This document shows, piece after piece, positions 1-46,470 of a DNA stretch of 46,470 nt. The DNA comes from a virus, in the IMG/VR virus record IMGVR_UViG_3300017637_000006, positions 1-46,470 of that record. One strand, written 5' to 3'. The number at the start of each line of letters is the position of its first letter. The stretch's first letter is position 1. The position numbers were made by a program, and so were the translations under genes. The notes beneath the pieces were generated by a model. It saw nothing but the letters and a program-made list of their open reading frames with translations. It did no database searches and was not told the DNA's origin.

Positions 1-1083
1 TTACACGGTCGCCCGCGCGATACGCTCGCCGATGGCGATGACGACGCGGGCCTGATCGACATATTTGGAGCGAATCGCAGCAACATCCTTGGTGTCCCAG
101 CCCAGAATGTCGGCGATTTCCTGATCGGTGAGCCCGGCGATCATGCACCGGGTCGCGAAGGTGCCGCGCAGGTCGTGCAGATGCACATCGATGCCAGCCT
201 CGAGCTTGAAGTCGTGGAAGCGCGAACCCAGCCCGGTCGCGGTCCAGGGGCGGAGATAGCTGCTCGCCAGCACGGTTTCGGGCAGCGGTTTCCGCTTGTC
301 CTGGCGCCGCGCCAGCATCGCGGCTTCCTGCCTCGCTTTGATCCGCGCCAGCAGCGCTTTGGTCTCCGGCATCAGCGGGATCGTGACCAAAGTCCGCCCC
401 CGGCTCTTGCTGGTCTTCCAGACGATGGCGTGTTCACCGACGGCGGCCCATGGCAGCTTGACCAGGTCGCCGCGGCGCAGGCCTGTTGCGGCGGCGAGTT
501 CGACCGCCTCCATGACTTCCGGGGTCGCCTTGGCGCGAAACGCGGCGAAGTGATGCGGTTCCCAGATCACGTCGGAGCGATCGGCTTCGTAGAGCCGGTT
601 CGTGCCGAGCAGGACGTTGGCAGGGAGATAGCCGCGATCGAACCCCCATGACAGCAGTGCGGAAAACGCCGTGATGGCAGCATCGGCGCTGCGGGGCTGG
701 TTGGCCCAGCGGTCGCGCCATTCAAGCACATCGGCGCGGATCCTGCGGTCGGCGAAGGCGCGCAGCGGAGCGGTGCCGAATTCCGCATCGATTCGCTTGT
801 GCCAGGTCGAATAGTCGGTGCGGGTCGACTGCGAGAGCGCTTTCCACTCCGGCGATGCCGTGTAGCGGTCGATCAGGCCAGCGACGGTGTCGGCGAACGC
901 GACCTCGGGCTTTCCAGCGCGGGCCGCAGCGGCGATGTCTGCCAGTTCGGCTGTCACCGCCGGTTTCGTCCCGCCTTCCTTGCGCGCGATCTGCGGACCG
1001 CCGCGCCAGGCATAGACGTAGTGGACGACCGGCTTTCCCTTCGGTCGCTTGGTGACGATGTGCAGGCCAGCGGGCATGGTCAT
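1..1083 (-). CDS. int: Tyrosine recombinase / phage integrase
   Basis: Site-specific recombinase expected to integrate and excise the phage DNA. With the start used here (ATG at 1083-1081, overlapping the upstream stop as ATGA) it is 360 residues. The N-terminal 170 residues resemble the arm- and core-binding part. The C-terminal catalytic domain shows the Arg of ATGLRRGD (about 203-204), a Lys near 226, the HDLRG box (His303, Arg306), a Gly-Trp near 329 in the second His/Trp position and the nucleophile Tyr341 in SKYVD. A longer start at 1107 would overlap the excisionase-like gene further. It is the last gene of the leftward operon and its stop codon begins at the first base of the window. 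Confidence 0.95.
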   Translation of the reverse strand: MTMPAGLHIVTKRPKGKPVVHYVYAWRGGPQIARKEGGTKPAVTAELADIAAAARAGKPEVAFADTVAGLIDRYTASPEWKALSQSTRTDYSTWHKRIDAEFGTAPLRAFADRRIRADVLEWRDRWANQPRSADAAITAFSALLSWGFDRGYLPANVLLGTNRLYEADRSDVIWEPHHFAAFRAKATPEVMEAVELAAATGLRRGDLVKLPWAAVGEHAIVWKTSKSRGRTLVTIPLMPETKALLARIKARQEAAMLARRQDKRKPLPETVLASSYLRPWTATGLGSRFHDFKLEAGIDVHLHDLRGTFATRCMIAGLTDQEIADILGWDTKDVAAIRSKYVDQARVVIAIGERIARATV

Positions 1084-1352
1084 TTCTCCCGCCTCCCAGC
1101 TTTCCACGCATCATAGGCGCTGTCCATCGCCGGGGCGGCGGGCAGGGCGGGGATTTCCAGCTCGAACTGCTGCGCGATGAGTCGGTCGAGCTGAGCCTTG
1201 GCCCAGAACACGTTTGCCCCCTCCCGGCGGCTGTACGCGGCATAGCGCGCGGTGAAGGTGTTCTGCGAAACGCCCATGTATGCGGCCGCCACCGGTGCGG
1301 TCATCCGCGCCGGCCAGTCTGGCAGCTTGTCGAGGCGTTCCAGGGCGCCCAT
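1080..1352 (-). CDS. Excisionase-like small DNA-binding protein
   Basis: A 90-residue protein directly upstream of, and overlapping by 4 bases, the integrase gene. Residues about 18-60 (PVAAAYMGVSQNTFTARYA followed by VFWAKAQLDRLIAQQ) look like the winged helix-turn-helix of AlpA/MerR-like excisionases, where a helix-turn-helix is followed by a short wing and a basic helix. Position next to int fits a recombination directionality factor that bends attachment-site DNA and favours excision. Function is inferred from fold likeness and location; a general regulator of the same fold is the alternative. Confidence 0.65.
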   Translation of the reverse strand: MGALERLDKLPDWPARMTAPVAAAYMGVSQNTFTARYAAYSRREGANVFWAKAQLDRLIAQQFELEIPALPAAPAMDSAYDAWKAGRREK

Positions 1353-1355
1353 CGC

Positions 1356-1766
1356 TTAGCGACAATCCCCCATCCGATAGTCCCGCCAGAAACTTTCCCA
1401 GCGCCAGCCAGCGCCCGCCGCGATTACAGCACACGACAAGCTGCGCCGATCCGGTAGCCAGCAGCGGGCAACAACGCGATCCCAGGACTTGTCGACCCGC
1501 GTGCAGGTCAGTTGCTTGCCCAGTGTCAGCCGCTCGGTAACGCGCTGGGCGGCGCGGGCACGGCGGTTGTCGCAGACATAGCCGGGGCGACCTTCGCGGC
1601 ACGGCGCGGCATCTTCGAAGTCGAGCGACTGCACCCCGGCGATGCGGATCTTGAACCCCTCGCGGCAGTGGAGCGGGCCGTCGCCGTCGTGAACCTTCAC
1701 GACTGTGCACGTGAAGGTCTGACCTGTCGTGACCTGGGCGAGAGCGAGGAAGGTGGCGGTGATCAT
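1356..1766 (-). CDS. Secreted SNase-like protein with altered active site
   Basis: A 136-residue protein starting MITATFLALAQ, a short hydrophobic leader consistent with export. The body follows the staphylococcal-nuclease pattern: VVKVHDGDG near the start, then KIRIAGVQ, then SWDRVVARC and a C-terminal YRMGDC. Six or more cysteines suggest disulfides outside the cytoplasm. In the usual R-x-x-x-x-D-x-P-E active-site segment the Asp and Glu positions are Gln and Asp (RIAGVQSLD), so nuclease activity is doubtful. An upstream in-frame start at 1964 would add 66 residues lacking domain character and was not chosen. It lies 3 bases beyond the excisionase-like gene, same strand. Confidence 0.75.
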   Translation of the reverse strand: MITATFLALAQVTTGQTFTCTVVKVHDGDGPLHCREGFKIRIAGVQSLDFEDAAPCREGRPGYVCDNRRARAAQRVTERLTLGKQLTCTRVDKSWDRVVARCWLPDRRSLSCAVIAAGAGWRWESFWRDYRMGDCR

Positions 1767-1834
1767 TTGCGAACCTTGCACTGGCTGCCTAGGTTGAGCA
1801 CCATAGTACCCGAAACGAATTCGCGAGCGCGAGC

Positions 1835-2143
1835 ATGCTTCTGCCTCTGGAAAAACCCGCGACACTCTTCTTGGAAGGAACGCTCCTTTCGGGAGAACCA
1901 AGCCCACGCTATGCCGGGACCCTTGCGAAGGTCCTTGAAGAATGTCGAACTGGCCCCAAGCCAACGCCGGACTTTGTAGTGATTGAAATGGAAGACGGGT
2001 CGCTCCATTTCAGGGGTGCGCAGATTGATGAGATTCTGTCTGATCCGTTCGTTTGGAAGAAAGTAAAAAGCGCGGCGCGAGACGAACCCGTCCAGGCCGC
2101 ACGCATTCTCAAGTACCAGCGGGTGAAGCAGCGCTACCGCTGA
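1835..2143 (+). CDS. Lone rightward hypothetical protein in the left operon
   Basis: A 102-residue ORF on the opposite strand to all its neighbours, lying divergent to the SNase-like gene and ending 4 bases before the convergent small gene at 2148. It reads like a folded cytoplasmic protein: a TLAKVLEECR helix, a PDFVVIEMEDGSLHFRGAQI strand pair and a charged C-terminus ending KQRYR. Base composition is clearly less GC-rich than its neighbours and start/stop frames on the other strand look like noise. No family was recognised. The inverted orientation and odd composition suggest a recently inserted accessory gene (moron) with its own promoter, which is not obvious by eye. Confidence 0.55.
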   Translation: MLLPLEKPATLFLEGTLLSGEPSPRYAGTLAKVLEECRTGPKPTPDFVVIEMEDGSLHFRGAQIDEILSDPFVWKKVKSAARDEPVQAARILKYQRVKQRYR

Positions 2144-2147
2144 CCTG

Positions 2148-2312
2148 TTACCCACGACGCAGAACCTCCGCCTCAATAGCCCGGTCCACGTCCGCACCGA
2201 TGCCGATCGCGGCAAAGGTCCGGCCATTGGGCAGGCGTAATTCGGTCAGGCCCGGGCTGCGTTCGCTGGGGCGGATGCGGCGATAGCCGTCGCGGTCGTA
2301 GGTCCGGCTCAC
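2148..2312 (-). CDS. Small hypothetical protein (54 aa), GTG start
   Basis: Starts at GTG 2312-2310, which overlaps the TGA of the upstream 65-residue gene as GTGA, and stops at TAA 2150-2148. The 54-residue product begins MSRTYDRDGYRRIRPSE and ends in an amphipathic stretch, VDRAIEAEVLRRG. The GTGA overlap is the same coupling used throughout this phage and is the main support. Composition is soluble and basic; no family was recognised. It converges with the rightward gene that ends at 2143. Confidence 0.55.
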   Translation of the reverse strand: MSRTYDRDGYRRIRPSERSPGLTELRLPNGRTFAAIGIGADVDRAIEAEVLRRG

Positions 2313-2506
2313 CCGAACACCCTCCGCCCATCGAACCGCCCGCGAGCGTCACGATGCGCCTTGCTGGTCGCAGGCCGGTTCTCGTTGACCGAGCGGTGCC
2401 GCGCGATCTGCACGGGCCACTCCCGATGCTCAAACGTCGCGCCGCCGGCACCAGCGATCGTCCGCATGATGCAGGGGCCGTTTTCGGTGGAGAGGATTGC
2501 GGTCAT
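2309..2506 (-). CDS. Small hypothetical protein (65 aa)
   Basis: A 65-residue product whose ATG overlaps the stop of the HNH gene (ATGA) and whose stop overlaps the GTG of the next gene. It is Gly/Arg-rich at the C-terminus (GRFDGRRVFG) and has no membrane segment or recognised motif. Translational coupling on both sides supports it as a real gene of the leftward operon. Function unknown. Confidence 0.5.
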   Translation of the reverse strand: MTAILSTENGPCIMRTIAGAGGATFEHREWPVQIARHRSVNENRPATSKAHRDARGRFDGRRVFG

Positions 2507-3162
2507 CGTACCTCCTTCCGCGCCTCGCTGGCGCGATGCTCAAGTTTCGCCATTGCCATGAGGACCGGCTTCACTTCTGGTTCTGCTGCGTCGAAGGCGA
2601 GACGGCGCTTGTGGCGACCGCCGTTGAGGCGAGCCAGGACGCCGCGCGGGATCGGCTCCCAATTCGACGGGTCGGTATTCAGCTTGTTGCCGTCGAGGCA
2701 TTTCAGCGCGTGACCATCGGGAATCGGCCCATTCGCAGCTTCCCATTCGATGCGCTGCACCAATTGCCACCGGTCCTTGAAGGGGCGGTCGTCATTGACC
2801 TTGCGCTCCAGGTACCCGTCGTCGGTCAGCCGTTCGTAGCCGATCGGCTTGTAATGCTTCTGCGCGATGCCCGTGCGCTCGCCCTTCTTGAACTGGGTGC
2901 GGCGCGCGTTCGGGTGCCGACCACCCGTTCCCGGCGAGCATGGCTTGCCCTTGTTCCAGCTGGTCTGGCCCTTGGTGAAGCAGCCGGTGCGCCCGGTGCG
3001 CCATCCCTTGCGCTTGCGGAGGGAGTGGAGGTTCATGGGCGAGACGTCATCGCGACCGAAGTGCGCCACGAACGCGGCGTGATAGTCGAAGATGACCATC
3101 AGCCGGTTTGCCTCCAGCCAAGCAAGCTCCTCGGCGCTGTACGGGATGGCGCGGCCCTTCAT
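2503..3162 (-). CDS. HNH endonuclease-like protein
   Basis: A 219-residue protein. Residues 1-60 carry a helix-turn-helix-like start (AEELAWLEANR, VSPMNLHSLRKRKGW), residues 60-100 are basic and contain repeated KG-type turns typical of NUMOD/HNH phage proteins, and residues about 130-175 contain the HNH region WEAANGPIPDGHALKCLDGN followed by NTDPSNWEPIPR. Phage HNH proteins of this type often act in packaging or as homing endonucleases. The position usually holding the first catalytic His (before the conserved Trp-Glu) is Gln136, so activity may be reduced. It overlaps both neighbours by 4 bases. Confidence 0.8.
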   Translation of the reverse strand: MKGRAIPYSAEELAWLEANRLMVIFDYHAAFVAHFGRDDVSPMNLHSLRKRKGWRTGRTGCFTKGQTSWNKGKPCSPGTGGRHPNARRTQFKKGERTGIAQKHYKPIGYERLTDDGYLERKVNDDRPFKDRWQLVQRIEWEAANGPIPDGHALKCLDGNKLNTDPSNWEPIPRGVLARLNGGRHKRRLAFDAAEPEVKPVLMAMAKLEHRASEARKEVR

Positions 3163-3395
3163 TCGGACTTCCCCAGCGCAGGCAGCATCGGGATGAAGCG
3201 GTCGCCGTGGTTGGCGATGATCGTCGCGGCTTTGAGCTGGAGGTCGGCGTTGCGCACGATCTGCTCGGCCACCGCCACGATAGCGTCGGTCCGCTGTGCC
3301 TCCTGCTCGATCTGCTCCGGGGTCAAGCCTTCCTCGCCCAGCCGCTCAAGCTGCGCGAACAGGTGATTGTTCAGATCGGACAGCTTGTTCTTCAT
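3159..3395 (-). CDS. Small helical phage protein (78 aa)
   Basis: A 78-residue, mostly helical, acidic protein (MKNKLSDLNNHLFAQLERL, then LTPEQIEQEAQRTDAIVAVAEQIV). A likely ribosome-binding site AGGA lies 8-12 bases upstream of the ATG. It overlaps the HNH gene start by 4 bases. The sequence resembles a small protein often carried by alphaproteobacterial phages in the early-left region, but its function is not known. Confidence 0.7.
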   Translation of the reverse strand: MKNKLSDLNNHLFAQLERLGEEGLTPEQIEQEAQRTDAIVAVAEQIVRNADLQLKAATIIANHGDRFIPMLPALGKSE

Positions 3396-3488
3396 CTTTC
3401 AAATCCTGTCGCCCAGCGCCGGCCTCGACGGCGCGTGGGCAGTGGCGGTTCGCTGCAGGGGGCGTGGCAGCGCGAGGCACCTCGGGGG

Positions 3489-3731
3489 TCAGGCGGCGGC
3501 GACCAAATCCTGTTCGGATTCGTAGCGAACGCCGCAGAACGGGCAGAAAGTGTGCGCCGCGATGCGAGGCATCGTACGCCGGTTCTCAGCCCGACCGGTC
3601 GACTTGCGATTGATTGCGGTGACCGTCACCGCATCCATCCGCCGCAAGTCTCGGCTGATGCGGATCGACGTGTCGAGTTCCTGCTCCGGCGCGAGCTTGG
3701 CGTTGAATTCGGAGATGCAGTCGCACGCCAT
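3489..3731 (-). CDS. Small protein with C-terminal CPFCG motif
   Basis: An 80-residue protein with an N-terminal CDC pair (residues 3-5) and a C-terminal CPFCG knuckle near residues 64-68, suggesting one bound zinc. The middle is basic ([12 protein letters not shown]). Such rubredoxin-like or Com-like pairs are common in small phage regulatory proteins. It begins 2 bases after the stop of the upstream coiled-coil gene, and 93 bases without a gene separate it from the next gene on the left. Function unknown. Confidence 0.6.
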
Positions 3732-3733
3732 GG

Positions 3734-4051
3734 CTATGCGGCCTCCGCCGTCTCAGCCGGCACCGCAAACTCCGGCAGCCCTTCACGCGCGCACCGGGCC
3801 ATCTTCCGGCCGATCCCGGCGCAACCCGGCGTCACCATGGCGTTGATCTCGCGCAGCTTGTCGTGCGCGGCGTCGCGCTCGGTGAGGAGTTCGGAGGCGA
3901 GGCGGCCCGACTTCACGGCGCGGTTCTTCTCGGCTTCTGCGCGCTGCGTCGCCGCGTCACGGGCGGCCCGGGCATTGTCACGCTCGATGCGCATCTGCAG
4001 GGCCGCGTTCTCGGCTGCGCGCAGCTTGGCGGTGGTGGTCAGTCCGAACAT
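3734..4051 (-). CDS. Coiled-coil hypothetical protein (105 aa)
   Basis: A 105-residue protein whose first 75 residues are a long Ala/Arg/Glu-rich helix ([20 protein letters not shown]) that should form a coiled coil; the tail carries two cysteines. A strong AGGAGG lies 9 bases upstream of the ATG, inside the end of the ATPase gene, 2 bases from whose stop it begins. No family was recognised. Its place next to the recombination ATPase suggests a minor partner of that cassette, but this is inference only. Confidence 0.6.
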
Positions 4052-4053
4052 GT

Positions 4054-5142
4054 TCAGTCCTCCTGCTGGGTGGCGGGTTCATCGCCGGGGAATTGATCGC
4101 CGTGGTCGGAATCAGCGCGGCCAAACGGGATGTCGTCGGACAGGTCCGCGACCTCGTCGGCGGCGCGGCACAGCGCCTGGATTTCATCCATGATGGGGCG
4201 GACGACGGGGCGCGCAGCCTTGCCCTCATCGCTGTTCCACCAGTCGGTGAACGTCGTGGTGCCGCCGCGCGCCTTCTCGCGGGCGAGGTCCATCGTTTCC
4301 TTCTGCTTCTGCGCACCGCCTTGGCCCTTGGCCCAGTCCGCCATCGCAACGCCGGTCGCCTCGCTCATCGGGCGACGCGGGTCGAATAGCGACTTGAACT
4401 GATCGGCGACTTTGATCTGATAGACCGGGCAGCCCGGCGCCGACGGGTCGAGGATGACCATCGCGGTCATCTCGAACATCAGGTCGCCATCGCTCGCAGG
4501 ATCCCACGGCACGTCCTCGCGCCGCGTCTTGGTCTTCCGCGCGTTCTTGGCCTTGTCGCCGAACCCCTGCTGCATCACCGGCTTGGCGCGGGTGCAGATG
4601 ATGACGTTGGTCTTGGCGCGAACGATGCGGTCGATCAGGCGGCGGTAGCGCGGCTTGACCTCGGCCCATGCCAGCTGGCTGAACTTCGCAGGGTCGACCT
4701 CATAGCGGCCGTTCGCGCGGGCCTGCGCCTGCTGAACCAACCGGTCGAGCACCTGGGCGTGGAGGTCGAGGACGCCGCCGACACCTTCCCAGGCATGGCT
4801 GAAGCTATCCATGATCAGCACAGGAAGCTCAGCAGCCTCCGCGGCGTCGATCACCTCGATCCAGCGCTCCGGGCCGAAGCCGACCAGCTCGCCGGCCTCG
4901 TTGATGGCGGTGAAGTCGAAGTGCGCCATTTCCGGGAACGCCGCCTTGTAGTGGAGGGCGCGCTTATTCTCGGTGTCGACGTACCCGATCGGCGCGCCCT
5001 TCCGGCCCGTGATGGCCTCGGCGATGCCGCGCCCGACCCGCAGGGCCGTGAAGGTCTTGCCGGTGCCGGAACCGCCGGAGATGCCCAGCGCGATCGTCAG
5101 TGGGTCGTGGATTTCGGCCACGGGGACAAAGCGGATCGACAT
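4054..5142 (-). CDS. Phage AAA ATPase (Sak4/RecA-like recombination protein)
   Basis: A 362-residue P-loop ATPase. Walker A is GGSGTGKT (23-30), a Walker B-type strand is LPVLIMD (107-112) followed by SFSHAWEG, and a sensor-like strand is NVIICTRAKP. It matches the phage nucleotide-binding (AAA_24/Sak4-type) group, which loads onto single-stranded DNA and promotes strand annealing. Starting at ATG 5142 places AGGAGG 6 bases upstream and gives a 1-base overlap (TAATG) with the exonuclease gene; an upstream start at 5241 was rejected. Pairing with a RecE-like exonuclease marks a phage recombination cassette. Confidence 0.85.
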   Translation of the reverse strand: MSIRFVPVAEIHDPLTIALGISGGSGTGKTFTALRVGRGIAEAITGRKGAPIGYVDTENKRALHYKAAFPEMAHFDFTAINEAGELVGFGPERWIEVIDAAEAAELPVLIMDSFSHAWEGVGGVLDLHAQVLDRLVQQAQARANGRYEVDPAKFSQLAWAEVKPRYRRLIDRIVRAKTNVIICTRAKPVMQQGFGDKAKNARKTKTRREDVPWDPASDGDLMFEMTAMVILDPSAPGCPVYQIKVADQFKSLFDPRRPMSEATGVAMADWAKGQGGAQKQKETMDLAREKARGGTTTFTDWWNSDEGKAARPVVRPIMDEIQALCRAADEVADLSDDIPFGRADSDHGDQFPGDEPATQQED

Positions 5143-6083
5143 TACATTTCCTCCTGAAATTCGCGCTCGATAAGCCACCCAGGCGCATCGACTTCGTGGA
5201 TGCCGGCGGGGTAGCCGGGCCAGTTGTTGCTGGTGACGCACTCCGCCCAGATGCGGCGCGCTCGGGCCGCGCGGGTCTGGCCGACGTCACGGAACGAGCC
5301 GGAAAGGCGGATCAGCGTGACCTCGTTCGGCTCCGGCTTCTCTTGGAAGATGAAGACGAACTGACGCTCTTCGCCGGTCGCAGCCTTCCAGACGGTCAAG
5401 TAGTGCTCGGCCTGGACGTCGTAGCCGTAATTGAGGATCGCCTTCAGGCATGCCTCGGGCCGTGCATCCTCGCAGGTCTTGTAGTCGTAGATCGGAAGCG
5501 TGGGATCAGCGGGGACGTTGTCGAACATCGCCCGGCACCAGGCTCCATCGATTTCAGCGAAGGCCGAGATCTCCGACCGTTCCGGATCGAGGGTGATACC
5601 GTACCCGGCGAGGCGCGCACGGGCGATGTCCCGCATCCGCTCCACCTGCGCGACCTCGTCTTCCTTGATCGGGGTGAGACCGCGCGCCCGGGCATCAGCG
5701 ATGAATGCCTTGGCCGCCGTTGTGCTGGCAGCTCCGTTCGACGCGAGGACATCCGCCGGGATGGCGACATAATCCTCGCCGCAGCCGAGCACGGCGCGGT
5801 GCGCTGCAGTACCGATGTCGAAAGTCTTGCGCTCGACCGACACATAGTTGGGGTTGAGGCGGCGGCTGGCATGCCAGGCATGCAGCGGCGACTTTGCAGT
5901 GATCAGCTTGGCCAGGGTCGCCGACAGGCTGGGCAGGGGCGCCGGGTCGGCGTGATAATCGCCAGCTGGGAGCCGGTGGATGCCTGACTTGACGTACGGA
6001 CTGCTCGGCTGCGACGGTGCCGGGGCAGGCGCGTCGTCGGCGGCGGGTTCGCGATAGTCGAGGTCGAAGGGGTTTTCGGTCAT
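5142..6083 (-). CDS. RecE/YqaJ-like PD-(D/E)XK exonuclease
   Basis: A 313-residue nuclease expected to resect double-stranded ends to make single-stranded tails for annealing. After a Pro/Ala-rich linker (residues 10-30) come the family motifs: GTAAHRAVL (91-99), an Asp in CRAMFDNV (188), IYDYKT with Asp200-x-Lys202, and the Q-x-x-x-Y helix (QAEHYL, Gln224, Tyr228). This is the order seen in exodeoxyribonuclease VIII (PDDEXK-like) proteins. It sits between the AAA ATPase and the coiled-coil DUF1351-like gene. All catalytic positions look intact. Confidence 0.9.
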   Translation of the reverse strand: MTENPFDLDYREPAADDAPAPAPSQPSSPYVKSGIHRLPAGDYHADPAPLPSLSATLAKLITAKSPLHAWHASRRLNPNYVSVERKTFDIGTAAHRAVLGCGEDYVAIPADVLASNGAASTTAAKAFIADARARGLTPIKEDEVAQVERMRDIARARLAGYGITLDPERSEISAFAEIDGAWCRAMFDNVPADPTLPIYDYKTCEDARPEACLKAILNYGYDVQAEHYLTVWKAATGEERQFVFIFQEKPEPNEVTLIRLSGSFRDVGQTRAARARRIWAECVTSNNWPGYPAGIHEVDAPGWLIEREFQEEM

Positions 6084-6085
6084 GG

Positions 6086-7213
6086 TCAGAACTCCAGCTT
6101 CACCGCCGGCACTTCCCCGGCGATGATGGCCATCACGATCTTGCGGGCGGTCTCTTCGTCAGCGCCGCAGGACATGATCGCCTGCTTGGCCTTCGACTTG
6201 ACTGCAGTGCGGTGCGCCTGATCAGCCTCCCGCGCGGCCTGCTCGTCGGCGAGACGCTGCGCCTCGGCCTGACGCGCAGCCTCTGCGGCGGCGATGCGGT
6301 CGCGCTCGGCCTGGGCGGCGCGCTCGGCTTCCTCGGCACGGCGACGTTCGGCGGCGAGCTGCTCGGCGTGTTCGCGCTCGACCCGCTGGCGCTCCGCTTC
6401 GGCAGCTTCCTCCCGGGCGCGCTCGATCCGTTCCGCCTCGGCCTTTTCCGCAGCGACACGGCGCTCCTCGGCGAGACGGGCTTCCTCGGCTTCACGCGCG
6501 GCGCGCTCTTCCTCGGCGCGGCGTTCGGCCTCGACACGCTCCCGCTCCGCCGCTTCCTCGCGCTCCCGGGCCTCGCGCGCTTCATTCTCGGCGCGCAGCC
6601 GTTCCAACTCCGCGCGGTCAGCCTCTTCCTTTTCGAGCCGGGCCAGCGCCGTCTTGAGCGTCGCCACGGCATGCTCCTTGGCCTGCTGCGCCTCTGGCAG
6701 AAGGTCGCGGAACTGCTCTTCGTCGAGCGCGATCTGCCAGATGCCCGCACCACGGGCGCGGACAGTCGCGGCGGTGTCGTCGAGCGTCACGACCGCATCG
6801 GCCTTGAACCCGTCGATGATCTCGCGGCACCGGTTCACGCGTGCGGTCTCAGCCTCTTCCCATTCGGTCAGCGGCTTGCGGGCCTCGATCGCCAGCTGTT
6901 CGAGCCGGTCGTTGATCTCTTTCCCGGCGTCGTTGGCGTGGGCGACCATGTCGCGCCATTCCTTCGTCAGACGGAGACGGGCCTTGTCGATCGCGGCTTT
7001 CTCGCGGCGGACCTCTGCAGCGAACGAACGCAGGGCATCGCGGCCCTTCGTTGTCGTGACGTCGGCGTCGATCGGAGCCTTGGCGGCGAGCTTCTCGTAC
7101 CACGCGTCGAACTTGACGCGGTCGAGCAGGACGATGCCGGGCTCGTTGGCGACGGCGACGACGATATCGGTGCCCGGTGCGGGCGCGAGGTCGAGTTGAG
7201 CGGCGGTGGCCAT
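6086..7213 (-). CDS. Long coiled-coil protein, DUF1351-like recombination partner
   Basis: A 375-residue protein. The N-terminal third (residues 1-165) has the mixed helices and KEWRDMVAHAND segment found in DUF1351-type phage proteins; residues about 190-335 form an almost uninterrupted Glu/Arg/Ala coiled coil; the last 40 residues (AIMSCGADEETARKIV, then AIIAGEVP) make a small C-terminal domain. Proteins of this shape lie beside exonuclease and annealing genes in many phages, but their biochemical role is unsettled. It begins 1 base inside the preceding gene (TAATG) and ends 2 bases before the exonuclease gene. Confidence 0.75.
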   Translation of the reverse strand: MATAAQLDLAPAPGTDIVVAVANEPGIVLLDRVKFDAWYEKLAAKAPIDADVTTTKGRDALRSFAAEVRREKAAIDKARLRLTKEWRDMVAHANDAGKEINDRLEQLAIEARKPLTEWEEAETARVNRCREIIDGFKADAVVTLDDTAATVRARGAGIWQIALDEEQFRDLLPEAQQAKEHAVATLKTALARLEKEEADRAELERLRAENEAREAREREEAAERERVEAERRAEEERAAREAEEARLAEERRVAAEKAEAERIERAREEAAEAERQRVEREHAEQLAAERRRAEEAERAAQAERDRIAAAEAARQAEAQRLADEQAAREADQAHRTAVKSKAKQAIMSCGADEETARKIVMAIIAGEVPAVKLEF

Positions 7214-7548
7214 TACGCTGCCTCCGCCATGCTGCGCGTTGCGAGCGCGTCTGAAACCTGATTCGCGATCGCCCCCAGCCGGTCATCATCATCGCGGGTA
7301 TGGATCCCAGCGAGCCGCTGTCCGGTCACGGCGCAGATCACGTCATGCGCCATGCACCGGAAGTCGCCATGGAGATGGCCGTGCCATGCCTCAAGCGAGC
7401 TGGCGAAGACGTCGTCGAACGCGTCCCACTGCTCCCGGGTGATCACATAGCAGTGCTCGCGCTGGACGACCTTAAGGGTCGTGCCGCGGATCAGCTCGAG
7501 GATGTCGAGGACGGGGTCAGCGAGGTACCATGGGGTGGGCTGTGCCAC
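7213..7548 (-). CDS. First gene of the leftward operon, hypothetical (111 aa)
   Basis: A 111-residue acidic, soluble protein starting at GTG 7548-7546 with GGGAG placed 7 bases upstream. It contains WYLADPVLDILELIRG near the N-terminus and GHLHGDFRCMAHDVIC in the middle; the His/Cys content (residues 60-75) could bind metal. It is the first gene transcribed from the leftward promoter at 7587-7615. No family was recognised. First genes of such operons are often host-takeover or anti-repression factors; that is speculation here. Confidence 0.65.
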   Translation of the reverse strand: MAQPTPWYLADPVLDILELIRGTTLKVVQREHCYVITREQWDAFDDVFASSLEAWHGHLHGDFRCMAHDVICAVTGQRLAGIHTRDDDDRLGAIANQVSDALATRSMAEAA

Positions 7549-7586
7549 GATGTTGCTCCCTTGCCGCGGGGTGCGGCGTTGGGAGA

Positions 7587-7615
7587 CTTATGTGCTATGA
7601 AATGTAGCGTGTCAA
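7587..7615 (-). promoter_or_regulatory. Leftward early promoter (pL-like)
   Basis: On the minus strand a perfect TTGACA (7615-7610) is followed after exactly 17 bases by CATAAG (7592-7587). A repressor-type repeat (CGCTACATTTC) fills the spacer, so binding there would block polymerase. Transcription would enter the gene starting at 7548 with a leader of about 30 bases. Confidence 0.75.
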
Positions 7616-7642
7616 CACGAAATGTAGCGCCATAGCGCTATG
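7599..7642. promoter_or_regulatory. Left operator cluster
   Basis: Two exact copies of GAAATGTAGCG (7599-7609 and 7619-7629) lie 20 bases apart, two helical turns, and are followed by the perfect palindrome CATAGCGCTATG (7631-7642). The shared core TAGCG/CGCTA recurs in the repressor-Cro intergenic region at 9084-9144. This marks them as binding sites of the S24 repressor and/or Cro-like protein. The palindrome overlaps the stop codon of the HIRAN gene. Confidence 0.75.
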
Positions 7643-8051
7643 TGTCGGTCCAGTCCTCGTCCGGCTGCCATTCCGGGTCGGGGTCGACGAAATCGGATTG
7701 CTCAACATCGGGCCTCGTCCGGGGCTCTGGCAGCACCGGATCGGCACCATCGAAAGCGACGCGGATCAGCGCGCCCCAGCTCGTCGGTTCCTGGAACACG
7801 GCGCTGATCTCGCGCCCGTTTACGATCATGCCGCCGATCCATGGCGCGCGCTCTGCGGTGAGATAGCCGATCTGGATGCCGCGGCTGTCGAAGACGGCGA
7901 CCGCGTTTTCGTCGGCCTGATTCTTGGGCTCGCGGCGCAGTTCGATCGGGTCGCCGGGGCGGCACAAGCTGATGCCGAAGCGCCGGGTTGGGCCTTTCGG
8001 ATTGGGGTGATCGGCGCCGACGACGGCGAGGGAGAGGGCGGGGCGGGGCAT
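7638..8051 (-). CDS. HIRAN-domain protein
   Basis: A 137-residue protein. Residues about 5-65 match the HIRAN pattern: AVVGADHPNPKGPTRR, then CRPGDPIELRREPKNQADENA and the strand VFDSRGIQIGYLTAERA. HIRAN domains bind 3'-ended single-stranded DNA in replication-fork remodelers such as HLTF, and occur alone in many phages and bacteria. The acidic tail (after residue 110) has no domain. It is the third gene of the repressor operon, 3 bases after the secreted-protein gene, so it may be made in lysogens. Its phage role is not established. Confidence 0.8.
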   Translation of the reverse strand: MPRPALSLAVVGADHPNPKGPTRRFGISLCRPGDPIELRREPKNQADENAVAVFDSRGIQIGYLTAERAPWIGGMIVNGREISAVFQEPTSWGALIRVAFDGADPVLPEPRTRPDVEQSDFVDPDPEWQPDEDWTDT

Positions 8052-8054
8052 CGC

Positions 8055-8402
8055 TTAGAATGCGCGCTCCGGCACCTTTGCGACTTCGCATTTTCCGCTT
8101 CGACCGGAGCCGATATCCTTCAGCGCCAGCGTAAAGGACAGGTCGACCCGGTCGATTCGATATGAGGCCAAGCTGTCGGCGAAAAGGACGTCACCGGGCC
8201 GGAACACGGCGGCGTAGCGCTTGCGGAACCCGGTTGAGCGGACGAACGTCGTCACCGACCCGGACGCCTCGTCTGCAGTGACGTCCATCATGGTTCGCGC
8301 GCCGCTGGGCTGGTCGAGGTAACAGGTCAAATTTACCGGGGCAGTTTGCGCCGCTTCCTGAGGCGCGGGCGCGACGAGCGCGACAGCGATCAACAGGCTC
8401 AA
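8055..8402 (-). CDS. Small exported hypothetical protein, TTG start
   Basis: A 115-residue protein starting at TTG 8402-8400, overlapping the repressor stop as TTGA. The N-terminus MSLLIAVALVAPAP is hydrophobic and resembles a short signal peptide cut around residue 19 (EAAQ/TAPV). The mature part has two cysteines (in NLTCYLD and GKCEVAK), consistent with one periplasmic disulfide, and is rich in beta-type sequence. Co-transcription with the repressor suggests expression in the lysogen, where exported proteins sometimes alter phage entry; that link is inferred. Confidence 0.65.
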   Translation of the reverse strand: MSLLIAVALVAPAPQEAAQTAPVNLTCYLDQPSGARTMMDVTADEASGSVTTFVRSTGFRKRYAAVFRPGDVLFADSLASYRIDRVDLSFTLALKDIGSGRSGKCEVAKVPERAF

Positions 8403-9067
8403 GTCCGCTTCCCCACAAACACCACCCGCGCCACGATGTTCACAAAGTCGATTGGCTCCTCGTCCGCCGGCACGGATGGATTGTCGGACAGGATCTGGAA
8501 CCGGTCGCCCTTGACGCGCAGGCGCTTGATCGCGCCGACATCGCCGACCGTGAATGCCCAGAGCGCGTCCTGCTCCTGCACCTTGCGCTGCGACCGATCG
8601 AGCAGGACGAGATCGCCGTCATGGATGGTCGGTGCCATCGAATCGCCGCGGCCGCGCGACCAGGTCAGGAAGGCGGGCGGCGACGACGTGATGGTCTCCA
8701 CCCATATCTTCGGAAACTGCAGCACCTCGATCTCGACCGGACCATCGGTGAAGGTCGCGCCCAGCCCGAAGGAGAGGTCGATGTGCTGAATGCCGACCAT
8801 GGGGAGGTCGAAGTCTTCGGCGGATTCGGTCACTGGTGGTGTGCCGGTTGGTTCGGGTCCGCCCTCGAGTAGCCACTCCGCCGATACGCCCAGCTTGCGC
8901 GCGAACTTGGCAGCGAGTTTGCCGAACCCGTTCTGGCCATTCTCATAAGCCCGATAGGTCGTCGGATTGACACCGACCACCTTCGCGAAGGCCGCCTTGT
9001 CGGAATAGCCGGCGCGCTCACGCGCCCAGGTCAGGCGCTCATGCGGCGAATCAAGATCAGCGGACAT
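8399..9067 (-). CDS. LexA/CI-type phage repressor (XRE HTH + S24 peptidase)
   Basis: A 222-residue repressor expected to hold lysogeny and to self-cleave on RecA activation. Residues about 8-60 form an XRE helix-turn-helix (KAAFAKVVGVNPTTYRAYENG); residues about 88-220 form the S24 domain with the nucleophile Ser143 in GDSMAPTI and the general base Lys181 in GAIKRLR. ATG 9067 was chosen because longer starts would translate through the operators. It is divergent from the Cro-like gene with operators between, and leads an operon with the exported and HIRAN genes. A clear Ala-Gly cleavage site was not located. Confidence 0.9.
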   Translation of the reverse strand: MSADLDSPHERLTWARERAGYSDKAAFAKVVGVNPTTYRAYENGQNGFGKLAAKFARKLGVSAEWLLEGGPEPTGTPPVTESAEDFDLPMVGIQHIDLSFGLGATFTDGPVEIEVLQFPKIWVETITSSPPAFLTWSRGRGDSMAPTIHDGDLVLLDRSQRKVQEQDALWAFTVGDVGAIKRLRVKGDRFQILSDNPSVPADEEPIDFVNIVARVVFVGKRT

Positions 9068-9083
9068 TTCTGACCCGTCGCAT

Positions 9084-9144
9084 GCTATCGCGCTACAAAT
9101 CATGTTGCCACGTAGCGCTACGTTTGATAGCGTGGCTGCGCTAT
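9084..9144. promoter_or_regulatory. Right operator region between repressor and Cro-like gene
   Basis: Three sites with the TAGCG half-site lie in 61 bases: an imperfect GCTATCGCGCTAC (9084-9096), a perfect 14-base palindrome ACGTAGCGCTACGT (9110-9123) and ATAGCG-6-CGCTAT (9127-9132/9139-9144), the last overlapping the ATG of the Cro-like gene at 9143. A TTGCCA (9105-9110) with 17-base spacing to TAGCGT (9128-9133) could be the rightward promoter and would give an almost leaderless message. The half-site is shared with the left operators at 7599-7642. Confidence 0.75.
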
Positions 9145-9382
9145 GGATCATCATGCCATCATCAAAGAGCTCGGAGGGCCACACGCCCTCGGCGCCGCGC
9201 TTCGGGACAAGGGAATCGTCGTCGCTGACGTGACGGTTCGTTCCTGGCTCCTCGAAGGTCGTTCCATCCCCGCGAAGTACTGGGCGCATATCGCGTCGGT
9301 TGGCGAGGATGCCGGAGTCGAGGTCTCATACGAGCGGCTTGCGGCTGCGGCTGCCGCCCCATCCAGCGCGGAGGCAGCATGA
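9143..9382 (+). CDS. Cro-like carph-isopro-type DNA-binding protein
   Basis: A 79-residue protein, first of the rightward operon and divergent from the repressor, the position of Cro. Residues 5-50 (IIKELGGPHALGAALR, then VADVTVRSWLLEGRSIPAKYW) follow the small helix-turn-helix family called carph-isopro, named for the R-S-I-P-type turn. It is expected to bind the operators listed here and shut down repressor synthesis in lytic growth. The C-terminal Ala-rich tail is probably disordered. The role follows from fold and position. Confidence 0.75.
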   Translation: MDHHAIIKELGGPHALGAALRDKGIVVADVTVRSWLLEGRSIPAKYWAHIASVGEDAGVEVSYERLAAAAAAPSSAEAA

Positions 9383-9672
9383 CCCCGCCGATCAACACCC
9401 GCCGCGTCATGGCGCGCCGTCATCACGGCTGGGAAGGGGCCAGCACTGGCCTGCTCGCCCGCATCTTCGGCGTCTCGGTCCAGCAGGCCACCGCGATCGT
9501 CGCACAGCGCTGTGCCAGCTGCGGCAAGTCGATCTGCGGCTGTTCCGACGCGGCTTGGTCCGGTCCGCGCGTCGCGACCGTCGTCATTGACGATTCCGAA
9601 CCGGGCTCCTGGGACCGGTTCTTTCGTCAGCGCGATGGCGAGCAATCTCCTCATGCTCTGGGGAATATCTGA
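9379..9672 (+). CDS. Small protein with Cys-rich knuckle (97 aa)
   Basis: A 97-residue protein overlapping the Cro-like gene by ATGA and the next gene by one base. The first half (MTPPINTRRVMARRHHGWEG, then LLARIFGVSVQQATAIV) looks like a short helix-turn-helix; residues about 44-56 contain C-x-x-C plus C-x-C (CASCGKSICGC), suggesting a zinc site. It may be a minor transcription factor of the early-right operon. A competing frame (9300-9590) lacks coupling and protein character. No family was recognised. Confidence 0.6.
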   Translation: MTPPINTRRVMARRHHGWEGASTGLLARIFGVSVQQATAIVAQRCASCGKSICGCSDAAWSGPRVATVVIDDSEPGSWDRFFRQRDGEQSPHALGNI

Positions 9673-10160
9673 TGCCCACTCCGCAAATCCACGGCAAGCG
9701 CCGGACTTTTTCCGCGTCAGCAGCGGTTGAGACGCAGGCGGCGACCCTTCTCAAGATCAAGGACGAGGAGCGCCTGACCTATGAGGACCTCGGCCGCTAT
9801 CTCGGCGGCAAGTCCGACGATCGCGCCGCAGCCTATGCTCCGAAGCCTGACAGCGAGCGGCCGATTTCCGCGATCGACATGCTCACCTTCCTCGCCGCAT
9901 GCGAGACCTGGGGTGGCCGGTTCGCGGATCCGCTCCTGGCCCTTGTCGGTGGTCGCTGGGCCGATGCCGGCGATGTCTGCACCTCCGACCCCGGTGCGCT
10001 GACGCTGGCGACGCTGCTGCCCGCCATCATCGAAATCGAGCGCGACGGTGTCACGACCGCCGACGAGCTCAGCCCGCACGAAGAGCTGATCCGCCGCGTA
10101 CACAGCATGACGGCGGTCTGGCTCGATATGATCGCGCGGAAGGCGGGGCAGGCGCGGTGA
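9672..10160 (+). CDS. Early regulatory-type hypothetical protein (162 aa)
   Basis: A 162-residue protein. Residues about 15-65 (ETQAATLLKIKDEERLTYEDLGRYLGG, DDRAAAYAPK) look like the helical DNA-binding part of XRE-like phage regulators, and the C-terminal half is helical and acidic. Position after the Cro-like gene matches where CII-type or replication regulators lie. It begins one base inside its predecessor and ends with GTGA overlap into the methyltransferase gene. Precise function unknown. Confidence 0.6.
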   Translation: MPTPQIHGKRRTFSASAAVETQAATLLKIKDEERLTYEDLGRYLGGKSDDRAAAYAPKPDSERPISAIDMLTFLAACETWGGRFADPLLALVGGRWADAGDVCTSDPGALTLATLLPAIIEIERDGVTTADELSPHEELIRRVHSMTAVWLDMIARKAGQAR

Positions 10161-10795
10161 GCCAGAACCGTTCAACGGCGGTGATGCAGCGCCGCGTCGA
10201 GGCGCACGACAGCCTCGACGACTTTCCGACGCCGCCTTGGGCGACGCGCGCGCTGTGCGAGTTTCTTGCCGCGCGGTGGTCGCTGACGGACCAGGTTTGC
10301 CGCGAACCAGCGGCGAATCGCGGCCATATGGTTGCTCCGCTCAGCGAGTATTTTGCCAGCGTCGAGGCGAGCGACGTTCATGATTACGGCGTCGGACTTC
10401 CGCAGCTCGACTATCTGTTCGGCGCCGCGCCGAGCGAGGTCGATTGGACGATCACGAACCCGCCTTTCCGGCTGGCTGAGCAGTTTATCGAGCGCGCTTG
10501 CGCCACCAGTCGCATCGGCGTGGCCATGATCGTCCGCGCCGCCTTTCTCGAAGGGCAGGGCCGATTCGAGCGCCTGTTCAGCAAGAACGCGCCCGCTCAC
10601 GTCCTGCAATTCACTGAGCGCGTCGTCATGCACAAGGGGCGGCTTGCGCCAGAGGGCTCGACCGCGACGGCATATGCCTGGCTGATCTGGACGACGCATC
10701 TGCCAGCGCTGCCATTCACCTCGCTGCATTGGATCGCACCATGTCGGAAGAGCCTCGAGCGCGCGTCCGATTATCCGGCGGAGGCAGCAGCATGA
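10157..10795 (+). CDS. Adenine-N6 DNA methyltransferase-like protein
   Basis: A 212-residue protein starting at GTG 10157 (GTGA overlap). DFPTPPWATRAL precedes a motif I-like segment CREPAANRGHM (48-58) for S-adenosylmethionine, and TITNPPF (98-104) is the catalytic NPPF motif IV of N6-adenine methyltransferases; a Glu-Phe-rich region and TAYAWLIW follow. It is short, with no target-recognition domain, as in many phage-encoded orphan methylases. Likely roles are protecting phage DNA from host restriction or marking DNA for replication or packaging. No restriction partner gene is adjacent. Confidence 0.8.
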   Translation: MSQNRSTAVMQRRVEAHDSLDDFPTPPWATRALCEFLAARWSLTDQVCREPAANRGHMVAPLSEYFASVEASDVHDYGVGLPQLDYLFGAAPSEVDWTITNPPFRLAEQFIERACATSRIGVAMIVRAAFLEGQGRFERLFSKNAPAHVLQFTERVVMHKGRLAPEGSTATAYAWLIWTTHLPALPFTSLHWIAPCRKSLERASDYPAEAAA

Positions 10796-11628
10796 CCATT
10801 CTCGCCGAAATCGAGGCGTTCCTTACCGAGTCCGGCATGTCCCCGACCATGTTCGGCAAGCGCGCGAAAGATAATGCCGCGCTCGTCTTTCATCTCCGCG
10901 CCGGTCGCGGGGTACTCCCGAAGACTGAAACCATCTTGCGCGACTTCATGGCGGCGGAGCGCGAGAACCCGAGCCCGAAGGTCAAGCGCGGCCCCCGGGC
11001 TACCGCCTGCGGCTGCGGCGCTCCGGTGTCGCGGAAGTCGAAGCAATGCCGGTCCTGCGCGAATACCGCGGCCATGCTCAAGCTGCAGCGTCCGATGCCG
11101 GACGACTTCCGGGAAGTTGCGCCGGGTCTCACCATCAACCAGCTGCAGAAGCACTACGGCTGCGGGCCAGACGCGGTGAAGCGCTGGCGTCAGGAGGCCG
11201 GTTTCGCGACTTCGGCACCCATCATTGCGCGTGGGCCGCGCCGATCGATGCCGGACAGCTTCGCGCTGGTCGCGCGCGGCATGACGATGAAGCAGCTGCG
11301 CGAACGGTTCGCTGCCAGTGAAGCACTTGTGCGCCGCTGGTGCGCAGAGGCCGGTGTCGAACCGCGCCGCGCCGGATACGTCCACTTCCGCCAAGCTCAA
11401 CCCCGCCCGCTACCCGACGCCCGCGACAACGGCCGCGCCGGAATGGCGGCTCAATACCTGCAGAAATTCGGCTCCGTGGTCCGCTGTGATGCCGAGGGGC
11501 GGATCGACCCGCGTGGCACGCACTGGCTGCGCGGTGGCCGCTACGTGCTGACCGATGACGAGATCATGGACCGCGCGACCCGACTGGATTGGGCACCGGA
11601 TGCGTGGCGGGAGGTCATCGCGGCGTGA
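10792..11628 (+). CDS. Multi-helix DNA-binding protein with zinc ribbon
   Basis: A 278-residue protein starting at ATG 10792 (ATGA overlap; a longer start at 10729 was rejected). The N-terminus (ILAEIEAFLTESGMSPTMFGK) looks like an XRE-type helix-turn-helix, a CGCGAPVSRKSKQCRSC ribbon follows, and then two homeodomain-like repeats occur: LTINQLQKHYGCGPDAVKRW and MTMKQLRERFAASEALVRRW. The repeated L-x-x-x-Y/F-x-x-S/G pattern suggests tandem recognition of DNA, as in replication or regulatory proteins. The family was not pinned down. Confidence 0.65.
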   Translation: MTILAEIEAFLTESGMSPTMFGKRAKDNAALVFHLRAGRGVLPKTETILRDFMAAERENPSPKVKRGPRATACGCGAPVSRKSKQCRSCANTAAMLKLQRPMPDDFREVAPGLTINQLQKHYGCGPDAVKRWRQEAGFATSAPIIARGPRRSMPDSFALVARGMTMKQLRERFAASEALVRRWCAEAGVEPRRAGYVHFRQAQPRPLPDARDNGRAGMAAQYLQKFGSVVRCDAEGRIDPRGTHWLRGGRYVLTDDEIMDRATRLDWAPDAWREVIAA

Positions 11629-11696
11629 TGCAATTTCGGGGCGGGGGTCGGCGCGCACCTCGCCCGGAAGACGGGATGCGCGCCGGAGTATGCAAA

Positions 11697-12116
11697 ATGG
11701 ATCATAATACGGAAACGGGAGAAATCCTAGAGGAGCGAGCTGCAGACGGCGGCCGTCGCTACCCTGCAGCGTCCACGCTGTCCGACCTGCTGCTGATGCT
11801 CAAGGACGGCCAGTTCAATGCCGATAGCAGCGAGCCGCTTCGCGAATTCGCGACGAAGCTCGAAGCGGTCGGGGTCGATACCGGCAAGAAGGCCCGGGGC
11901 AAGATCACGCTGACCATTGACGTCGAATTCGACGCGGACCGCGAGTTCTCCGTCCTGACCCCGTCGCTCGCCTTCAAGCTGCCCGTCGAGAAGCATGGCG
12001 CCACGGTCGCGTGGTTCACCAGCGATGGACGGCTCAGCCCGAACAAGCCGAACCAGGGCAACCTCTTCGGCACGATCCGCGAAATCACCACCGAACCGCG
12101 CTCCGTGCGCGGCTGA
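11697..12116 (+). CDS. Conserved-type early phage protein (139 aa)
   Basis: The ATG at 11697 is preceded by GGAG with 8-base spacing and opens the typical MDHNTETGEILEE; an in-frame ATG at 11628 overlaps the previous stop, so a longer 162-residue form is possible. The product has ASTLSDLLLMLKDGQFN and a beta-rich GKITLTIDVEFDADREF region followed by KLPVEKHGATVAWF. This pattern is shared with small proteins that travel with DUF2303 genes in alphaproteobacterial phages. The biochemical function is unknown. Confidence 0.7.
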   Translation: MDHNTETGEILEERAADGGRRYPAASTLSDLLLMLKDGQFNADSSEPLREFATKLEAVGVDTGKKARGKITLTIDVEFDADREFSVLTPSLAFKLPVEKHGATVAWFTSDGRLSPNKPNQGNLFGTIREITTEPRSVRG

Positions 12117-12131
12117 CCCGAGGAACCTGTC

Positions 12132-13076
12132 ATGTCCGATTCGATTGCAGACCGCACCGGCGAGTTGATGGAGACGGCGTTCGACGTCGCCGAAAAGCAC
12201 CTGCGCGCCGAAGTTGTCACCGTCACCGACCCGCGCGACAATACCGCCGCCCCGTTCGTGCTCACGAATGGCGCGGCCACGCCGATCGCGGCGTCGCTGT
12301 TTGATGCCTTCCGTGACCATCCGCTTCACCGCACCGGAACGGCGGCGCTCACCCAGCTGCCGTCTTTCATCGCGCTGGTGAACCGGTTCAAGTTTGAGCA
12401 TTCCGCGATCTTCGCCAACGACGACTTCACCAAGCCGTCGCTCACCGCGATCTTCGATTACCACCCTGACAACGGCGTCCCGCATGACGAACCGACGCAG
12501 GCAATGCGCCACCAGGCCCAATACGCATTCCCGCTCTCGAAGGAGTGGCAGGCGTGGATTAGCGGCAACGCGAAGCAGATGGGCATGGGCGATTTCGCCC
12601 GCTTCATCGAAGACCATATCGTCGATGTCTCAGCCGATCCGGTCGAACTGTTCGCTTCCGCCTCGCAGGAATTCGTCAAGGCCAACCGCGGCACGATTGC
12701 GACGCCGTCGAAGCTGGTCGAAATCTCGCGCGGCCTGCAGATCTATGAGCGCGCCGTCATCAAGGAAGCGAAGAACCTCTCGACCGGCGAGGCGCAGTTC
12801 ACCTTCGACAGCGAGCATACCGACGGCGACGGCAAGCCGCTGACCCTCCCGACCATGTTCTCGATCACCATCCCGGTGTTTGCGCGGTCGAGTGATGTGT
12901 TCCGCCTGATCGCGCGGTTCCGCTATCGCAAGACCGGCGAGGGGCTGGTGTTCTGGTATGAGCTCTGGCGTCCCGACCTAACGTTCGAAATTGCGTTCAA
13001 CGAAGCGCTCGACAAGGTCGCCGCCGAGACCGGCCTGCCCATCTATGCGGGTTCGCCCGAGAAGGTCGGGGGCTGA
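12132..13076 (+). CDS. DUF2303 family protein (YfdQ-like)
   Basis: A 314-residue protein. FRDHPLHRTGTAALTQLPSF followed by NRFKFEHSAIFAN, then IFDYHPDN and a C-terminal FRLIARFRYRKTGEGLVFWYEL, match the DUF2303 family found in early regions of many phages, including YfdQ of the CPS-53 prophage. The gene starts 15 bases after its predecessor with GAGGAAC upstream. Members usually lie with recombination and replication genes; no activity is established. Length is typical for the family. Confidence 0.8.
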   Translation: MSDSIADRTGELMETAFDVAEKHLRAEVVTVTDPRDNTAAPFVLTNGAATPIAASLFDAFRDHPLHRTGTAALTQLPSFIALVNRFKFEHSAIFANDDFTKPSLTAIFDYHPDNGVPHDEPTQAMRHQAQYAFPLSKEWQAWISGNAKQMGMGDFARFIEDHIVDVSADPVELFASASQEFVKANRGTIATPSKLVEISRGLQIYERAVIKEAKNLSTGEAQFTFDSEHTDGDGKPLTLPTMFSITIPVFARSSDVFRLIARFRYRKTGEGLVFWYELWRPDLTFEIAFNEALDKVAAETGLPIYAGSPEKVGG

Positions 13077-13130
13077 TCGTGGCCGGCCGCGCACATAACC
13101 GTTCCGGCATGTCGCGCGGCCGCGCCGCAG

Positions 13131-13313
13131 ATGACGGCGGCACAACACAAGACGCAGCTGATCAGCCTGCTGTATTCGTGCCGGCCGCACATGCTCGACC
13201 GCTACACGGCGGAGGAGCTGCATCGCACGCATTCGAAGATGTCGCTGCGCGAGGTCGAGTACGAGCTGACCATCGCGAGGCAGAAGCGGGCGGGGGAGGC
13301 GCGGGATCGATGA
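13131..13313 (+). CDS. Small helical early protein (60 aa)
   Basis: A 60-residue, basic, helical protein (MTAAQHKTQLISLLYSCR, then SKMSLREVEYELTIARQK). Its stop overlaps the VRR-NUC start as ATGA, which is the best support. No strong ribosome-binding site precedes the ATG, and a competing frame starting at GTG 13079 runs into the nuclease gene. Function unknown. Confidence 0.5.
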   Translation: MTAAQHKTQLISLLYSCRPHMLDRYTAEELHRTHSKMSLREVEYELTIARQKRAGEARDR

Positions 13314-13756
13314 ACGCGCCGTCCTTCTTCCGCGACCTCGAAGCGCCGCTGCTGGAATCGCCGGTTTTCCCGGTCGAAGCCCCCGATGGCGATCGGACCC
13401 GCCCGGAAATCGCGCGCCAGGTCACCCTGTTCAGCACAATGCGGATCGTCGCGCCGACCGTGTTTGGGTTCGCGATTCCCAACGCGGGCAAGCGCAACCC
13501 GGTGCAGGCGAAGAAGGAGGGAATCGTCGGCGGTGCTTTCGATACGGAATGGCATTGGGACGGCGGGCAGGCATGGATCGAGCTCAAGGGTTATGATGCC
13601 CGCGGTCGCGCCGGGACGCTGAGCCAGTCGCAGATCGACTGGGGCAACCGGATGCATCGCCTGGGCAAGTCGGTGGCGTGTTTCTTCGATCCGCTAGCAG
13701 CGGTGCATTGGCTGGCGTCGCTTGGCGCGCCTGTGCGGTTGAGGGCTGGACTGTGA
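13310..13756 (+). CDS. VRR-NUC domain nuclease
   Basis: A 148-residue protein of the small phage VRR-NUC type, a PD-(D/E)XK Holliday-junction or flap nuclease fold. Asp78 (in GGAFDTEW), Glu91 and Lys93 (AWIELKG) and Gln108 (TLSQSQIDW) fit the catalytic D...ExK...Q series. It starts at ATG 13310 within the previous stop and ends in GTGA overlap with the helicase gene. Neighbouring a RecD-like helicase, it likely processes replication or recombination intermediates. A longer start in the same frame (13079) adds only low-complexity sequence. Confidence 0.8.
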   Translation: MNAPSFFRDLEAPLLESPVFPVEAPDGDRTRPEIARQVTLFSTMRIVAPTVFGFAIPNAGKRNPVQAKKEGIVGGAFDTEWHWDGGQAWIELKGYDARGRAGTLSQSQIDWGNRMHRLGKSVACFFDPLAAVHWLASLGAPVRLRAGL

Positions 13757-14868
13757 GCTGGTCTCCGCAACAGGATGCCGCAATCGCCGCGGTCAAGGCA
13801 TGGCTCGCCGACAAGGCCGCGCCGCAGGTCTTCCGCTTGTTCGGCTATGCCGGGACAGGCAAGACGACGCTCGCCAAGGAATTGGCATCGACCGTCAAAG
13901 GAACGGTCCTCTATGCGACGTTCACCGGCAAGGCGTCGCTCGTCCTGCGGAAGAAGGGGTGCGACGGCGCATCGACCATCCATTCGCTGATCTACAAGGT
14001 CGAGGTCAATCAGCGCACCGGCGAGGCTACGTTCAACCTCAACTATGAGAGCGATTTGGCCGACGCCGCGCTGCTGATCGTCGACGAGGTGTCGATGGTC
14101 GGCGAGGAGCTGGCGCGCGACCTGCTCAGCTTCAAGAAGCGCATCCTCGTGCTCGGCGACCCGGCCCAGTTGCCGCCCGTCAAGGACGAAGGCTTCTTCA
14201 TCAATTCCGCGCCGGACATCATGCTGACCGAGGTGCATCGCCAGGCGCGCGACAATCCCATCATCCGGATGAGCATGGAGATCCGCGAAGGACGCCAGCT
14301 GCAGCCCGGCACCTATGGCGATAGCCGGGTCATCGGAACACGCGACGTATCGCAGGAAGAGATGCGCGAGCTTGTGCTTGGTGCTGACCAGTTGCTGTGC
14401 GGCCTCAACCGTACCCGCACATCGTACAACCGGCGCATCCGCGCGCTGAAAGGTCTCGTCGGTGCAACCGAACCGTGGCACCCGACCGCCGGCGATCGGC
14501 TGATCTGCCTCAAGAACAGGCGCGAAAAGCAGCTGTTCAACGGCGCCATCTTCCATGCCGACAGCGTCAGCGACAAGATCCGCAGTTTCAGCATCGAGGC
14601 GACTGCGCTCGACGAGGCGCGCGACCCGCTGACGCTCGAAGTCGCCGAGGAATGCTTCAATGGCACCGAGCACACGCTGGACTGGCGCGAACGCCGGAAG
14701 TTCGACGAGTTCACCTATGGCTGGGCCATCACCTGCCACAAATCGCAGGGCAGCCAGTGGGATAACGTCATCGTCTTCGACGAGAGCGGTTCGTTCCGCG
14801 AATCCCGGTCGAACTGGCTGTATACCGCGGTCACCCGCGCGGCCGAGCGCGTCACGGTGGTTGTATGA
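13753..14868 (+). CDS. RecD/Dda-like SF1 DNA helicase
   Basis: A 371-residue helicase starting at GTG 13753. Walker A GYAGTGKTT is at 31-39, motif II LLIVDEVSM at 108-115, motif III GDPAQLPPV at 135-143, then VHRQARDNPI, and near the C-terminus AITCHKSQGSQWDNVIVFDE plus YTAVTRA (motifs V and VI). The set matches short RecD2/Dda-type 5'-3' helicases of phages, about 370-440 residues. It probably unwinds DNA at forks or drives recombination with the upstream nuclease. All ATPase motifs appear intact. Confidence 0.9.
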   Translation: MSWSPQQDAAIAAVKAWLADKAAPQVFRLFGYAGTGKTTLAKELASTVKGTVLYATFTGKASLVLRKKGCDGASTIHSLIYKVEVNQRTGEATFNLNYESDLADAALLIVDEVSMVGEELARDLLSFKKRILVLGDPAQLPPVKDEGFFINSAPDIMLTEVHRQARDNPIIRMSMEIREGRQLQPGTYGDSRVIGTRDVSQEEMRELVLGADQLLCGLNRTRTSYNRRIRALKGLVGATEPWHPTAGDRLICLKNRREKQLFNGAIFHADSVSDKIRSFSIEATALDEARDPLTLEVAEECFNGTEHTLDWRERRKFDEFTYGWAITCHKSQGSQWDNVIVFDESGSFRESRSNWLYTAVTRAAERVTVVV

Positions 14869-15200
14869 ACGCCCCGGCCCGGATCCGTCCCGACGTGCGC
14901 GCAGCAGAGGCGGCCTATCGCGCATCCGTCACATTGCACTGCCCCAACGAGGACGAGCTGACCCTCGATAACCGCGTCGCGCTCGCGGCACTGCGCGATC
15001 AGGCCAGCGCCGGGTTGCGCCGCTGCAGCCCGGAGACCGCGCCCATCCTCGCTGAGATTTCCCGCATCGCGACACATGCGGTCTTCGCGCCGATGCCGCC
15101 GGGACAGGTGCATCTGACCCGGTTCGCGCTGTCGAACTTGATGGAGGGTGCGCGCATCCTCGAGCGCGCAGTGAACTGGTCGGGCCGTGGAGATGGATGA
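14865..15200 (+). CDS. Hypothetical protein (111 aa) between helicase genes
   Basis: A 111-residue, Ala/Arg-rich helical protein (RIRPDVRAAEAAYRASVTL, then LTLDNRVALAALRDQA). ATGA overlap with the RecD-like gene and a 14-base overlap with the next gene indicate translational coupling. No motif or family was recognised; a helicase accessory or loader role is possible by position only. Confidence 0.6.
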   Translation: MNAPARIRPDVRAAEAAYRASVTLHCPNEDELTLDNRVALAALRDQASAGLRRCSPETAPILAEISRIATHAVFAPMPPGQVHLTRFALSNLMEGARILERAVNWSGRGDG

Positions 15201-16842
15201 AGTGAACGACCCCGACGACATCAACGCCTACCTCGACAGTATCCCTCGCGAGGACGGGCCTCCTGAGACGCTGCGCGACAATGTCCTGCCATTCCGGAAG
15301 GAAGAGGCGCATTCCGTCGCGGGCGGCAAGGATCTGCCCCTGATCACGCTTGAGGCCGGTGAGCTGCACAATCTCGCCACCGCAGCGGAATCGGCGCTGA
15401 TCCAGGCGCAGACCCCGTTCTTTGTCCGGGGCGAGCGCCTGGTCCGCCCCGTGGTCGACGACATGCCGGCGGCGCGCGGTCGCAGGACCAAGGTTGCCCG
15501 CCTGACCGACGTTACCGGCCCGGTGATGATCGACCGGCTGTCGCGGTCGGCGCGCTGGATCAAGTGGAACGCCCGCAAGAAGGGCTATGTCCGCACCGAT
15601 CCACCCAGCGATATCGCGTCGATCGTGCTGGCCCGTGACGGCGAATGGCGGATGCGCAAGCTGTCCGGTGTCATTACGACCCCGACCCTGCGTCCCGACG
15701 GCACCATCCTGTCGAAGGGCGGTTACGATGCAGCAACCCAGCTGCTCCTGCTCGAGCCGCCCGCATTGCCCCGGATGCCGGCGGCGCCGACCCGCGAAGA
15801 CGCGCTTGCCGCGCTCGACATGCTCGACGGCCTGCTCAACGAGTTTCCGTTCGTCGACGACGCCAGTCGGTCCGTTGCGCTGTCCGCGCTGATCACCCCG
15901 GTTGTTCGCGGTGCCGTCACCACTGCCCCGATGCACGCCACATCCGCTCCCGTGCCGGGCTCGGGCAAGAGCTACATCATCGACCTTGCCTCCGCCATCA
16001 ACAGCGGGGAGCGGGCGCCGGTGCTGAGTGCTGGCCGGACCGAGGAGGAAACCGAAAAGCGCCTCGTCGCGGCCCTTCTCTCGGCCCAGACCATCATCTC
16101 GATCGATAACGTCAACGGGACGCTTGGCGGCGACTTCCTGTGCCAGATGATCGAGCGGCCCGTCGTCGCGGTGCGTCCCCTGGGCCAATCCGTCTTCGCC
16201 AAGGTCGAAAGCCGTGCGACATGCTTCGCCACGGGCAACAATATCCAGCTCGTCGGTGATATGACCCGCCGCGTCATCCTGTGCTCGCTCGACCCCGACA
16301 TGGAGCGGCCAGAGCTGCGCAACTTCGCACATAACCCGTTCGAAGAAGTCCTCGCCGATCGCGGCAAGTATGTCGCCGCGGCGCTGGTCGTGGTGCGCGC
16401 CTATGTCGTAGCGGGCTATCCCGGCGAGCTTCCGGCGCTGGCCTCGTTCGAGGACTGGAGCCGCATGGTCCGGTCGGCGCTGGTCTGGCTCGGTCGAGCC
16501 GATCCCTGCGAGACCATGAACAAGGCGCGCGCCGAGGATCCGATAACGACGCAGATCAAGAACCTGGTCACGTCTTGGCACGCAGCGGTTCAGTGCTCGA
16601 GCAAGACGACGGCGCAGATCAAGGAGGTAGCAGCGGAGCAGAACACGTTCGGCAGCCTGCTCCATCCTCTTCTGCGCGAAGCGCTGGTTGAGGTCGCAGA
16701 CGATGGGCGCGGCGGCATCAATACAAAGAAGCTCGGACACTACCTCAAGCGGATCGAGGGGCGGATTGTTGCCGGTCTCAAGCTCGTTTCGGAGGAAGAC
16801 AGCCACCTCGGACAGAAGGTTTGGAAGGCGGTGAAGGGATGA
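15187..16842 (+). CDS. Replicative helicase/primase-type P-loop ATPase
   Basis: A 551-residue protein counted from GTG 15187 (an ATG two codons later at 15193 is equally possible). The C-terminal half is an AAA/SF3-type ATPase: Walker A PGSGKS at about 257-262, Walker B-like strand TIISIDN near residue 300, then sensor-like TCFATGNNIQL and the arginine-containing DMTRRVILCSLD. This architecture fits phage DUF927/primase-associated helicases that open the replication fork. No separate primase catalytic centre was recognised in the first 230 residues. The iteron-like cluster immediately downstream supports a replication role. Confidence 0.75.
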   Translation: MEMDEVNDPDDINAYLDSIPREDGPPETLRDNVLPFRKEEAHSVAGGKDLPLITLEAGELHNLATAAESALIQAQTPFFVRGERLVRPVVDDMPAARGRRTKVARLTDVTGPVMIDRLSRSARWIKWNARKKGYVRTDPPSDIASIVLARDGEWRMRKLSGVITTPTLRPDGTILSKGGYDAATQLLLLEPPALPRMPAAPTREDALAALDMLDGLLNEFPFVDDASRSVALSALITPVVRGAVTTAPMHATSAPVPGSGKSYIIDLASAINSGERAPVLSAGRTEEETEKRLVAALLSAQTIISIDNVNGTLGGDFLCQMIERPVVAVRPLGQSVFAKVESRATCFATGNNIQLVGDMTRRVILCSLDPDMERPELRNFAHNPFEEVLADRGKYVAAALVVVRAYVVAGYPGELPALASFEDWSRMVRSALVWLGRADPCETMNKARAEDPITTQIKNLVTSWHAAVQCSSKTTAQIKEVAAEQNTFGSLLHPLLREALVEVADDGRGGINTKKLGHYLKRIEGRIVAGLKLVSEEDSHLGQKVWKAVKG

Positions 16843-17087
16843 TTTTGCGTCGAAACAGCCAGGATTCGATCATTCTGCGGGATTGTGAGGCCGGAAACCA
16901 GCAACATTCCCGCAAAGCGGATTGTGATTTTTCAGACACTTACGGCATAGTTGCGGGATTGTGCGGGATTGTGAGACCTTTTTCCAACTCGCACCCGGGA
17001 AAAATGCACAGTGCATTTTCACGAGAAGCGGCTGAAAAGAACCCGCACATTCCCGCACATACCCGCAGCATGGAGTTGGCGGTATGA
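16839..17087 (+). CDS. Small ORF (82 aa) lying over iteron-like repeats
   Basis: ATG 16839 overlaps the helicase stop (ATGA) and the ORF ends in ATGA overlap with the next gene, so it is coupled on both sides. The product (MILRRNSQDSIILRDCEAG...) has odd composition and no domain, and most of its codons are dictated by the GCGGGATTGTG repeats and a dyad within it. It may be a real but fast-evolving protein, or simply a translated bridge across an origin region. Confidence 0.4.
   Translation: MILRRNSQDSIILRDCEAGNQQHSRKADCDFSDTYGIVAGLCGIVRPFSNSHPGKMHSAFSREAAEKNPHIPAHTRSMELAV
16877..17067 (+). repeat. Iteron-like repeat cluster, candidate replication origin
   Basis: GCGGGATTGTG occurs at 16877-16887, 16953-16963 and 16963-16973, with a one-base-shorter GCGGATTGTG at 16917-16926. 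Inverted near-copies CATTCCCGC occur at 16905-16913 and 17048-17056, and a degenerate CATACCCGC follows at 17059-17067. Direct and inverted repeats clustered directly after a helicase gene are the usual form of a phage or plasmid origin. The region is also less GC-rich than its surroundings. Confidence 0.6.
17001..17019. repeat. Perfect 9-bp dyad in the iteron region
   Basis: AAAATGCAC (17001-17009) and its exact reverse complement GTGCATTTT (17011-17019) are separated by one base. With only one central base it cannot fold into an RNA hairpin at full length, so a protein-binding dyad or a melting/initiation site is more likely. Confidence 0.6.
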
Positions 17088-17281
17088 CGGGCGTCGATCC
17101 TCAATCGCAGCCATGGCACCCGATCGCCTCAATCCCGGCCGAGCGTCGGGACGCGTCGGAAGTGCCGCTCTGGGCTGGGCGTCTCATCATCGGGACCTGG
17201 TGCGATGGCTGGTGCGACCCGGTTGGGCGTCCCATCGCTGGGGTCACGCACTATGCCGAGATCGTGGGGCCGCGGTCATGA
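17084..17281 (+). CDS. Small hypothetical protein (65 aa)
   Basis: A 65-residue protein, ATGA-coupled to genes on both sides. The sequence HPIASIPAERRDASEVPLW followed by IIGTWCDGWCDPVGRPI resembles the short phage proteins with the pattern W-x-P-I-x-x-x-P that end with a request-like Trp/Gly-rich fold of unknown role. A competing frame (17011-17505) over this stretch is arginine-rich and unconvincing. Function unknown. Confidence 0.6.
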   Translation: MTGVDPQSQPWHPIASIPAERRDASEVPLWAGRLIIGTWCDGWCDPVGRPIAGVTHYAEIVGPRS

Positions 17282-17505
17282 CCGACATCAGCGACCACGC
17301 CGTGCTGCGCTTCCTCGAGCGCGTGAAGGGCGTCGGCATCGAGGCCGTCCGTGCCGAGATGCAAACCCCGGCGCTCGCGGTTGCGGATGAGTTTGGGGCG
17401 CCGGTTCTGATCGGGCGGAACGGTGAGCGCCTCGTAATCCGGGGTGGGGTTGTGGTGACGGTGCTGGCCAAGGGGCATCCGCCGCATCGGAGGAAGCGGG
17501 CATGA
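17278..17505 (+). CDS. Small conserved-type phage protein (75 aa)
   Basis: A 75-residue protein starting at ATG 17278 (ATGA overlap). ISDHAVLRFLERVKGVGIEA followed by GAPVLIGRNGERLVIRGG and VVTVLAKG reads as a compact alpha/beta fold like the small DUF4258-type or toxin-like phage proteins, in which the His in D-H-A and Arg in L-R-F-L-E-R are conserved. It overlaps the small terminase gene by 4 bases, the usual place for an accessory packaging or regulatory protein. Assignment is tentative. Confidence 0.6.
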   Translation: MTDISDHAVLRFLERVKGVGIEAVRAEMQTPALAVADEFGAPVLIGRNGERLVIRGGVVVTVLAKGHPPHRRKRA

Positions 17506-18227
17506 CGCCGAAGCAGGAACGGTTCGTCGAGGAATATCTGGTCGACCTGAACGCCACTCAGGCGGCGATTAGAGCGGGGTATAGCGCAGACACGGCGCAC
17601 GCGATTGGGCACGAGAACCTTAGCAAACCTGAAATCGCGGCTGCCATCGCCGACGCGCGCAAGCGGCTGACCGAAAGGACGGAGATCAGCCAGGAGAAGG
17701 TGCTGGAGCGTTGGTGGGCAATCGCGACCGCCGATGCCAACGACCTTGTCCAGTTCCGTCGCACCTGCTGTCGCAACTGTCACGGCATCGGCCATGCCTA
17801 TCAGTGGCGGGACCCGGAGGAGTTTGCCGAGGCTCTGCTCGAAGCGCGTAAGGCCGAGGCCAAGAATCTGCCAACCGATGATGGCGGCTACGGCTATGAT
17901 CGCAAGGCAGATCCCCATCCGGATTGCCCGAAGTGCTTCGGCGAGGGCAGGGCCGACATTCACGGCCTCGACACGCGCAAACTAACTGGCTCAGCTCGCC
18001 TGCTGTACGCCGGCGCCAAAGTCACGCGCGACGGGTTCGAGATCAAGATGCACGACCAGGCCAAGGCACTGGAAAACGTCGCGCGTCATCTAGGCATGTT
18101 CAAGGAGCTGCACGAACACACCGGCAAAGGCGGCGGCCCCATCCAAACCGCCGACGTGACCACCGCAACGCTCATCGAGGAGGCAAAGCGCCTTGGCATC
18201 GATCCTGCCACGCTCGGCCTCGAATGA
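17502..18227 (+). CDS. terS: Terminase small subunit
   Basis: A 241-residue DNA-recognition subunit of the packaging motor. MTPKQERFVEEYLVDLNATQ followed by AIRAGYSADTAHAIGHENL is the classic helix-turn-helix N-terminus of Terminase_2 small subunits, and EISQEKVLERWWAIATAD continues the family pattern. Between residues about 87 and 147 lies a Cys-rich insertion (CRNCHG and CPKCFG) predicted to bind zinc. The C-terminal EHTGKGGGPIQ and final helix fit oligomer and large-subunit contact. The large-subunit gene overlaps its end. Confidence 0.92.
   Translation: MTPKQERFVEEYLVDLNATQAAIRAGYSADTAHAIGHENLSKPEIAAAIADARKRLTERTEISQEKVLERWWAIATADANDLVQFRRTCCRNCHGIGHAYQWRDPEEFAEALLEARKAEAKNLPTDDGGYGYDRKADPHPDCPKCFGEGRADIHGLDTRKLTGSARLLYAGAKVTRDGFEIKMHDQAKALENVARHLGMFKELHEHTGKGGGPIQTADVTTATLIEEAKRLGIDPATLGLE
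18177..18195 (+). promoter_or_regulatory. Ribosome-binding site deciding the TTG start of the large terminase
   Basis: GAGGAGG (18177-18183) lies 9 bases before TTG 18193-18195. No ATG or GTG start occurs early enough in the large-subunit frame, so this strong site, inside the end of the small-subunit gene, explains how the protein starts. Confidence 0.75.
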
Positions 18228-19701
18228 CGACCGGGCGGCGCGGATCAACCTGCTCGCCGCAGTCGTCGCGAAACGGAAGGCCGAAGCGCTCAAGCCGGAG
18301 GGCAAGCTGCTCGACTTTGCGCGCTGGTATTTCCCGGAGCGCGAGGGGATGGAGTTCATCGAAGGGCCGCATCATCGCGCGATCGGCGACACCCTTGACC
18401 GTGTCCTGAACGGTGAAATTACACGGCTCATCATCACACTGCCACCGGGCTACACGAAGACGGAGGCGGCGGTCGTCAACTTCATCGCGAAGGGGTTCCA
18501 CCGCAACCCGAAGGCGCGGTTTATCCATGCCACTTTCTCGGACGACCTGGCACGCGAAAACAGCGACAAGATCCTGCAGTTGGTCGCGCTCCAAGGATAT
18601 CAGGCAGTTCGAGAGGTTGCTGTGCGTGTGGACAGCAAGGCGAAGGACCGCTGGAAGACGACGGCGGGCGGCGGAATGCTGGCGAAGGCAGCGGGCGGGC
18701 CCATCACCGGCTTCCGCGCCGGCTACATGGACCGCACTGCGTTCACCGGCGCCCTAGTCATCGACGACCCGCTGAAGCCCGACGACGCATTCTCGCCGAC
18801 GAAGCGCAAGACCGTGAACCAGCGCGCGACGAACACGTTCCGGTCGCGTCTTGCACATGATGGCGTGCCGATCATCGTCATCATGCAGCGGCTGCACAGC
18901 GACGACTTCGTCGGGCATCTACTCACCGGCGGGACTGGCGAAAAATGGCACCACCTTAACCTTCCAGTGCTGATCGATCGCAGCGCGGGCTATCCCGTCG
19001 AATGGACGCACGGAATCCCGATCGAACATGACCTGCCTGACGGGCCACTATGGACCGATAAGCACGATGCCGAAGAGATCGAGGTCCTCAAGGCAGACGC
19101 CTACACCTTCGCGAGCCAGTACATGCAGCGCCCGGTGTCCATCGAGGGCGCGTTGTTCGACATGGACGGCTTCCGGTGGTGGACCGAACTGCCGCCGATC
19201 GAGTGGTATTCGATCTATGCCGACACGGCGCAGAAGACCGGCGAGCGTAACGACTTCTCGGTTATCCAGCTATGGGGCAAGGCCGCTTCTGGAATCTATC
19301 TCGTCGACCAGATCCGGGGCAAATGGGAGGCACCTCAGCTCGACGATATGGCGCGCGCGTTCTGGGACAAGCACAAGGGCAAGCACGTTCGAGGCTTCAA
19401 CGTCGAGGACAAGGCGTCGGGCACCGGCCTGATCCAGTCGCTTCGCAAGAAGGGCGTGCCGGTGATCGGAATCCCTCGCGACCGCGACAAATACACGCGC
19501 GGCCTCGATGCGGCGCCATGGATAGCTACCGGCATGGTGCACCTCCCCGCAAACATGGAAGGGGTGACCGTGCCGTTGCGAGCCGAGCTGCAGATGTTCG
19601 ATGGACTTGGGACCGGGCACGATGACCAGGTCGACCCGCTGATGGATGCGATCGCCGAGATGTTGGCCGAGACGAACAAGAAGTCCGCCTTCTTCATCTA
19701 G
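18193..19701 (+). CDS. terL: Terminase large subunit
   Basis: A 502-residue packaging ATPase/nuclease. Walker A is LPPGYTKT (83-90, with Tyr-Thr where many have Gly-Lys-Ser), Walker B ALVIDDP (187-193), and the RNase H-like nuclease has Asp344 in YADTAQKTGERND and Asp477/Asp478 in GHDDQVD. It translocates DNA into the prohead through the portal and cuts concatemers. It starts at TTG 18193, overlapping the small-subunit gene by 35 bases. Length and motif order are normal for siphovirus terminases. Confidence 0.93.
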   Translation: MASILPRSASNDDRAARINLLAAVVAKRKAEALKPEGKLLDFARWYFPEREGMEFIEGPHHRAIGDTLDRVLNGEITRLIITLPPGYTKTEAAVVNFIAKGFHRNPKARFIHATFSDDLARENSDKILQLVALQGYQAVREVAVRVDSKAKDRWKTTAGGGMLAKAAGGPITGFRAGYMDRTAFTGALVIDDPLKPDDAFSPTKRKTVNQRATNTFRSRLAHDGVPIIVIMQRLHSDDFVGHLLTGGTGEKWHHLNLPVLIDRSAGYPVEWTHGIPIEHDLPDGPLWTDKHDAEEIEVLKADAYTFASQYMQRPVSIEGALFDMDGFRWWTELPPIEWYSIYADTAQKTGERNDFSVIQLWGKAASGIYLVDQIRGKWEAPQLDDMARAFWDKHKGKHVRGFNVEDKASGTGLIQSLRKKGVPVIGIPRDRDKYTRGLDAAPWIATGMVHLPANMEGVTVPLRAELQMFDGLGTGHDDQVDPLMDAIAEMLAETNKKSAFFI

Positions 19702-19740
19702 CGCAATAATATTGCGCTCAAGACGTGCCGCGCGTAATGA
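19701..19740 (+). promoter_or_regulatory. Palindrome and promoter-like element before the portal gene
   Basis: GCGCAATA-A-TATTGCGC (19701-19717) is a perfect dyad; its right arm supplies TTGCGC (19712-19717), which is followed after 17 bases by TAATGA (19735-19740), 6 bases before the portal ATG. The same TTGCG-18-TAATG layout occurs before the tail-tube gene. If used, the message would be nearly leaderless. A control site overlapping a late promoter is the simplest reading. Confidence 0.45.
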
Positions 19741-19746
19741 AGTGGC

Positions 19747-21144
19747 ATGGCGACGCACGGTTCTATCATCACGAACGCGGCTGGCTATATGCGCGACCGG
19801 CTTCAGCGCATGTTTCCGTGGGCGTACGGTGCCAGCGCGAAGCATGACTATGGCCGCGACTATGGCTGGCCCGAAGAGCTGTCGTTCCAGCACTTCTATC
19901 GGCTCTACACCCGCTCCGGCCTTGCCGCAGCTGCGGTCGACAAGACGATTGCCAAGACGTGGCAGACCATGCCGGCGCTGTGGGAATCGGACAAGCCGGG
20001 GGACAGTGCGGCTGAAAAGGCCATCGCCAAGCACTTCGCCAAGAAGAAGATCTGGCGCGGCCTCATGGATGCCGATCGCCGCAGCATGGTCGGCAACTTC
20101 GCGGCCGCCATCATCCTCTTGCGCGACGGCAAGCTGCTGTCCGAGCCGGTTGACCGGCTCAGCGGTGGTATCGGAGCGGTCGCAGGCATCATCCCGGCAT
20201 GGGAAGGCCAGCTGACCGTCGCCGAATGGGACGAGCGCCAGGACAGCGAGACCTATGGCGAGCCGCTGTATTTCCAGTTCGACGAGCAAGCTGTTGGCGA
20301 CCCGTCGACGGCGAAGAAGATGCAGGTCCGGATTCACCGCGACCGCGTCCTTATCTGGTCCGATGACGGCACTCTGAATTGTCGGTCAGCGCTGGAGCCC
20401 GGGTTCAACGACGTCAGCGACGCCGAGAAGATCAAGGGCGCCGGCGGCGAAGGGTTCTGGAAAACCGCGCGCGGTGCCCCGGTGGTCGAGATGCAGAAGG
20501 ACGTCTCGCTGCAGGACCTGATCACCGGCATGGGTGCCAAGTCGGCCGACGACCTGCGCGACAAGCTGAACGAGAAGGCCGAGGATTTTCAGGCCGGTTT
20601 CGACAAGTTCCTGATGCTCGGCGGCTTCACAACGAAGCCGCTACAGATCACGTTGCCTCAGCCAAAGGAATTCTGGGAGCCCTGCGTCCAGTCCTTCGCG
20701 GCGTCGATGCAGATCCCGTTCAAGATCCTCGTCGGCAACATCACCGGCGAGCGCGCCAGCACCGAGGACAAGGCCGAATGGGCCGAGACCTGCATGTCGC
20801 GCCGCGACAACCGTGTGCTGCCCATCCTGCAGGAGTTCATCGACCGGCTCGTGATGTGGGGCGTGCTCGAGGCCAAGGATTGGACCATCGGCTGGACCTC
20901 GCTGCTCGAAGCGACCCCCGACGACAAGCTGGCCCGCGCCGAGAAGATGTCGACCATCAATTCGCGGTCCGGAAGCGAGCCCGTGTTCCTGCCCGACGAG
21001 ATCAGGGAAGAGGCCGGTTACAAGCCCGGTGACGAGGTCGAGGGCTTTGCCGAGTTCCTTGCTGAGCGTGAGGCGCGCGCGCGGGAAATGGCTGAGGATG
21101 GGCCCACGCAGACCATTCCCGACGACGGAGAACCCGACCAATGA
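19747..21144 (+). CDS. Portal protein (DUF1073-type)
   Basis: A 465-residue protein in the portal position. FQHFYRLYTRSGLAAAAVDK, then KTWQTMPALWE, VRIHRDRVLIWSDDG and AASMQIPFKILVGNITGERAST are typical of the DUF1073 portal family. The portal dodecamer forms the DNA entry pore and docks the terminase. Databases sometimes call this family anti-CBASS Acb1-like by its N-terminal domain, but no His-x-Thr pair of the Acb1 nuclease was seen. The acidic tail (EDGPTQTIPDDGEPDQ) is flexible. The next gene overlaps by ATGA. Confidence 0.87.
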   Translation: MATHGSIITNAAGYMRDRLQRMFPWAYGASAKHDYGRDYGWPEELSFQHFYRLYTRSGLAAAAVDKTIAKTWQTMPALWESDKPGDSAAEKAIAKHFAKKKIWRGLMDADRRSMVGNFAAAIILLRDGKLLSEPVDRLSGGIGAVAGIIPAWEGQLTVAEWDERQDSETYGEPLYFQFDEQAVGDPSTAKKMQVRIHRDRVLIWSDDGTLNCRSALEPGFNDVSDAEKIKGAGGEGFWKTARGAPVVEMQKDVSLQDLITGMGAKSADDLRDKLNEKAEDFQAGFDKFLMLGGFTTKPLQITLPQPKEFWEPCVQSFAASMQIPFKILVGNITGERASTEDKAEWAETCMSRRDNRVLPILQEFIDRLVMWGVLEAKDWTIGWTSLLEATPDDKLARAEKMSTINSRSGSEPVFLPDEIREEAGYKPGDEVEGFAEFLAEREARAREMAEDGPTQTIPDDGEPDQ

Positions 21145-21470
21145 CAGCAACCACGCTTACCGACGGCTCAGCAGTCACCGCAGGCCATCGCGCCATCATC
21201 GAGAGCGGCCCGCGCAAGGGGCAGCAGCAGGGCTATGTGGTCCTGTCCGAGGAAGAGCGGGCCAAGGGCTTTGTCCGTCCGGTGCGCCAGACCTACGTCC
21301 ATCAGAAGTGCGGGGCGGTGACCACCATGGGCCGCGCCTTGGCCGAGACCTACGCCCGCGAACCGAGCTTCTACACCGGCACATTCTGTTGCGGCTGTGG
21401 CACGCACTTCCCGGTCGGCGCTGATGGCGAGTTCGTCTGGGACGGCACCGACGAGAAGGTCGGGACATGA
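21141..21470 (+). CDS. Small zinc-binding-type phage protein (109 aa)
   Basis: A 109-residue protein found between portal and protease genes. VHQKCGAVTTMGRALAETYA and TFCCGCGTHFPV give four cysteines arranged to bind zinc (C58 plus the CCGC cluster near 84-87). Small proteins with this Q-K-C-G...F-C-x-x-C-G pattern are common in phage structural operons, but their role is unknown. ATGA overlaps join it to both neighbours. Confidence 0.75.
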   Translation: MTATTLTDGSAVTAGHRAIIESGPRKGQQQGYVVLSEEERAKGFVRPVRQTYVHQKCGAVTTMGRALAETYAREPSFYTGTFCCGCGTHFPVGADGEFVWDGTDEKVGT

Positions 21471-21664
21471 AAGTTGGCATCGCAGTCGACAACTGGAAGC
21501 TGCCTGTGTTTCGCAAGCGGCTGACCGCCGCCGGTTACCAATACCAGGATGGTGGCGCGCTGACCGCTGATGCGACGCTGCTGACGGTGGAAACCGACGA
21601 CACGCTCGGCCTGCAGAAGGTGGTCGAGCTCTGCCAAATCGAGTGCCGAAAGGGTGCGCCATGA
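21467..21664 (+). CDS. Small phage protein (65 aa)
   Basis: A 65-residue protein (MKVGIAVDNWKLPVFRKRL, ending VVELCQIECRKGAP). The N-terminal strand-helix pattern and a compact alpha/beta plan suggest a ferredoxin-like fold. It follows the zinc-type protein with ATGA overlap and couples to the protease gene. Proteins like this recur at this spot in related phages; function unknown. Confidence 0.7.
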   Translation: MKVGIAVDNWKLPVFRKRLTAAGYQYQDGGALTADATLLTVETDDTLGLQKVVELCQIECRKGAP

Positions 21665-22800
21665 GCAAGCAAGTCCGCGTCAACGTCCGCCACGCGATCG
21701 ACAACAGCGCCATCCGCCGCGAACGACGCGATGGCCGCGACTATATCGTCGTGCCGAGCGCGACCATGCCCGACGGCATCGTGATGAACCGCATCCGGTA
21801 CCCGGCGGACGAGATAGCGAAGGCGTTCGGCTCGCTGGAGAACACGCCGGCACCGCTGGGCCATCCGACCATCGAGGGCGCCTTCGTGTCGGCGAAAGAC
21901 CCGGAAGGCCTGGCGCGCGGCTGGATCGGTGCCTGGAACCGCAACGTCCGCCGCGAGAACGGCCGGGTCTTCGTCGACAAGGTGATCGACGTCGCCACGG
22001 CCAACCAGCTCGACGGCGGCAAGGCGGTCCTCGCCGCGATCGAGAAGGGCGAGCCGATTCATTCCTCGACGGGTCTGTATGCCCTGCTGACGGCGGTGCA
22101 GAACGACGATGCCGTCGACTGGGAAGCCAGCGACATCGTGTTCGACCACGACGCCATCCTGATCGGTGAGGATGGCGCCGCCACCCCGGCACAGGGCGTC
22201 GGGCTGATGGTCAACGCCGCAGCCGCCCCCGATGGCGCCAAGATCGACGTCATCAACTGCACCCTTGCCGACGATATCGACCGCGACATCGGCTGGTCCA
22301 TCGAAGGAATGTTGCGCGGGCTTGAAAGAAAAGAACGTTTTTCGTTGATCGAACGCATCAAAAAAACTATCACCGACATGTTTACGGGCGACCCGACGCT
22401 CGATGGCACCCCGGGCACCGCCCTGAACACAGACGAGGAAGCCATGGATAAGGCTCAGTTCGAAGCACTTTCGGGGGAGGTCGGCAAGCTGACCGAAGCC
22501 ATGACCGGTCTCGACGACAAGATCGCTGCCGCAGTCGGCAACGCGCTCAAGCCGCTGACCGACCAGCTCGCCGCCCAGGCTGCAGCCGACAAGGCGAAGG
22601 CGGAGGCAGAACACAGCGCACTGGTGAACCAGGTCGTCGAAGCCGGGCTGCTCGACGAGGCAGTTGCCAAGGAGGCCGCCACCCCGGTGCTCAACGCGCT
22701 GCTCGAGAAGGGCAAGCCGCAGAATCCGGCGTTCCGCGTCAACGGCGCCTTCAAGCCCGGCACCGAGAAGGTGACCCACAAGCTGCCCGAGGGGGACTGA
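21661..22800 (+). CDS. Capsid maturation protease with scaffold domain (DUF2213)
   Basis: A 379-residue protein starting at ATG 21661. Residues about 1-220 follow the DUF2213 pattern: MPDGIVMNRIRYPADEIAK, TPAPLGHPTIEGAF, then RVFVDKVIDV and IHSSTGLYALL, a Ser-protease-type capsid processing domain. After an AT-rich linker (residues 215-255) residues 262-379 are helical and charged, typical of a scaffold. A likely internal start at ATG 22444 would make the scaffold alone. The following genes encode the decoration and major capsid proteins. Confidence 0.82.
   Translation: MSKQVRVNVRHAIDNSAIRRERRDGRDYIVVPSATMPDGIVMNRIRYPADEIAKAFGSLENTPAPLGHPTIEGAFVSAKDPEGLARGWIGAWNRNVRRENGRVFVDKVIDVATANQLDGGKAVLAAIEKGEPIHSSTGLYALLTAVQNDDAVDWEASDIVFDHDAILIGEDGAATPAQGVGLMVNAAAAPDGAKIDVINCTLADDIDRDIGWSIEGMLRGLERKERFSLIERIKKTITDMFTGDPTLDGTPGTALNTDEEAMDKAQFEALSGEVGKLTEAMTGLDDKIAAAVGNALKPLTDQLAAQAAADKAKAEAEHSALVNQVVEAGLLDEAVAKEAATPVLNALLEKGKPQNPAFRVNGAFKPGTEKVTHKLPEGD
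22444..22800 (+). CDS. Possible nested scaffold protein (internal start)
   Basis: ATG 22444 lies in the same frame as the protease gene, with GAGG placed 5 bases upstream (GAGGAAGCC before the ATG). The 118-residue product (MDKAQFEALSGEVGKLTEAM...) is the entire helical scaffold part and lacks the protease domain. The arrangement copies lambda C/Nu3, in which scaffold is made from an internal start. No proof of use is visible. Confidence 0.45.
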   Translation: MDKAQFEALSGEVGKLTEAMTGLDDKIAAAVGNALKPLTDQLAAQAAADKAKAEAEHSALVNQVVEAGLLDEAVAKEAATPVLNALLEKGKPQNPAFRVNGAFKPGTEKVTHKLPEGD

Positions 22801-22803
22801 TCC

Positions 22804-23268
22804 ATGGCACGCTATTCCCGCATCCACCTCGGCCCGGCGCGTAAGAACGACCCGCAGGTTCGTGAAGCCGTCGCCGGTGCCGCGATTACGCCCGGTTGCC
22901 TCGTCGTCCTGTCGAGCGGCAAGTTCGTTCTTGCCGGCGCATCAACGATCGGCAAGGTCTGGCTCGCGCAGGAAAACTACCTCGCGCTTCAGAGCGTCGA
23001 CACGGCGTACACGCAGGACGCCGATGTCGTTCTCGGGCTCGAGCTGCAGGACGACACGCATTACGCGGCCCGCGTCGCGAATGGCGTCAACATCACTGCG
23101 GTCGGCACGGCTCTGACCCCGGGGGCCAACGGAACCCTCGCCATCGCTTCGACCAGCGACCTGATCGTCGCCTATTCGGACGAGATCTACAACAACAACT
23201 CCGGCAGCTCGCAGCTTGTCCGCATCCGCCCGGCGGCGGGGGCGAGCTATCTGTCGGCGGCATCGTAA
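22804..23268 (+). CDS. Head decoration/stabilisation protein
   Basis: A 154-residue, beta-rich protein placed between protease/scaffold and major capsid genes. VREAVAGAAITPGCLVVLSSG and FVLAGASTIGKVWLAQE are typical of gpD-like or DUF2190-type capsid stabilisers, which bind at the outer three-fold axes. No Cys-rich or enzymatic motif is present. Spacing: 3 bases after the protease stop and 12 bases before the capsid start. Confidence 0.7.
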   Translation: MARYSRIHLGPARKNDPQVREAVAGAAITPGCLVVLSSGKFVLAGASTIGKVWLAQENYLALQSVDTAYTQDADVVLGLELQDDTHYAARVANGVNITAVGTALTPGANGTLAIASTSDLIVAYSDEIYNNNSGSSQLVRIRPAAGASYLSAAS

Positions 23269-23280
23269 GGGGCAAGGCGA

Positions 23281-24351
23281 ATGCGCTATTTCTCGGGCAA
23301 CTTGGTCGCGAACAGCCGACCCCACGCCGCCTGGTGGAACCAGGTCAACGCCCAGCGCGATGCGTTCAGCGCTGGCGAGGCCGCCTTGGCACCGCTCATG
23401 GGCAATGCCGCCGGCATCAACAATGCCGCCGCGGTCCTGCCTCGCGATGCGTGGCTGGAGATGGACACCATCACCCGCCGCGTCATGCGGGACGACGAGG
23501 GTCAGGCCTACATGACCGACCTCATGGCGCTGGCACGGCCGATCAACATCGGTAAGATCGTGTTCCAGCACCGTGTCAGCGGCGACGCCGGGCTGGTCCG
23601 CCGCTCGATCAGCGGCAAGGTTCCGGAAGTGCTGGGCAAGGTCGATTACGACTATCGCTCGACCCTCGTGCCGATCTTCAACACCGGGTATGGCCGGTCC
23701 TGGCGCGAATGGAACTCGCTGCAGAGCGAGAACTTCGACGCACTGGCCGACGACCAGGAAGCGCATACCGCCGCGATCCGCGAGGACATGGCGGATTATG
23801 CGCTGAACGGCGACGCCTCGATCGTGTTCGAAGGTGCGACGGGCTACGGCATCAAGACGCACCCGTATTCGAAGTCGATCAATCTTGGCTCGGCAGTCGG
23901 CGGTGCGAACATCGACCTGACCTCGCCGAGCACGACCGCCGACGCGATCGACGCGTTCTTCACTGGCGCGTTCGGGGCGATGCTCGACGCCAACCTGATC
24001 ACCGAGCCGGTCAACCTCTACATCTCGCCCGAGATCGCGCGTAACTGGGACCGTCAGTACAGCGGCTCGGCGGGATTCAAGGGCGGCCGGATCTGGGACT
24101 TCCTGCTGACCAATCGGCGCATCCGTCAGATCAAGGTCACCTATAAGCTCAGCGGCAACGCGTTCTTCGGCTTCGTGCCGCGCGCCGACTATATCCGCCC
24201 GCTGATCGGCATGGCGGTATCGACGACCGCAGCCGTCCGCCTCAACCCGGTCGATGACTACAACTTCCTCGTCATGGGGGCGATGGGTCTCGACATCCGG
24301 GCCGATGTCAACGGCAAGTCCGGCGTCTTCTACAGCGTCGTGCAGAACTGA
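23281..24351 (+). CDS. Major capsid protein
   Basis: A 356-residue protein following decoration and protease genes, the canonical major-head position. Length is right for an HK97-fold capsid protein. Recognisable stretches are WLEMDTITRRVMRDDEGQ, the spine-helix-like FDALADDQEAHTAAIREDMA (about 158-177) and the C-terminal FFGFVPRADYIRPLIGMAVST. No N-terminal delta domain long enough for HK97-style scaffolding is seen, consistent with a separate scaffold. Family (DUF2184- or DUF6260-like) is uncertain. Confidence 0.85.
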   Translation: MRYFSGNLVANSRPHAAWWNQVNAQRDAFSAGEAALAPLMGNAAGINNAAAVLPRDAWLEMDTITRRVMRDDEGQAYMTDLMALARPINIGKIVFQHRVSGDAGLVRRSISGKVPEVLGKVDYDYRSTLVPIFNTGYGRSWREWNSLQSENFDALADDQEAHTAAIREDMADYALNGDASIVFEGATGYGIKTHPYSKSINLGSAVGGANIDLTSPSTTADAIDAFFTGAFGAMLDANLITEPVNLYISPEIARNWDRQYSGSAGFKGGRIWDFLLTNRRIRQIKVTYKLSGNAFFGFVPRADYIRPLIGMAVSTTAAVRLNPVDDYNFLVMGAMGLDIRADVNGKSGVFYSVVQN

Positions 24352-24374
24352 TCGACGATCGGAGATAAGAGACC

Positions 24375-24905
24375 ATGACCCGCATTCGCATTACCGCCGC
24401 TGGCATCTTCGGCGCTCCGACTGAGAAGAACCCGACCGGCGAAATTCCGGTTGGTTCGGAATTCGACATCGAAGGGGAAATGCCGGCGGGCTGGAAAGGC
24501 CGTGCCGTGGTCGTCGGTACCGAGCCGGAAGAAGGCTCGGTCCTGATCGGCAACGCGGATGATGACGAGCGCATCGCCGCAGCGCGCGAAGAGGTGCGGG
24601 CAGAAGCACAGAAGTTCATCGACGGGCTGCGCGAGCAGCATCTAGTGGACCTCAAGGCGCTGAGCGATCGCGCCGAGGCGGCGGAAAAGCGCGTTGCCGA
24701 ACTCGAGGCCGAGGCCGCAGCGCGCGGCCCCGACCCCGACCTGATCCGCGCCGCGATCGACGGGCTTGACCCCAAGAACGATGAGCACTGGACCAAGGCG
24801 GGGCTGCCCGAAGTCGCCGCGGTGAAGGAAGCGCTCGGCGCGGACGTGAACCGGGCCCAGATCGAAGCAGCGGCGCCCGACGCCAAGCGGCCTGCCGCCG
24901 AATAA
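24375..24905 (+). CDS. Head-operon protein with coiled coil (176 aa)
   Basis: A 176-residue protein after the major capsid gene, with GGAG 11 bases upstream. Residues 1-60 form a beta-type domain (MTRIRITAAGIFGAPTEKNP), residues about 68-120 a coiled coil (ERIAAAREEVRAEAQKF, AEAAEKRVAELEAEAAA), and the tail has LPEVAAVKEALGADV. This pattern resembles small head-associated or Com-like proteins in sphingomonad phages. The role is unknown. A strong terminator follows immediately. Confidence 0.65.
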   Translation: MTRIRITAAGIFGAPTEKNPTGEIPVGSEFDIEGEMPAGWKGRAVVVGTEPEEGSVLIGNADDDERIAAAREEVRAEAQKFIDGLREQHLVDLKALSDRAEAAEKRVAELEAEAAARGPDPDLIRAAIDGLDPKNDEHWTKAGLPEVAAVKEALGADVNRAQIEAAAPDAKRPAAE

Positions 24906-24930
24906 TCACCCGCTCTCTCCAGGGGCGAAG

Positions 24931-24959
24931 GGGCGGGCCGTCAAACGCCCGCCCTTTTT
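24931..24959 (+). terminator. Intrinsic terminator inside the late operon
   Basis: GGGCGGGC (24931-24938) and GCCCGCCC (24947-24954) form a perfect 8-bp stem with an 8-base loop, followed by TTTTT (24955-24959). It lies between the capsid-side genes and the connector genes and should cut readthrough, lowering expression of connector and tail genes relative to capsid. Confidence 0.85.
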
Positions 24960-24975
24960 GCGTGAAGGACTGACC

Positions 24976-25155
24976 ATGGCGAATACCGGCCCGATTACCT
25001 TCAAGATTAGCGCTCGGACGCGCCTTGCCTGCATGGCACTGCATGCGCTGACCCCGGCGGTCGTGCTTGGCCTTATTGGGCCTGACCGTGCCGTTGCCTT
25101 TGCCATGCGCTTCGTGCGCGTGGATCTTCGACCTGAAGGCTGGGGAGGCGACTGA
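24976..25155 (+). CDS. Small hypothetical protein (59 aa)
   Basis: A 59-residue protein starting at ATG 24976 with GAAGGA 8 bases upstream, and one-base overlap with the next gene. Residues 16-46 (RLACMALHALTPAVVLGLIG, AVAFAMRF) are hydrophobic enough for a membrane or amphipathic helix. First gene after the internal terminator. No family recognised. Confidence 0.55.
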   Translation: MANTGPITFKISARTRLACMALHALTPAVVLGLIGPDRAVAFAMRFVRVDLRPEGWGGD

Positions 25156-25646
25156 TGGCATACGGCACCGACCAAGGCTTCACCGACTGGCTGGCGGTGC
25201 AGGGATACACCCTGCCCGAAACCGCGCCGGCACCCGCAGTGCTGCGCGCCCGTGGCAGCACCTATGTCGATGGCTACGAACGGTTCTGGACCGGCACGCG
25301 CGCTGGTGGTGTCATGCAGGAGTTGGCATGGCCGCGCACCGGCGCCCTGATGAATTGCACCGTGGGAATCGCCGACGACGTCATCCCGCCCGCCGTGGTC
25401 AACGCGAGCTATCGTGCAGCGTGGCTTGAGGCCGAGACGCCGGGTGTCTTGATCGGCGCCGTTGCCGCCCCGGGCACGCGCGTGAAGCGCCAAAAGGTCG
25501 ATGTCATCGAGCGCGAATTCTTCGATGATGGAAAGCCGACCGTCGGCGGCGGGCCAGCCTTCATCGATAGCCAGATCGACGGGATGCTTTCCGCGTTCAT
25601 CTGCGATCGGAAGGGCGCGGCGTTCATGTGGACGCTGGGCGGCTGA
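25155..25646 (+). CDS. Head-tail connector / DnaT-like phage protein
   Basis: A 163-residue protein. GFTDWLAVQGYTLPETAPAP and LRARGSTYVDGYERFWTG, then IPPAVVNASYRAAWLEA and VKRQKVDVIEREFFDDGKP match the widespread phage family annotated in databases as putative DnaT-like single-stranded DNA-binding protein. Context places it among gp6-type head-tail connectors, so a structural role is more likely than DNA binding. One-base overlap with its predecessor; the next gene starts 1 base after the stop. Confidence 0.75.
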   Translation: MAYGTDQGFTDWLAVQGYTLPETAPAPAVLRARGSTYVDGYERFWTGTRAGGVMQELAWPRTGALMNCTVGIADDVIPPAVVNASYRAAWLEAETPGVLIGAVAAPGTRVKRQKVDVIEREFFDDGKPTVGGGPAFIDSQIDGMLSAFICDRKGAAFMWTLGG

Positions 25647-25647
25647 C

Positions 25648-26040
25648 ATGGGCTTCTACGAGGACATGGCCCAGACCGCGCGTGACCTGCTCGCCCCGAC
25701 CGATGAGGGCGGACTGGGGCAGGGGATGATTGCGCTGGTCCGCTATGTTCCCGGCGCGGCTGGCACAAACCCATGGGACCCGCCGGCGACACCGTCACGC
25801 GAAGTGACCGTGCTAGACGGGGCTGCGCGCGGTGTCAGCAAGGAACTGATCGGCGCTCCCGTTGAAACCGGCGGCCAGATCGTCGCGACTGACCTTCAGG
25901 TCATCGTGGCGCCATGGGGCGGCGAATATGCAGCCGGACAGGTCCTCGAAATCGACGGAGCTCCGGTGACCGTGCTCAAGGTCGAGAACATCCCCGCCGC
26001 TGGCCCGGTCTGCGCCGTCCGCTTCGTGGTGCGGCGATGA
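25648..26040 (+). CDS. Head-tail joining / neck protein (130 aa)
   Basis: A 130-residue, beta-rich protein starting MGFYEDMAQTARDLLAP. Repeated strands (GAPVETGGQIVATDLQVIVAP, VLEIDGAPVTVLKVENI) resemble the beta-barrel stopper family (gpFII/gp16-like) that closes the portal after packaging. It lies between the connector and the minor head protein and overlaps the latter by ATGA. The family call is from position and secondary-structure feel. Confidence 0.6.
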   Translation: MGFYEDMAQTARDLLAPTDEGGLGQGMIALVRYVPGAAGTNPWDPPATPSREVTVLDGAARGVSKELIGAPVETGGQIVATDLQVIVAPWGGEYAAGQVLEIDGAPVTVLKVENIPAAGPVCAVRFVVRR

Positions 26041-27236
26041 ACGACACGCTCTCCGAGCTGCTCGAAACGCTGGCCCCGCCCTTGGCGGCCGCGTTCCTCG
26101 CTGCGATCGCGTCGCTTCGTTCCGGCATCAATTATCCGCTGCTGCTGACCGCGCTGCGCAACGGCGATATCGAGGCTGCTATCGACGCGCTCAACCTCGA
26201 TCGCGGCGCTTTCGGCGAATATGTGCTTGAACGCCAGGCCGCATTCGCGCGCACCGGCACCGTGGTTGCCGAGGCTGTGACGCTCGACCGCATCGCGTTC
26301 TTCAAGAAGGCCGACAAGGAGGCGAGGGGCCCGCGTCCGGATCCTGTGCCGTCTCCAACTGGGCCATCAGGACCGCGCCCGCCAGCACCACCGGCACCAC
26401 CGACGCTTTCCGCGCCCGGCGGTGGGCAGATCGTGTTCCGCTTCGACATGACGAATCCGCGCGCGGAGGCCCGTATCAGGACCGAGGCGGCAGCACGCGT
26501 CACCGGCTATGTCGAGGAGCAGATCGAGACGGCGCGGCGCGTCATTGCCGATGGCTACCAGCGCGGCGACGGGCCCCAGAACATCGCGACCGATATCGCG
26601 GGGCGCATCAATCCGATCAGTGGCCGCCGCGAAGGCGGCATCGTCGGGCTGTCCGGCCCTCAGGTCGGCTACACCGAATCGATGCGGGCGCGCTTGCTCA
26701 GTGGCGACCCCGACGAAATGATGAAGGTGCTGGGCAGCTTCCGGGACGGGAAGTGGGTCGAGGGCACCGGCATGACGCTGCGGGACCGACGCTTCGACCG
26801 CAGCATCATGAAGGCGATTCGAGACGTCGCCGCCGGAAAGCCGAGCCCGCTGACCCGCGACCGCATCGATGAGATGGTCGCGAAATACAGCGACCGACTG
26901 CTCGCCCGACGCGCCGAGGACATCGCGCGCACCGAGACCGCGCAGGGCGTCGAGATGGCGCGCGCCGAGGCAACGCGACAGGCGCTGGAGAAGGCCGGGC
27001 TCGATGTCGCAGCGGTGACCAAGGGCTGGGTCCACAGCGGTGGCATTCTGGACGCCCGCGACACTCACCTCGCGATGCACGGCAAGACCGTACAGGGCCT
27101 CGACACCCCATTCGTCCTGCCCGACGGCTCGGTGATGCAGTTCCCCCACGATCCCGCCGGCGGGGTCCGCAACAATGTGAATTGCCGATGCCGCGGCGAT
27201 CAGGACATCGACTGGGCCTTCGGGCTGTTTGGATAG
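26037..27236 (+). CDS. Minor head / Mu F-like head morphogenesis protein
   Basis: A 399-residue protein starting at ATG 26037. After a helical N-terminus (residues 1-95) and a Pro-rich linker (about 100-125), the C-terminal part carries the Mu gpF/SPP1 gp7 signature: ARTETAQGVEMARAEATRQA, then WVHSGGILDARDTHLAMHGKTV and FPHDPAGGVRNNVNCRC with its metal-like His/Cys set. Such proteins bind DNA and head interior, and aid assembly or ejection. Here the gene is downstream of connectors rather than next to the portal, an unusual but not rare order. Confidence 0.8.
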   Translation: MNDTLSELLETLAPPLAAAFLAAIASLRSGINYPLLLTALRNGDIEAAIDALNLDRGAFGEYVLERQAAFARTGTVVAEAVTLDRIAFFKKADKEARGPRPDPVPSPTGPSGPRPPAPPAPPTLSAPGGGQIVFRFDMTNPRAEARIRTEAAARVTGYVEEQIETARRVIADGYQRGDGPQNIATDIAGRINPISGRREGGIVGLSGPQVGYTESMRARLLSGDPDEMMKVLGSFRDGKWVEGTGMTLRDRRFDRSIMKAIRDVAAGKPSPLTRDRIDEMVAKYSDRLLARRAEDIARTETAQGVEMARAEATRQALEKAGLDVAAVTKGWVHSGGILDARDTHLAMHGKTVQGLDTPFVLPDGSVMQFPHDPAGGVRNNVNCRCRGDQDIDWAFGLFG

Positions 27237-27246
27237 GAGGCCGACC

Positions 27247-27549
27247 ATGGCATGCGTCAACTGCGCGAAGATCCGAGCCGCAATCCTGCACGGCAAGATG
27301 GCCGAGGCGGCGGGACTGTCGGTGCAGGCGCTGCGGGAGAAATTCGGGCTGGTGACGATCACCGGCCTCACCGTAATGCTTGCTGACCCTGACCCGCTCG
27401 ACCAGAGCATTCCCGCGCTCTCCACGTATCTCGCGGGCGTGACCGATCCGGCACACATCCAGAAGCTCATCGCCGCCGAGAAAGCGGGCAAGACGCGCCG
27501 TGGCGCGCTGGATGCGCTCGCGGCTCGCCTCGCCGAGCTCGCAGGATAA
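27247..27549 (+). CDS. Small protein (100 aa) in the connector region
   Basis: A 100-residue protein starting at ATG 27247, with AGGAGG 6 bases upstream. A CVNC pair opens the protein (MACVNCAKIRAAILHGKMAE), followed by mostly helical sequence ending AARLAELAG. The start at 27229 upstream was rejected. A structural or chaperone role is possible from location; no family recognised. Confidence 0.6.
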   Translation: MACVNCAKIRAAILHGKMAEAAGLSVQALREKFGLVTITGLTVMLADPDPLDQSIPALSTYLAGVTDPAHIQKLIAAEKAGKTRRGALDALAARLAELAG

Positions 27550-27977
27550 TGTCAGGCTGGACCGGCACCGACCCCTCGCGCTGGGCGGCGGGGTCCGACA
27601 CGCTGCTGACTGCCTTGCTGCGCAATTCGGTGCAGGGGTTGGCGAAGGCGGCTGCCACGACGATTCCGAACGGTGGCCGCGTGCCGGTCAAGACGGGCAA
27701 TCTGGCGCGCTCGGTTGTGGTCGACGACAAGCCTCCCAAGGTGATCGAGGGACTGGCAACCGGCGACTATTCACTCGGCATCGCCAATATCCGACCCGGC
27801 GAGCCGATCTATATCGGGTGGCAGGCGAACTATGCCCGAAGGCAGAACTATGGCTTCGTCGGCACCGACAGCCTGGGCCGTACCTACAATCAGTCCGGCT
27901 ATGGGTTTGCCGAGGCCGCCGCCGCGCAATGGCCGCAGATCGTGCGCGCCGAGGCCGCAAAATTGGGAGCGCGATGA
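27549..27977 (+). CDS. Head-tail completion protein (HK97 gp10-like)
   Basis: A 142-residue protein. PVKTGNLARSVVVDDKPPK, GEPIYIGWQANYARRQNYGF and the C-terminal AEAAAAQWPQIVRAEAAKLG match HK97 gp10/phage minor-tail completion proteins, whose hallmark is the V-x-T-G-x-L-x-x-S start and aromatic-rich N-Y-A-x-x-x-x-Y-G middle. It joins the finished head to the tail terminator. One-base overlap with the previous gene. Confidence 0.8.
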   Translation: MSGWTGTDPSRWAAGSDTLLTALLRNSVQGLAKAAATTIPNGGRVPVKTGNLARSVVVDDKPPKVIEGLATGDYSLGIANIRPGEPIYIGWQANYARRQNYGFVGTDSLGRTYNQSGYGFAEAAAAQWPQIVRAEAAKLGAR

Positions 27978-28405
27978 TGCCAGCGATTCAGACCACCGAC
28001 TGGCTCGCGCTCAAGGGTCGCATCGACACGCTGGTGACGAATCCGGCGCTGCAGCGCTTCGAACCCGGCGCGATCCTCACCCCGCCGACCGATGCCACAG
28101 GTCCGGCGCCCTACATCCTGCTGTCCGACGTCACAAATGAGCCGGTCCGCGTCGGCATCGATCCCCGGCTGCATATTCGCAGCGGTACCCTGATGCTGGC
28201 GCTGCAATGGCCGATCGCGCGAGCGGTAACCCATGCCCAGCTCAAAGAAATTGCGGGGCAGATCGCGGCGCATTTCCCGGCGGACACCTGCATGCAGTTC
28301 GGGCCGTCTCGACTTCGCGTGACGCGGGACGCCGAGGCAATGCAGGCTTATGTCGATGGGGCGTATCGGGTCGCGGTGGTGCGGGTTATGTGGGCGAGCA
28401 TGTAG
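27974..28405 (+). CDS. Tail terminator protein
   Basis: A 143-residue protein (ATG 27974; 27977 is possible). ILTPPTDATGPAPYILLSDV, then VGIDPRLHIRSGTLMLALQW and AHFPADTCMQFGPSRLRV are typical of gpU-like or DUF4128 tail terminators, which cap the tail tube and set the end of polymerisation. It precedes the inverted GumN gene and normally would be followed directly by the tail tube gene. Confidence 0.7.
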   Translation: MMPAIQTTDWLALKGRIDTLVTNPALQRFEPGAILTPPTDATGPAPYILLSDVTNEPVRVGIDPRLHIRSGTLMLALQWPIARAVTHAQLKEIAGQIAAHFPADTCMQFGPSRLRVTRDAEAMQAYVDGAYRVAVVRVMWASM

Positions 28406-28417
28406 GCGCTTGCCGGC

Positions 28418-29275
28418 CTATTGCGCGACCCGCACGCGCCTCACACTGAAACCCGCATCGGCAAGAAGATCGGGAAGCGCGCCGTCACCGACGAAATGCT
28501 CGACCCCAACTGCGACCATCACGACGCCGGGGCGGCGAATCCGCTCGGCGATCCACTGCGCCCAGCGCGCGTTCCGACGGACCAGAAGCGCGTCCCGGAC
28601 CTCGGGAAACAGACCTGTCTCGCGATCGGATGCTGCACTGACGCATGCAAGGTCACCGAGCTTCCAGCACCGGACTATGTCTACGGCGGCCCCCTTGACC
28701 CGGCCTGGGGTCTCCAGCGTCGCGACGAGGTGCGCCAGCTGCGCCGGGCCGGGAATGCCGTCATAGGCGGCAAATTGCTCGTCGGTGGTTTCCAGTCCGA
28801 CGAGTACCTTTCGGTCGCGCGTCGCCGCATCCTGCAGAGCCTTGTCGACCGATAAGTCGCTGTTCAGCCCGCTGTCGCGCAAGGCGACCGTGCCGACGAT
28901 CAGATTGGCAAACCATGGGTCGAACCGATCAAGCGCGTTTCTTGGCGCACCTGCGCGCCGCAGCGCCGCCTCGAGTGCTTTGACCTTCGGCTGCGGTAGG
29001 ATGCCCCGCAACGCCTGCCCTGACGCCGCATGCTTCATTGCCTGGGCTTGAGCGGCCCCGCTATCACCGACCACCGTTTCAAGAACGATCTCATCGGCCT
29101 CATCGTAAGCCGCAGCAACGTCGCCAGAGAACCACTGGTGATTATCATCAAGCGCGTGAACGGTGCCGAACAGATACACCGTCGTGTCAGAATCGCTCAG
29201 CGACCAAAGCGCCGGTGTCTGGGCGCACGCCGGCGCCGCAGCCAGGAGCGCCGTCGCGAGGGCAGCGAGTTTCAT
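28418..29275 (-). CDS. TraB/GumN family exported protein (moron)
   Basis: A 285-residue protein with a signal peptide (MKLAALATALLAAAPACA, cut after about residue 18). The TraB/GumN signatures are LFGTVHAL (G-T-V-H), EIVLETVVG with its Glu, and the C-terminal VGVEHFVGDGALPDLL (G-x-x-H). The family has been linked to metal-dependent hydrolases related to TIKI/EreA and to exopolysaccharide gene clusters, although the function in bacteria is unsettled. It lies backwards in the tail operon, converging with the tail terminator gene at 12 bases. Orientation and function mark it as acquired cargo. Confidence 0.85.
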   Translation of the reverse strand: MKLAALATALLAAAPACAQTPALWSLSDSDTTVYLFGTVHALDDNHQWFSGDVAAAYDEADEIVLETVVGDSGAAQAQAMKHAASGQALRGILPQPKVKALEAALRRAGAPRNALDRFDPWFANLIVGTVALRDSGLNSDLSVDKALQDAATRDRKVLVGLETTDEQFAAYDGIPGPAQLAHLVATLETPGRVKGAAVDIVRCWKLGDLACVSAASDRETGLFPEVRDALLVRRNARWAQWIAERIRRPGVVMVAVGVEHFVGDGALPDLLADAGFSVRRVRVAQ

Positions 29276-29357
29276 CGCCGCTCTGTATGCGCCGGTCTCG
29301 CAGTGCTGAACAGCGCCAACTTCATGCGTGAACGAATAATGCGCGCGGACGCATCAT

Positions 29358-29386
29358 TGTTGCGTATAGCTCCCGTTCTCTGTAAT
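29358..29386 (+). promoter_or_regulatory. Promoter-like element before the tail tube gene
   Basis: TTGCGT (29358-29363) lies 17 bases before TAATGT (29381-29386), matching the TTGCG-18-TAATG layout upstream of the portal gene (19712-19740). It would restart late transcription downstream of the inverted GumN gene. The leader of about 40 bases contains CGGGAG at about 12 bases before the ATG as ribosome-binding site. Confidence 0.45.
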
Positions 29387-29436
29387 GTTACATCGGTTTT
29401 AGAGCAGGCCCGAGACGGGCATCGGGAGCATAGGTC

Positions 29437-30162
29437 ATGCTGCAGGCAGTCAACGGGTCGAAATTCTTCATCGGGACGCGGGTCGCATTGCCGACCGACC
29501 TGACGGTCGAACTCAGCGATTTCACCGCGCAGGAGCCGGAATGGCTCGAGGTCAAGGGCTGGACCCAGTCCGGCTCGCTCGGCGACACCCGTGCAGAGAT
29601 CACGCAGACCTTCATCGGTTCGGGCCGCGACCACACCATGAAGGGCAGCGCCAACTCGGCCGCGATGGAAAACACCTTCGCGCCGTTGCCGAACGATCCG
29701 GGCCAGATCCGGATGGCACAGGCGATTGCCGACTGCGCGAACTACGCCTTCAAGGTCGAGTGGGGCGCGAACTGCGCTGCGGAGGGGCCGGTCACCATCA
29801 GCGTCGCCGACCCCGGCGTCGTTACTTGGCCCGGCGGCCACGGTCTGGAACCCGGCGCGCCGATCATTTTCGATGCGACCGGGGGCAACATGCCCACCGG
29901 CCTCACCGAAGGCACGGTCTATTACGTCAAGACGGTCCTGACCCCGACGACCTTTACCGTCGCCGCGACGCCGAACGGCGATGCGATCGAAACTACGCTC
30001 GCCGCGACCGCGACCAGCATCATTGCCACGGCTCAGCCCGTCGGCATGACCGACCTGTTCTATGGCCTCGCCATGCCGGGCGCAAAGCAGGGTGGTGCCG
30101 CAAACACCCCGCTTCTGCGCACCTGGTCGGTGAAGCCCAACACGAACATCGTCGAAGTCTGA
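29437..30162 (+). CDS. Major tail tube protein
   Basis: A 241-residue protein in the tail-tube position. The N-terminal part (VNGSKFFIGTRVALPTDLTV, then EVKGWTQSGSLGDTRAEITQ) matches siphovirus major tail proteins. Residues about 115-205 hold an inserted beta domain with VVTWPGGHGLEPGAPIIFDA and TEGTVYYVKTVLTPTTFTVA, an add-on decoration seen in other tail tubes. The C-terminal LLRTWSVKPNTNIVEV closes the core fold. It polymerises as hexameric rings along the tape measure. Confidence 0.85.
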   Translation: MLQAVNGSKFFIGTRVALPTDLTVELSDFTAQEPEWLEVKGWTQSGSLGDTRAEITQTFIGSGRDHTMKGSANSAAMENTFAPLPNDPGQIRMAQAIADCANYAFKVEWGANCAAEGPVTISVADPGVVTWPGGHGLEPGAPIIFDATGGNMPTGLTEGTVYYVKTVLTPTTFTVAATPNGDAIETTLAATATSIIATAQPVGMTDLFYGLAMPGAKQGGAANTPLLRTWSVKPNTNIVEV

Positions 30163-30167
30163 ACAGC

Positions 30168-30215
30168 CTAAGGGCGGCGGCTGTCGGGTCGGTCGCCGTC
30201 CTTAGACCCGAACAG
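30168..30215 (+). other. Competing hairpins between tail tube and chaperone genes
   Basis: CTAAGGGCGGCG (30168-30179) pairs with CGCCGTCCTTAG (30194-30205) in a 12-bp stem with one G-U pair. The loop segment CTGTCGGGTC (30181-30190) can instead pair with GACCCGAACAG (30205-30215), with one bulged base. The two stems share base 30205 and cannot both be complete. No U-tract follows, so it is not a simple terminator. It may slow transcripts or shield the 3' end of the abundant tube mRNA. Confidence 0.6.
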
Positions 30216-30233
30216 GCCCGAGCGAGACGAAGC

Positions 30234-30671
30234 ATGGATATCGGCAATCTCAACGAGGAAATCGACCTCAGCCCCGGCGAGTGGATCGATGACATCCCCG
30301 CGCTGCCCGGCGCGCGCCTCCGGGTGCGATCGACCAACTTCAAGCCGTACAAGGTCGCGGTGCAGGGGCTGGCGCGACGCAGCGGCAAGAAGCTGAACAC
30401 CGACGAAGGGGTTGGCCGCTTCAACGTCGCGACGGGCAAGCCGCTGGCAGAGCATATCCTGCTCGATTGGGACCTGAGCAAGGCTGAGGACGTCGCCGCG
30501 CTGACCAGCAATGGCAAGCCGCTCGAATATTCGGCTGCCAACGCCCTGCTCGTGCTGGGCGCGGATGATGCCCACGGTGTCGGCCAGGCATTCCGCAACG
30601 GCGTCGAGTGGGCGGGTGATCAGGTTGCCGATCGGGTCCGGGAACGCTCCAAGGCAGCGGCGGGAAACTGA
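30234..30671 (+). CDS. Tail assembly chaperone (gpG-like)
   Basis: A 145-residue protein between tail tube and tape measure genes, the place of lambda gpG. Recognisable stretches are PALPGARLRVRSTNFKPYKVAVQ and LEYSAANALLVLGADDAHGVGQ. It ends GGA AAC TGA, the 3' part of a slippery site that lets a fraction of ribosomes continue in the -1 frame. It should bind and protect the tape measure protein during tail assembly and not stay in the virion. Its C-terminus (RVRERSKAAAGN) is helical and charged. Confidence 0.8.
   Translation: MDIGNLNEEIDLSPGEWIDDIPALPGARLRVRSTNFKPYKVAVQGLARRSGKKLNTDEGVGRFNVATGKPLAEHILLDWDLSKAEDVAALTSNGKPLEYSAANALLVLGADDAHGVGQAFRNGVEWAGDQVADRVRERSKAAAGN
30662..30671 (+). promoter_or_regulatory. 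Programmed -1 frameshift site GGGAAAC
   Basis: The heptamer G-GGA-AAC (30662-30668) is in the correct zero frame directly before the TGA at 30669-30671. It fits X-XXY-YYZ and is one base different from lambda's GGGAAAG at the G/GT junction. The -1 frame then stays open to 31054. Confidence 0.8.
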
Positions 30672-31054
30672 CGGATGCCCTGCGCTGGTGGTTTGCGAAT
30701 GGCGACCAGCACAGGGCGGCCCGCGAAGCCGCCGGCGAGGATGGGGTTATCCCGGAGGCGTTGGAGCCTCCCGAGCTCATGGATGGGCTCGACGGTTGGT
30801 ACGAGGATTTCTGGCGGCTCTCGACCAATCGCCAGATCGGTTTCGGCGTCGGACCCATCCCGGCCAGCGCCATAGACCGCCACACCGAAGGTTGGGTCGC
30901 GGAGGATGCGGAGATGTTCGAGTTCTGCATCCGCGAAATGGATGGGGTCTATCTGATGCGGGCGAATTCGTCGGACGATACCACGGCACAGCAGGGCCCG
31001 GTATCGCCGCGTGACGCGTTCCGCGCGGCCACCGCCAGTCAGCGACGGGGGTAG
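30668..31054 (+). CDS. Frameshift extension of the tail chaperone (gpGT-like)
   Basis: Read in the -1 frame after the slip at 30662-30668, this segment adds 128 residues: LTDALRWWFANGDQHRAARE, then WYEDFWRLSTNRQIGFGVG and HTEGWVAEDAEMFEFCIREM, to give a fusion of about 273 residues. It has no well-placed start of its own (only TTG 30761). It is the equivalent of lambda gpT, expected to recruit tail tube protein to the tape measure-chaperone complex. It ends just 2 bases before the tape measure ATG. Confidence 0.75.
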   Translation: MTDALRWWFANGDQHRAAREAAGEDGVIPEALEPPELMDGLDGWYEDFWRLSTNRQIGFGVGPIPASAIDRHTEGWVAEDAEMFEFCIREMDGVYLMRANSSDDTTAQQGPVSPRDAFRAATASQRRG

Positions 31055-31056
31055 AG

Positions 31057-33561
31057 ATGGACGTCGCCGCCCTTTCCCTCGCTGTCGATTCGAGCGACGT
31101 CGTCAAGGCGACGGCCGATCTCGACCGCTTCGCCGCGTCGGCAACCAAGGCAGGCGCTGCGGCTGGAAACCAGAATGGCTCGATCGCGCGGCTCGTCGCA
31201 TCGGTGCAGTCGACGAACGCCAAGCTGACCGCGCTGATCGGCGCCGTCGAAAAGCTCACCTCGTCGCAGAACGGTGCCGCAGCGGCGGCGCAGAACATGG
31301 CCAGCGCGAATGACAACGTGTCGCGCGCGCTCGGCATGGCCGATGCCCATGTCGTCGCCTACACCCAGCATCTCGCCGGGCTAGCCCGAGCCCAAGGCGA
31401 TGCGAACGCCCATGTCCTGGCCTATCGCAATCACCTGAAGAATGTCGGCGACACCGCGGACAAGACCACGACTGCGATCAAATTCACGGCGCGCGAGGGC
31501 CTGAACGCGTCGCGCCAGCTGGCCGATATTGGCGTCACCGCTGCCATGGGCATGAATCCGCTGCTCATCGCGCTGCAGCAGGGCCCGCAACTGTTCGACA
31601 TCCTGCAGGAAAAGGCGGTCGCGACGGGCTCGACCATCAGCGCGACGTTCCGCGCCGCCGCCGCCGCAGTGTGGGCCGCGATTGCCCCGCTTCTGGCCGT
31701 CATCCTTCCTATCGTCGCCGCGATCGGGCTCCTGGTCGCCGGGGTCGCTGCGCTGACCAGGCAGGCCAACGACGACTCCGGCCTCAAAAAGTACACGACC
31801 GCGATGGGCTATACCAAAGCGGAAGTTGAGAAGCTCAATGCCGTGACCGTCACTATGGGCGACACCGCGAAGGCGGTGTTCCAGGTCGGTTGGTCCCGCA
31901 TCGCGGACGCATTCGGAATCTCGACTGATGAGATGTCGAAGAAGTGGCAGGGCTTTCTGGACTGGCTGGCCACAGCCACGCGCGCAACCCTCGCCGGAAT
32001 CTATGCGGGGATCCTCGGCACCGAAGACCTGAAGCGCAACCTGATCAATGATACCCTGTCCGGAGATCTTGGCCTCGACACGATCACCAAGGGCTACAAG
32101 GAGCGGTACGCGCAGGCGCAGCGGTTCTTCGATGACGTCGCGAAACAGGGCGGGGCAAACGCCCGAAAGCGCCAGGATGAGATGGCGAAAGGCTTCTACG
32201 ACGCGCCGAGCGGCGGGGCGAAGTCCGACCCGCTAGGTGACATCCTGCGGGCCGCCCAAGCTGAGGTCAAAGCTGAGCAGTCACGCGCAGCTGCGGCCGG
32301 CTTGTCCGCGCGTGCTGCGGCCGAGTTGGAGCAGAAGACCAAGCTGCTCAACCAGATCGAGAAGGCGAAGATTCCGGTCACCGATGCGCTCCGCGAGAAG
32401 GTGGAAGGGCTGGCCAAGGCCTATGCCGATGCCAAGATGGCGGCGGATATCGCCTTTGCCGTGCAGGGCGTGACGGATGGCCTGCAGAAGCAGAACGATG
32501 CGATCAACGATCAGCTGGCGTTGGTCGGTCTGTACGGCGACGAGCTCACCGCCGTGCGCATTGAGTTGGAAGCGCTGGCCAAGGCCCGTGATGCCCTGCC
32601 CAAGGGAGAGGAACTATCTCCTGAGCAGCGTTCCGCAATTCGAAATGCGGTGCAGCCCGTCATTCGCGATCAGATCAATCTGGACCAGACCGCCCGCCTC
32701 GAAGCGATCCGCAAGGATGCCGAGGATTCCGCCTATGCGCTCGACCTGGAGCAGAAGGCGCTCCTGCTCACCGGGAAGGCTGCGCTCGAATACGCATTCA
32801 TCGCAGAGAAACTGAACGCAGCGAAGCGCGCGGGCATCGAGCTATCGCCTGCCGAGGTCACGGCGATCGAGGCAGCGGGCAAAGCATACGCCCAGCAGCG
32901 CTATGCCATCGACCAATCCGCGCGCGCCATCGCCGATGCTCGGGAAGTGACGCGCGGCTTCCTGTCCGACTGGATCAACGGGATGCGCCAGAGCGGCAAT
33001 GTCGTGAAGTCCTTTGCCGATGCCGCGGTGAACGCGCTCAATCGCATCATCGACAAGCTGCTTGACCGCGCGCTCGACAGCTTCCTCGACGGCCTGTTCA
33101 AACAGGGCGGCGGCGGGGGTGGTGGCGGTGGCGGCGATTGGCTGACCAGCGCCGCAAACTTCCTTTCCAGCATCCTGAAAAACGCCAACGGAAACGCGTT
33201 TGGAACGCCGCAGCGCTTCGCGAATGGCGGCGCCTTCACCAACACGATCGTCAACACGCCCACCCTGTTCCGCTACGCCAATGGTGCAGCGATCGGCGAG
33301 ATGGGTGAGGCCGGACCAGAGGCCATCATGCCGCTATCGCGGGGCCCCAATGGCAAGCTTGGTGTCCAGGCACACGGTGGCGGAGGCCGTCCCGTGGCGC
33401 ATATCACCATCCAACAGGATATCAGCCTGGCAGGCGCGATGATGCCAGAGGCCGTCATCGGCGTTGCTCAGCAGGCCGGCGCTGCAGCGGTTATGGAGAC
33501 GAAGCGCAACCTCGAGGTATGGCTGCGCGAGATCGACGTCGACGGGACCATCTCGACGTGA
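31057..33561 (+). CDS. Tail length tape measure protein
   Basis: An 834-residue protein, by far the longest helical gene after the chaperones. It has SVDSSDVVKATADLDRFAAS at the start, a predicted membrane-active region AVWAAIAPLLAVILPIVAAI (about 207-226), long coiled coils rich in Ala/Glu/Lys, a run of about ten Gly near residues 685-694 and the lambda-type C-terminus RFANGGAFTNTIVNTP and MGEAGPEAIMPLSRG. It sets tail length; by the usual 0.15 nm per residue this would give about 125 nm. The following gene overlaps as GTGA. Confidence 0.92.
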   Translation: MDVAALSLAVDSSDVVKATADLDRFAASATKAGAAAGNQNGSIARLVASVQSTNAKLTALIGAVEKLTSSQNGAAAAAQNMASANDNVSRALGMADAHVVAYTQHLAGLARAQGDANAHVLAYRNHLKNVGDTADKTTTAIKFTAREGLNASRQLADIGVTAAMGMNPLLIALQQGPQLFDILQEKAVATGSTISATFRAAAAAVWAAIAPLLAVILPIVAAIGLLVAGVAALTRQANDDSGLKKYTTAMGYTKAEVEKLNAVTVTMGDTAKAVFQVGWSRIADAFGISTDEMSKKWQGFLDWLATATRATLAGIYAGILGTEDLKRNLINDTLSGDLGLDTITKGYKERYAQAQRFFDDVAKQGGANARKRQDEMAKGFYDAPSGGAKSDPLGDILRAAQAEVKAEQSRAAAAGLSARAAAELEQKTKLLNQIEKAKIPVTDALREKVEGLAKAYADAKMAADIAFAVQGVTDGLQKQNDAINDQLALVGLYGDELTAVRIELEALAKARDALPKGEELSPEQRSAIRNAVQPVIRDQINLDQTARLEAIRKDAEDSAYALDLEQKALLLTGKAALEYAFIAEKLNAAKRAGIELSPAEVTAIEAAGKAYAQQRYAIDQSARAIADAREVTRGFLSDWINGMRQSGNVVKSFADAAVNALNRIIDKLLDRALDSFLDGLFKQGGGGGGGGGGDWLTSAANFLSSILKNANGNAFGTPQRFANGGAFTNTIVNTPTLFRYANGAAIGEMGEAGPEAIMPLSRGPNGKLGVQAHGGGGRPVAHITIQQDISLAGAMMPEAVIGVAQQAGAAAVMETKRNLEVWLREIDVDGTIST

Positions 33562-34220
33562 CGAAGATCTACCAGTTCCCGACTTTCCGGATCGAAACCC
33601 AGCTGTTCCACTCGCCCGGCGCTGGGTATGATGGCGGACTGACCTCCGGCGGCGCGCAGTTCATCACGCCCGAACCGGGCGGCTTCGCGATGCTTGAATT
33701 GGCCCCGGCAACGATCGACACCGAATGGACCGCGCCGGTCGCATCGTGGCTCATGTCCAAGATCAGCGGCCAGGTCTTCCGGGTCCGCCTCGCACCGTCG
33801 CCACAGGTGGCGTTCAGCAAGCAGCGCGGCATGCTGGCGGTGCCATGGGACAATGGCCAGACCTGGTCGAACCAGGAAAACTGGGACGGCGACTTCACCG
33901 CCGTCTATTCGGCCCCGGCGCTGAAAGGCGCGTTGGAGGTCGGTCTCGACCTCACCGGGGTCGGCCCGATCGTTTCGCCCGGTCACGTCATTGGGCACGC
34001 CTATGACACCTATCTGGTCGACGAAATCGTCTACTCCGGCGACACCGCGACGGCTCTCCTGGACAGGCCGTTGCGCCGCAACATTGCCGGCGGGGACAAT
34101 TGCTATTTGCGCCCGTGGTTCACGGGTCGGATCAGTAACGGGTCGGAGATCCGAGCGGCATACAACAATCTCGGCCACGTCACCCCGGGCAAGATCGTGC
34201 TGCACGAGGCCATCCTGTGA
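33558..34220 (+). CDS. Minor tail protein (distal tail, 220 aa)
   Basis: A 220-residue protein starting at GTG 33558. It is beta-rich (YQFPTFRIETQLFHSPGAG, WTAPVASWLMSKISGQVFRV) with Trp-rich middle stretches and is probably the distal tail or baseplate hub protein that joins tube to tip. The position between tape measure and the gene pair ending in the tip protein is that of lambda gpM/gpL-type proteins. A longer start at 33519 would only add an Arg-rich leader. Family uncertain. Confidence 0.65.
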   Translation: MTKIYQFPTFRIETQLFHSPGAGYDGGLTSGGAQFITPEPGGFAMLELAPATIDTEWTAPVASWLMSKISGQVFRVRLAPSPQVAFSKQRGMLAVPWDNGQTWSNQENWDGDFTAVYSAPALKGALEVGLDLTGVGPIVSPGHVIGHAYDTYLVDEIVYSGDTATALLDRPLRRNIAGGDNCYLRPWFTGRISNGSEIRAAYNNLGHVTPGKIVLHEAIL

Positions 34221-34876
34221 GCGCCTTCTACGACCAGATCGACGAGCTGCTCGGCGCCGCCGACGACGTGACCGATATCGTCGCAACCGCGCGGAAGTGC
34301 TGGCTATACGATTTCGAAGGCGACCCGGTGCGGATCTGGGACGGGCAGGGTCCTTTCACCGACAGCGAGGGCAATGAATGGCTCGGCACGATCGATCCCA
34401 ACGGCGTGAATGTGCACAAAACGCCGTCACTGCAGGACGGCCGCGACGGGACCAGCGCGTCCTATACCTTTTCGCTGAACATTCCCTCGTTTCCCGGCGG
34501 TGAGGCGCTGGAGCTGTACAATGCGCTCAAGGCGGACCAGTCCAAGGTCTTCGGCCGGAAACTGACCTGCTACATCGTGCTGTTCATCGAGGGTGAAGGG
34601 CTCCGTCCCGGCACCCCGCTCTCGTTCTACAAAGAGATGACAATGTTCTCTCCGAAGTTCTCGGAGTCGATCAGTCGCGCCGCATCCGGAACAGTGATGA
34701 AGGCGTACACGGTGTCGATCACCGCAAAGGACAGCAATCACGGCCGCAGCGAGACGCCGGATCGCACCTACGCCGACACGATGCAGAAGCGCCGCGCGAT
34801 CGAGCTCGGGGTTTCGGTCGATCGCGGGGCAGAATACCTCGTGACGCTCGCCAACCGCACTTATCAGGTGCCGTGA
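34217..34876 (+). CDS. Minor tail protein (219 aa, gpL-like position)
   Basis: A 219-residue protein starting at GTG 34217 (GTGA overlap). CWLYDFEGDPVRIWDGQGPF and FTDSEGNEWLGTIDPNGVNV open it, then SLNIPSFPGGEALELYNALK and MTMFSPKFSESISRAASGTV. The pattern is that of small beta-barrel tail proteins in which other phages bind an iron-sulfur cluster (lambda gpL), but the cysteines needed for that are missing (only two, far apart). It likely forms part of the baseplate ring. Confidence 0.6.
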   Translation: MSAFYDQIDELLGAADDVTDIVATARKCWLYDFEGDPVRIWDGQGPFTDSEGNEWLGTIDPNGVNVHKTPSLQDGRDGTSASYTFSLNIPSFPGGEALELYNALKADQSKVFGRKLTCYIVLFIEGEGLRPGTPLSFYKEMTMFSPKFSESISRAASGTVMKAYTVSITAKDSNHGRSETPDRTYADTMQKRRAIELGVSVDRGAEYLVTLANRTYQVP

Positions 34877-35259
34877 TGGACCTTGTCGACGCGACGCTTC
34901 GAGAATGGCGTACCGGCGAGCATGTCTACGGGCAGAGCGACTGCATGCTGTCGATCGGCAAGTATCTCGCGGCGGCCGGCGCGCTCGACATCACGCATCG
35001 GTTCCTTGGCCGCTATGACGACGAGGCCGGCGCACATGCAATGATGGCAGCACATGGCGGCGCTGCGGGCCTGATTGCTGCGACAGGCGTTCGTGCGGTC
35101 GACGATGTGCCTCGCCGTGGCGACGTGCTGGCGCTGGAATGCGGCCCCCACATGATCGGCGCTCTTTGTACCGGCGGGATGGTCGCCGTCAGGCTCGATC
35201 GCGGCGTTGCGGAGGCGGCATTGCGGCTCGTTCGCTGGCACGGGGTGTGGCGGCCATGA
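34876..35259 (+). CDS. DUF6950/NlpC-P60-like tail protein
   Basis: A 127-residue protein, starting at ATG 34876 or GTG 34873 one codon earlier. HVYGQSDCMLSIGKYLAAAG with its conserved Y-G-x-x-D-C, then HGGAAGLIAATGVRAVDDVP and PRRGDVLALECGPHMIGALC recall NlpC/P60 cysteine peptidases, placed as lambda gpK between gpL and gpI/J. Cys24 (from the DC motif) and His in GPHMIG are candidate catalytic residues. Such proteins cleave peptidoglycan during DNA entry. It could also be the inactive DUF6950 relative. Confidence 0.7.
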   Translation: MDLVDATLREWRTGEHVYGQSDCMLSIGKYLAAAGALDITHRFLGRYDDEAGAHAMMAAHGGAAGLIAATGVRAVDDVPRRGDVLALECGPHMIGALCTGGMVAVRLDRGVAEAALRLVRWHGVWRP

Positions 35260-37406
35260 AAGCGGTTCGAGGCGTCCTTAACTTCGTCACCGCTGGCGCG
35301 CTTGGCCTTGCCGACCAGCGGATCGGCAACGCGATCCGAACTATCGGCTTCACCGTCGTCGGGACGTTTCTTGGCGGCCCTCTGGGGGCGTCTATCGGCG
35401 CCGCGCTGGCCGGTGGCCTGAACAGCCTGCTCACACCGAGCCGGAGTGCGCCCCCGATGGAGGCGGGCAAGTTCAACGTTCGCATCACTGAGCCGCCGCG
35501 CTGGCTGAATGCTGGCCTCGCGCGGCAAGGTGGCGGCGCTATGTTCGGTGAGTTCGACAGCCAGGGCAGATGGTGGATGCTTATCGTCCATAGCGATGAG
35601 ATTCTGCATCCGGGCTACAAGTATCTCCTCGACGAGCAGGTCGTGACGCTCGATGGCGCCGGCTATGTGTTCCAGAAGGAATTCAGGCTCAAGACCAACA
35701 AGGAAAAGGATCCCGCGACCTCCGACGGCGAGGGTAAGGGTTATGTCCGGATCTGGACCACGACCTATAGCGAAACCGACCCCACACCACCCCGCATCGC
35801 GGCATTGGACGCAGCCTTTCCCAGCAAATGGACCAGCGACCACCGCCTTGTCGGGACGACGTTCAGCGTGGTCTGCATCGACGCGATTGAAGTGGAGCAC
35901 CGCTACAAGATTTTTCGCTGGCGCGGCCCATTCGGCCTCGGGGAGCCCTCGCTCAGTGTGATTGGCGACTGGGCCAATGCCTATGACCCGCGCGACGAGA
36001 CGCAAACGCTCGGTGACCGCTCAACCTATAAGCCGACGCGCAACGCTGCGTTGATCTGGGCATGGTTCCGGACTCACCCGTATGGCCGGAACAAGCCCGA
36101 GAGCAGCATCAACTGGGAGCGCATGGCTGAACAGGCCGATATCTGCGATCAGGATGTCGACGGCATCGAAGGCACGCAGAAGCGCTACGAGGCAGGCCTC
36201 GCGATCATCGATTCGAAGCGCCGTGCCGATGCCGAGAAGGAAATCCTGCTGGCCTGCGATGGGCAGATCGTGTTCGACGAAGACGGCAAGTCGTGGATGC
36301 GCGTCGGGCACTGGGCGGAGCCGACGCTTTCGTTCAGCCGCAATCGCGACATCATGACCATGTCCTCGATGGAAGCGCAGGACGGGGAGAGCGAAACCCA
36401 GGGCGTTATCGTTCGCTATCTCGACCCCGACGCGAACATGACGGTGCAGCCGTCTGCGGCGTGGCTCAATCCGCTCTACTATGACCCGGCGACGACCCCG
36501 CGTTTCCTGATGGTCGATATCCAGGCCTGCCATAACCACAACCAGGCGATGCGCCTGGCCAAGGGCATTGGCATGCGTTCGCAACCCCGCCACAAGATCG
36601 CACCCACGGTCAACCTGCGCGGGCTTCGCGCTCGCCATGAACGCATCGTCGAGATCCGGTACGACAATACCTTCGACGGCGATTACGAAATCGCGACCCC
36701 GGTCGAAATGGACGGGGCGGGCATCTTCACGGCGTTCGGAGCCGTGCCGATTAACTCGAGCCGGTGGACCCTGCTTCCCGGCGAGGAGCAGCCCAAGCCT
36801 GTAGTTGACGGGTCCGGAGCCGCTGTCACCTATCCAGCGATCACCGGCGAGACCGTGTCGGTTGTCGATGGCGCGATCAAGATCGAGTTCCCGGCGCTAC
36901 CGCGCGCCGATGCGACCTATATCGCCGAATACATTCTCACCTCCGATATTACCGGCGACCCCAGCGACCCATGGATCGCAATGTCGATCAACGTGACGAC
37001 GGCGATCAGCGGACTTTTGCTGAGCGGTGAGAGCTACACGGTCCGGTACCGCTATGTCACCGCATCCGGTAATGGCCCGGCATGGGAATACAGTACCGCA
37101 TCGACTACTGCGGTCCTGCCCCCATCCTCCGGCCTAGCGGTCGAAGGCGGCGTCGGTGAGGCTGTGGTTACGTGGAAAAACCCGAACGATTTGCGGTTTT
37201 TCTCGACCGACATCTGGCGCGGCACGAGCAACGTTTTCGGTTCCGCCACCAAAATCATCGATGGCTACCCCGGCGGCGTTGGGCAGGTGCAGTCGATCAC
37301 GGACACCCCGCTAAGCCCGGGCACCTATTACTATTGGGTCGTCGCCACCGATGGCGGAGCGCTTGAGGCCGCGCCGCTCGGGCCAGCCAGCGATACCGTC
37401 ACCTGA
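35256..37406 (+). CDS. Tail tip / host-specificity protein (gpJ-like)
   Basis: A 716-residue protein starting at ATG 35256 (ATGA overlap). The first 70 residues are hydrophobic and Gly-rich (LNFVTAGALGLADQRIGNAI, FLGGPLGASIGAALAGGLNS), as in lambda gpI/J-type proteins that meet the tape measure. Residues about 95-480 contain the mixed-fold hub (VVTLDGAGYVFQKEFRL, MRVGHWAEPTLSFSRNRD). The C-terminal part holds two fibronectin III-type repeats (SGESYTVRYRYVTASGNGPA and GGVGEAVVTWKNPNDLRFFS). It forms the trimer at the tail tip on which fibres attach. Confidence 0.85.
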   Translation: MKAVRGVLNFVTAGALGLADQRIGNAIRTIGFTVVGTFLGGPLGASIGAALAGGLNSLLTPSRSAPPMEAGKFNVRITEPPRWLNAGLARQGGGAMFGEFDSQGRWWMLIVHSDEILHPGYKYLLDEQVVTLDGAGYVFQKEFRLKTNKEKDPATSDGEGKGYVRIWTTTYSETDPTPPRIAALDAAFPSKWTSDHRLVGTTFSVVCIDAIEVEHRYKIFRWRGPFGLGEPSLSVIGDWANAYDPRDETQTLGDRSTYKPTRNAALIWAWFRTHPYGRNKPESSINWERMAEQADICDQDVDGIEGTQKRYEAGLAIIDSKRRADAEKEILLACDGQIVFDEDGKSWMRVGHWAEPTLSFSRNRDIMTMSSMEAQDGESETQGVIVRYLDPDANMTVQPSAAWLNPLYYDPATTPRFLMVDIQACHNHNQAMRLAKGIGMRSQPRHKIAPTVNLRGLRARHERIVEIRYDNTFDGDYEIATPVEMDGAGIFTAFGAVPINSSRWTLLPGEEQPKPVVDGSGAAVTYPAITGETVSVVDGAIKIEFPALPRADATYIAEYILTSDITGDPSDPWIAMSINVTTAISGLLLSGESYTVRYRYVTASGNGPAWEYSTASTTAVLPPSSGLAVEGGVGEAVVTWKNPNDLRFFSTDIWRGTSNVFGSATKIIDGYPGGVGQVQSITDTPLSPGTYYYWVVATDGGALEAAPLGPASDTVT

Positions 37407-37442
37407 CCGACTTTCCTGATATTGCGTCAGCCTTGAATAAAG

Positions 37443-37474
37443 TTACGCTCAACGGTAGGTTAGCGCAGTAATAT
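37443..37474 (+). promoter_or_regulatory. Weak promoter-like element before the fibre gene
   Basis: TTACGCTCAA (37443-37452) with AATAAAG upstream matches 14 of 17 bases with the segment at the portal promoter-like element, and TAATAT (37469-37474) precedes the start. The spacing between boxes is 20 bases, longer than normal. It may be a derived late-control site rather than a working sigma70 promoter. Confidence 0.25.
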
Positions 37475-37491
37475 TTCAAAGGATGTGCGCG

Positions 37492-40080
37492 GTGGGTGCA
37501 ATCGAGACGGCTCGGGATGCTCTGTTTGGCAACCCGCCAAATCCCGCACAAGAGCCTTCGCGAGAGGGCATGCTGGCCGCTGTCACCGAGCTCGCCGACT
37601 CCGTTGCGACCGTGGGCCTTGGCGCGCTGCTTAGCGCGACCTTCACCACGCTCGCCTCCGCCAACGCAAACCTCACCTATGATGCCGGGTCGGTCGCGCT
37701 CATTTATGACGACACCGTAAATGACCTTGCAGTTAAATCCGGCGCGAGTGGATCCGGCTCATGGACGCTGACCACGATCCTCCGAGATGCGCTGGGCGGC
37801 GCGAGCTACGCGAGCCTTGCAATGGACTGGGCGAGCAAACCGAGCGGAGAGGTAGACCCTGCTTACCCGGGGCTGCTGTCGGCGCTGCAATATGCACAGA
37901 ACGCCGCAGCAGTTCTCGCGGACCCAGATTTCGTTGCGGTCACCGCCGCCCTGAATGCCATCGGCACGGTCGCGGATGGCATTGATGACGTGAACGCCGT
38001 AGCCGCCGGAATTGCCGCGGTTGAGGTGGTCGCGGACAACATCGATGACATCACTGCGCTGGTTGCGCCTGTCGCGCCAGTCACCCTCTACCTGACCCGC
38101 ACACTGACCGGCGACGATCTGCGCCGCCATATCTACGCCGAGATAGACTCGCCCGACCTGATGGCGAGTGTCATTACGATCCCGTCGAACAGCGAAGAAG
38201 CGCTGCCGCTGGGAGCGGCGTTCGCCGGCACCAACACCGGCACAGGCTTGATCCAATTCGCATCCGACGCAACCGGTGATGCCGTCATCACCCCGGCGAA
38301 GGCTGGCTATCTGTATGTCCCGCCTGGCGGCTCGTTCCGGCTAGAGCAGCGCACGACCGATAATTGGGTGCTGTCGGGCGACCTGAGCAACGAAGCGAAC
38401 GCCTTCACGGTCAAGCTGTTCTTCGACCCATCCACCGACGCAGCGGCGTTTCAGGAGCGCACGGGTGCATCTGCGACCACGGCGGCGGGTGACGGCGATG
38501 TCATGGGTACGCTGGTCAACAAGGGGACGCATGGCGGCTATGCGGTCGCGCGCACCGATGTTCGCCGCCCGACGCGCGAGATCGACGCGGACGGCTTCTG
38601 GCGGTTCGTCACGGACGGCAACTCGACCGCGAGCGATGCCGACTTCCTCGAAATTCAGGGCGTCGAGATCGACTTCACCAAGCTGAACCTATTCGTCGCG
38701 TTCCAGCAGCTTTCCTATGGGTACGCGGACGGCATCGTTTCGCTTTCGCAGATTGGCCAATCTGGCGACGTTAGCAACAGCGCGTTTGCGGTTTCGCAGA
38801 CCGCTCTTTCGGCATCCATCCCGACCGACTTCGCGTTCCAAATGGGGGTGTCTCCAAATCGACTGAGTGCCAACGTCGCCGGGGTTAATCCCGAGCGCGT
38901 GCACGTCATGGAATGGCGTAAAACAGCCAACAACGTCGCGGCAACGATCACCGTGGACGGGTTCGAGATTACCAGTTCGGGCGCCGTCGGCCTTCCCGCG
39001 CTCGCGAACACGACCGCCCTCGTAACTGCGACCGTGCGTCTTATCATGGGCGCGAATCCCGGCAACGAAGGCCAGAACGGCGCGATCCAGCACAGCAACA
39101 CGGCATTCTATGGCGTCATCGCAACCGACGCCGTGTTGAACACGACGCAACGCGCTTCGATCCGCGCATATCTGGAAAGCAAGGCGCACGCGGCGATTCC
39201 AGACCTTCCCAGCTATGCCGATCTGACCGCGCTTGAGACCGCGCGCACGACGCTGATTACCGAAGTGTTTGGCAGCGGCACGCTCCCGACCGATCTGGCG
39301 ACGCTGGCAACCGACGCCGCGCCGCCGCTGACCGGCTTGACCAACCTTGCCAGCGTCCAGAAAATGACGATCCCCGGCGAGGCGGACACCAATATCAAGC
39401 CGCGCCTCTGGACCCCGAACAGCCCGCGCACCGATGTAGTCGCGCTGGTGTGGGCGGGTCACGCGGCGGGTTGGGGCGCGAACGGCATCCGCGATCAGGT
39501 CATTCAGCCGATGCTGGCGGCTGGCGTCCCGATTGTGTCGATGGTCCTGCCCGATGGGCCGAACGATTACACGTCGGGAAGTCCGGCCAATCATGCCACG
39601 AACCTGACCCCGTATGCCGAATGGGTGCGCCAGGCCGTGGTCGCAGTCAACACGCTGCTTGACCGGTATCCGGGTGCAGAAGTCATTATGACCGGCATTT
39701 CGGGCGGCGGCTGGGCGACGATGCTCTGTGCCGCGATCGACGCGCGCATCACGAAGTCGGTCCAGTTCGTCGGATCGATGCCGTCCGACCGCTACGTCAA
39801 TGTCGATTACGAACAGTGGCACACGCAGATCACGGCGGATTACTACGACCTGTATCTGATGGCCGCTGCGGATGGTCGGCGCCACCTGCAAATCCTGCAC
39901 GAGTTCGATGACGCTGGGTTCAGCCGCGCCGCCTATGAAGCGCAGCCGCCCTATGCTGAAGGGTTGGCGGCGCTCGCTGCTGACCTTGACGGCTTCTACG
40001 AGTTGCAAATCCTCGACGGCCATTCGGCACACGCTATCAATGCGGAAGACCGCGCGATCCTCATGGCCGAACTTCCATGA
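37492..40080 (+). CDS. Tail fibre with C-terminal alpha/beta-hydrolase (esterase-like) domain
   Basis: An 862-residue protein starting at GTG 37492 with AAAGGA 8 bases upstream; ATG 37483 lacks spacing for a ribosome site. The N-terminal 200 residues (LFGNPPNPAQEPSREGMLAA) bind the tail. A lectin-like domain lies about 320-580. From about residue 620 an alpha/beta-hydrolase follows: nucleophile elbow GISGGG with Ser737, an acidic pair Asp806/Asp807 in HEFDDAG, and His844/His847 in GHSAHA, plus the segment VWAGHAAGWG. It probably deacetylates or cleaves a host surface polysaccharide. The triad assignment is by eye. Confidence 0.8.
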   Translation: MGAIETARDALFGNPPNPAQEPSREGMLAAVTELADSVATVGLGALLSATFTTLASANANLTYDAGSVALIYDDTVNDLAVKSGASGSGSWTLTTILRDALGGASYASLAMDWASKPSGEVDPAYPGLLSALQYAQNAAAVLADPDFVAVTAALNAIGTVADGIDDVNAVAAGIAAVEVVADNIDDITALVAPVAPVTLYLTRTLTGDDLRRHIYAEIDSPDLMASVITIPSNSEEALPLGAAFAGTNTGTGLIQFASDATGDAVITPAKAGYLYVPPGGSFRLEQRTTDNWVLSGDLSNEANAFTVKLFFDPSTDAAAFQERTGASATTAAGDGDVMGTLVNKGTHGGYAVARTDVRRPTREIDADGFWRFVTDGNSTASDADFLEIQGVEIDFTKLNLFVAFQQLSYGYADGIVSLSQIGQSGDVSNSAFAVSQTALSASIPTDFAFQMGVSPNRLSANVAGVNPERVHVMEWRKTANNVAATITVDGFEITSSGAVGLPALANTTALVTATVRLIMGANPGNEGQNGAIQHSNTAFYGVIATDAVLNTTQRASIRAYLESKAHAAIPDLPSYADLTALETARTTLITEVFGSGTLPTDLATLATDAAPPLTGLTNLASVQKMTIPGEADTNIKPRLWTPNSPRTDVVALVWAGHAAGWGANGIRDQVIQPMLAAGVPIVSMVLPDGPNDYTSGSPANHATNLTPYAEWVRQAVVAVNTLLDRYPGAEVIMTGISGGGWATMLCAAIDARITKSVQFVGSMPSDRYVNVDYEQWHTQITADYYDLYLMAAADGRRHLQILHEFDDAGFSRAAYEAQPPYAEGLAALAADLDGFYELQILDGHSAHAINAEDRAILMAELP

Positions 40081-40424
40081 CCGACTCCGGCAACGCGGCA
40101 CAGGTGCGCATGGTCGCCGAACAGGTGGCGGACGCGGCAATCAAGCGATTTACGCAGGAGTATCCATTGCCGCCGCCGAAAGCCGAAATCCCCGCGCCGC
40201 TCAAATGGGCCGCCGCAATTGTTGCAACCCTGTTCACCACAGGGGTCGCCGGGCTGGCGTTCTGGCTCGTTTCCAGCGTGGGGTCGATGCAGGTGACCTT
40301 AGGGCGCATGGACGAGCGGATGCAGCAGGACATCACCGGGCAGCGTGTCGCCGAAAACCAGAAGCGGATCGAGAAGCTCGAGGAGCGGGTGACGAGCCTC
40401 GAGCAGGGGAAGGTTGGGAAATGA
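40077..40424 (+). CDS. Membrane protein with coiled coil (lysis region)
   Basis: A 115-residue protein overlapping the fibre gene by ATGA. One transmembrane segment (LKWAAAIVATLFTTGVAGLA, about 43-66) separates a short charged N-terminus from a coiled coil (MDERMQQDITGQRVAENQKR, IEKLEERVTSLEQ). This shape matches hemolysin XhlA-like or i-spanin-like phage proteins that sit beside endolysin. It probably acts in the inner membrane at lysis. Confidence 0.65.
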   Translation: MTDSGNAAQVRMVAEQVADAAIKRFTQEYPLPPPKAEIPAPLKWAAAIVATLFTTGVAGLAFWLVSSVGSMQVTLGRMDERMQQDITGQRVAENQKRIEKLEERVTSLEQGKVGK

Positions 40425-41020
40425 CCATCATGGAAGACGACGCGTTCGTTCGCCTGTTCCAGGAGCGGGCCGGGCTAAAGGTCGATGGCTGGGCGGGCAA
40501 GGACACCATCGCCGCGCTCGACAAGGCATTCCCACCGCCGCGCCCGCCCGCAAGTGTCAGCTCGCAGATCCCCGACGATTATTGGCCCATGCTGTCGAAG
40601 ATCGAGAGCGGTGACCGCCCATACATTCAGGCCGAATCATCCAGTGCCTCGGGCCTCTACCAGTTCATCAAGTCGACGTGGGAAGGTGAAGGCGGTACAT
40701 GGGGGCCAACCCTGCGGCCCGCGTTCGGTGGACTGAAGCCGAGCGTCGAAGAGCAACTCGCGCGCGCCAAGACGTTCACGGCCAAGAACGCGGCTTATCT
40801 GACGAAAGCGGGCGTCCCGATCAACAAGGCCTCGCTCTACGCCGCGCATTTCTTCGGCGCTGTGACCGCAGCGAAGGTCATCGGCGCGGACGTGAACGCC
40901 AGCGCTGAAGCGTTGGCCGGACCCGCTGCGACGAAGGCAAACCCGTCTATCCTCAAGGGCAAGACGGTCGGCGAGTTCCTGACCTGGCTGCATAATAAAA
41001 CGGGGGAGTGGGCGCGATGA
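40421..41020 (+). CDS. Endolysin (peptidoglycan-binding + SLT transglycosylase)
   Basis: A 199-residue protein starting at ATG 40421. Residues 10-36 (VRLFQERAGLKVDGWAGKDT) are a shortened PG_binding_1 motif, a Pro-rich linker follows (37-45), and residues about 55-180 are an SLT-type lysozyme domain: IESGDRPYIQAESSSASGLY and QFIKSTW, with Glu62 as likely catalytic acid. No signal peptide is present, so release depends on a holin. It breaks the cell wall at the end of the lytic cycle. Confidence 0.85.
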   Translation: MTIMEDDAFVRLFQERAGLKVDGWAGKDTIAALDKAFPPPRPPASVSSQIPDDYWPMLSKIESGDRPYIQAESSSASGLYQFIKSTWEGEGGTWGPTLRPAFGGLKPSVEEQLARAKTFTAKNAAYLTKAGVPINKASLYAAHFFGAVTAAKVIGADVNASAEALAGPAATKANPSILKGKTVGEFLTWLHNKTGEWAR

Positions 41021-41334
41021 ACGAGAGGCAATACTTCACGGTCGGCCTGTTTGCCTTGTCGGTGCTATTGATCGGCATGGCCTATTTCCAGCCCTCCCTC
41101 TGGGATGTGAAGCTGTTCGAGGTGATCCTGCAGGCGCTGGTGATCACCGGTCTTTTGAACATGGCTGGTGCGTTCCACTTCGCCGCAAACCAGCAGGCGC
41201 AACAGGCGACCGAGAACACCGGCAAAGCGTTCGATGCGATGAAGGCGGCGGCACAGGCCGGGACAAGCCAAGATGCCGGAGCCATCCGCGACGGCGACCA
41301 AGTGACCGTCGAGAAGAAGGAGCCGAAATCATGA
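41017..41334 (+). CDS. Holin-like membrane protein
   Basis: A 105-residue protein starting at ATG 41017 (ATGA overlap). Two hydrophobic segments (FTVGLFALSVLLIGMAYF and LFEVILQALVITGLLNMAGA) precede a hydrophilic, charged tail (residues 60-105). This is the plan of a class II holin, although the tail is long. The place right after the endolysin gene supports it. It would form inner-membrane lesions that let the endolysin out. Confidence 0.7.
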   Translation: MNERQYFTVGLFALSVLLIGMAYFQPSLWDVKLFEVILQALVITGLLNMAGAFHFAANQQAQQATENTGKAFDAMKAAAQAGTSQDAGAIRDGDQVTVEKKEPKS

Positions 41335-41690
41335 AACTGATCCTGATCCCCCTGAGCCTCGCGCTCTCGTCGTGCACCGGCCTTTCCGGTCTGGGTGCGC
41401 TGCCACCGCCGGCTGCTGTAGCCGAGCGCACGCTTGCCGACGAACAGGCGGCGCAGGGTGCCGAGCTTGCGTACAAAGCCTTCCGCACGGCGCTGGAGAT
41501 TGCGGTCGATAGCGGATTCCTGAAAGGGGCCACGGCGTCTCGTGCTGCAGAACTGGACCGACGCGCCTTCGCCGCGCTGAGCGTGGCGCGGAAGGCGTAC
41601 GCCACCGCAAACTCGACCGACTATCTCCAGGCGGTCGAGAATGCGCGCGCCGCCATCGACGACGCCCTTGCGTCCGTGAAGGGATCCTGA
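41331..41690 (+). CDS. Small lipoprotein, possible o-spanin-like
   Basis: A 119-residue protein with a lipobox at the end of a signal peptide (LSLALSSC, Cys15), so it should be anchored to a membrane after processing. The mature part is helical (ERTLADEQAAQGAELAYKAF, DRRAFAALSVARKAYATANS). Position after the holin suggests an outer-membrane spanin partner, but spanins are usually shorter. A secreted lysogeny factor is the alternative. Confidence 0.6.
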   Translation: MKLILIPLSLALSSCTGLSGLGALPPPAAVAERTLADEQAAQGAELAYKAFRTALEIAVDSGFLKGATASRAAELDRRAFAALSVARKAYATANSTDYLQAVENARAAIDDALASVKGS

Positions 41691-41693
41691 ACC

Positions 41694-41909
41694 ATGCTCG
41701 ACCTCTCGACCTTCCTGCGTGCGCTGCAAGCGATCGGCCCCGTCGTCGCTCAAGTTCCCGCCGTGGTATTGCTGATCGAGCAGGCGAAGGCCGCGCTCGA
41801 TCCCTCTGACCAGCAGACGGCGCAAGCCGCTCTCGCTGATCTGGTAGCCGACAACGACGACGGGCACGCGCGTCTCCAGAAAAAGCTCGCAGCCGCCGCG
41901 CGTAGTTAG
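41694..41909 (+). CDS. Last gene of the lysis cluster (71 aa)
   Basis: A 71-residue protein, helical with one moderately hydrophobic stretch (ALQAIGPVVAQVPAVVLLIE, residues 10-29) and an alanine-rich C-terminal helix. It begins 3 bases after the lipoprotein stop and ends before a terminator-like hairpin. A second holin, antiholin or small tail accessory is possible; the sequence does not settle it. Confidence 0.5.
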   Translation: MLDLSTFLRALQAIGPVVAQVPAVVLLIEQAKAALDPSDQQTAQAALADLVADNDDGHARLQKKLAAAARS

Positions 41910-41921
41910 GCGTGCGCATCG

Positions 41922-41945
41922 AGCCCAAGGTACTGGGCTTGCTTT
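41922..41945 (+). terminator. Terminator-like hairpin after the lysis operon
   Basis: AGCCCA (41922-41927) pairs with TGGGCT (41934-41939) around AGGTAC, followed by TGCTTT. The U-run is short and a second arm (GCCCAAGC, 41953-41960) can compete, so termination may be partial. It lies between the lysis genes and the secreted-protein gene at 42013. Confidence 0.5.
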
Positions 41946-42012
41946 AGAATTGCCCAAGCGCATAGTCACCGCCGCGACCGGCTAGGGGCCGAGTCGATGA
42001 AATGGGGGTTCT

Positions 42013-42519
42013 ATGCGAAATCTGCTTCTGGGCGCGGCGTCGGCCGCTCTCCTTTCCAGCGCTGCGGCTGTGGCGCAAACCAGCGATTCGGCGGCGGCTA
42101 CCGCTCCGACGTCGACGTCTGCGGTGGTCCTCTCCGCCAATACGATGATCACCGTGACTCCTGTGACCGAGATCACCTCGAAGGACATGAAGGAAGGCGA
42201 CGTGCGGATGCTGCAAGTCGCCACTGACGTGTCGGAGCGGGGCGTCGTGGTCATCCCGCGCGGCGCACCGGTGCAGGCGACCGTGACCTGGCGGACCGGC
42301 AAGGGCATTGTCGGCAAGTCCGCGAAGTTCGAACTGCGGTTCGACAAGGTGACCGTGGGTGGCAAGGATTACGCGCTGAAGGGCACGCATCGTCAGGAAG
42401 GTCGCGGCAACACCGTGGGGGCGCTGCTCGGTTCGATGATCATCACTGGCCGTTCGGCAGTGATGCCGTCCGGCCAGGTCGTGAACGCATTCACGGCGGA
42501 GCCAATCCCGGTCCAGTAA
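42013..42519 (+). CDS. Secreted protein at the end of the late region (moron)
   Basis: A 168-residue protein with a clear signal peptide (MRNLLLGAASAALLSSAAAVA, cut after about residue 21). The mature part starts with a Ser/Thr/Ala linker and is beta-rich: ANTMITVTPVTEITSKDMKE and GVVVIPRGAPVQATVTWRTG. This is like TrbI/conjugative-type cell-envelope beta proteins and sphingomonad chromosomal exported proteins. Flanking terminators on both sides (41922-41945, 42674-42702) and its own promoter-like TTGCTT/CATAGT upstream suggest expression independent of the phage late genes, possibly in lysogens. Confidence 0.7.
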   Translation: MRNLLLGAASAALLSSAAAVAQTSDSAAATAPTSTSAVVLSANTMITVTPVTEITSKDMKEGDVRMLQVATDVSERGVVVIPRGAPVQATVTWRTGKGIVGKSAKFELRFDKVTVGGKDYALKGTHRQEGRGNTVGALLGSMIITGRSAVMPSGQVVNAFTAEPIPVQ

Positions 42520-42673
42520 GCGTCGACGCGCTGTGTGGGCGGGGCGCATCAGTTGCGCCGATCGGCGCGCGTCTGTATCTACGCCTCGAAACGCGAGCAT
42601 CGGACAGGTGGCGAATAACCATCATCGTTTCGGACGTTGGAGTTCGGGGGCGCGTTTCACCCGCTAGAATCAG

Positions 42674-42702
42674 AAAGGCCCGGTCGCTGTGACCGGGCCT
42701 TT
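42674..42702. terminator. Strong bidirectional terminator hairpin
   Basis: AAAGGCCCGGTC (42674-42685) and GACCGGGCCTTT (42691-42702) form a perfect 12-bp stem with a 5-base GCTGT loop. A/T runs at each end allow use in both directions. It should insulate the secreted-protein gene from the accessory region to its right. Confidence 0.88.
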
Positions 42703-42747
42703 CCGGCGTGGCCTCGAGCCACTGCTATAACATCATTACGGGTTGGC

Positions 42748-42819
42748 CGCGACGCCTAATGCAGCACTGGGGGGCTCCCTAGGCTATACGTCCGAAACGT
42801 ATCGCGGTTAGGCGTCGCG
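42748..42819 (+). ncRNA. Candidate structured RNA, three-way junction
   Basis: A perfect 12-bp outer stem (42748-42759 with 42808-42819) encloses two further hairpins: CTGGGG-GGCT-CCCTAG (42767-42782) and ATACGT-CCGAA-ACGTAT (42786-42802). The only non-Watson-Crick pair in the first hairpin is a G-U on the plus strand; on the minus strand it would be an A-C clash, so a plus-strand transcript is favoured. It matches no RNA family known to this reader. A protein-binding or attachment site is the alternative. Confidence 0.5.
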
Positions 42820-43007
42820 TAGCATCTTTGCAGCGTGACTCCAAGCATATGGAACGTGGAGCGAAGCCCGGACCGAAGTCGTTCAACGATATCCGGCTCC
42901 GGTGTCACCGGTATCGACCACAGCGCCTCTTCCGGCGCACATCGTTTACGCGATACTCGTGTCCGACCACGGCCAGTGCCACGCGGCGGTAGCACGGCGC
43001 GCGTTCG

Positions 43008-43036
43008 TTGCGCTCTCGGCACAATATGGGTATGTG
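43008..43036 (+). promoter_or_regulatory. Promoter-like element before the 56-residue gene
   Basis: TTGCGC (43008-43013) lies 17 bases before TATGTG (43031-43036), about 38 bases before the start codon at 43074. The TTGCGCTC beginning is shared with the portal-gene element. It would give a short leader that carries the GGAGGT ribosome site. Confidence 0.4.
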
Positions 43037-43073
43037 CCCGATCCGGGTGGGCGTGCTTAATCGGAGGTAGCAA

Positions 43074-43244
43074 GTGGCTGTCATCGACCCGGAATATTAC
43101 CGAAAACGTGCGCGCGAAGAGCGTGAGATGGCAGAGCGGGCGACCTGCCCGTCGGCCAAGGCCGCACATGAGGTGCTGGCGAATCGATATGAGCGAGCTG
43201 CCAATGGCGATGCTGTAGAGCTCTCGATCGTCGAAAGAGGGTAA
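43074..43244 (+). CDS. Small helical protein (56 aa), GTG start
   Basis: GTG 43074 is preceded by GGAGGT with 5-base spacing. The 56-residue product starts MAVIDPEYYRKRAREEREMA and continues CPSAKAAHEVLANRYERAAN, a two-helix bundle resembling small proteins of unknown function seen scattered in sphingomonad genomes (Y-Y-x-x-R-A... and H-x-x-L-A-x-x-Y-x-x-R-A). It is flanked by the two structured elements and transcribed alone. It is a likely accessory gene expressed from the prophage. Confidence 0.65.
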   Translation: MAVIDPEYYRKRAREEREMAERATCPSAKAAHEVLANRYERAANGDAVELSIVERG

Positions 43245-43275
43245 TCGGGCGCGTGCGGCGGCCTCAGGCCGTGGT

Positions 43276-43359
43276 GAACCCCGGATCGGTGCCATCCAAC
43301 CGTCTCCGGTTCAGGCGTCGGCGTCGGGACAGTTTCCGAGCGTCGCCCCACCGGGGTTC
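43276..43359. other. Second structured intergenic element
   Basis: GAACCCCGG (43276-43284) and CCGGGGTTC (43351-43359) form a perfect 9-bp outer stem. Inside are AACCG-TCTC-CGGTT (a 5-bp hairpin) and an imperfect GGCG/TCGG with CCGA/CGCC hairpin. The plan resembles the element at 42748-42819. It lies between the convergent 56-residue and HigA-like genes, so it could also serve as a two-way terminator. Confidence 0.4.
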
Positions 43360-43406
43360 GCGTGATCGATAGCAGCTGCGGCGTGGGCGGCAAATGCGTT
43401 CGCTGA

Positions 43407-43775
43407 TCAGCCCGCCGGGGTCTCGACCGGTTGCACGCGCTCAATCGTCGCCTTGAAGCCCTCGCGGCGCTCGCGCTCCTGCGCCAGATCATAGGCGTGC
43501 TGGTAGGCGATAAGCAGGTCGGCGACGTGATCGTTCATCAGCGCGCCGAGCTTGTACGCCAGATCCCGGCTGACGGCGTACTTGCCGTCCAGGACGCCGG
43601 TAAAGCCGGCGCGATCGACGCCGATCCGTCGCGCCGCTTCCGACACCGACAGCCCGTAATCCGGCAGCAGCGTGCGCCGGATGAAGTGGCCGGGGTGCTG
43701 ATCGATCGGCGGCAGTGCGCCGACGATCATGTCGGCTGCAGCCTCGATCTTATATGCGGACTTGTCCCGCTCCAT
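43407..43775 (-). CDS. Orphan HigA-like antitoxin / XRE regulator
   Basis: A 122-residue protein starting at ATG 43775 with AGGAG 7 bases upstream. HPGHFIRRTLLPDYGLSVSE, then AARRIGVDRAGFTGVLDGKY and LAYKLGALMNDHVADLLIAY, QHAYDLAQ are the HigA antitoxin pattern (helix-turn-helix near 43-80). No HigB toxin gene is beside it, so it may act as a free repressor or neutralise a host toxin. Its own operator (43805-43819) sits upstream. A longer start at 43889 was rejected because it reads through the operator. Confidence 0.8.
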   Translation of the reverse strand: MERDKSAYKIEAAADMIVGALPPIDQHPGHFIRRTLLPDYGLSVSEAARRIGVDRAGFTGVLDGKYAVSRDLAYKLGALMNDHVADLLIAYQHAYDLAQERERREGFKATIERVQPVETPAG

Positions 43776-43804
43776 CGCTGATCTCCTATCCAATGACCGA
43801 CCTA

Positions 43805-43855
43805 TAGAGCGTCGCTCTACACGATGCGAGCCGTTTGATGAGTGCCGCTCTACAC
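43805..43855. promoter_or_regulatory. Operator of the HigA-like gene
   Basis: TAGAGCG-T-CGCTCTA (43805-43819) is a perfect 15-base dyad 30 bases upstream of the HigA-like start. The right half continues as CGCTCTACAC (43813-43822), which recurs exactly at 43846-43855, 33 bases further on. Paired sites like these are typical of autoregulated antitoxins. The half-site differs from the main phage operators (TAGCG). Confidence 0.65.
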
Positions 43856-43947
43856 TCGTTCTCGTCGCCGTCTCCAATCTGGCGCACATCTTTCGAACGT
43901 CCGTGGCCCTCGACCGGCGGTTTTGTTCACGCCATGTTCCGCGCGCA

Positions 43948-44220
43948 ATGTCCTGGCGCGATCACCGATTCGAAGAGATGGCCGTCCACCCGGTTGAGAT
44001 CGGCGTGCGCTGTGGCTGCGCTCGCGTGCTCGCGGCTAGACCGGCTTACTTCATCACCCGGCTCGGTCAGGACGCGACGCCCCGCGACGCGGAGAGGCGG
44101 ATGCTATGCCGTGTGTGCGGCGCGCGGCCGCAGCTTTCGCTGGGTCTGATCTGGTCAGTCTCCGGCGGACGCGACATGCGACCCGACCCGGAACCTTTAC
44201 CGGACTGGATGGAGCTTTAG
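43948..44220 (+). CDS. Small zinc-type protein (90 aa)
   Basis: A 90-residue protein starting at ATG 43948. WRDHRFEEMAVHPVEIGVRC is followed by GCARVLAARPAYFITRLGQD and later CRVCGARPQLSLGLIWS; the C-x-C near residues 22-24 and C-x-x-C near 53-56 could bind one zinc. Proteins with this layout and the pattern R-W-R-D-H occur among small sphingomonad proteins. It is divergent from the HigA-like gene and stands alone; no promoter is obvious. Confidence 0.55.
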   Translation: MSWRDHRFEEMAVHPVEIGVRCGCARVLAARPAYFITRLGQDATPRDAERRMLCRVCGARPQLSLGLIWSVSGGRDMRPDPEPLPDWMEL

Positions 44221-44241
44221 CTGGCCGGACCGGATCATCGC

Positions 44242-44433
44242 TTAGAACGCAATCTCCCGGCGCTCCATTTCAACGGCCAGCAGGTCAGCGATCGGATCAC
44301 CGGCTTGTCCGTCGGTGCGCTGCCATGCCGCGACCAGTTCGTCATCGGTCGACATCTGGAAGATGACGCGGATCGCGGCCTTTGCGCCGTTCTCGGTCAG
44401 GGCCATCGTGAGGCGTTCGAGAGTCGGGTTCAT
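44242..44433 (-). CDS. Small hypothetical protein (63 aa)
   Basis: A 63-residue, acidic, helical protein (MNPTLERLTMALTENGAKAA, then DDELVAAWQRTDG and LLAVEMERREIAF). The protein character is good but the ribosome-binding site is weak. It is the last gene of the right-end minus-strand group, 72 bases beyond the repeat-containing gene. Function unknown. Confidence 0.6.
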   Translation of the reverse strand: MNPTLERLTMALTENGAKAAIRVIFQMSTDDELVAAWQRTDGQAGDPIADLLAVEMERREIAF

Positions 44434-44505
44434 GGTGGGAGTGTAGCAGGTCGCGGGCAGGGCGCTAGCTGCCAGCGGGGGGAGACATCGCCCGGATATT
44501 GCCGG

Positions 44506-45516
44506 TCACCTCCCACTCCCTTCGATCTGGTTGAGAGGGCAGAGCGGGTCATGTTCGCACGTGCAGACCGCTTCCATCTTCCCTACACGGGGATCAGCGG
44601 GCGTGGTGGCGAGGGCAGCGTGCGGCGTGAACGTGCCACCCTTTGCGACAATGGGGTCATCCTCGGCCCATCCACCAAGCTGGAAACCAGACCAGACGTA
44701 TGCGCCAGCGGGTAGGTGTTCGGGCGGATCGGTCTCAAACGTATCCTCCCAATGAAACTCAGGCCCAAGCTCTTTCATGTCAGGCGAGCAATCGAGAATA
44801 ATGGTGTTGCGAAAGCGGTCGCCCACCTTCCCGCCGATTGCGATCAGGAACCACGGCCCATCGACCAGCACCTCCCGCGCACGTCCTTCATCCACGCGGG
44901 GATCAGCGGGCGTGGTGGCGAAGCGGAGCATGGCGCGGATGATCGCTGCGGTTAGCCAATGCGCTGGGATTGGACCGTCGCTCCGCGCAATGTAGTCGAT
45001 CTCTGCGGCATGCGGCAATGCGCACTTCCGCATTTCTTCCGCCAGCACCTCCCGCGCACGTCCTTCATCCACGCGGGGTGAAGTGGTGAGGGCGTCGAAG
45101 AACAGCTCGAACCGGCTGACTTCTTCCAGGTTGACCCACTTTATGCCAAACTCGCGCTCGGCCCTGTCCTGCGCCTCGCGCAAAGCCTTCTCGACGACGC
45201 GGTTGCGGTTCATCGCCTCCCGCCGTTCCAGCGTGTCAGTCATGGGAGCGCAGGGCGGTGCGGCCTCCAGCGCTTCAAGGATCGACGGGTAGCCAAGGTC
45301 GCGCGCGATCTCGTGCATAGCGCGATAGGTTTCGGCCTCCACCAGCGTGTCAGAGGGGGCAGGGGAGGGGGTGGCGAGTGCGGTGTCGATCTTGTCGCGA
45401 AGCTGGTTGTATGCCGTTTCGACGCCATGCCAGTCGCGGGTGCTGATAGCAGCGCCGATCATCTGTATTTCGCGGCGACGCCAAGCCACCAGCGCCTCAG
45501 TCTGTTCGTTGCTCAT
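44506..45516 (-). CDS. Repeat-containing hypothetical protein (336 aa)
   Basis: A 336-residue protein starting at ATG 45516, overlapping the stop of the tiny membrane gene (ATGA). Helical N-terminus (MSNEQTEALVAWRRREIQMI). Three linker-like repeats, TTSPRVDEGRAREVL, TTPADPRVDEGRAREVL and TTPADPRV, separate segments: one helical (ALPHAAEIDYIARSDGPIPA), one Trp/aromatic (DGPWFLIAIGGKVGDRFRNT, WEDTFETDPPEHLPAGAYVW). The last segment has CTCEHDPLCPLNQIEG, possibly zinc-binding. The repeats are exact at DNA level (see repeat entries). The modular build suggests domain shuffling; function unknown. Confidence 0.65.
   Translation of the reverse strand: MSNEQTEALVAWRRREIQMIGAAISTRDWHGVETAYNQLRDKIDTALATPSPAPSDTLVEAETYRAMHEIARDLGYPSILEALEAAPPCAPMTDTLERREAMNRNRVVEKALREAQDRAEREFGIKWVNLEEVSRFELFFDALTTSPRVDEGRAREVLAEEMRKCALPHAAEIDYIARSDGPIPAHWLTAAIIRAMLRFATTPADPRVDEGRAREVLVDGPWFLIAIGGKVGDRFRNTIILDCSPDMKELGPEFHWEDTFETDPPEHLPAGAYVWSGFQLGGWAEDDPIVAKGGTFTPHAALATTPADPRVGKMEAVCTCEHDPLCPLNQIEGSGR
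44589..44921 (-). repeat. 24-base direct repeat pair in the repeat-containing gene
   Basis: GGGGATCAGCGGGCGTGGTG and its next four bases occur exactly at 44589-44612 and 44898-44921. They encode the TTPADPR-type linker of the host gene. Repeats like this allow loss or gain of the intervening module by recombination. Confidence 0.85.
44865..45078 (-). repeat. 37-base direct repeat pair in the repeat-containing gene
   Basis: An exact 37-base copy lies at 44865-44901 and 45042-45078, beginning CCAGCACCTCCCGCGCACG on the plus strand. It encodes the PRVDEGRAREVL linker twice. Near-perfect identity over 37 bases points to recent duplication or conversion. Confidence 0.9.
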
Positions 45517-45644
45517 GCCAGCCACCCCAGCACCCAAAGCGCGCCAGCAACCGCCGCGACGAAAAGCGAAGTCGCGCACCCGTAGCCGAACCCGGTCGTG
45601 AACCGGTCGCCGATGTGCTCGTAGTCCTCCTGCTTTACTTTCAT
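45513..45644 (-). CDS. Tiny membrane protein (43 aa)
   Basis: ATG 45644-45642 is preceded by GAGGAG with 7-base spacing, and the gene is ATGA-coupled on both sides. The 43-residue product, beginning MKVKQEDYEHIGDRFTTGFG, ends in one hydrophobic span (SLFVAAVAGALWVLGWLA, residues 26-43) that reaches the C-terminus. This suggests an inner-membrane tail-anchored protein. It is shorter than common ORF cut-offs. Function unknown; small phage membrane proteins often modify host entry or lysis. Confidence 0.6.
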   Translation of the reverse strand: MKVKQEDYEHIGDRFTTGFGYGCATSLFVAAVAGALWVLGWLA

Positions 45645-45817
45645 GCCTTGTCTCCTCGGATTGTATCGATATCGGCCGCCGTCACCCCGCTTCGGGCACT
45701 GTGCCGGCTAAGCCACGGCCCCATCGGTTTGCCGCAGTCCCGGCATTGCGGCGGGGCAGGGGTCGCCGTGTCGGTCTGGAAGCTGCAGGGGCAGGTCCAG
45801 GAGTGGATGTGGGTCAT
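45641..45817 (-). CDS. Small zinc-finger-like protein (58 aa)
   Basis: A 58-residue protein starting at ATG 45817 in the stop of the methyltransferase gene (ATGA). Two cysteine pairs (CPC at residues 9-11 and CRDC at about 26-29) in MTHIHSWTCPC and PPQCRDCGKPMGPW suggest one zinc bound with the N-terminal His. It couples by ATGA to the tiny membrane gene. The family was not recognised; a regulatory role is possible. Confidence 0.6.
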   Translation of the reverse strand: MTHIHSWTCPCSFQTDTATPAPPQCRDCGKPMGPWLSRHSARSGVTAADIDTIRGDKA

Positions 45818-46470
45818 GCGGCGGCCCTGACATCCAGAAGCGAGCCGAACTGGTCGGCCAGCGCGGCCGCGAAGCCGGGGAAGGTCTTGCTGCGCTTCTT
45901 TGCGCGATCGGCACCCGGCGGCATCCGGTGCACCATCGACCACGCCTTGTGCTCGTCGGTGCCGGGCTTCGGCGGGATCAGCCGGTTCGTCGGTCGCAGC
46001 TTGGGCAGGTTGACGAGCTCCAGCCCCGTCGCCTTGAAGTAGGGGTCACCGAACCACCATGGCTGCACGAACTGGACCGGGTCGCGCTTCGTCAGCTCGA
46101 TCGCATGACTATGCATCACCGGGTTCTCGATGACGCGGCGGGGAATGTGGCCGTTATCGCGCACGGCGCGATAGAACACAGCGGCTTCGCGCAGATCGTG
46201 CCAGCGGAACGGGTCTGGCCCGTTGACCCGCTTGCCGCCGATGTAGAGCCATTTCGCGCCGGAATTGCAGAGCACGGTGCACGGCGGATGCATAACGGCG
46301 AGCAGATCCCAGCCATCGTCGAGGTGGTCGAGTAGATTGCCCCGAATATGGCGGTTGCTGCGGTCGTCGGCGGGTTCCAGATCGCAGGACCATGCATCGT
46401 ACCCGCGCGCTTCGAAGGCGCGGCGCAGGACGCCGCTGCGTTCGCAGCCTATGAGGACGCGGGCGGTCAT
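45814..46470 (-). CDS. Cytosine-5 DNA methyltransferase-like protein
   Basis: A 218-residue protein whose ATG is the last three bases of the window. Motif I is VLIGCERSGVLRRAFEARGY (5-24), motif IV is MHPPCT (60-65) with the catalytic Cys64, and motif VI is IENP (near 114-117); LRPTNRLIPP lies where the recognition region begins. It is short for a C5 enzyme and probably has a minimal target domain. It may protect the phage from restriction. If the phage genome is circular the gene follows the integrase stop directly. Confidence 0.8.
   Translation of the reverse strand: MTARVLIGCERSGVLRRAFEARGYDAWSCDLEPADDRSNRHIRGNLLDHLDDGWDLLAVMHPPCTVLCNSGAKWLYIGGKRVNGPDPFRWHDLREAAVFYRAVRDNGHIPRRVIENPVMHSHAIELTKRDPVQFVQPWWFGDPYFKATGLELVNLPKLRPTNRLIPPKPGTDEHKAWSMVHRMPPGADRAKKRSKTFPGFAAALADQFGSLLDVRAAA

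Follow-up and report, generated by a model that had tools for sequence, protein, structure and literature searches.

The right end of the phage record

The window considered here is the whole of virus record IMGVR_UViG_3300017637_000006 (positions 1 to 46,470), a 46.5-kb record of a temperate siphophage. The integrase gene (1-1107) and a CI-like repressor gene (8399-9289) lie on the minus strand, exonuclease and helicase genes are also encoded, and the plus strand carries the terminase, portal, capsid and tail genes, with a methyltransferase at the right end. Relatives of the tail protein were found in Sphingopyxis and Sphingomonas genomes, and no tRNA or tmRNA was detected within the window. 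Both ends of the record coincide exactly with the ends of open reading frames (the integrase stop at 1 and the methyltransferase start at 46470), which suggests that the window is a provirus trimmed to gene borders; as the right end was placed by software, the phage location of the element described below rests on the phage-type genes that flank it on both sides.

Three predicted proteins of this region are worth noting. The 865-residue product of 37483-40080, encoded after the tail fibre gene, has an N-terminus matching tail-gene neighbours in relatives and a C-terminal part that may be a receptor-modifying domain, with a serine-hydrolase-like motif (GISGGGW). A 168-residue protein whose start resembles a signal peptide (42013-42519) is encoded next to the element, and its sole relative found, on phage contig L113, is 29% identical and differently placed. 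Finally, internal repeats of the RVDEGRAREVL type occur in the 357-residue protein encoded at 44506-45579.

The element itself was delimited at 42748-42819 by an inverted repeat, the arms of which, CGCGACGCCTAA (42748-42759) and TTAGGCGTCGCG (42808-42819), pair perfectly around two hairpins. It is the only perfect inverted repeat of the window with arms of at least 12 bases and a gap of 25-70 bases, three others reaching arms of 10-11 bases. Its minimum free energy is -40.2 kcal/mol against a mean of -24.4 for shuffled sequences (z -5.52; 0 of 200 shuffles as good). An earlier note on this DNA had described a 12-bp outer stem enclosing two hairpins, and both its sequence and its coordinates are correct. 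The two neighbours that it named are also present: a bidirectional terminator-like repeat at 42674-42702 (AAAGGCCCGGTC-GCTGT-GACCGGGCCTTT, with a 12-bp stem and two U/A tails, as read from the sequence) and a 56-codon open reading frame at 43074-43244.

Homologues in Sphingopyxis chromosomes and elsewhere

We compared the element and its surroundings (201 bases) by blastn with 399 genomes from a single sphingomonad family and obtained a 61-base match of 79% identity (E 1.6e-5) on a Sphingopyxis chromosome and a second match to the same part of the element. The bare motif proved uninformative alone, since a scan of the same genomes gave 18 forward matches against about 50 for the control, and aligning these matches revealed two more homologues. 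A covariance model of five sequences (R1) gave seven strong matches over the 399 genomes. Strong matches in this family-wide sample were located in five Sphingopyxis genomes and in two genomes of other genera, and the copies of these last two appear to lie in mobile-looking regions: one (G305) is near HipA, HicB and DUF4011 helicase genes, and the other (G041) adjoins a serine recombinase and phage-like primases.

We then considered 80 genomes sampled from the genus to which G151 and Sphingopyxis indica (G027) belong. Model R2 found the element in 51 of these 80 Sphingopyxis genomes, 49 with one match and two with two. Its usual locus in positive genomes is the convergent gap between putA (a gene first read as astD) and a ccmI-like gene; where this gap is empty, the element sits elsewhere, for instance beside tRNA-Ser(TGA) or beside glucokinase.

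Eight Sphingopyxis sequences served to build a third model (R3), from which the window and the loci L178 and L179 were left out. On the minus strand of the window it scores 48.4 bits (E 4.4e-8 in 209 kb, a rough value, the models having had short calibrations), with 14 of 14 pairs standard; it also recovers the other divergent copies, and both R1 and R2 match the same core. The core of the window element, 61 nt from 42807 to 42747 on the minus strand, is a homologue of RNA-like elements found at several unrelated chromosomal loci.

No copy was found in other phages of the public collections, which like the genome collections were sampled and not exhaustive, and the element is absent from the tail-protein relatives (L107-L117) and from the capsid relatives. 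Viral pattern matches in L181, L182, L229-L234 and L283-L287 gave no acceptable model score, and two others were judged to be due to chance, L122 lying in coding sequence and L180 (32 bits) inside an apparent integrase reading frame. One of the tail-protein relatives, L111, has four palindromes in an array (1007-1236), each about 50-60 bases long and with perfect arms of 10-14 bp.

We considered whether the element is a DNA site, as an attP, an integron attC or a binding palindrome for a recombinase or regulator. The lead for attC came from five viral contigs (L002-L006) whose GACGCCTAA/TTAGGCGTC palindromes resemble the attC sites of integrons (one inner hairpin between GCCTAAC and GTTAGGC) and are matched by the arms of the element; in addition, the L179 copy adjoins a serine recombinase gene. 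The matching arms are nevertheless window-specific, whereas the core is conserved as an RNA. The attC core site GTTRRRY does have a counterpart in GTTAGGC beside the core, which is not conserved in homologues, but the inverse core site at 42754-42760 reads GCCTAAT and not RYYYAAC, and in place of complementary inner L boxes within one long imperfect hairpin the element has two separate hairpins. The missing inner boxes and the homology led us to reject attC, and attP was rejected as the phage integrase sits at the opposite end of the record. Homologues moreover show a promoter pattern at a constant distance, and a DNA site of any of these types is highly improbable.

A covarying three-way junction on the minus strand

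The conserved fold of the core is a three-way junction. In the window, P1 pairs CCGCGA (42802-42807) with TCGCGG (42747-42752), with 98.6% of cells paired over 35 sequences. P3 (42787-42801) is a hairpin with arms TACGT and ACGTA and loop TTCGG, and contains UUUCGGACGU, the most conserved part of alignment A4. The P2 arm (42754-42784) pairs GCCTA (42784-42780) with TAGGC (42758-42754) and carries an apical C-rich loop region, AGCCCCCCAGUGC. The consensus fold of the family has P1 as CCGCGA/UCGCGG, P3 as a hairpin with a UUCGG loop and P2 as GCCYR/YRGGC.

Over 35 distinct cores, 97.1% of the cells of P1 (6 pairs), P3 (3) and P2 (5) are paired, falling to 27-47% when the partners are slid by 1-3 columns; these pair counts are slightly lowered by alignment A4, which places L179 one column off. 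Three pairs show double changes, P2 having C-G/U-A and G-C/A-U/C-G replacements, and the observed covariation score was reached by none of 500 shuffles. The junction is maintained through compensatory and G-U changes. Covariation across homologues, which the earlier note had proposed as a check, was thus found for P1, P2 and P3 on the minus strand; its view of a compact structured RNA with a three-way junction was right as to kind and wrong as to strand and fold.

The plus strand had been preferred on account of the sole G-U pair of the outer stem fold, an observation that is true of the window sequence and is overturned by the homologues. Read on the minus strand, the pair cells of the 35 distinct cores include 31 G-U and one A-C; these classes swap if the plus strand is read, which is not tolerable for an RNA, and the minus strand is therefore indicated. 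RNAalifold run with no supplied structure gave -16.8 kcal/mol for the minus strand, recovering P1, P3 and P2, against -1.3 for the plus strand; with the window omitted, the values were -16.75 and -3.35 kcal/mol and the minus-strand junction was unchanged. A strand call from one G-U pair in one sequence can therefore mislead.

The 12-bp outer stem had been taken as the defining helix. The 12 bases that immediately precede the core when the minus strand is read (42808-42819) are the exact reverse complement of the 3' arm of the core, which includes the 3' strands of both P2 and P1, so that the outer stem competes with P1 and P2 by pairing the same bases differently. In homologues, the longest helix between the equivalent parts is only 5-8 bp; the outer stem is peculiar to the window and is a derived feature. 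It dominates the predicted folding of this copy, the best in-context fold having -37.0 kcal/mol with the outer stem in place of the conserved P1/P2, against -24.2 for the core alone. The very stable plus-strand fold of the window copy alone would suit a plus-strand regulatory RNA or riboswitch with this stem as its outer helix. Such an RNA has hardly any probability, given the G-U and A-C counts, the absence of the outer stem from homologues and a plus strand devoid of the promoter pattern.

The P2 loop comes in types: most Sphingopyxis copies have UCCAC, and CCCCCC is shared by the window copy and the second copies of two genomes, G436 and G485 (L276 and L277). In several of the L217-L223 loci, the core is preceded in tandem, at about 60 bases to its 5' side on the RNA strand, by a weaker junction built in the same way (GATCGCGG...GGACGT...GCCTGGGGGG...CAGGC...CCGCGATC), and some genomes thus seem to encode a two-domain version of the RNA.

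Predicted transcription, proposed function and relation to known RNAs

Of 51 homologues, 14 have a sigma-70-like pattern (TTGN3-N16-18-TAN3T) 5' to the core on the strand of the RNA, where 0.6 would be expected, and none has it on the opposite strand. The homologues are largely orthologues at one locus and do not represent 51 independent cases, and the pattern spans three unrelated loci. The distance from its -10 end to the core is 46-51 nt in 13 homologues and 36 nt in one more. In most homologues no clear intrinsic terminator follows P1. According to gene calls, nearly all copies are devoid of a co-oriented gene directly downstream, the one exception being L179, where the recombinase gene is next on the same strand. 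This makes a leader function unlikely and a stand-alone RNA likely, and does not support the earlier comparison with riboswitches; for the same reason, the homologues point to an independent transcription unit that has a promoter of its own. The phage would thus most likely carry a stand-alone small RNA, presumably transcribed.

Our preferred reading, which we consider probable, is that the prophage carries its own copy of a sphingomonad small RNA from an uncatalogued family, encoded on the minus strand and proposed to act through loop pairing. Transcription in the window would begin immediately 5' to the core and could reach the terminator-like repeat at 42674-42702, a possible 3' end of the minus-strand transcript, giving an RNA of about 130-150 nt. 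P1 and P3 would form a stable scaffold displaying the variable apical loop of P2, and this loop may base-pair with G-rich sites such as the ribosome-binding regions of host or phage mRNAs; its variability and base composition lead us to propose it as the pairing region of a trans-acting RNA. With such a mechanism, the phage copy would supplement the RNA of the host or compete with it. The outer stem of the window, an inverted copy of the 3' arm of the RNA, may lock it into a variant fold that keeps P3.

A real RNA could also act by binding a protein, as a sponge or scaffold, and not by pairing through the P2 loop. The junction and the UUUCGGACGU hairpin are the most conserved elements, which suits recognition by a protein, and the tandem two-junction version in L217-L223 recalls multi-site sponges; this reading comes with no candidate protein, and we regard it as a minority possibility. 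It is rather unlikely that the window copy is a relic from a host chromosome, neither transcribed nor used by the phage. This copy has no good match to the promoter pattern upstream of its core and lacks the G-rich 5' portion seen in the Sphingopyxis RNAs, and the right end of related phages has no copy, all of which would suit a relic. Unselected decay would however break pairs, and all 14 are intact, with compensatory U-A and A-U where C-G and G-C are usual.

No Rfam family was found at gathering score in scans of the element at gathering and permissive thresholds, and nothing convincing was found below it, in agreement with the earlier statement that no known family was recognised. Prophage-encoded small RNAs are known (DicF, IpeX, AgvB) and like the element have their gene within a prophage; their hosts are unrelated, and the family of the present phage copy is one that is conserved in host-type chromosomes. 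C-rich loops are known from the UCCC-motif RNAs of S. aureus and the CCUCC-loop RNAs of rhizobia, and the element would act alike if its C-rich P2 loop pairs with Shine-Dalgarno regions; this is a likeness of loop type and not a sequence relation, the C run being present in the window-type loop only.

The one experimentally characterised Sphingopyxis small RNA that we met in the literature searched is SuhB (RF00519), an Hfq-dependent trans-acting RNA conserved in Sphingopyxis (PMC6563040). Like the element, it is a small intergenic RNA of about 60 nt conserved across the genus, but it belongs to another family at another locus: RF00519 scores above cut-off elsewhere in the nine of nine genomes tested and has no match at the element. 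The 6S RNA (RF00013) shares with the element a usual number of one copy per genome and differs in fold; its model has no match at the element and a 6S-like match elsewhere in each of eight genomes. These eight sphingomonad matches are all below the Rfam gathering score (32-46.3 against 46.4 bits), so that standard annotation may miss 6S RNA in sphingomonads. No description of the element was found in the literature searched; many subscription papers and supplements lay outside this search, and an unnamed dRNA-seq entry may exist.

More tentatively, the element may represent an undescribed class of small RNA with a conserved three-way junction, kept as one copy per chromosome across much of the genus, which would have moved between loci and entered phages; the phage version, whose loop differs and which has gained a locking stem, would be a mimic or competitor of the host RNA. 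The analysis adds to Sphingopyxis an RNA family supported by covariation, together with a phage version of the same RNA. As almost all positive genomes have just one chromosomal copy, deleting it would be simple and the host and phage versions could be compared directly.
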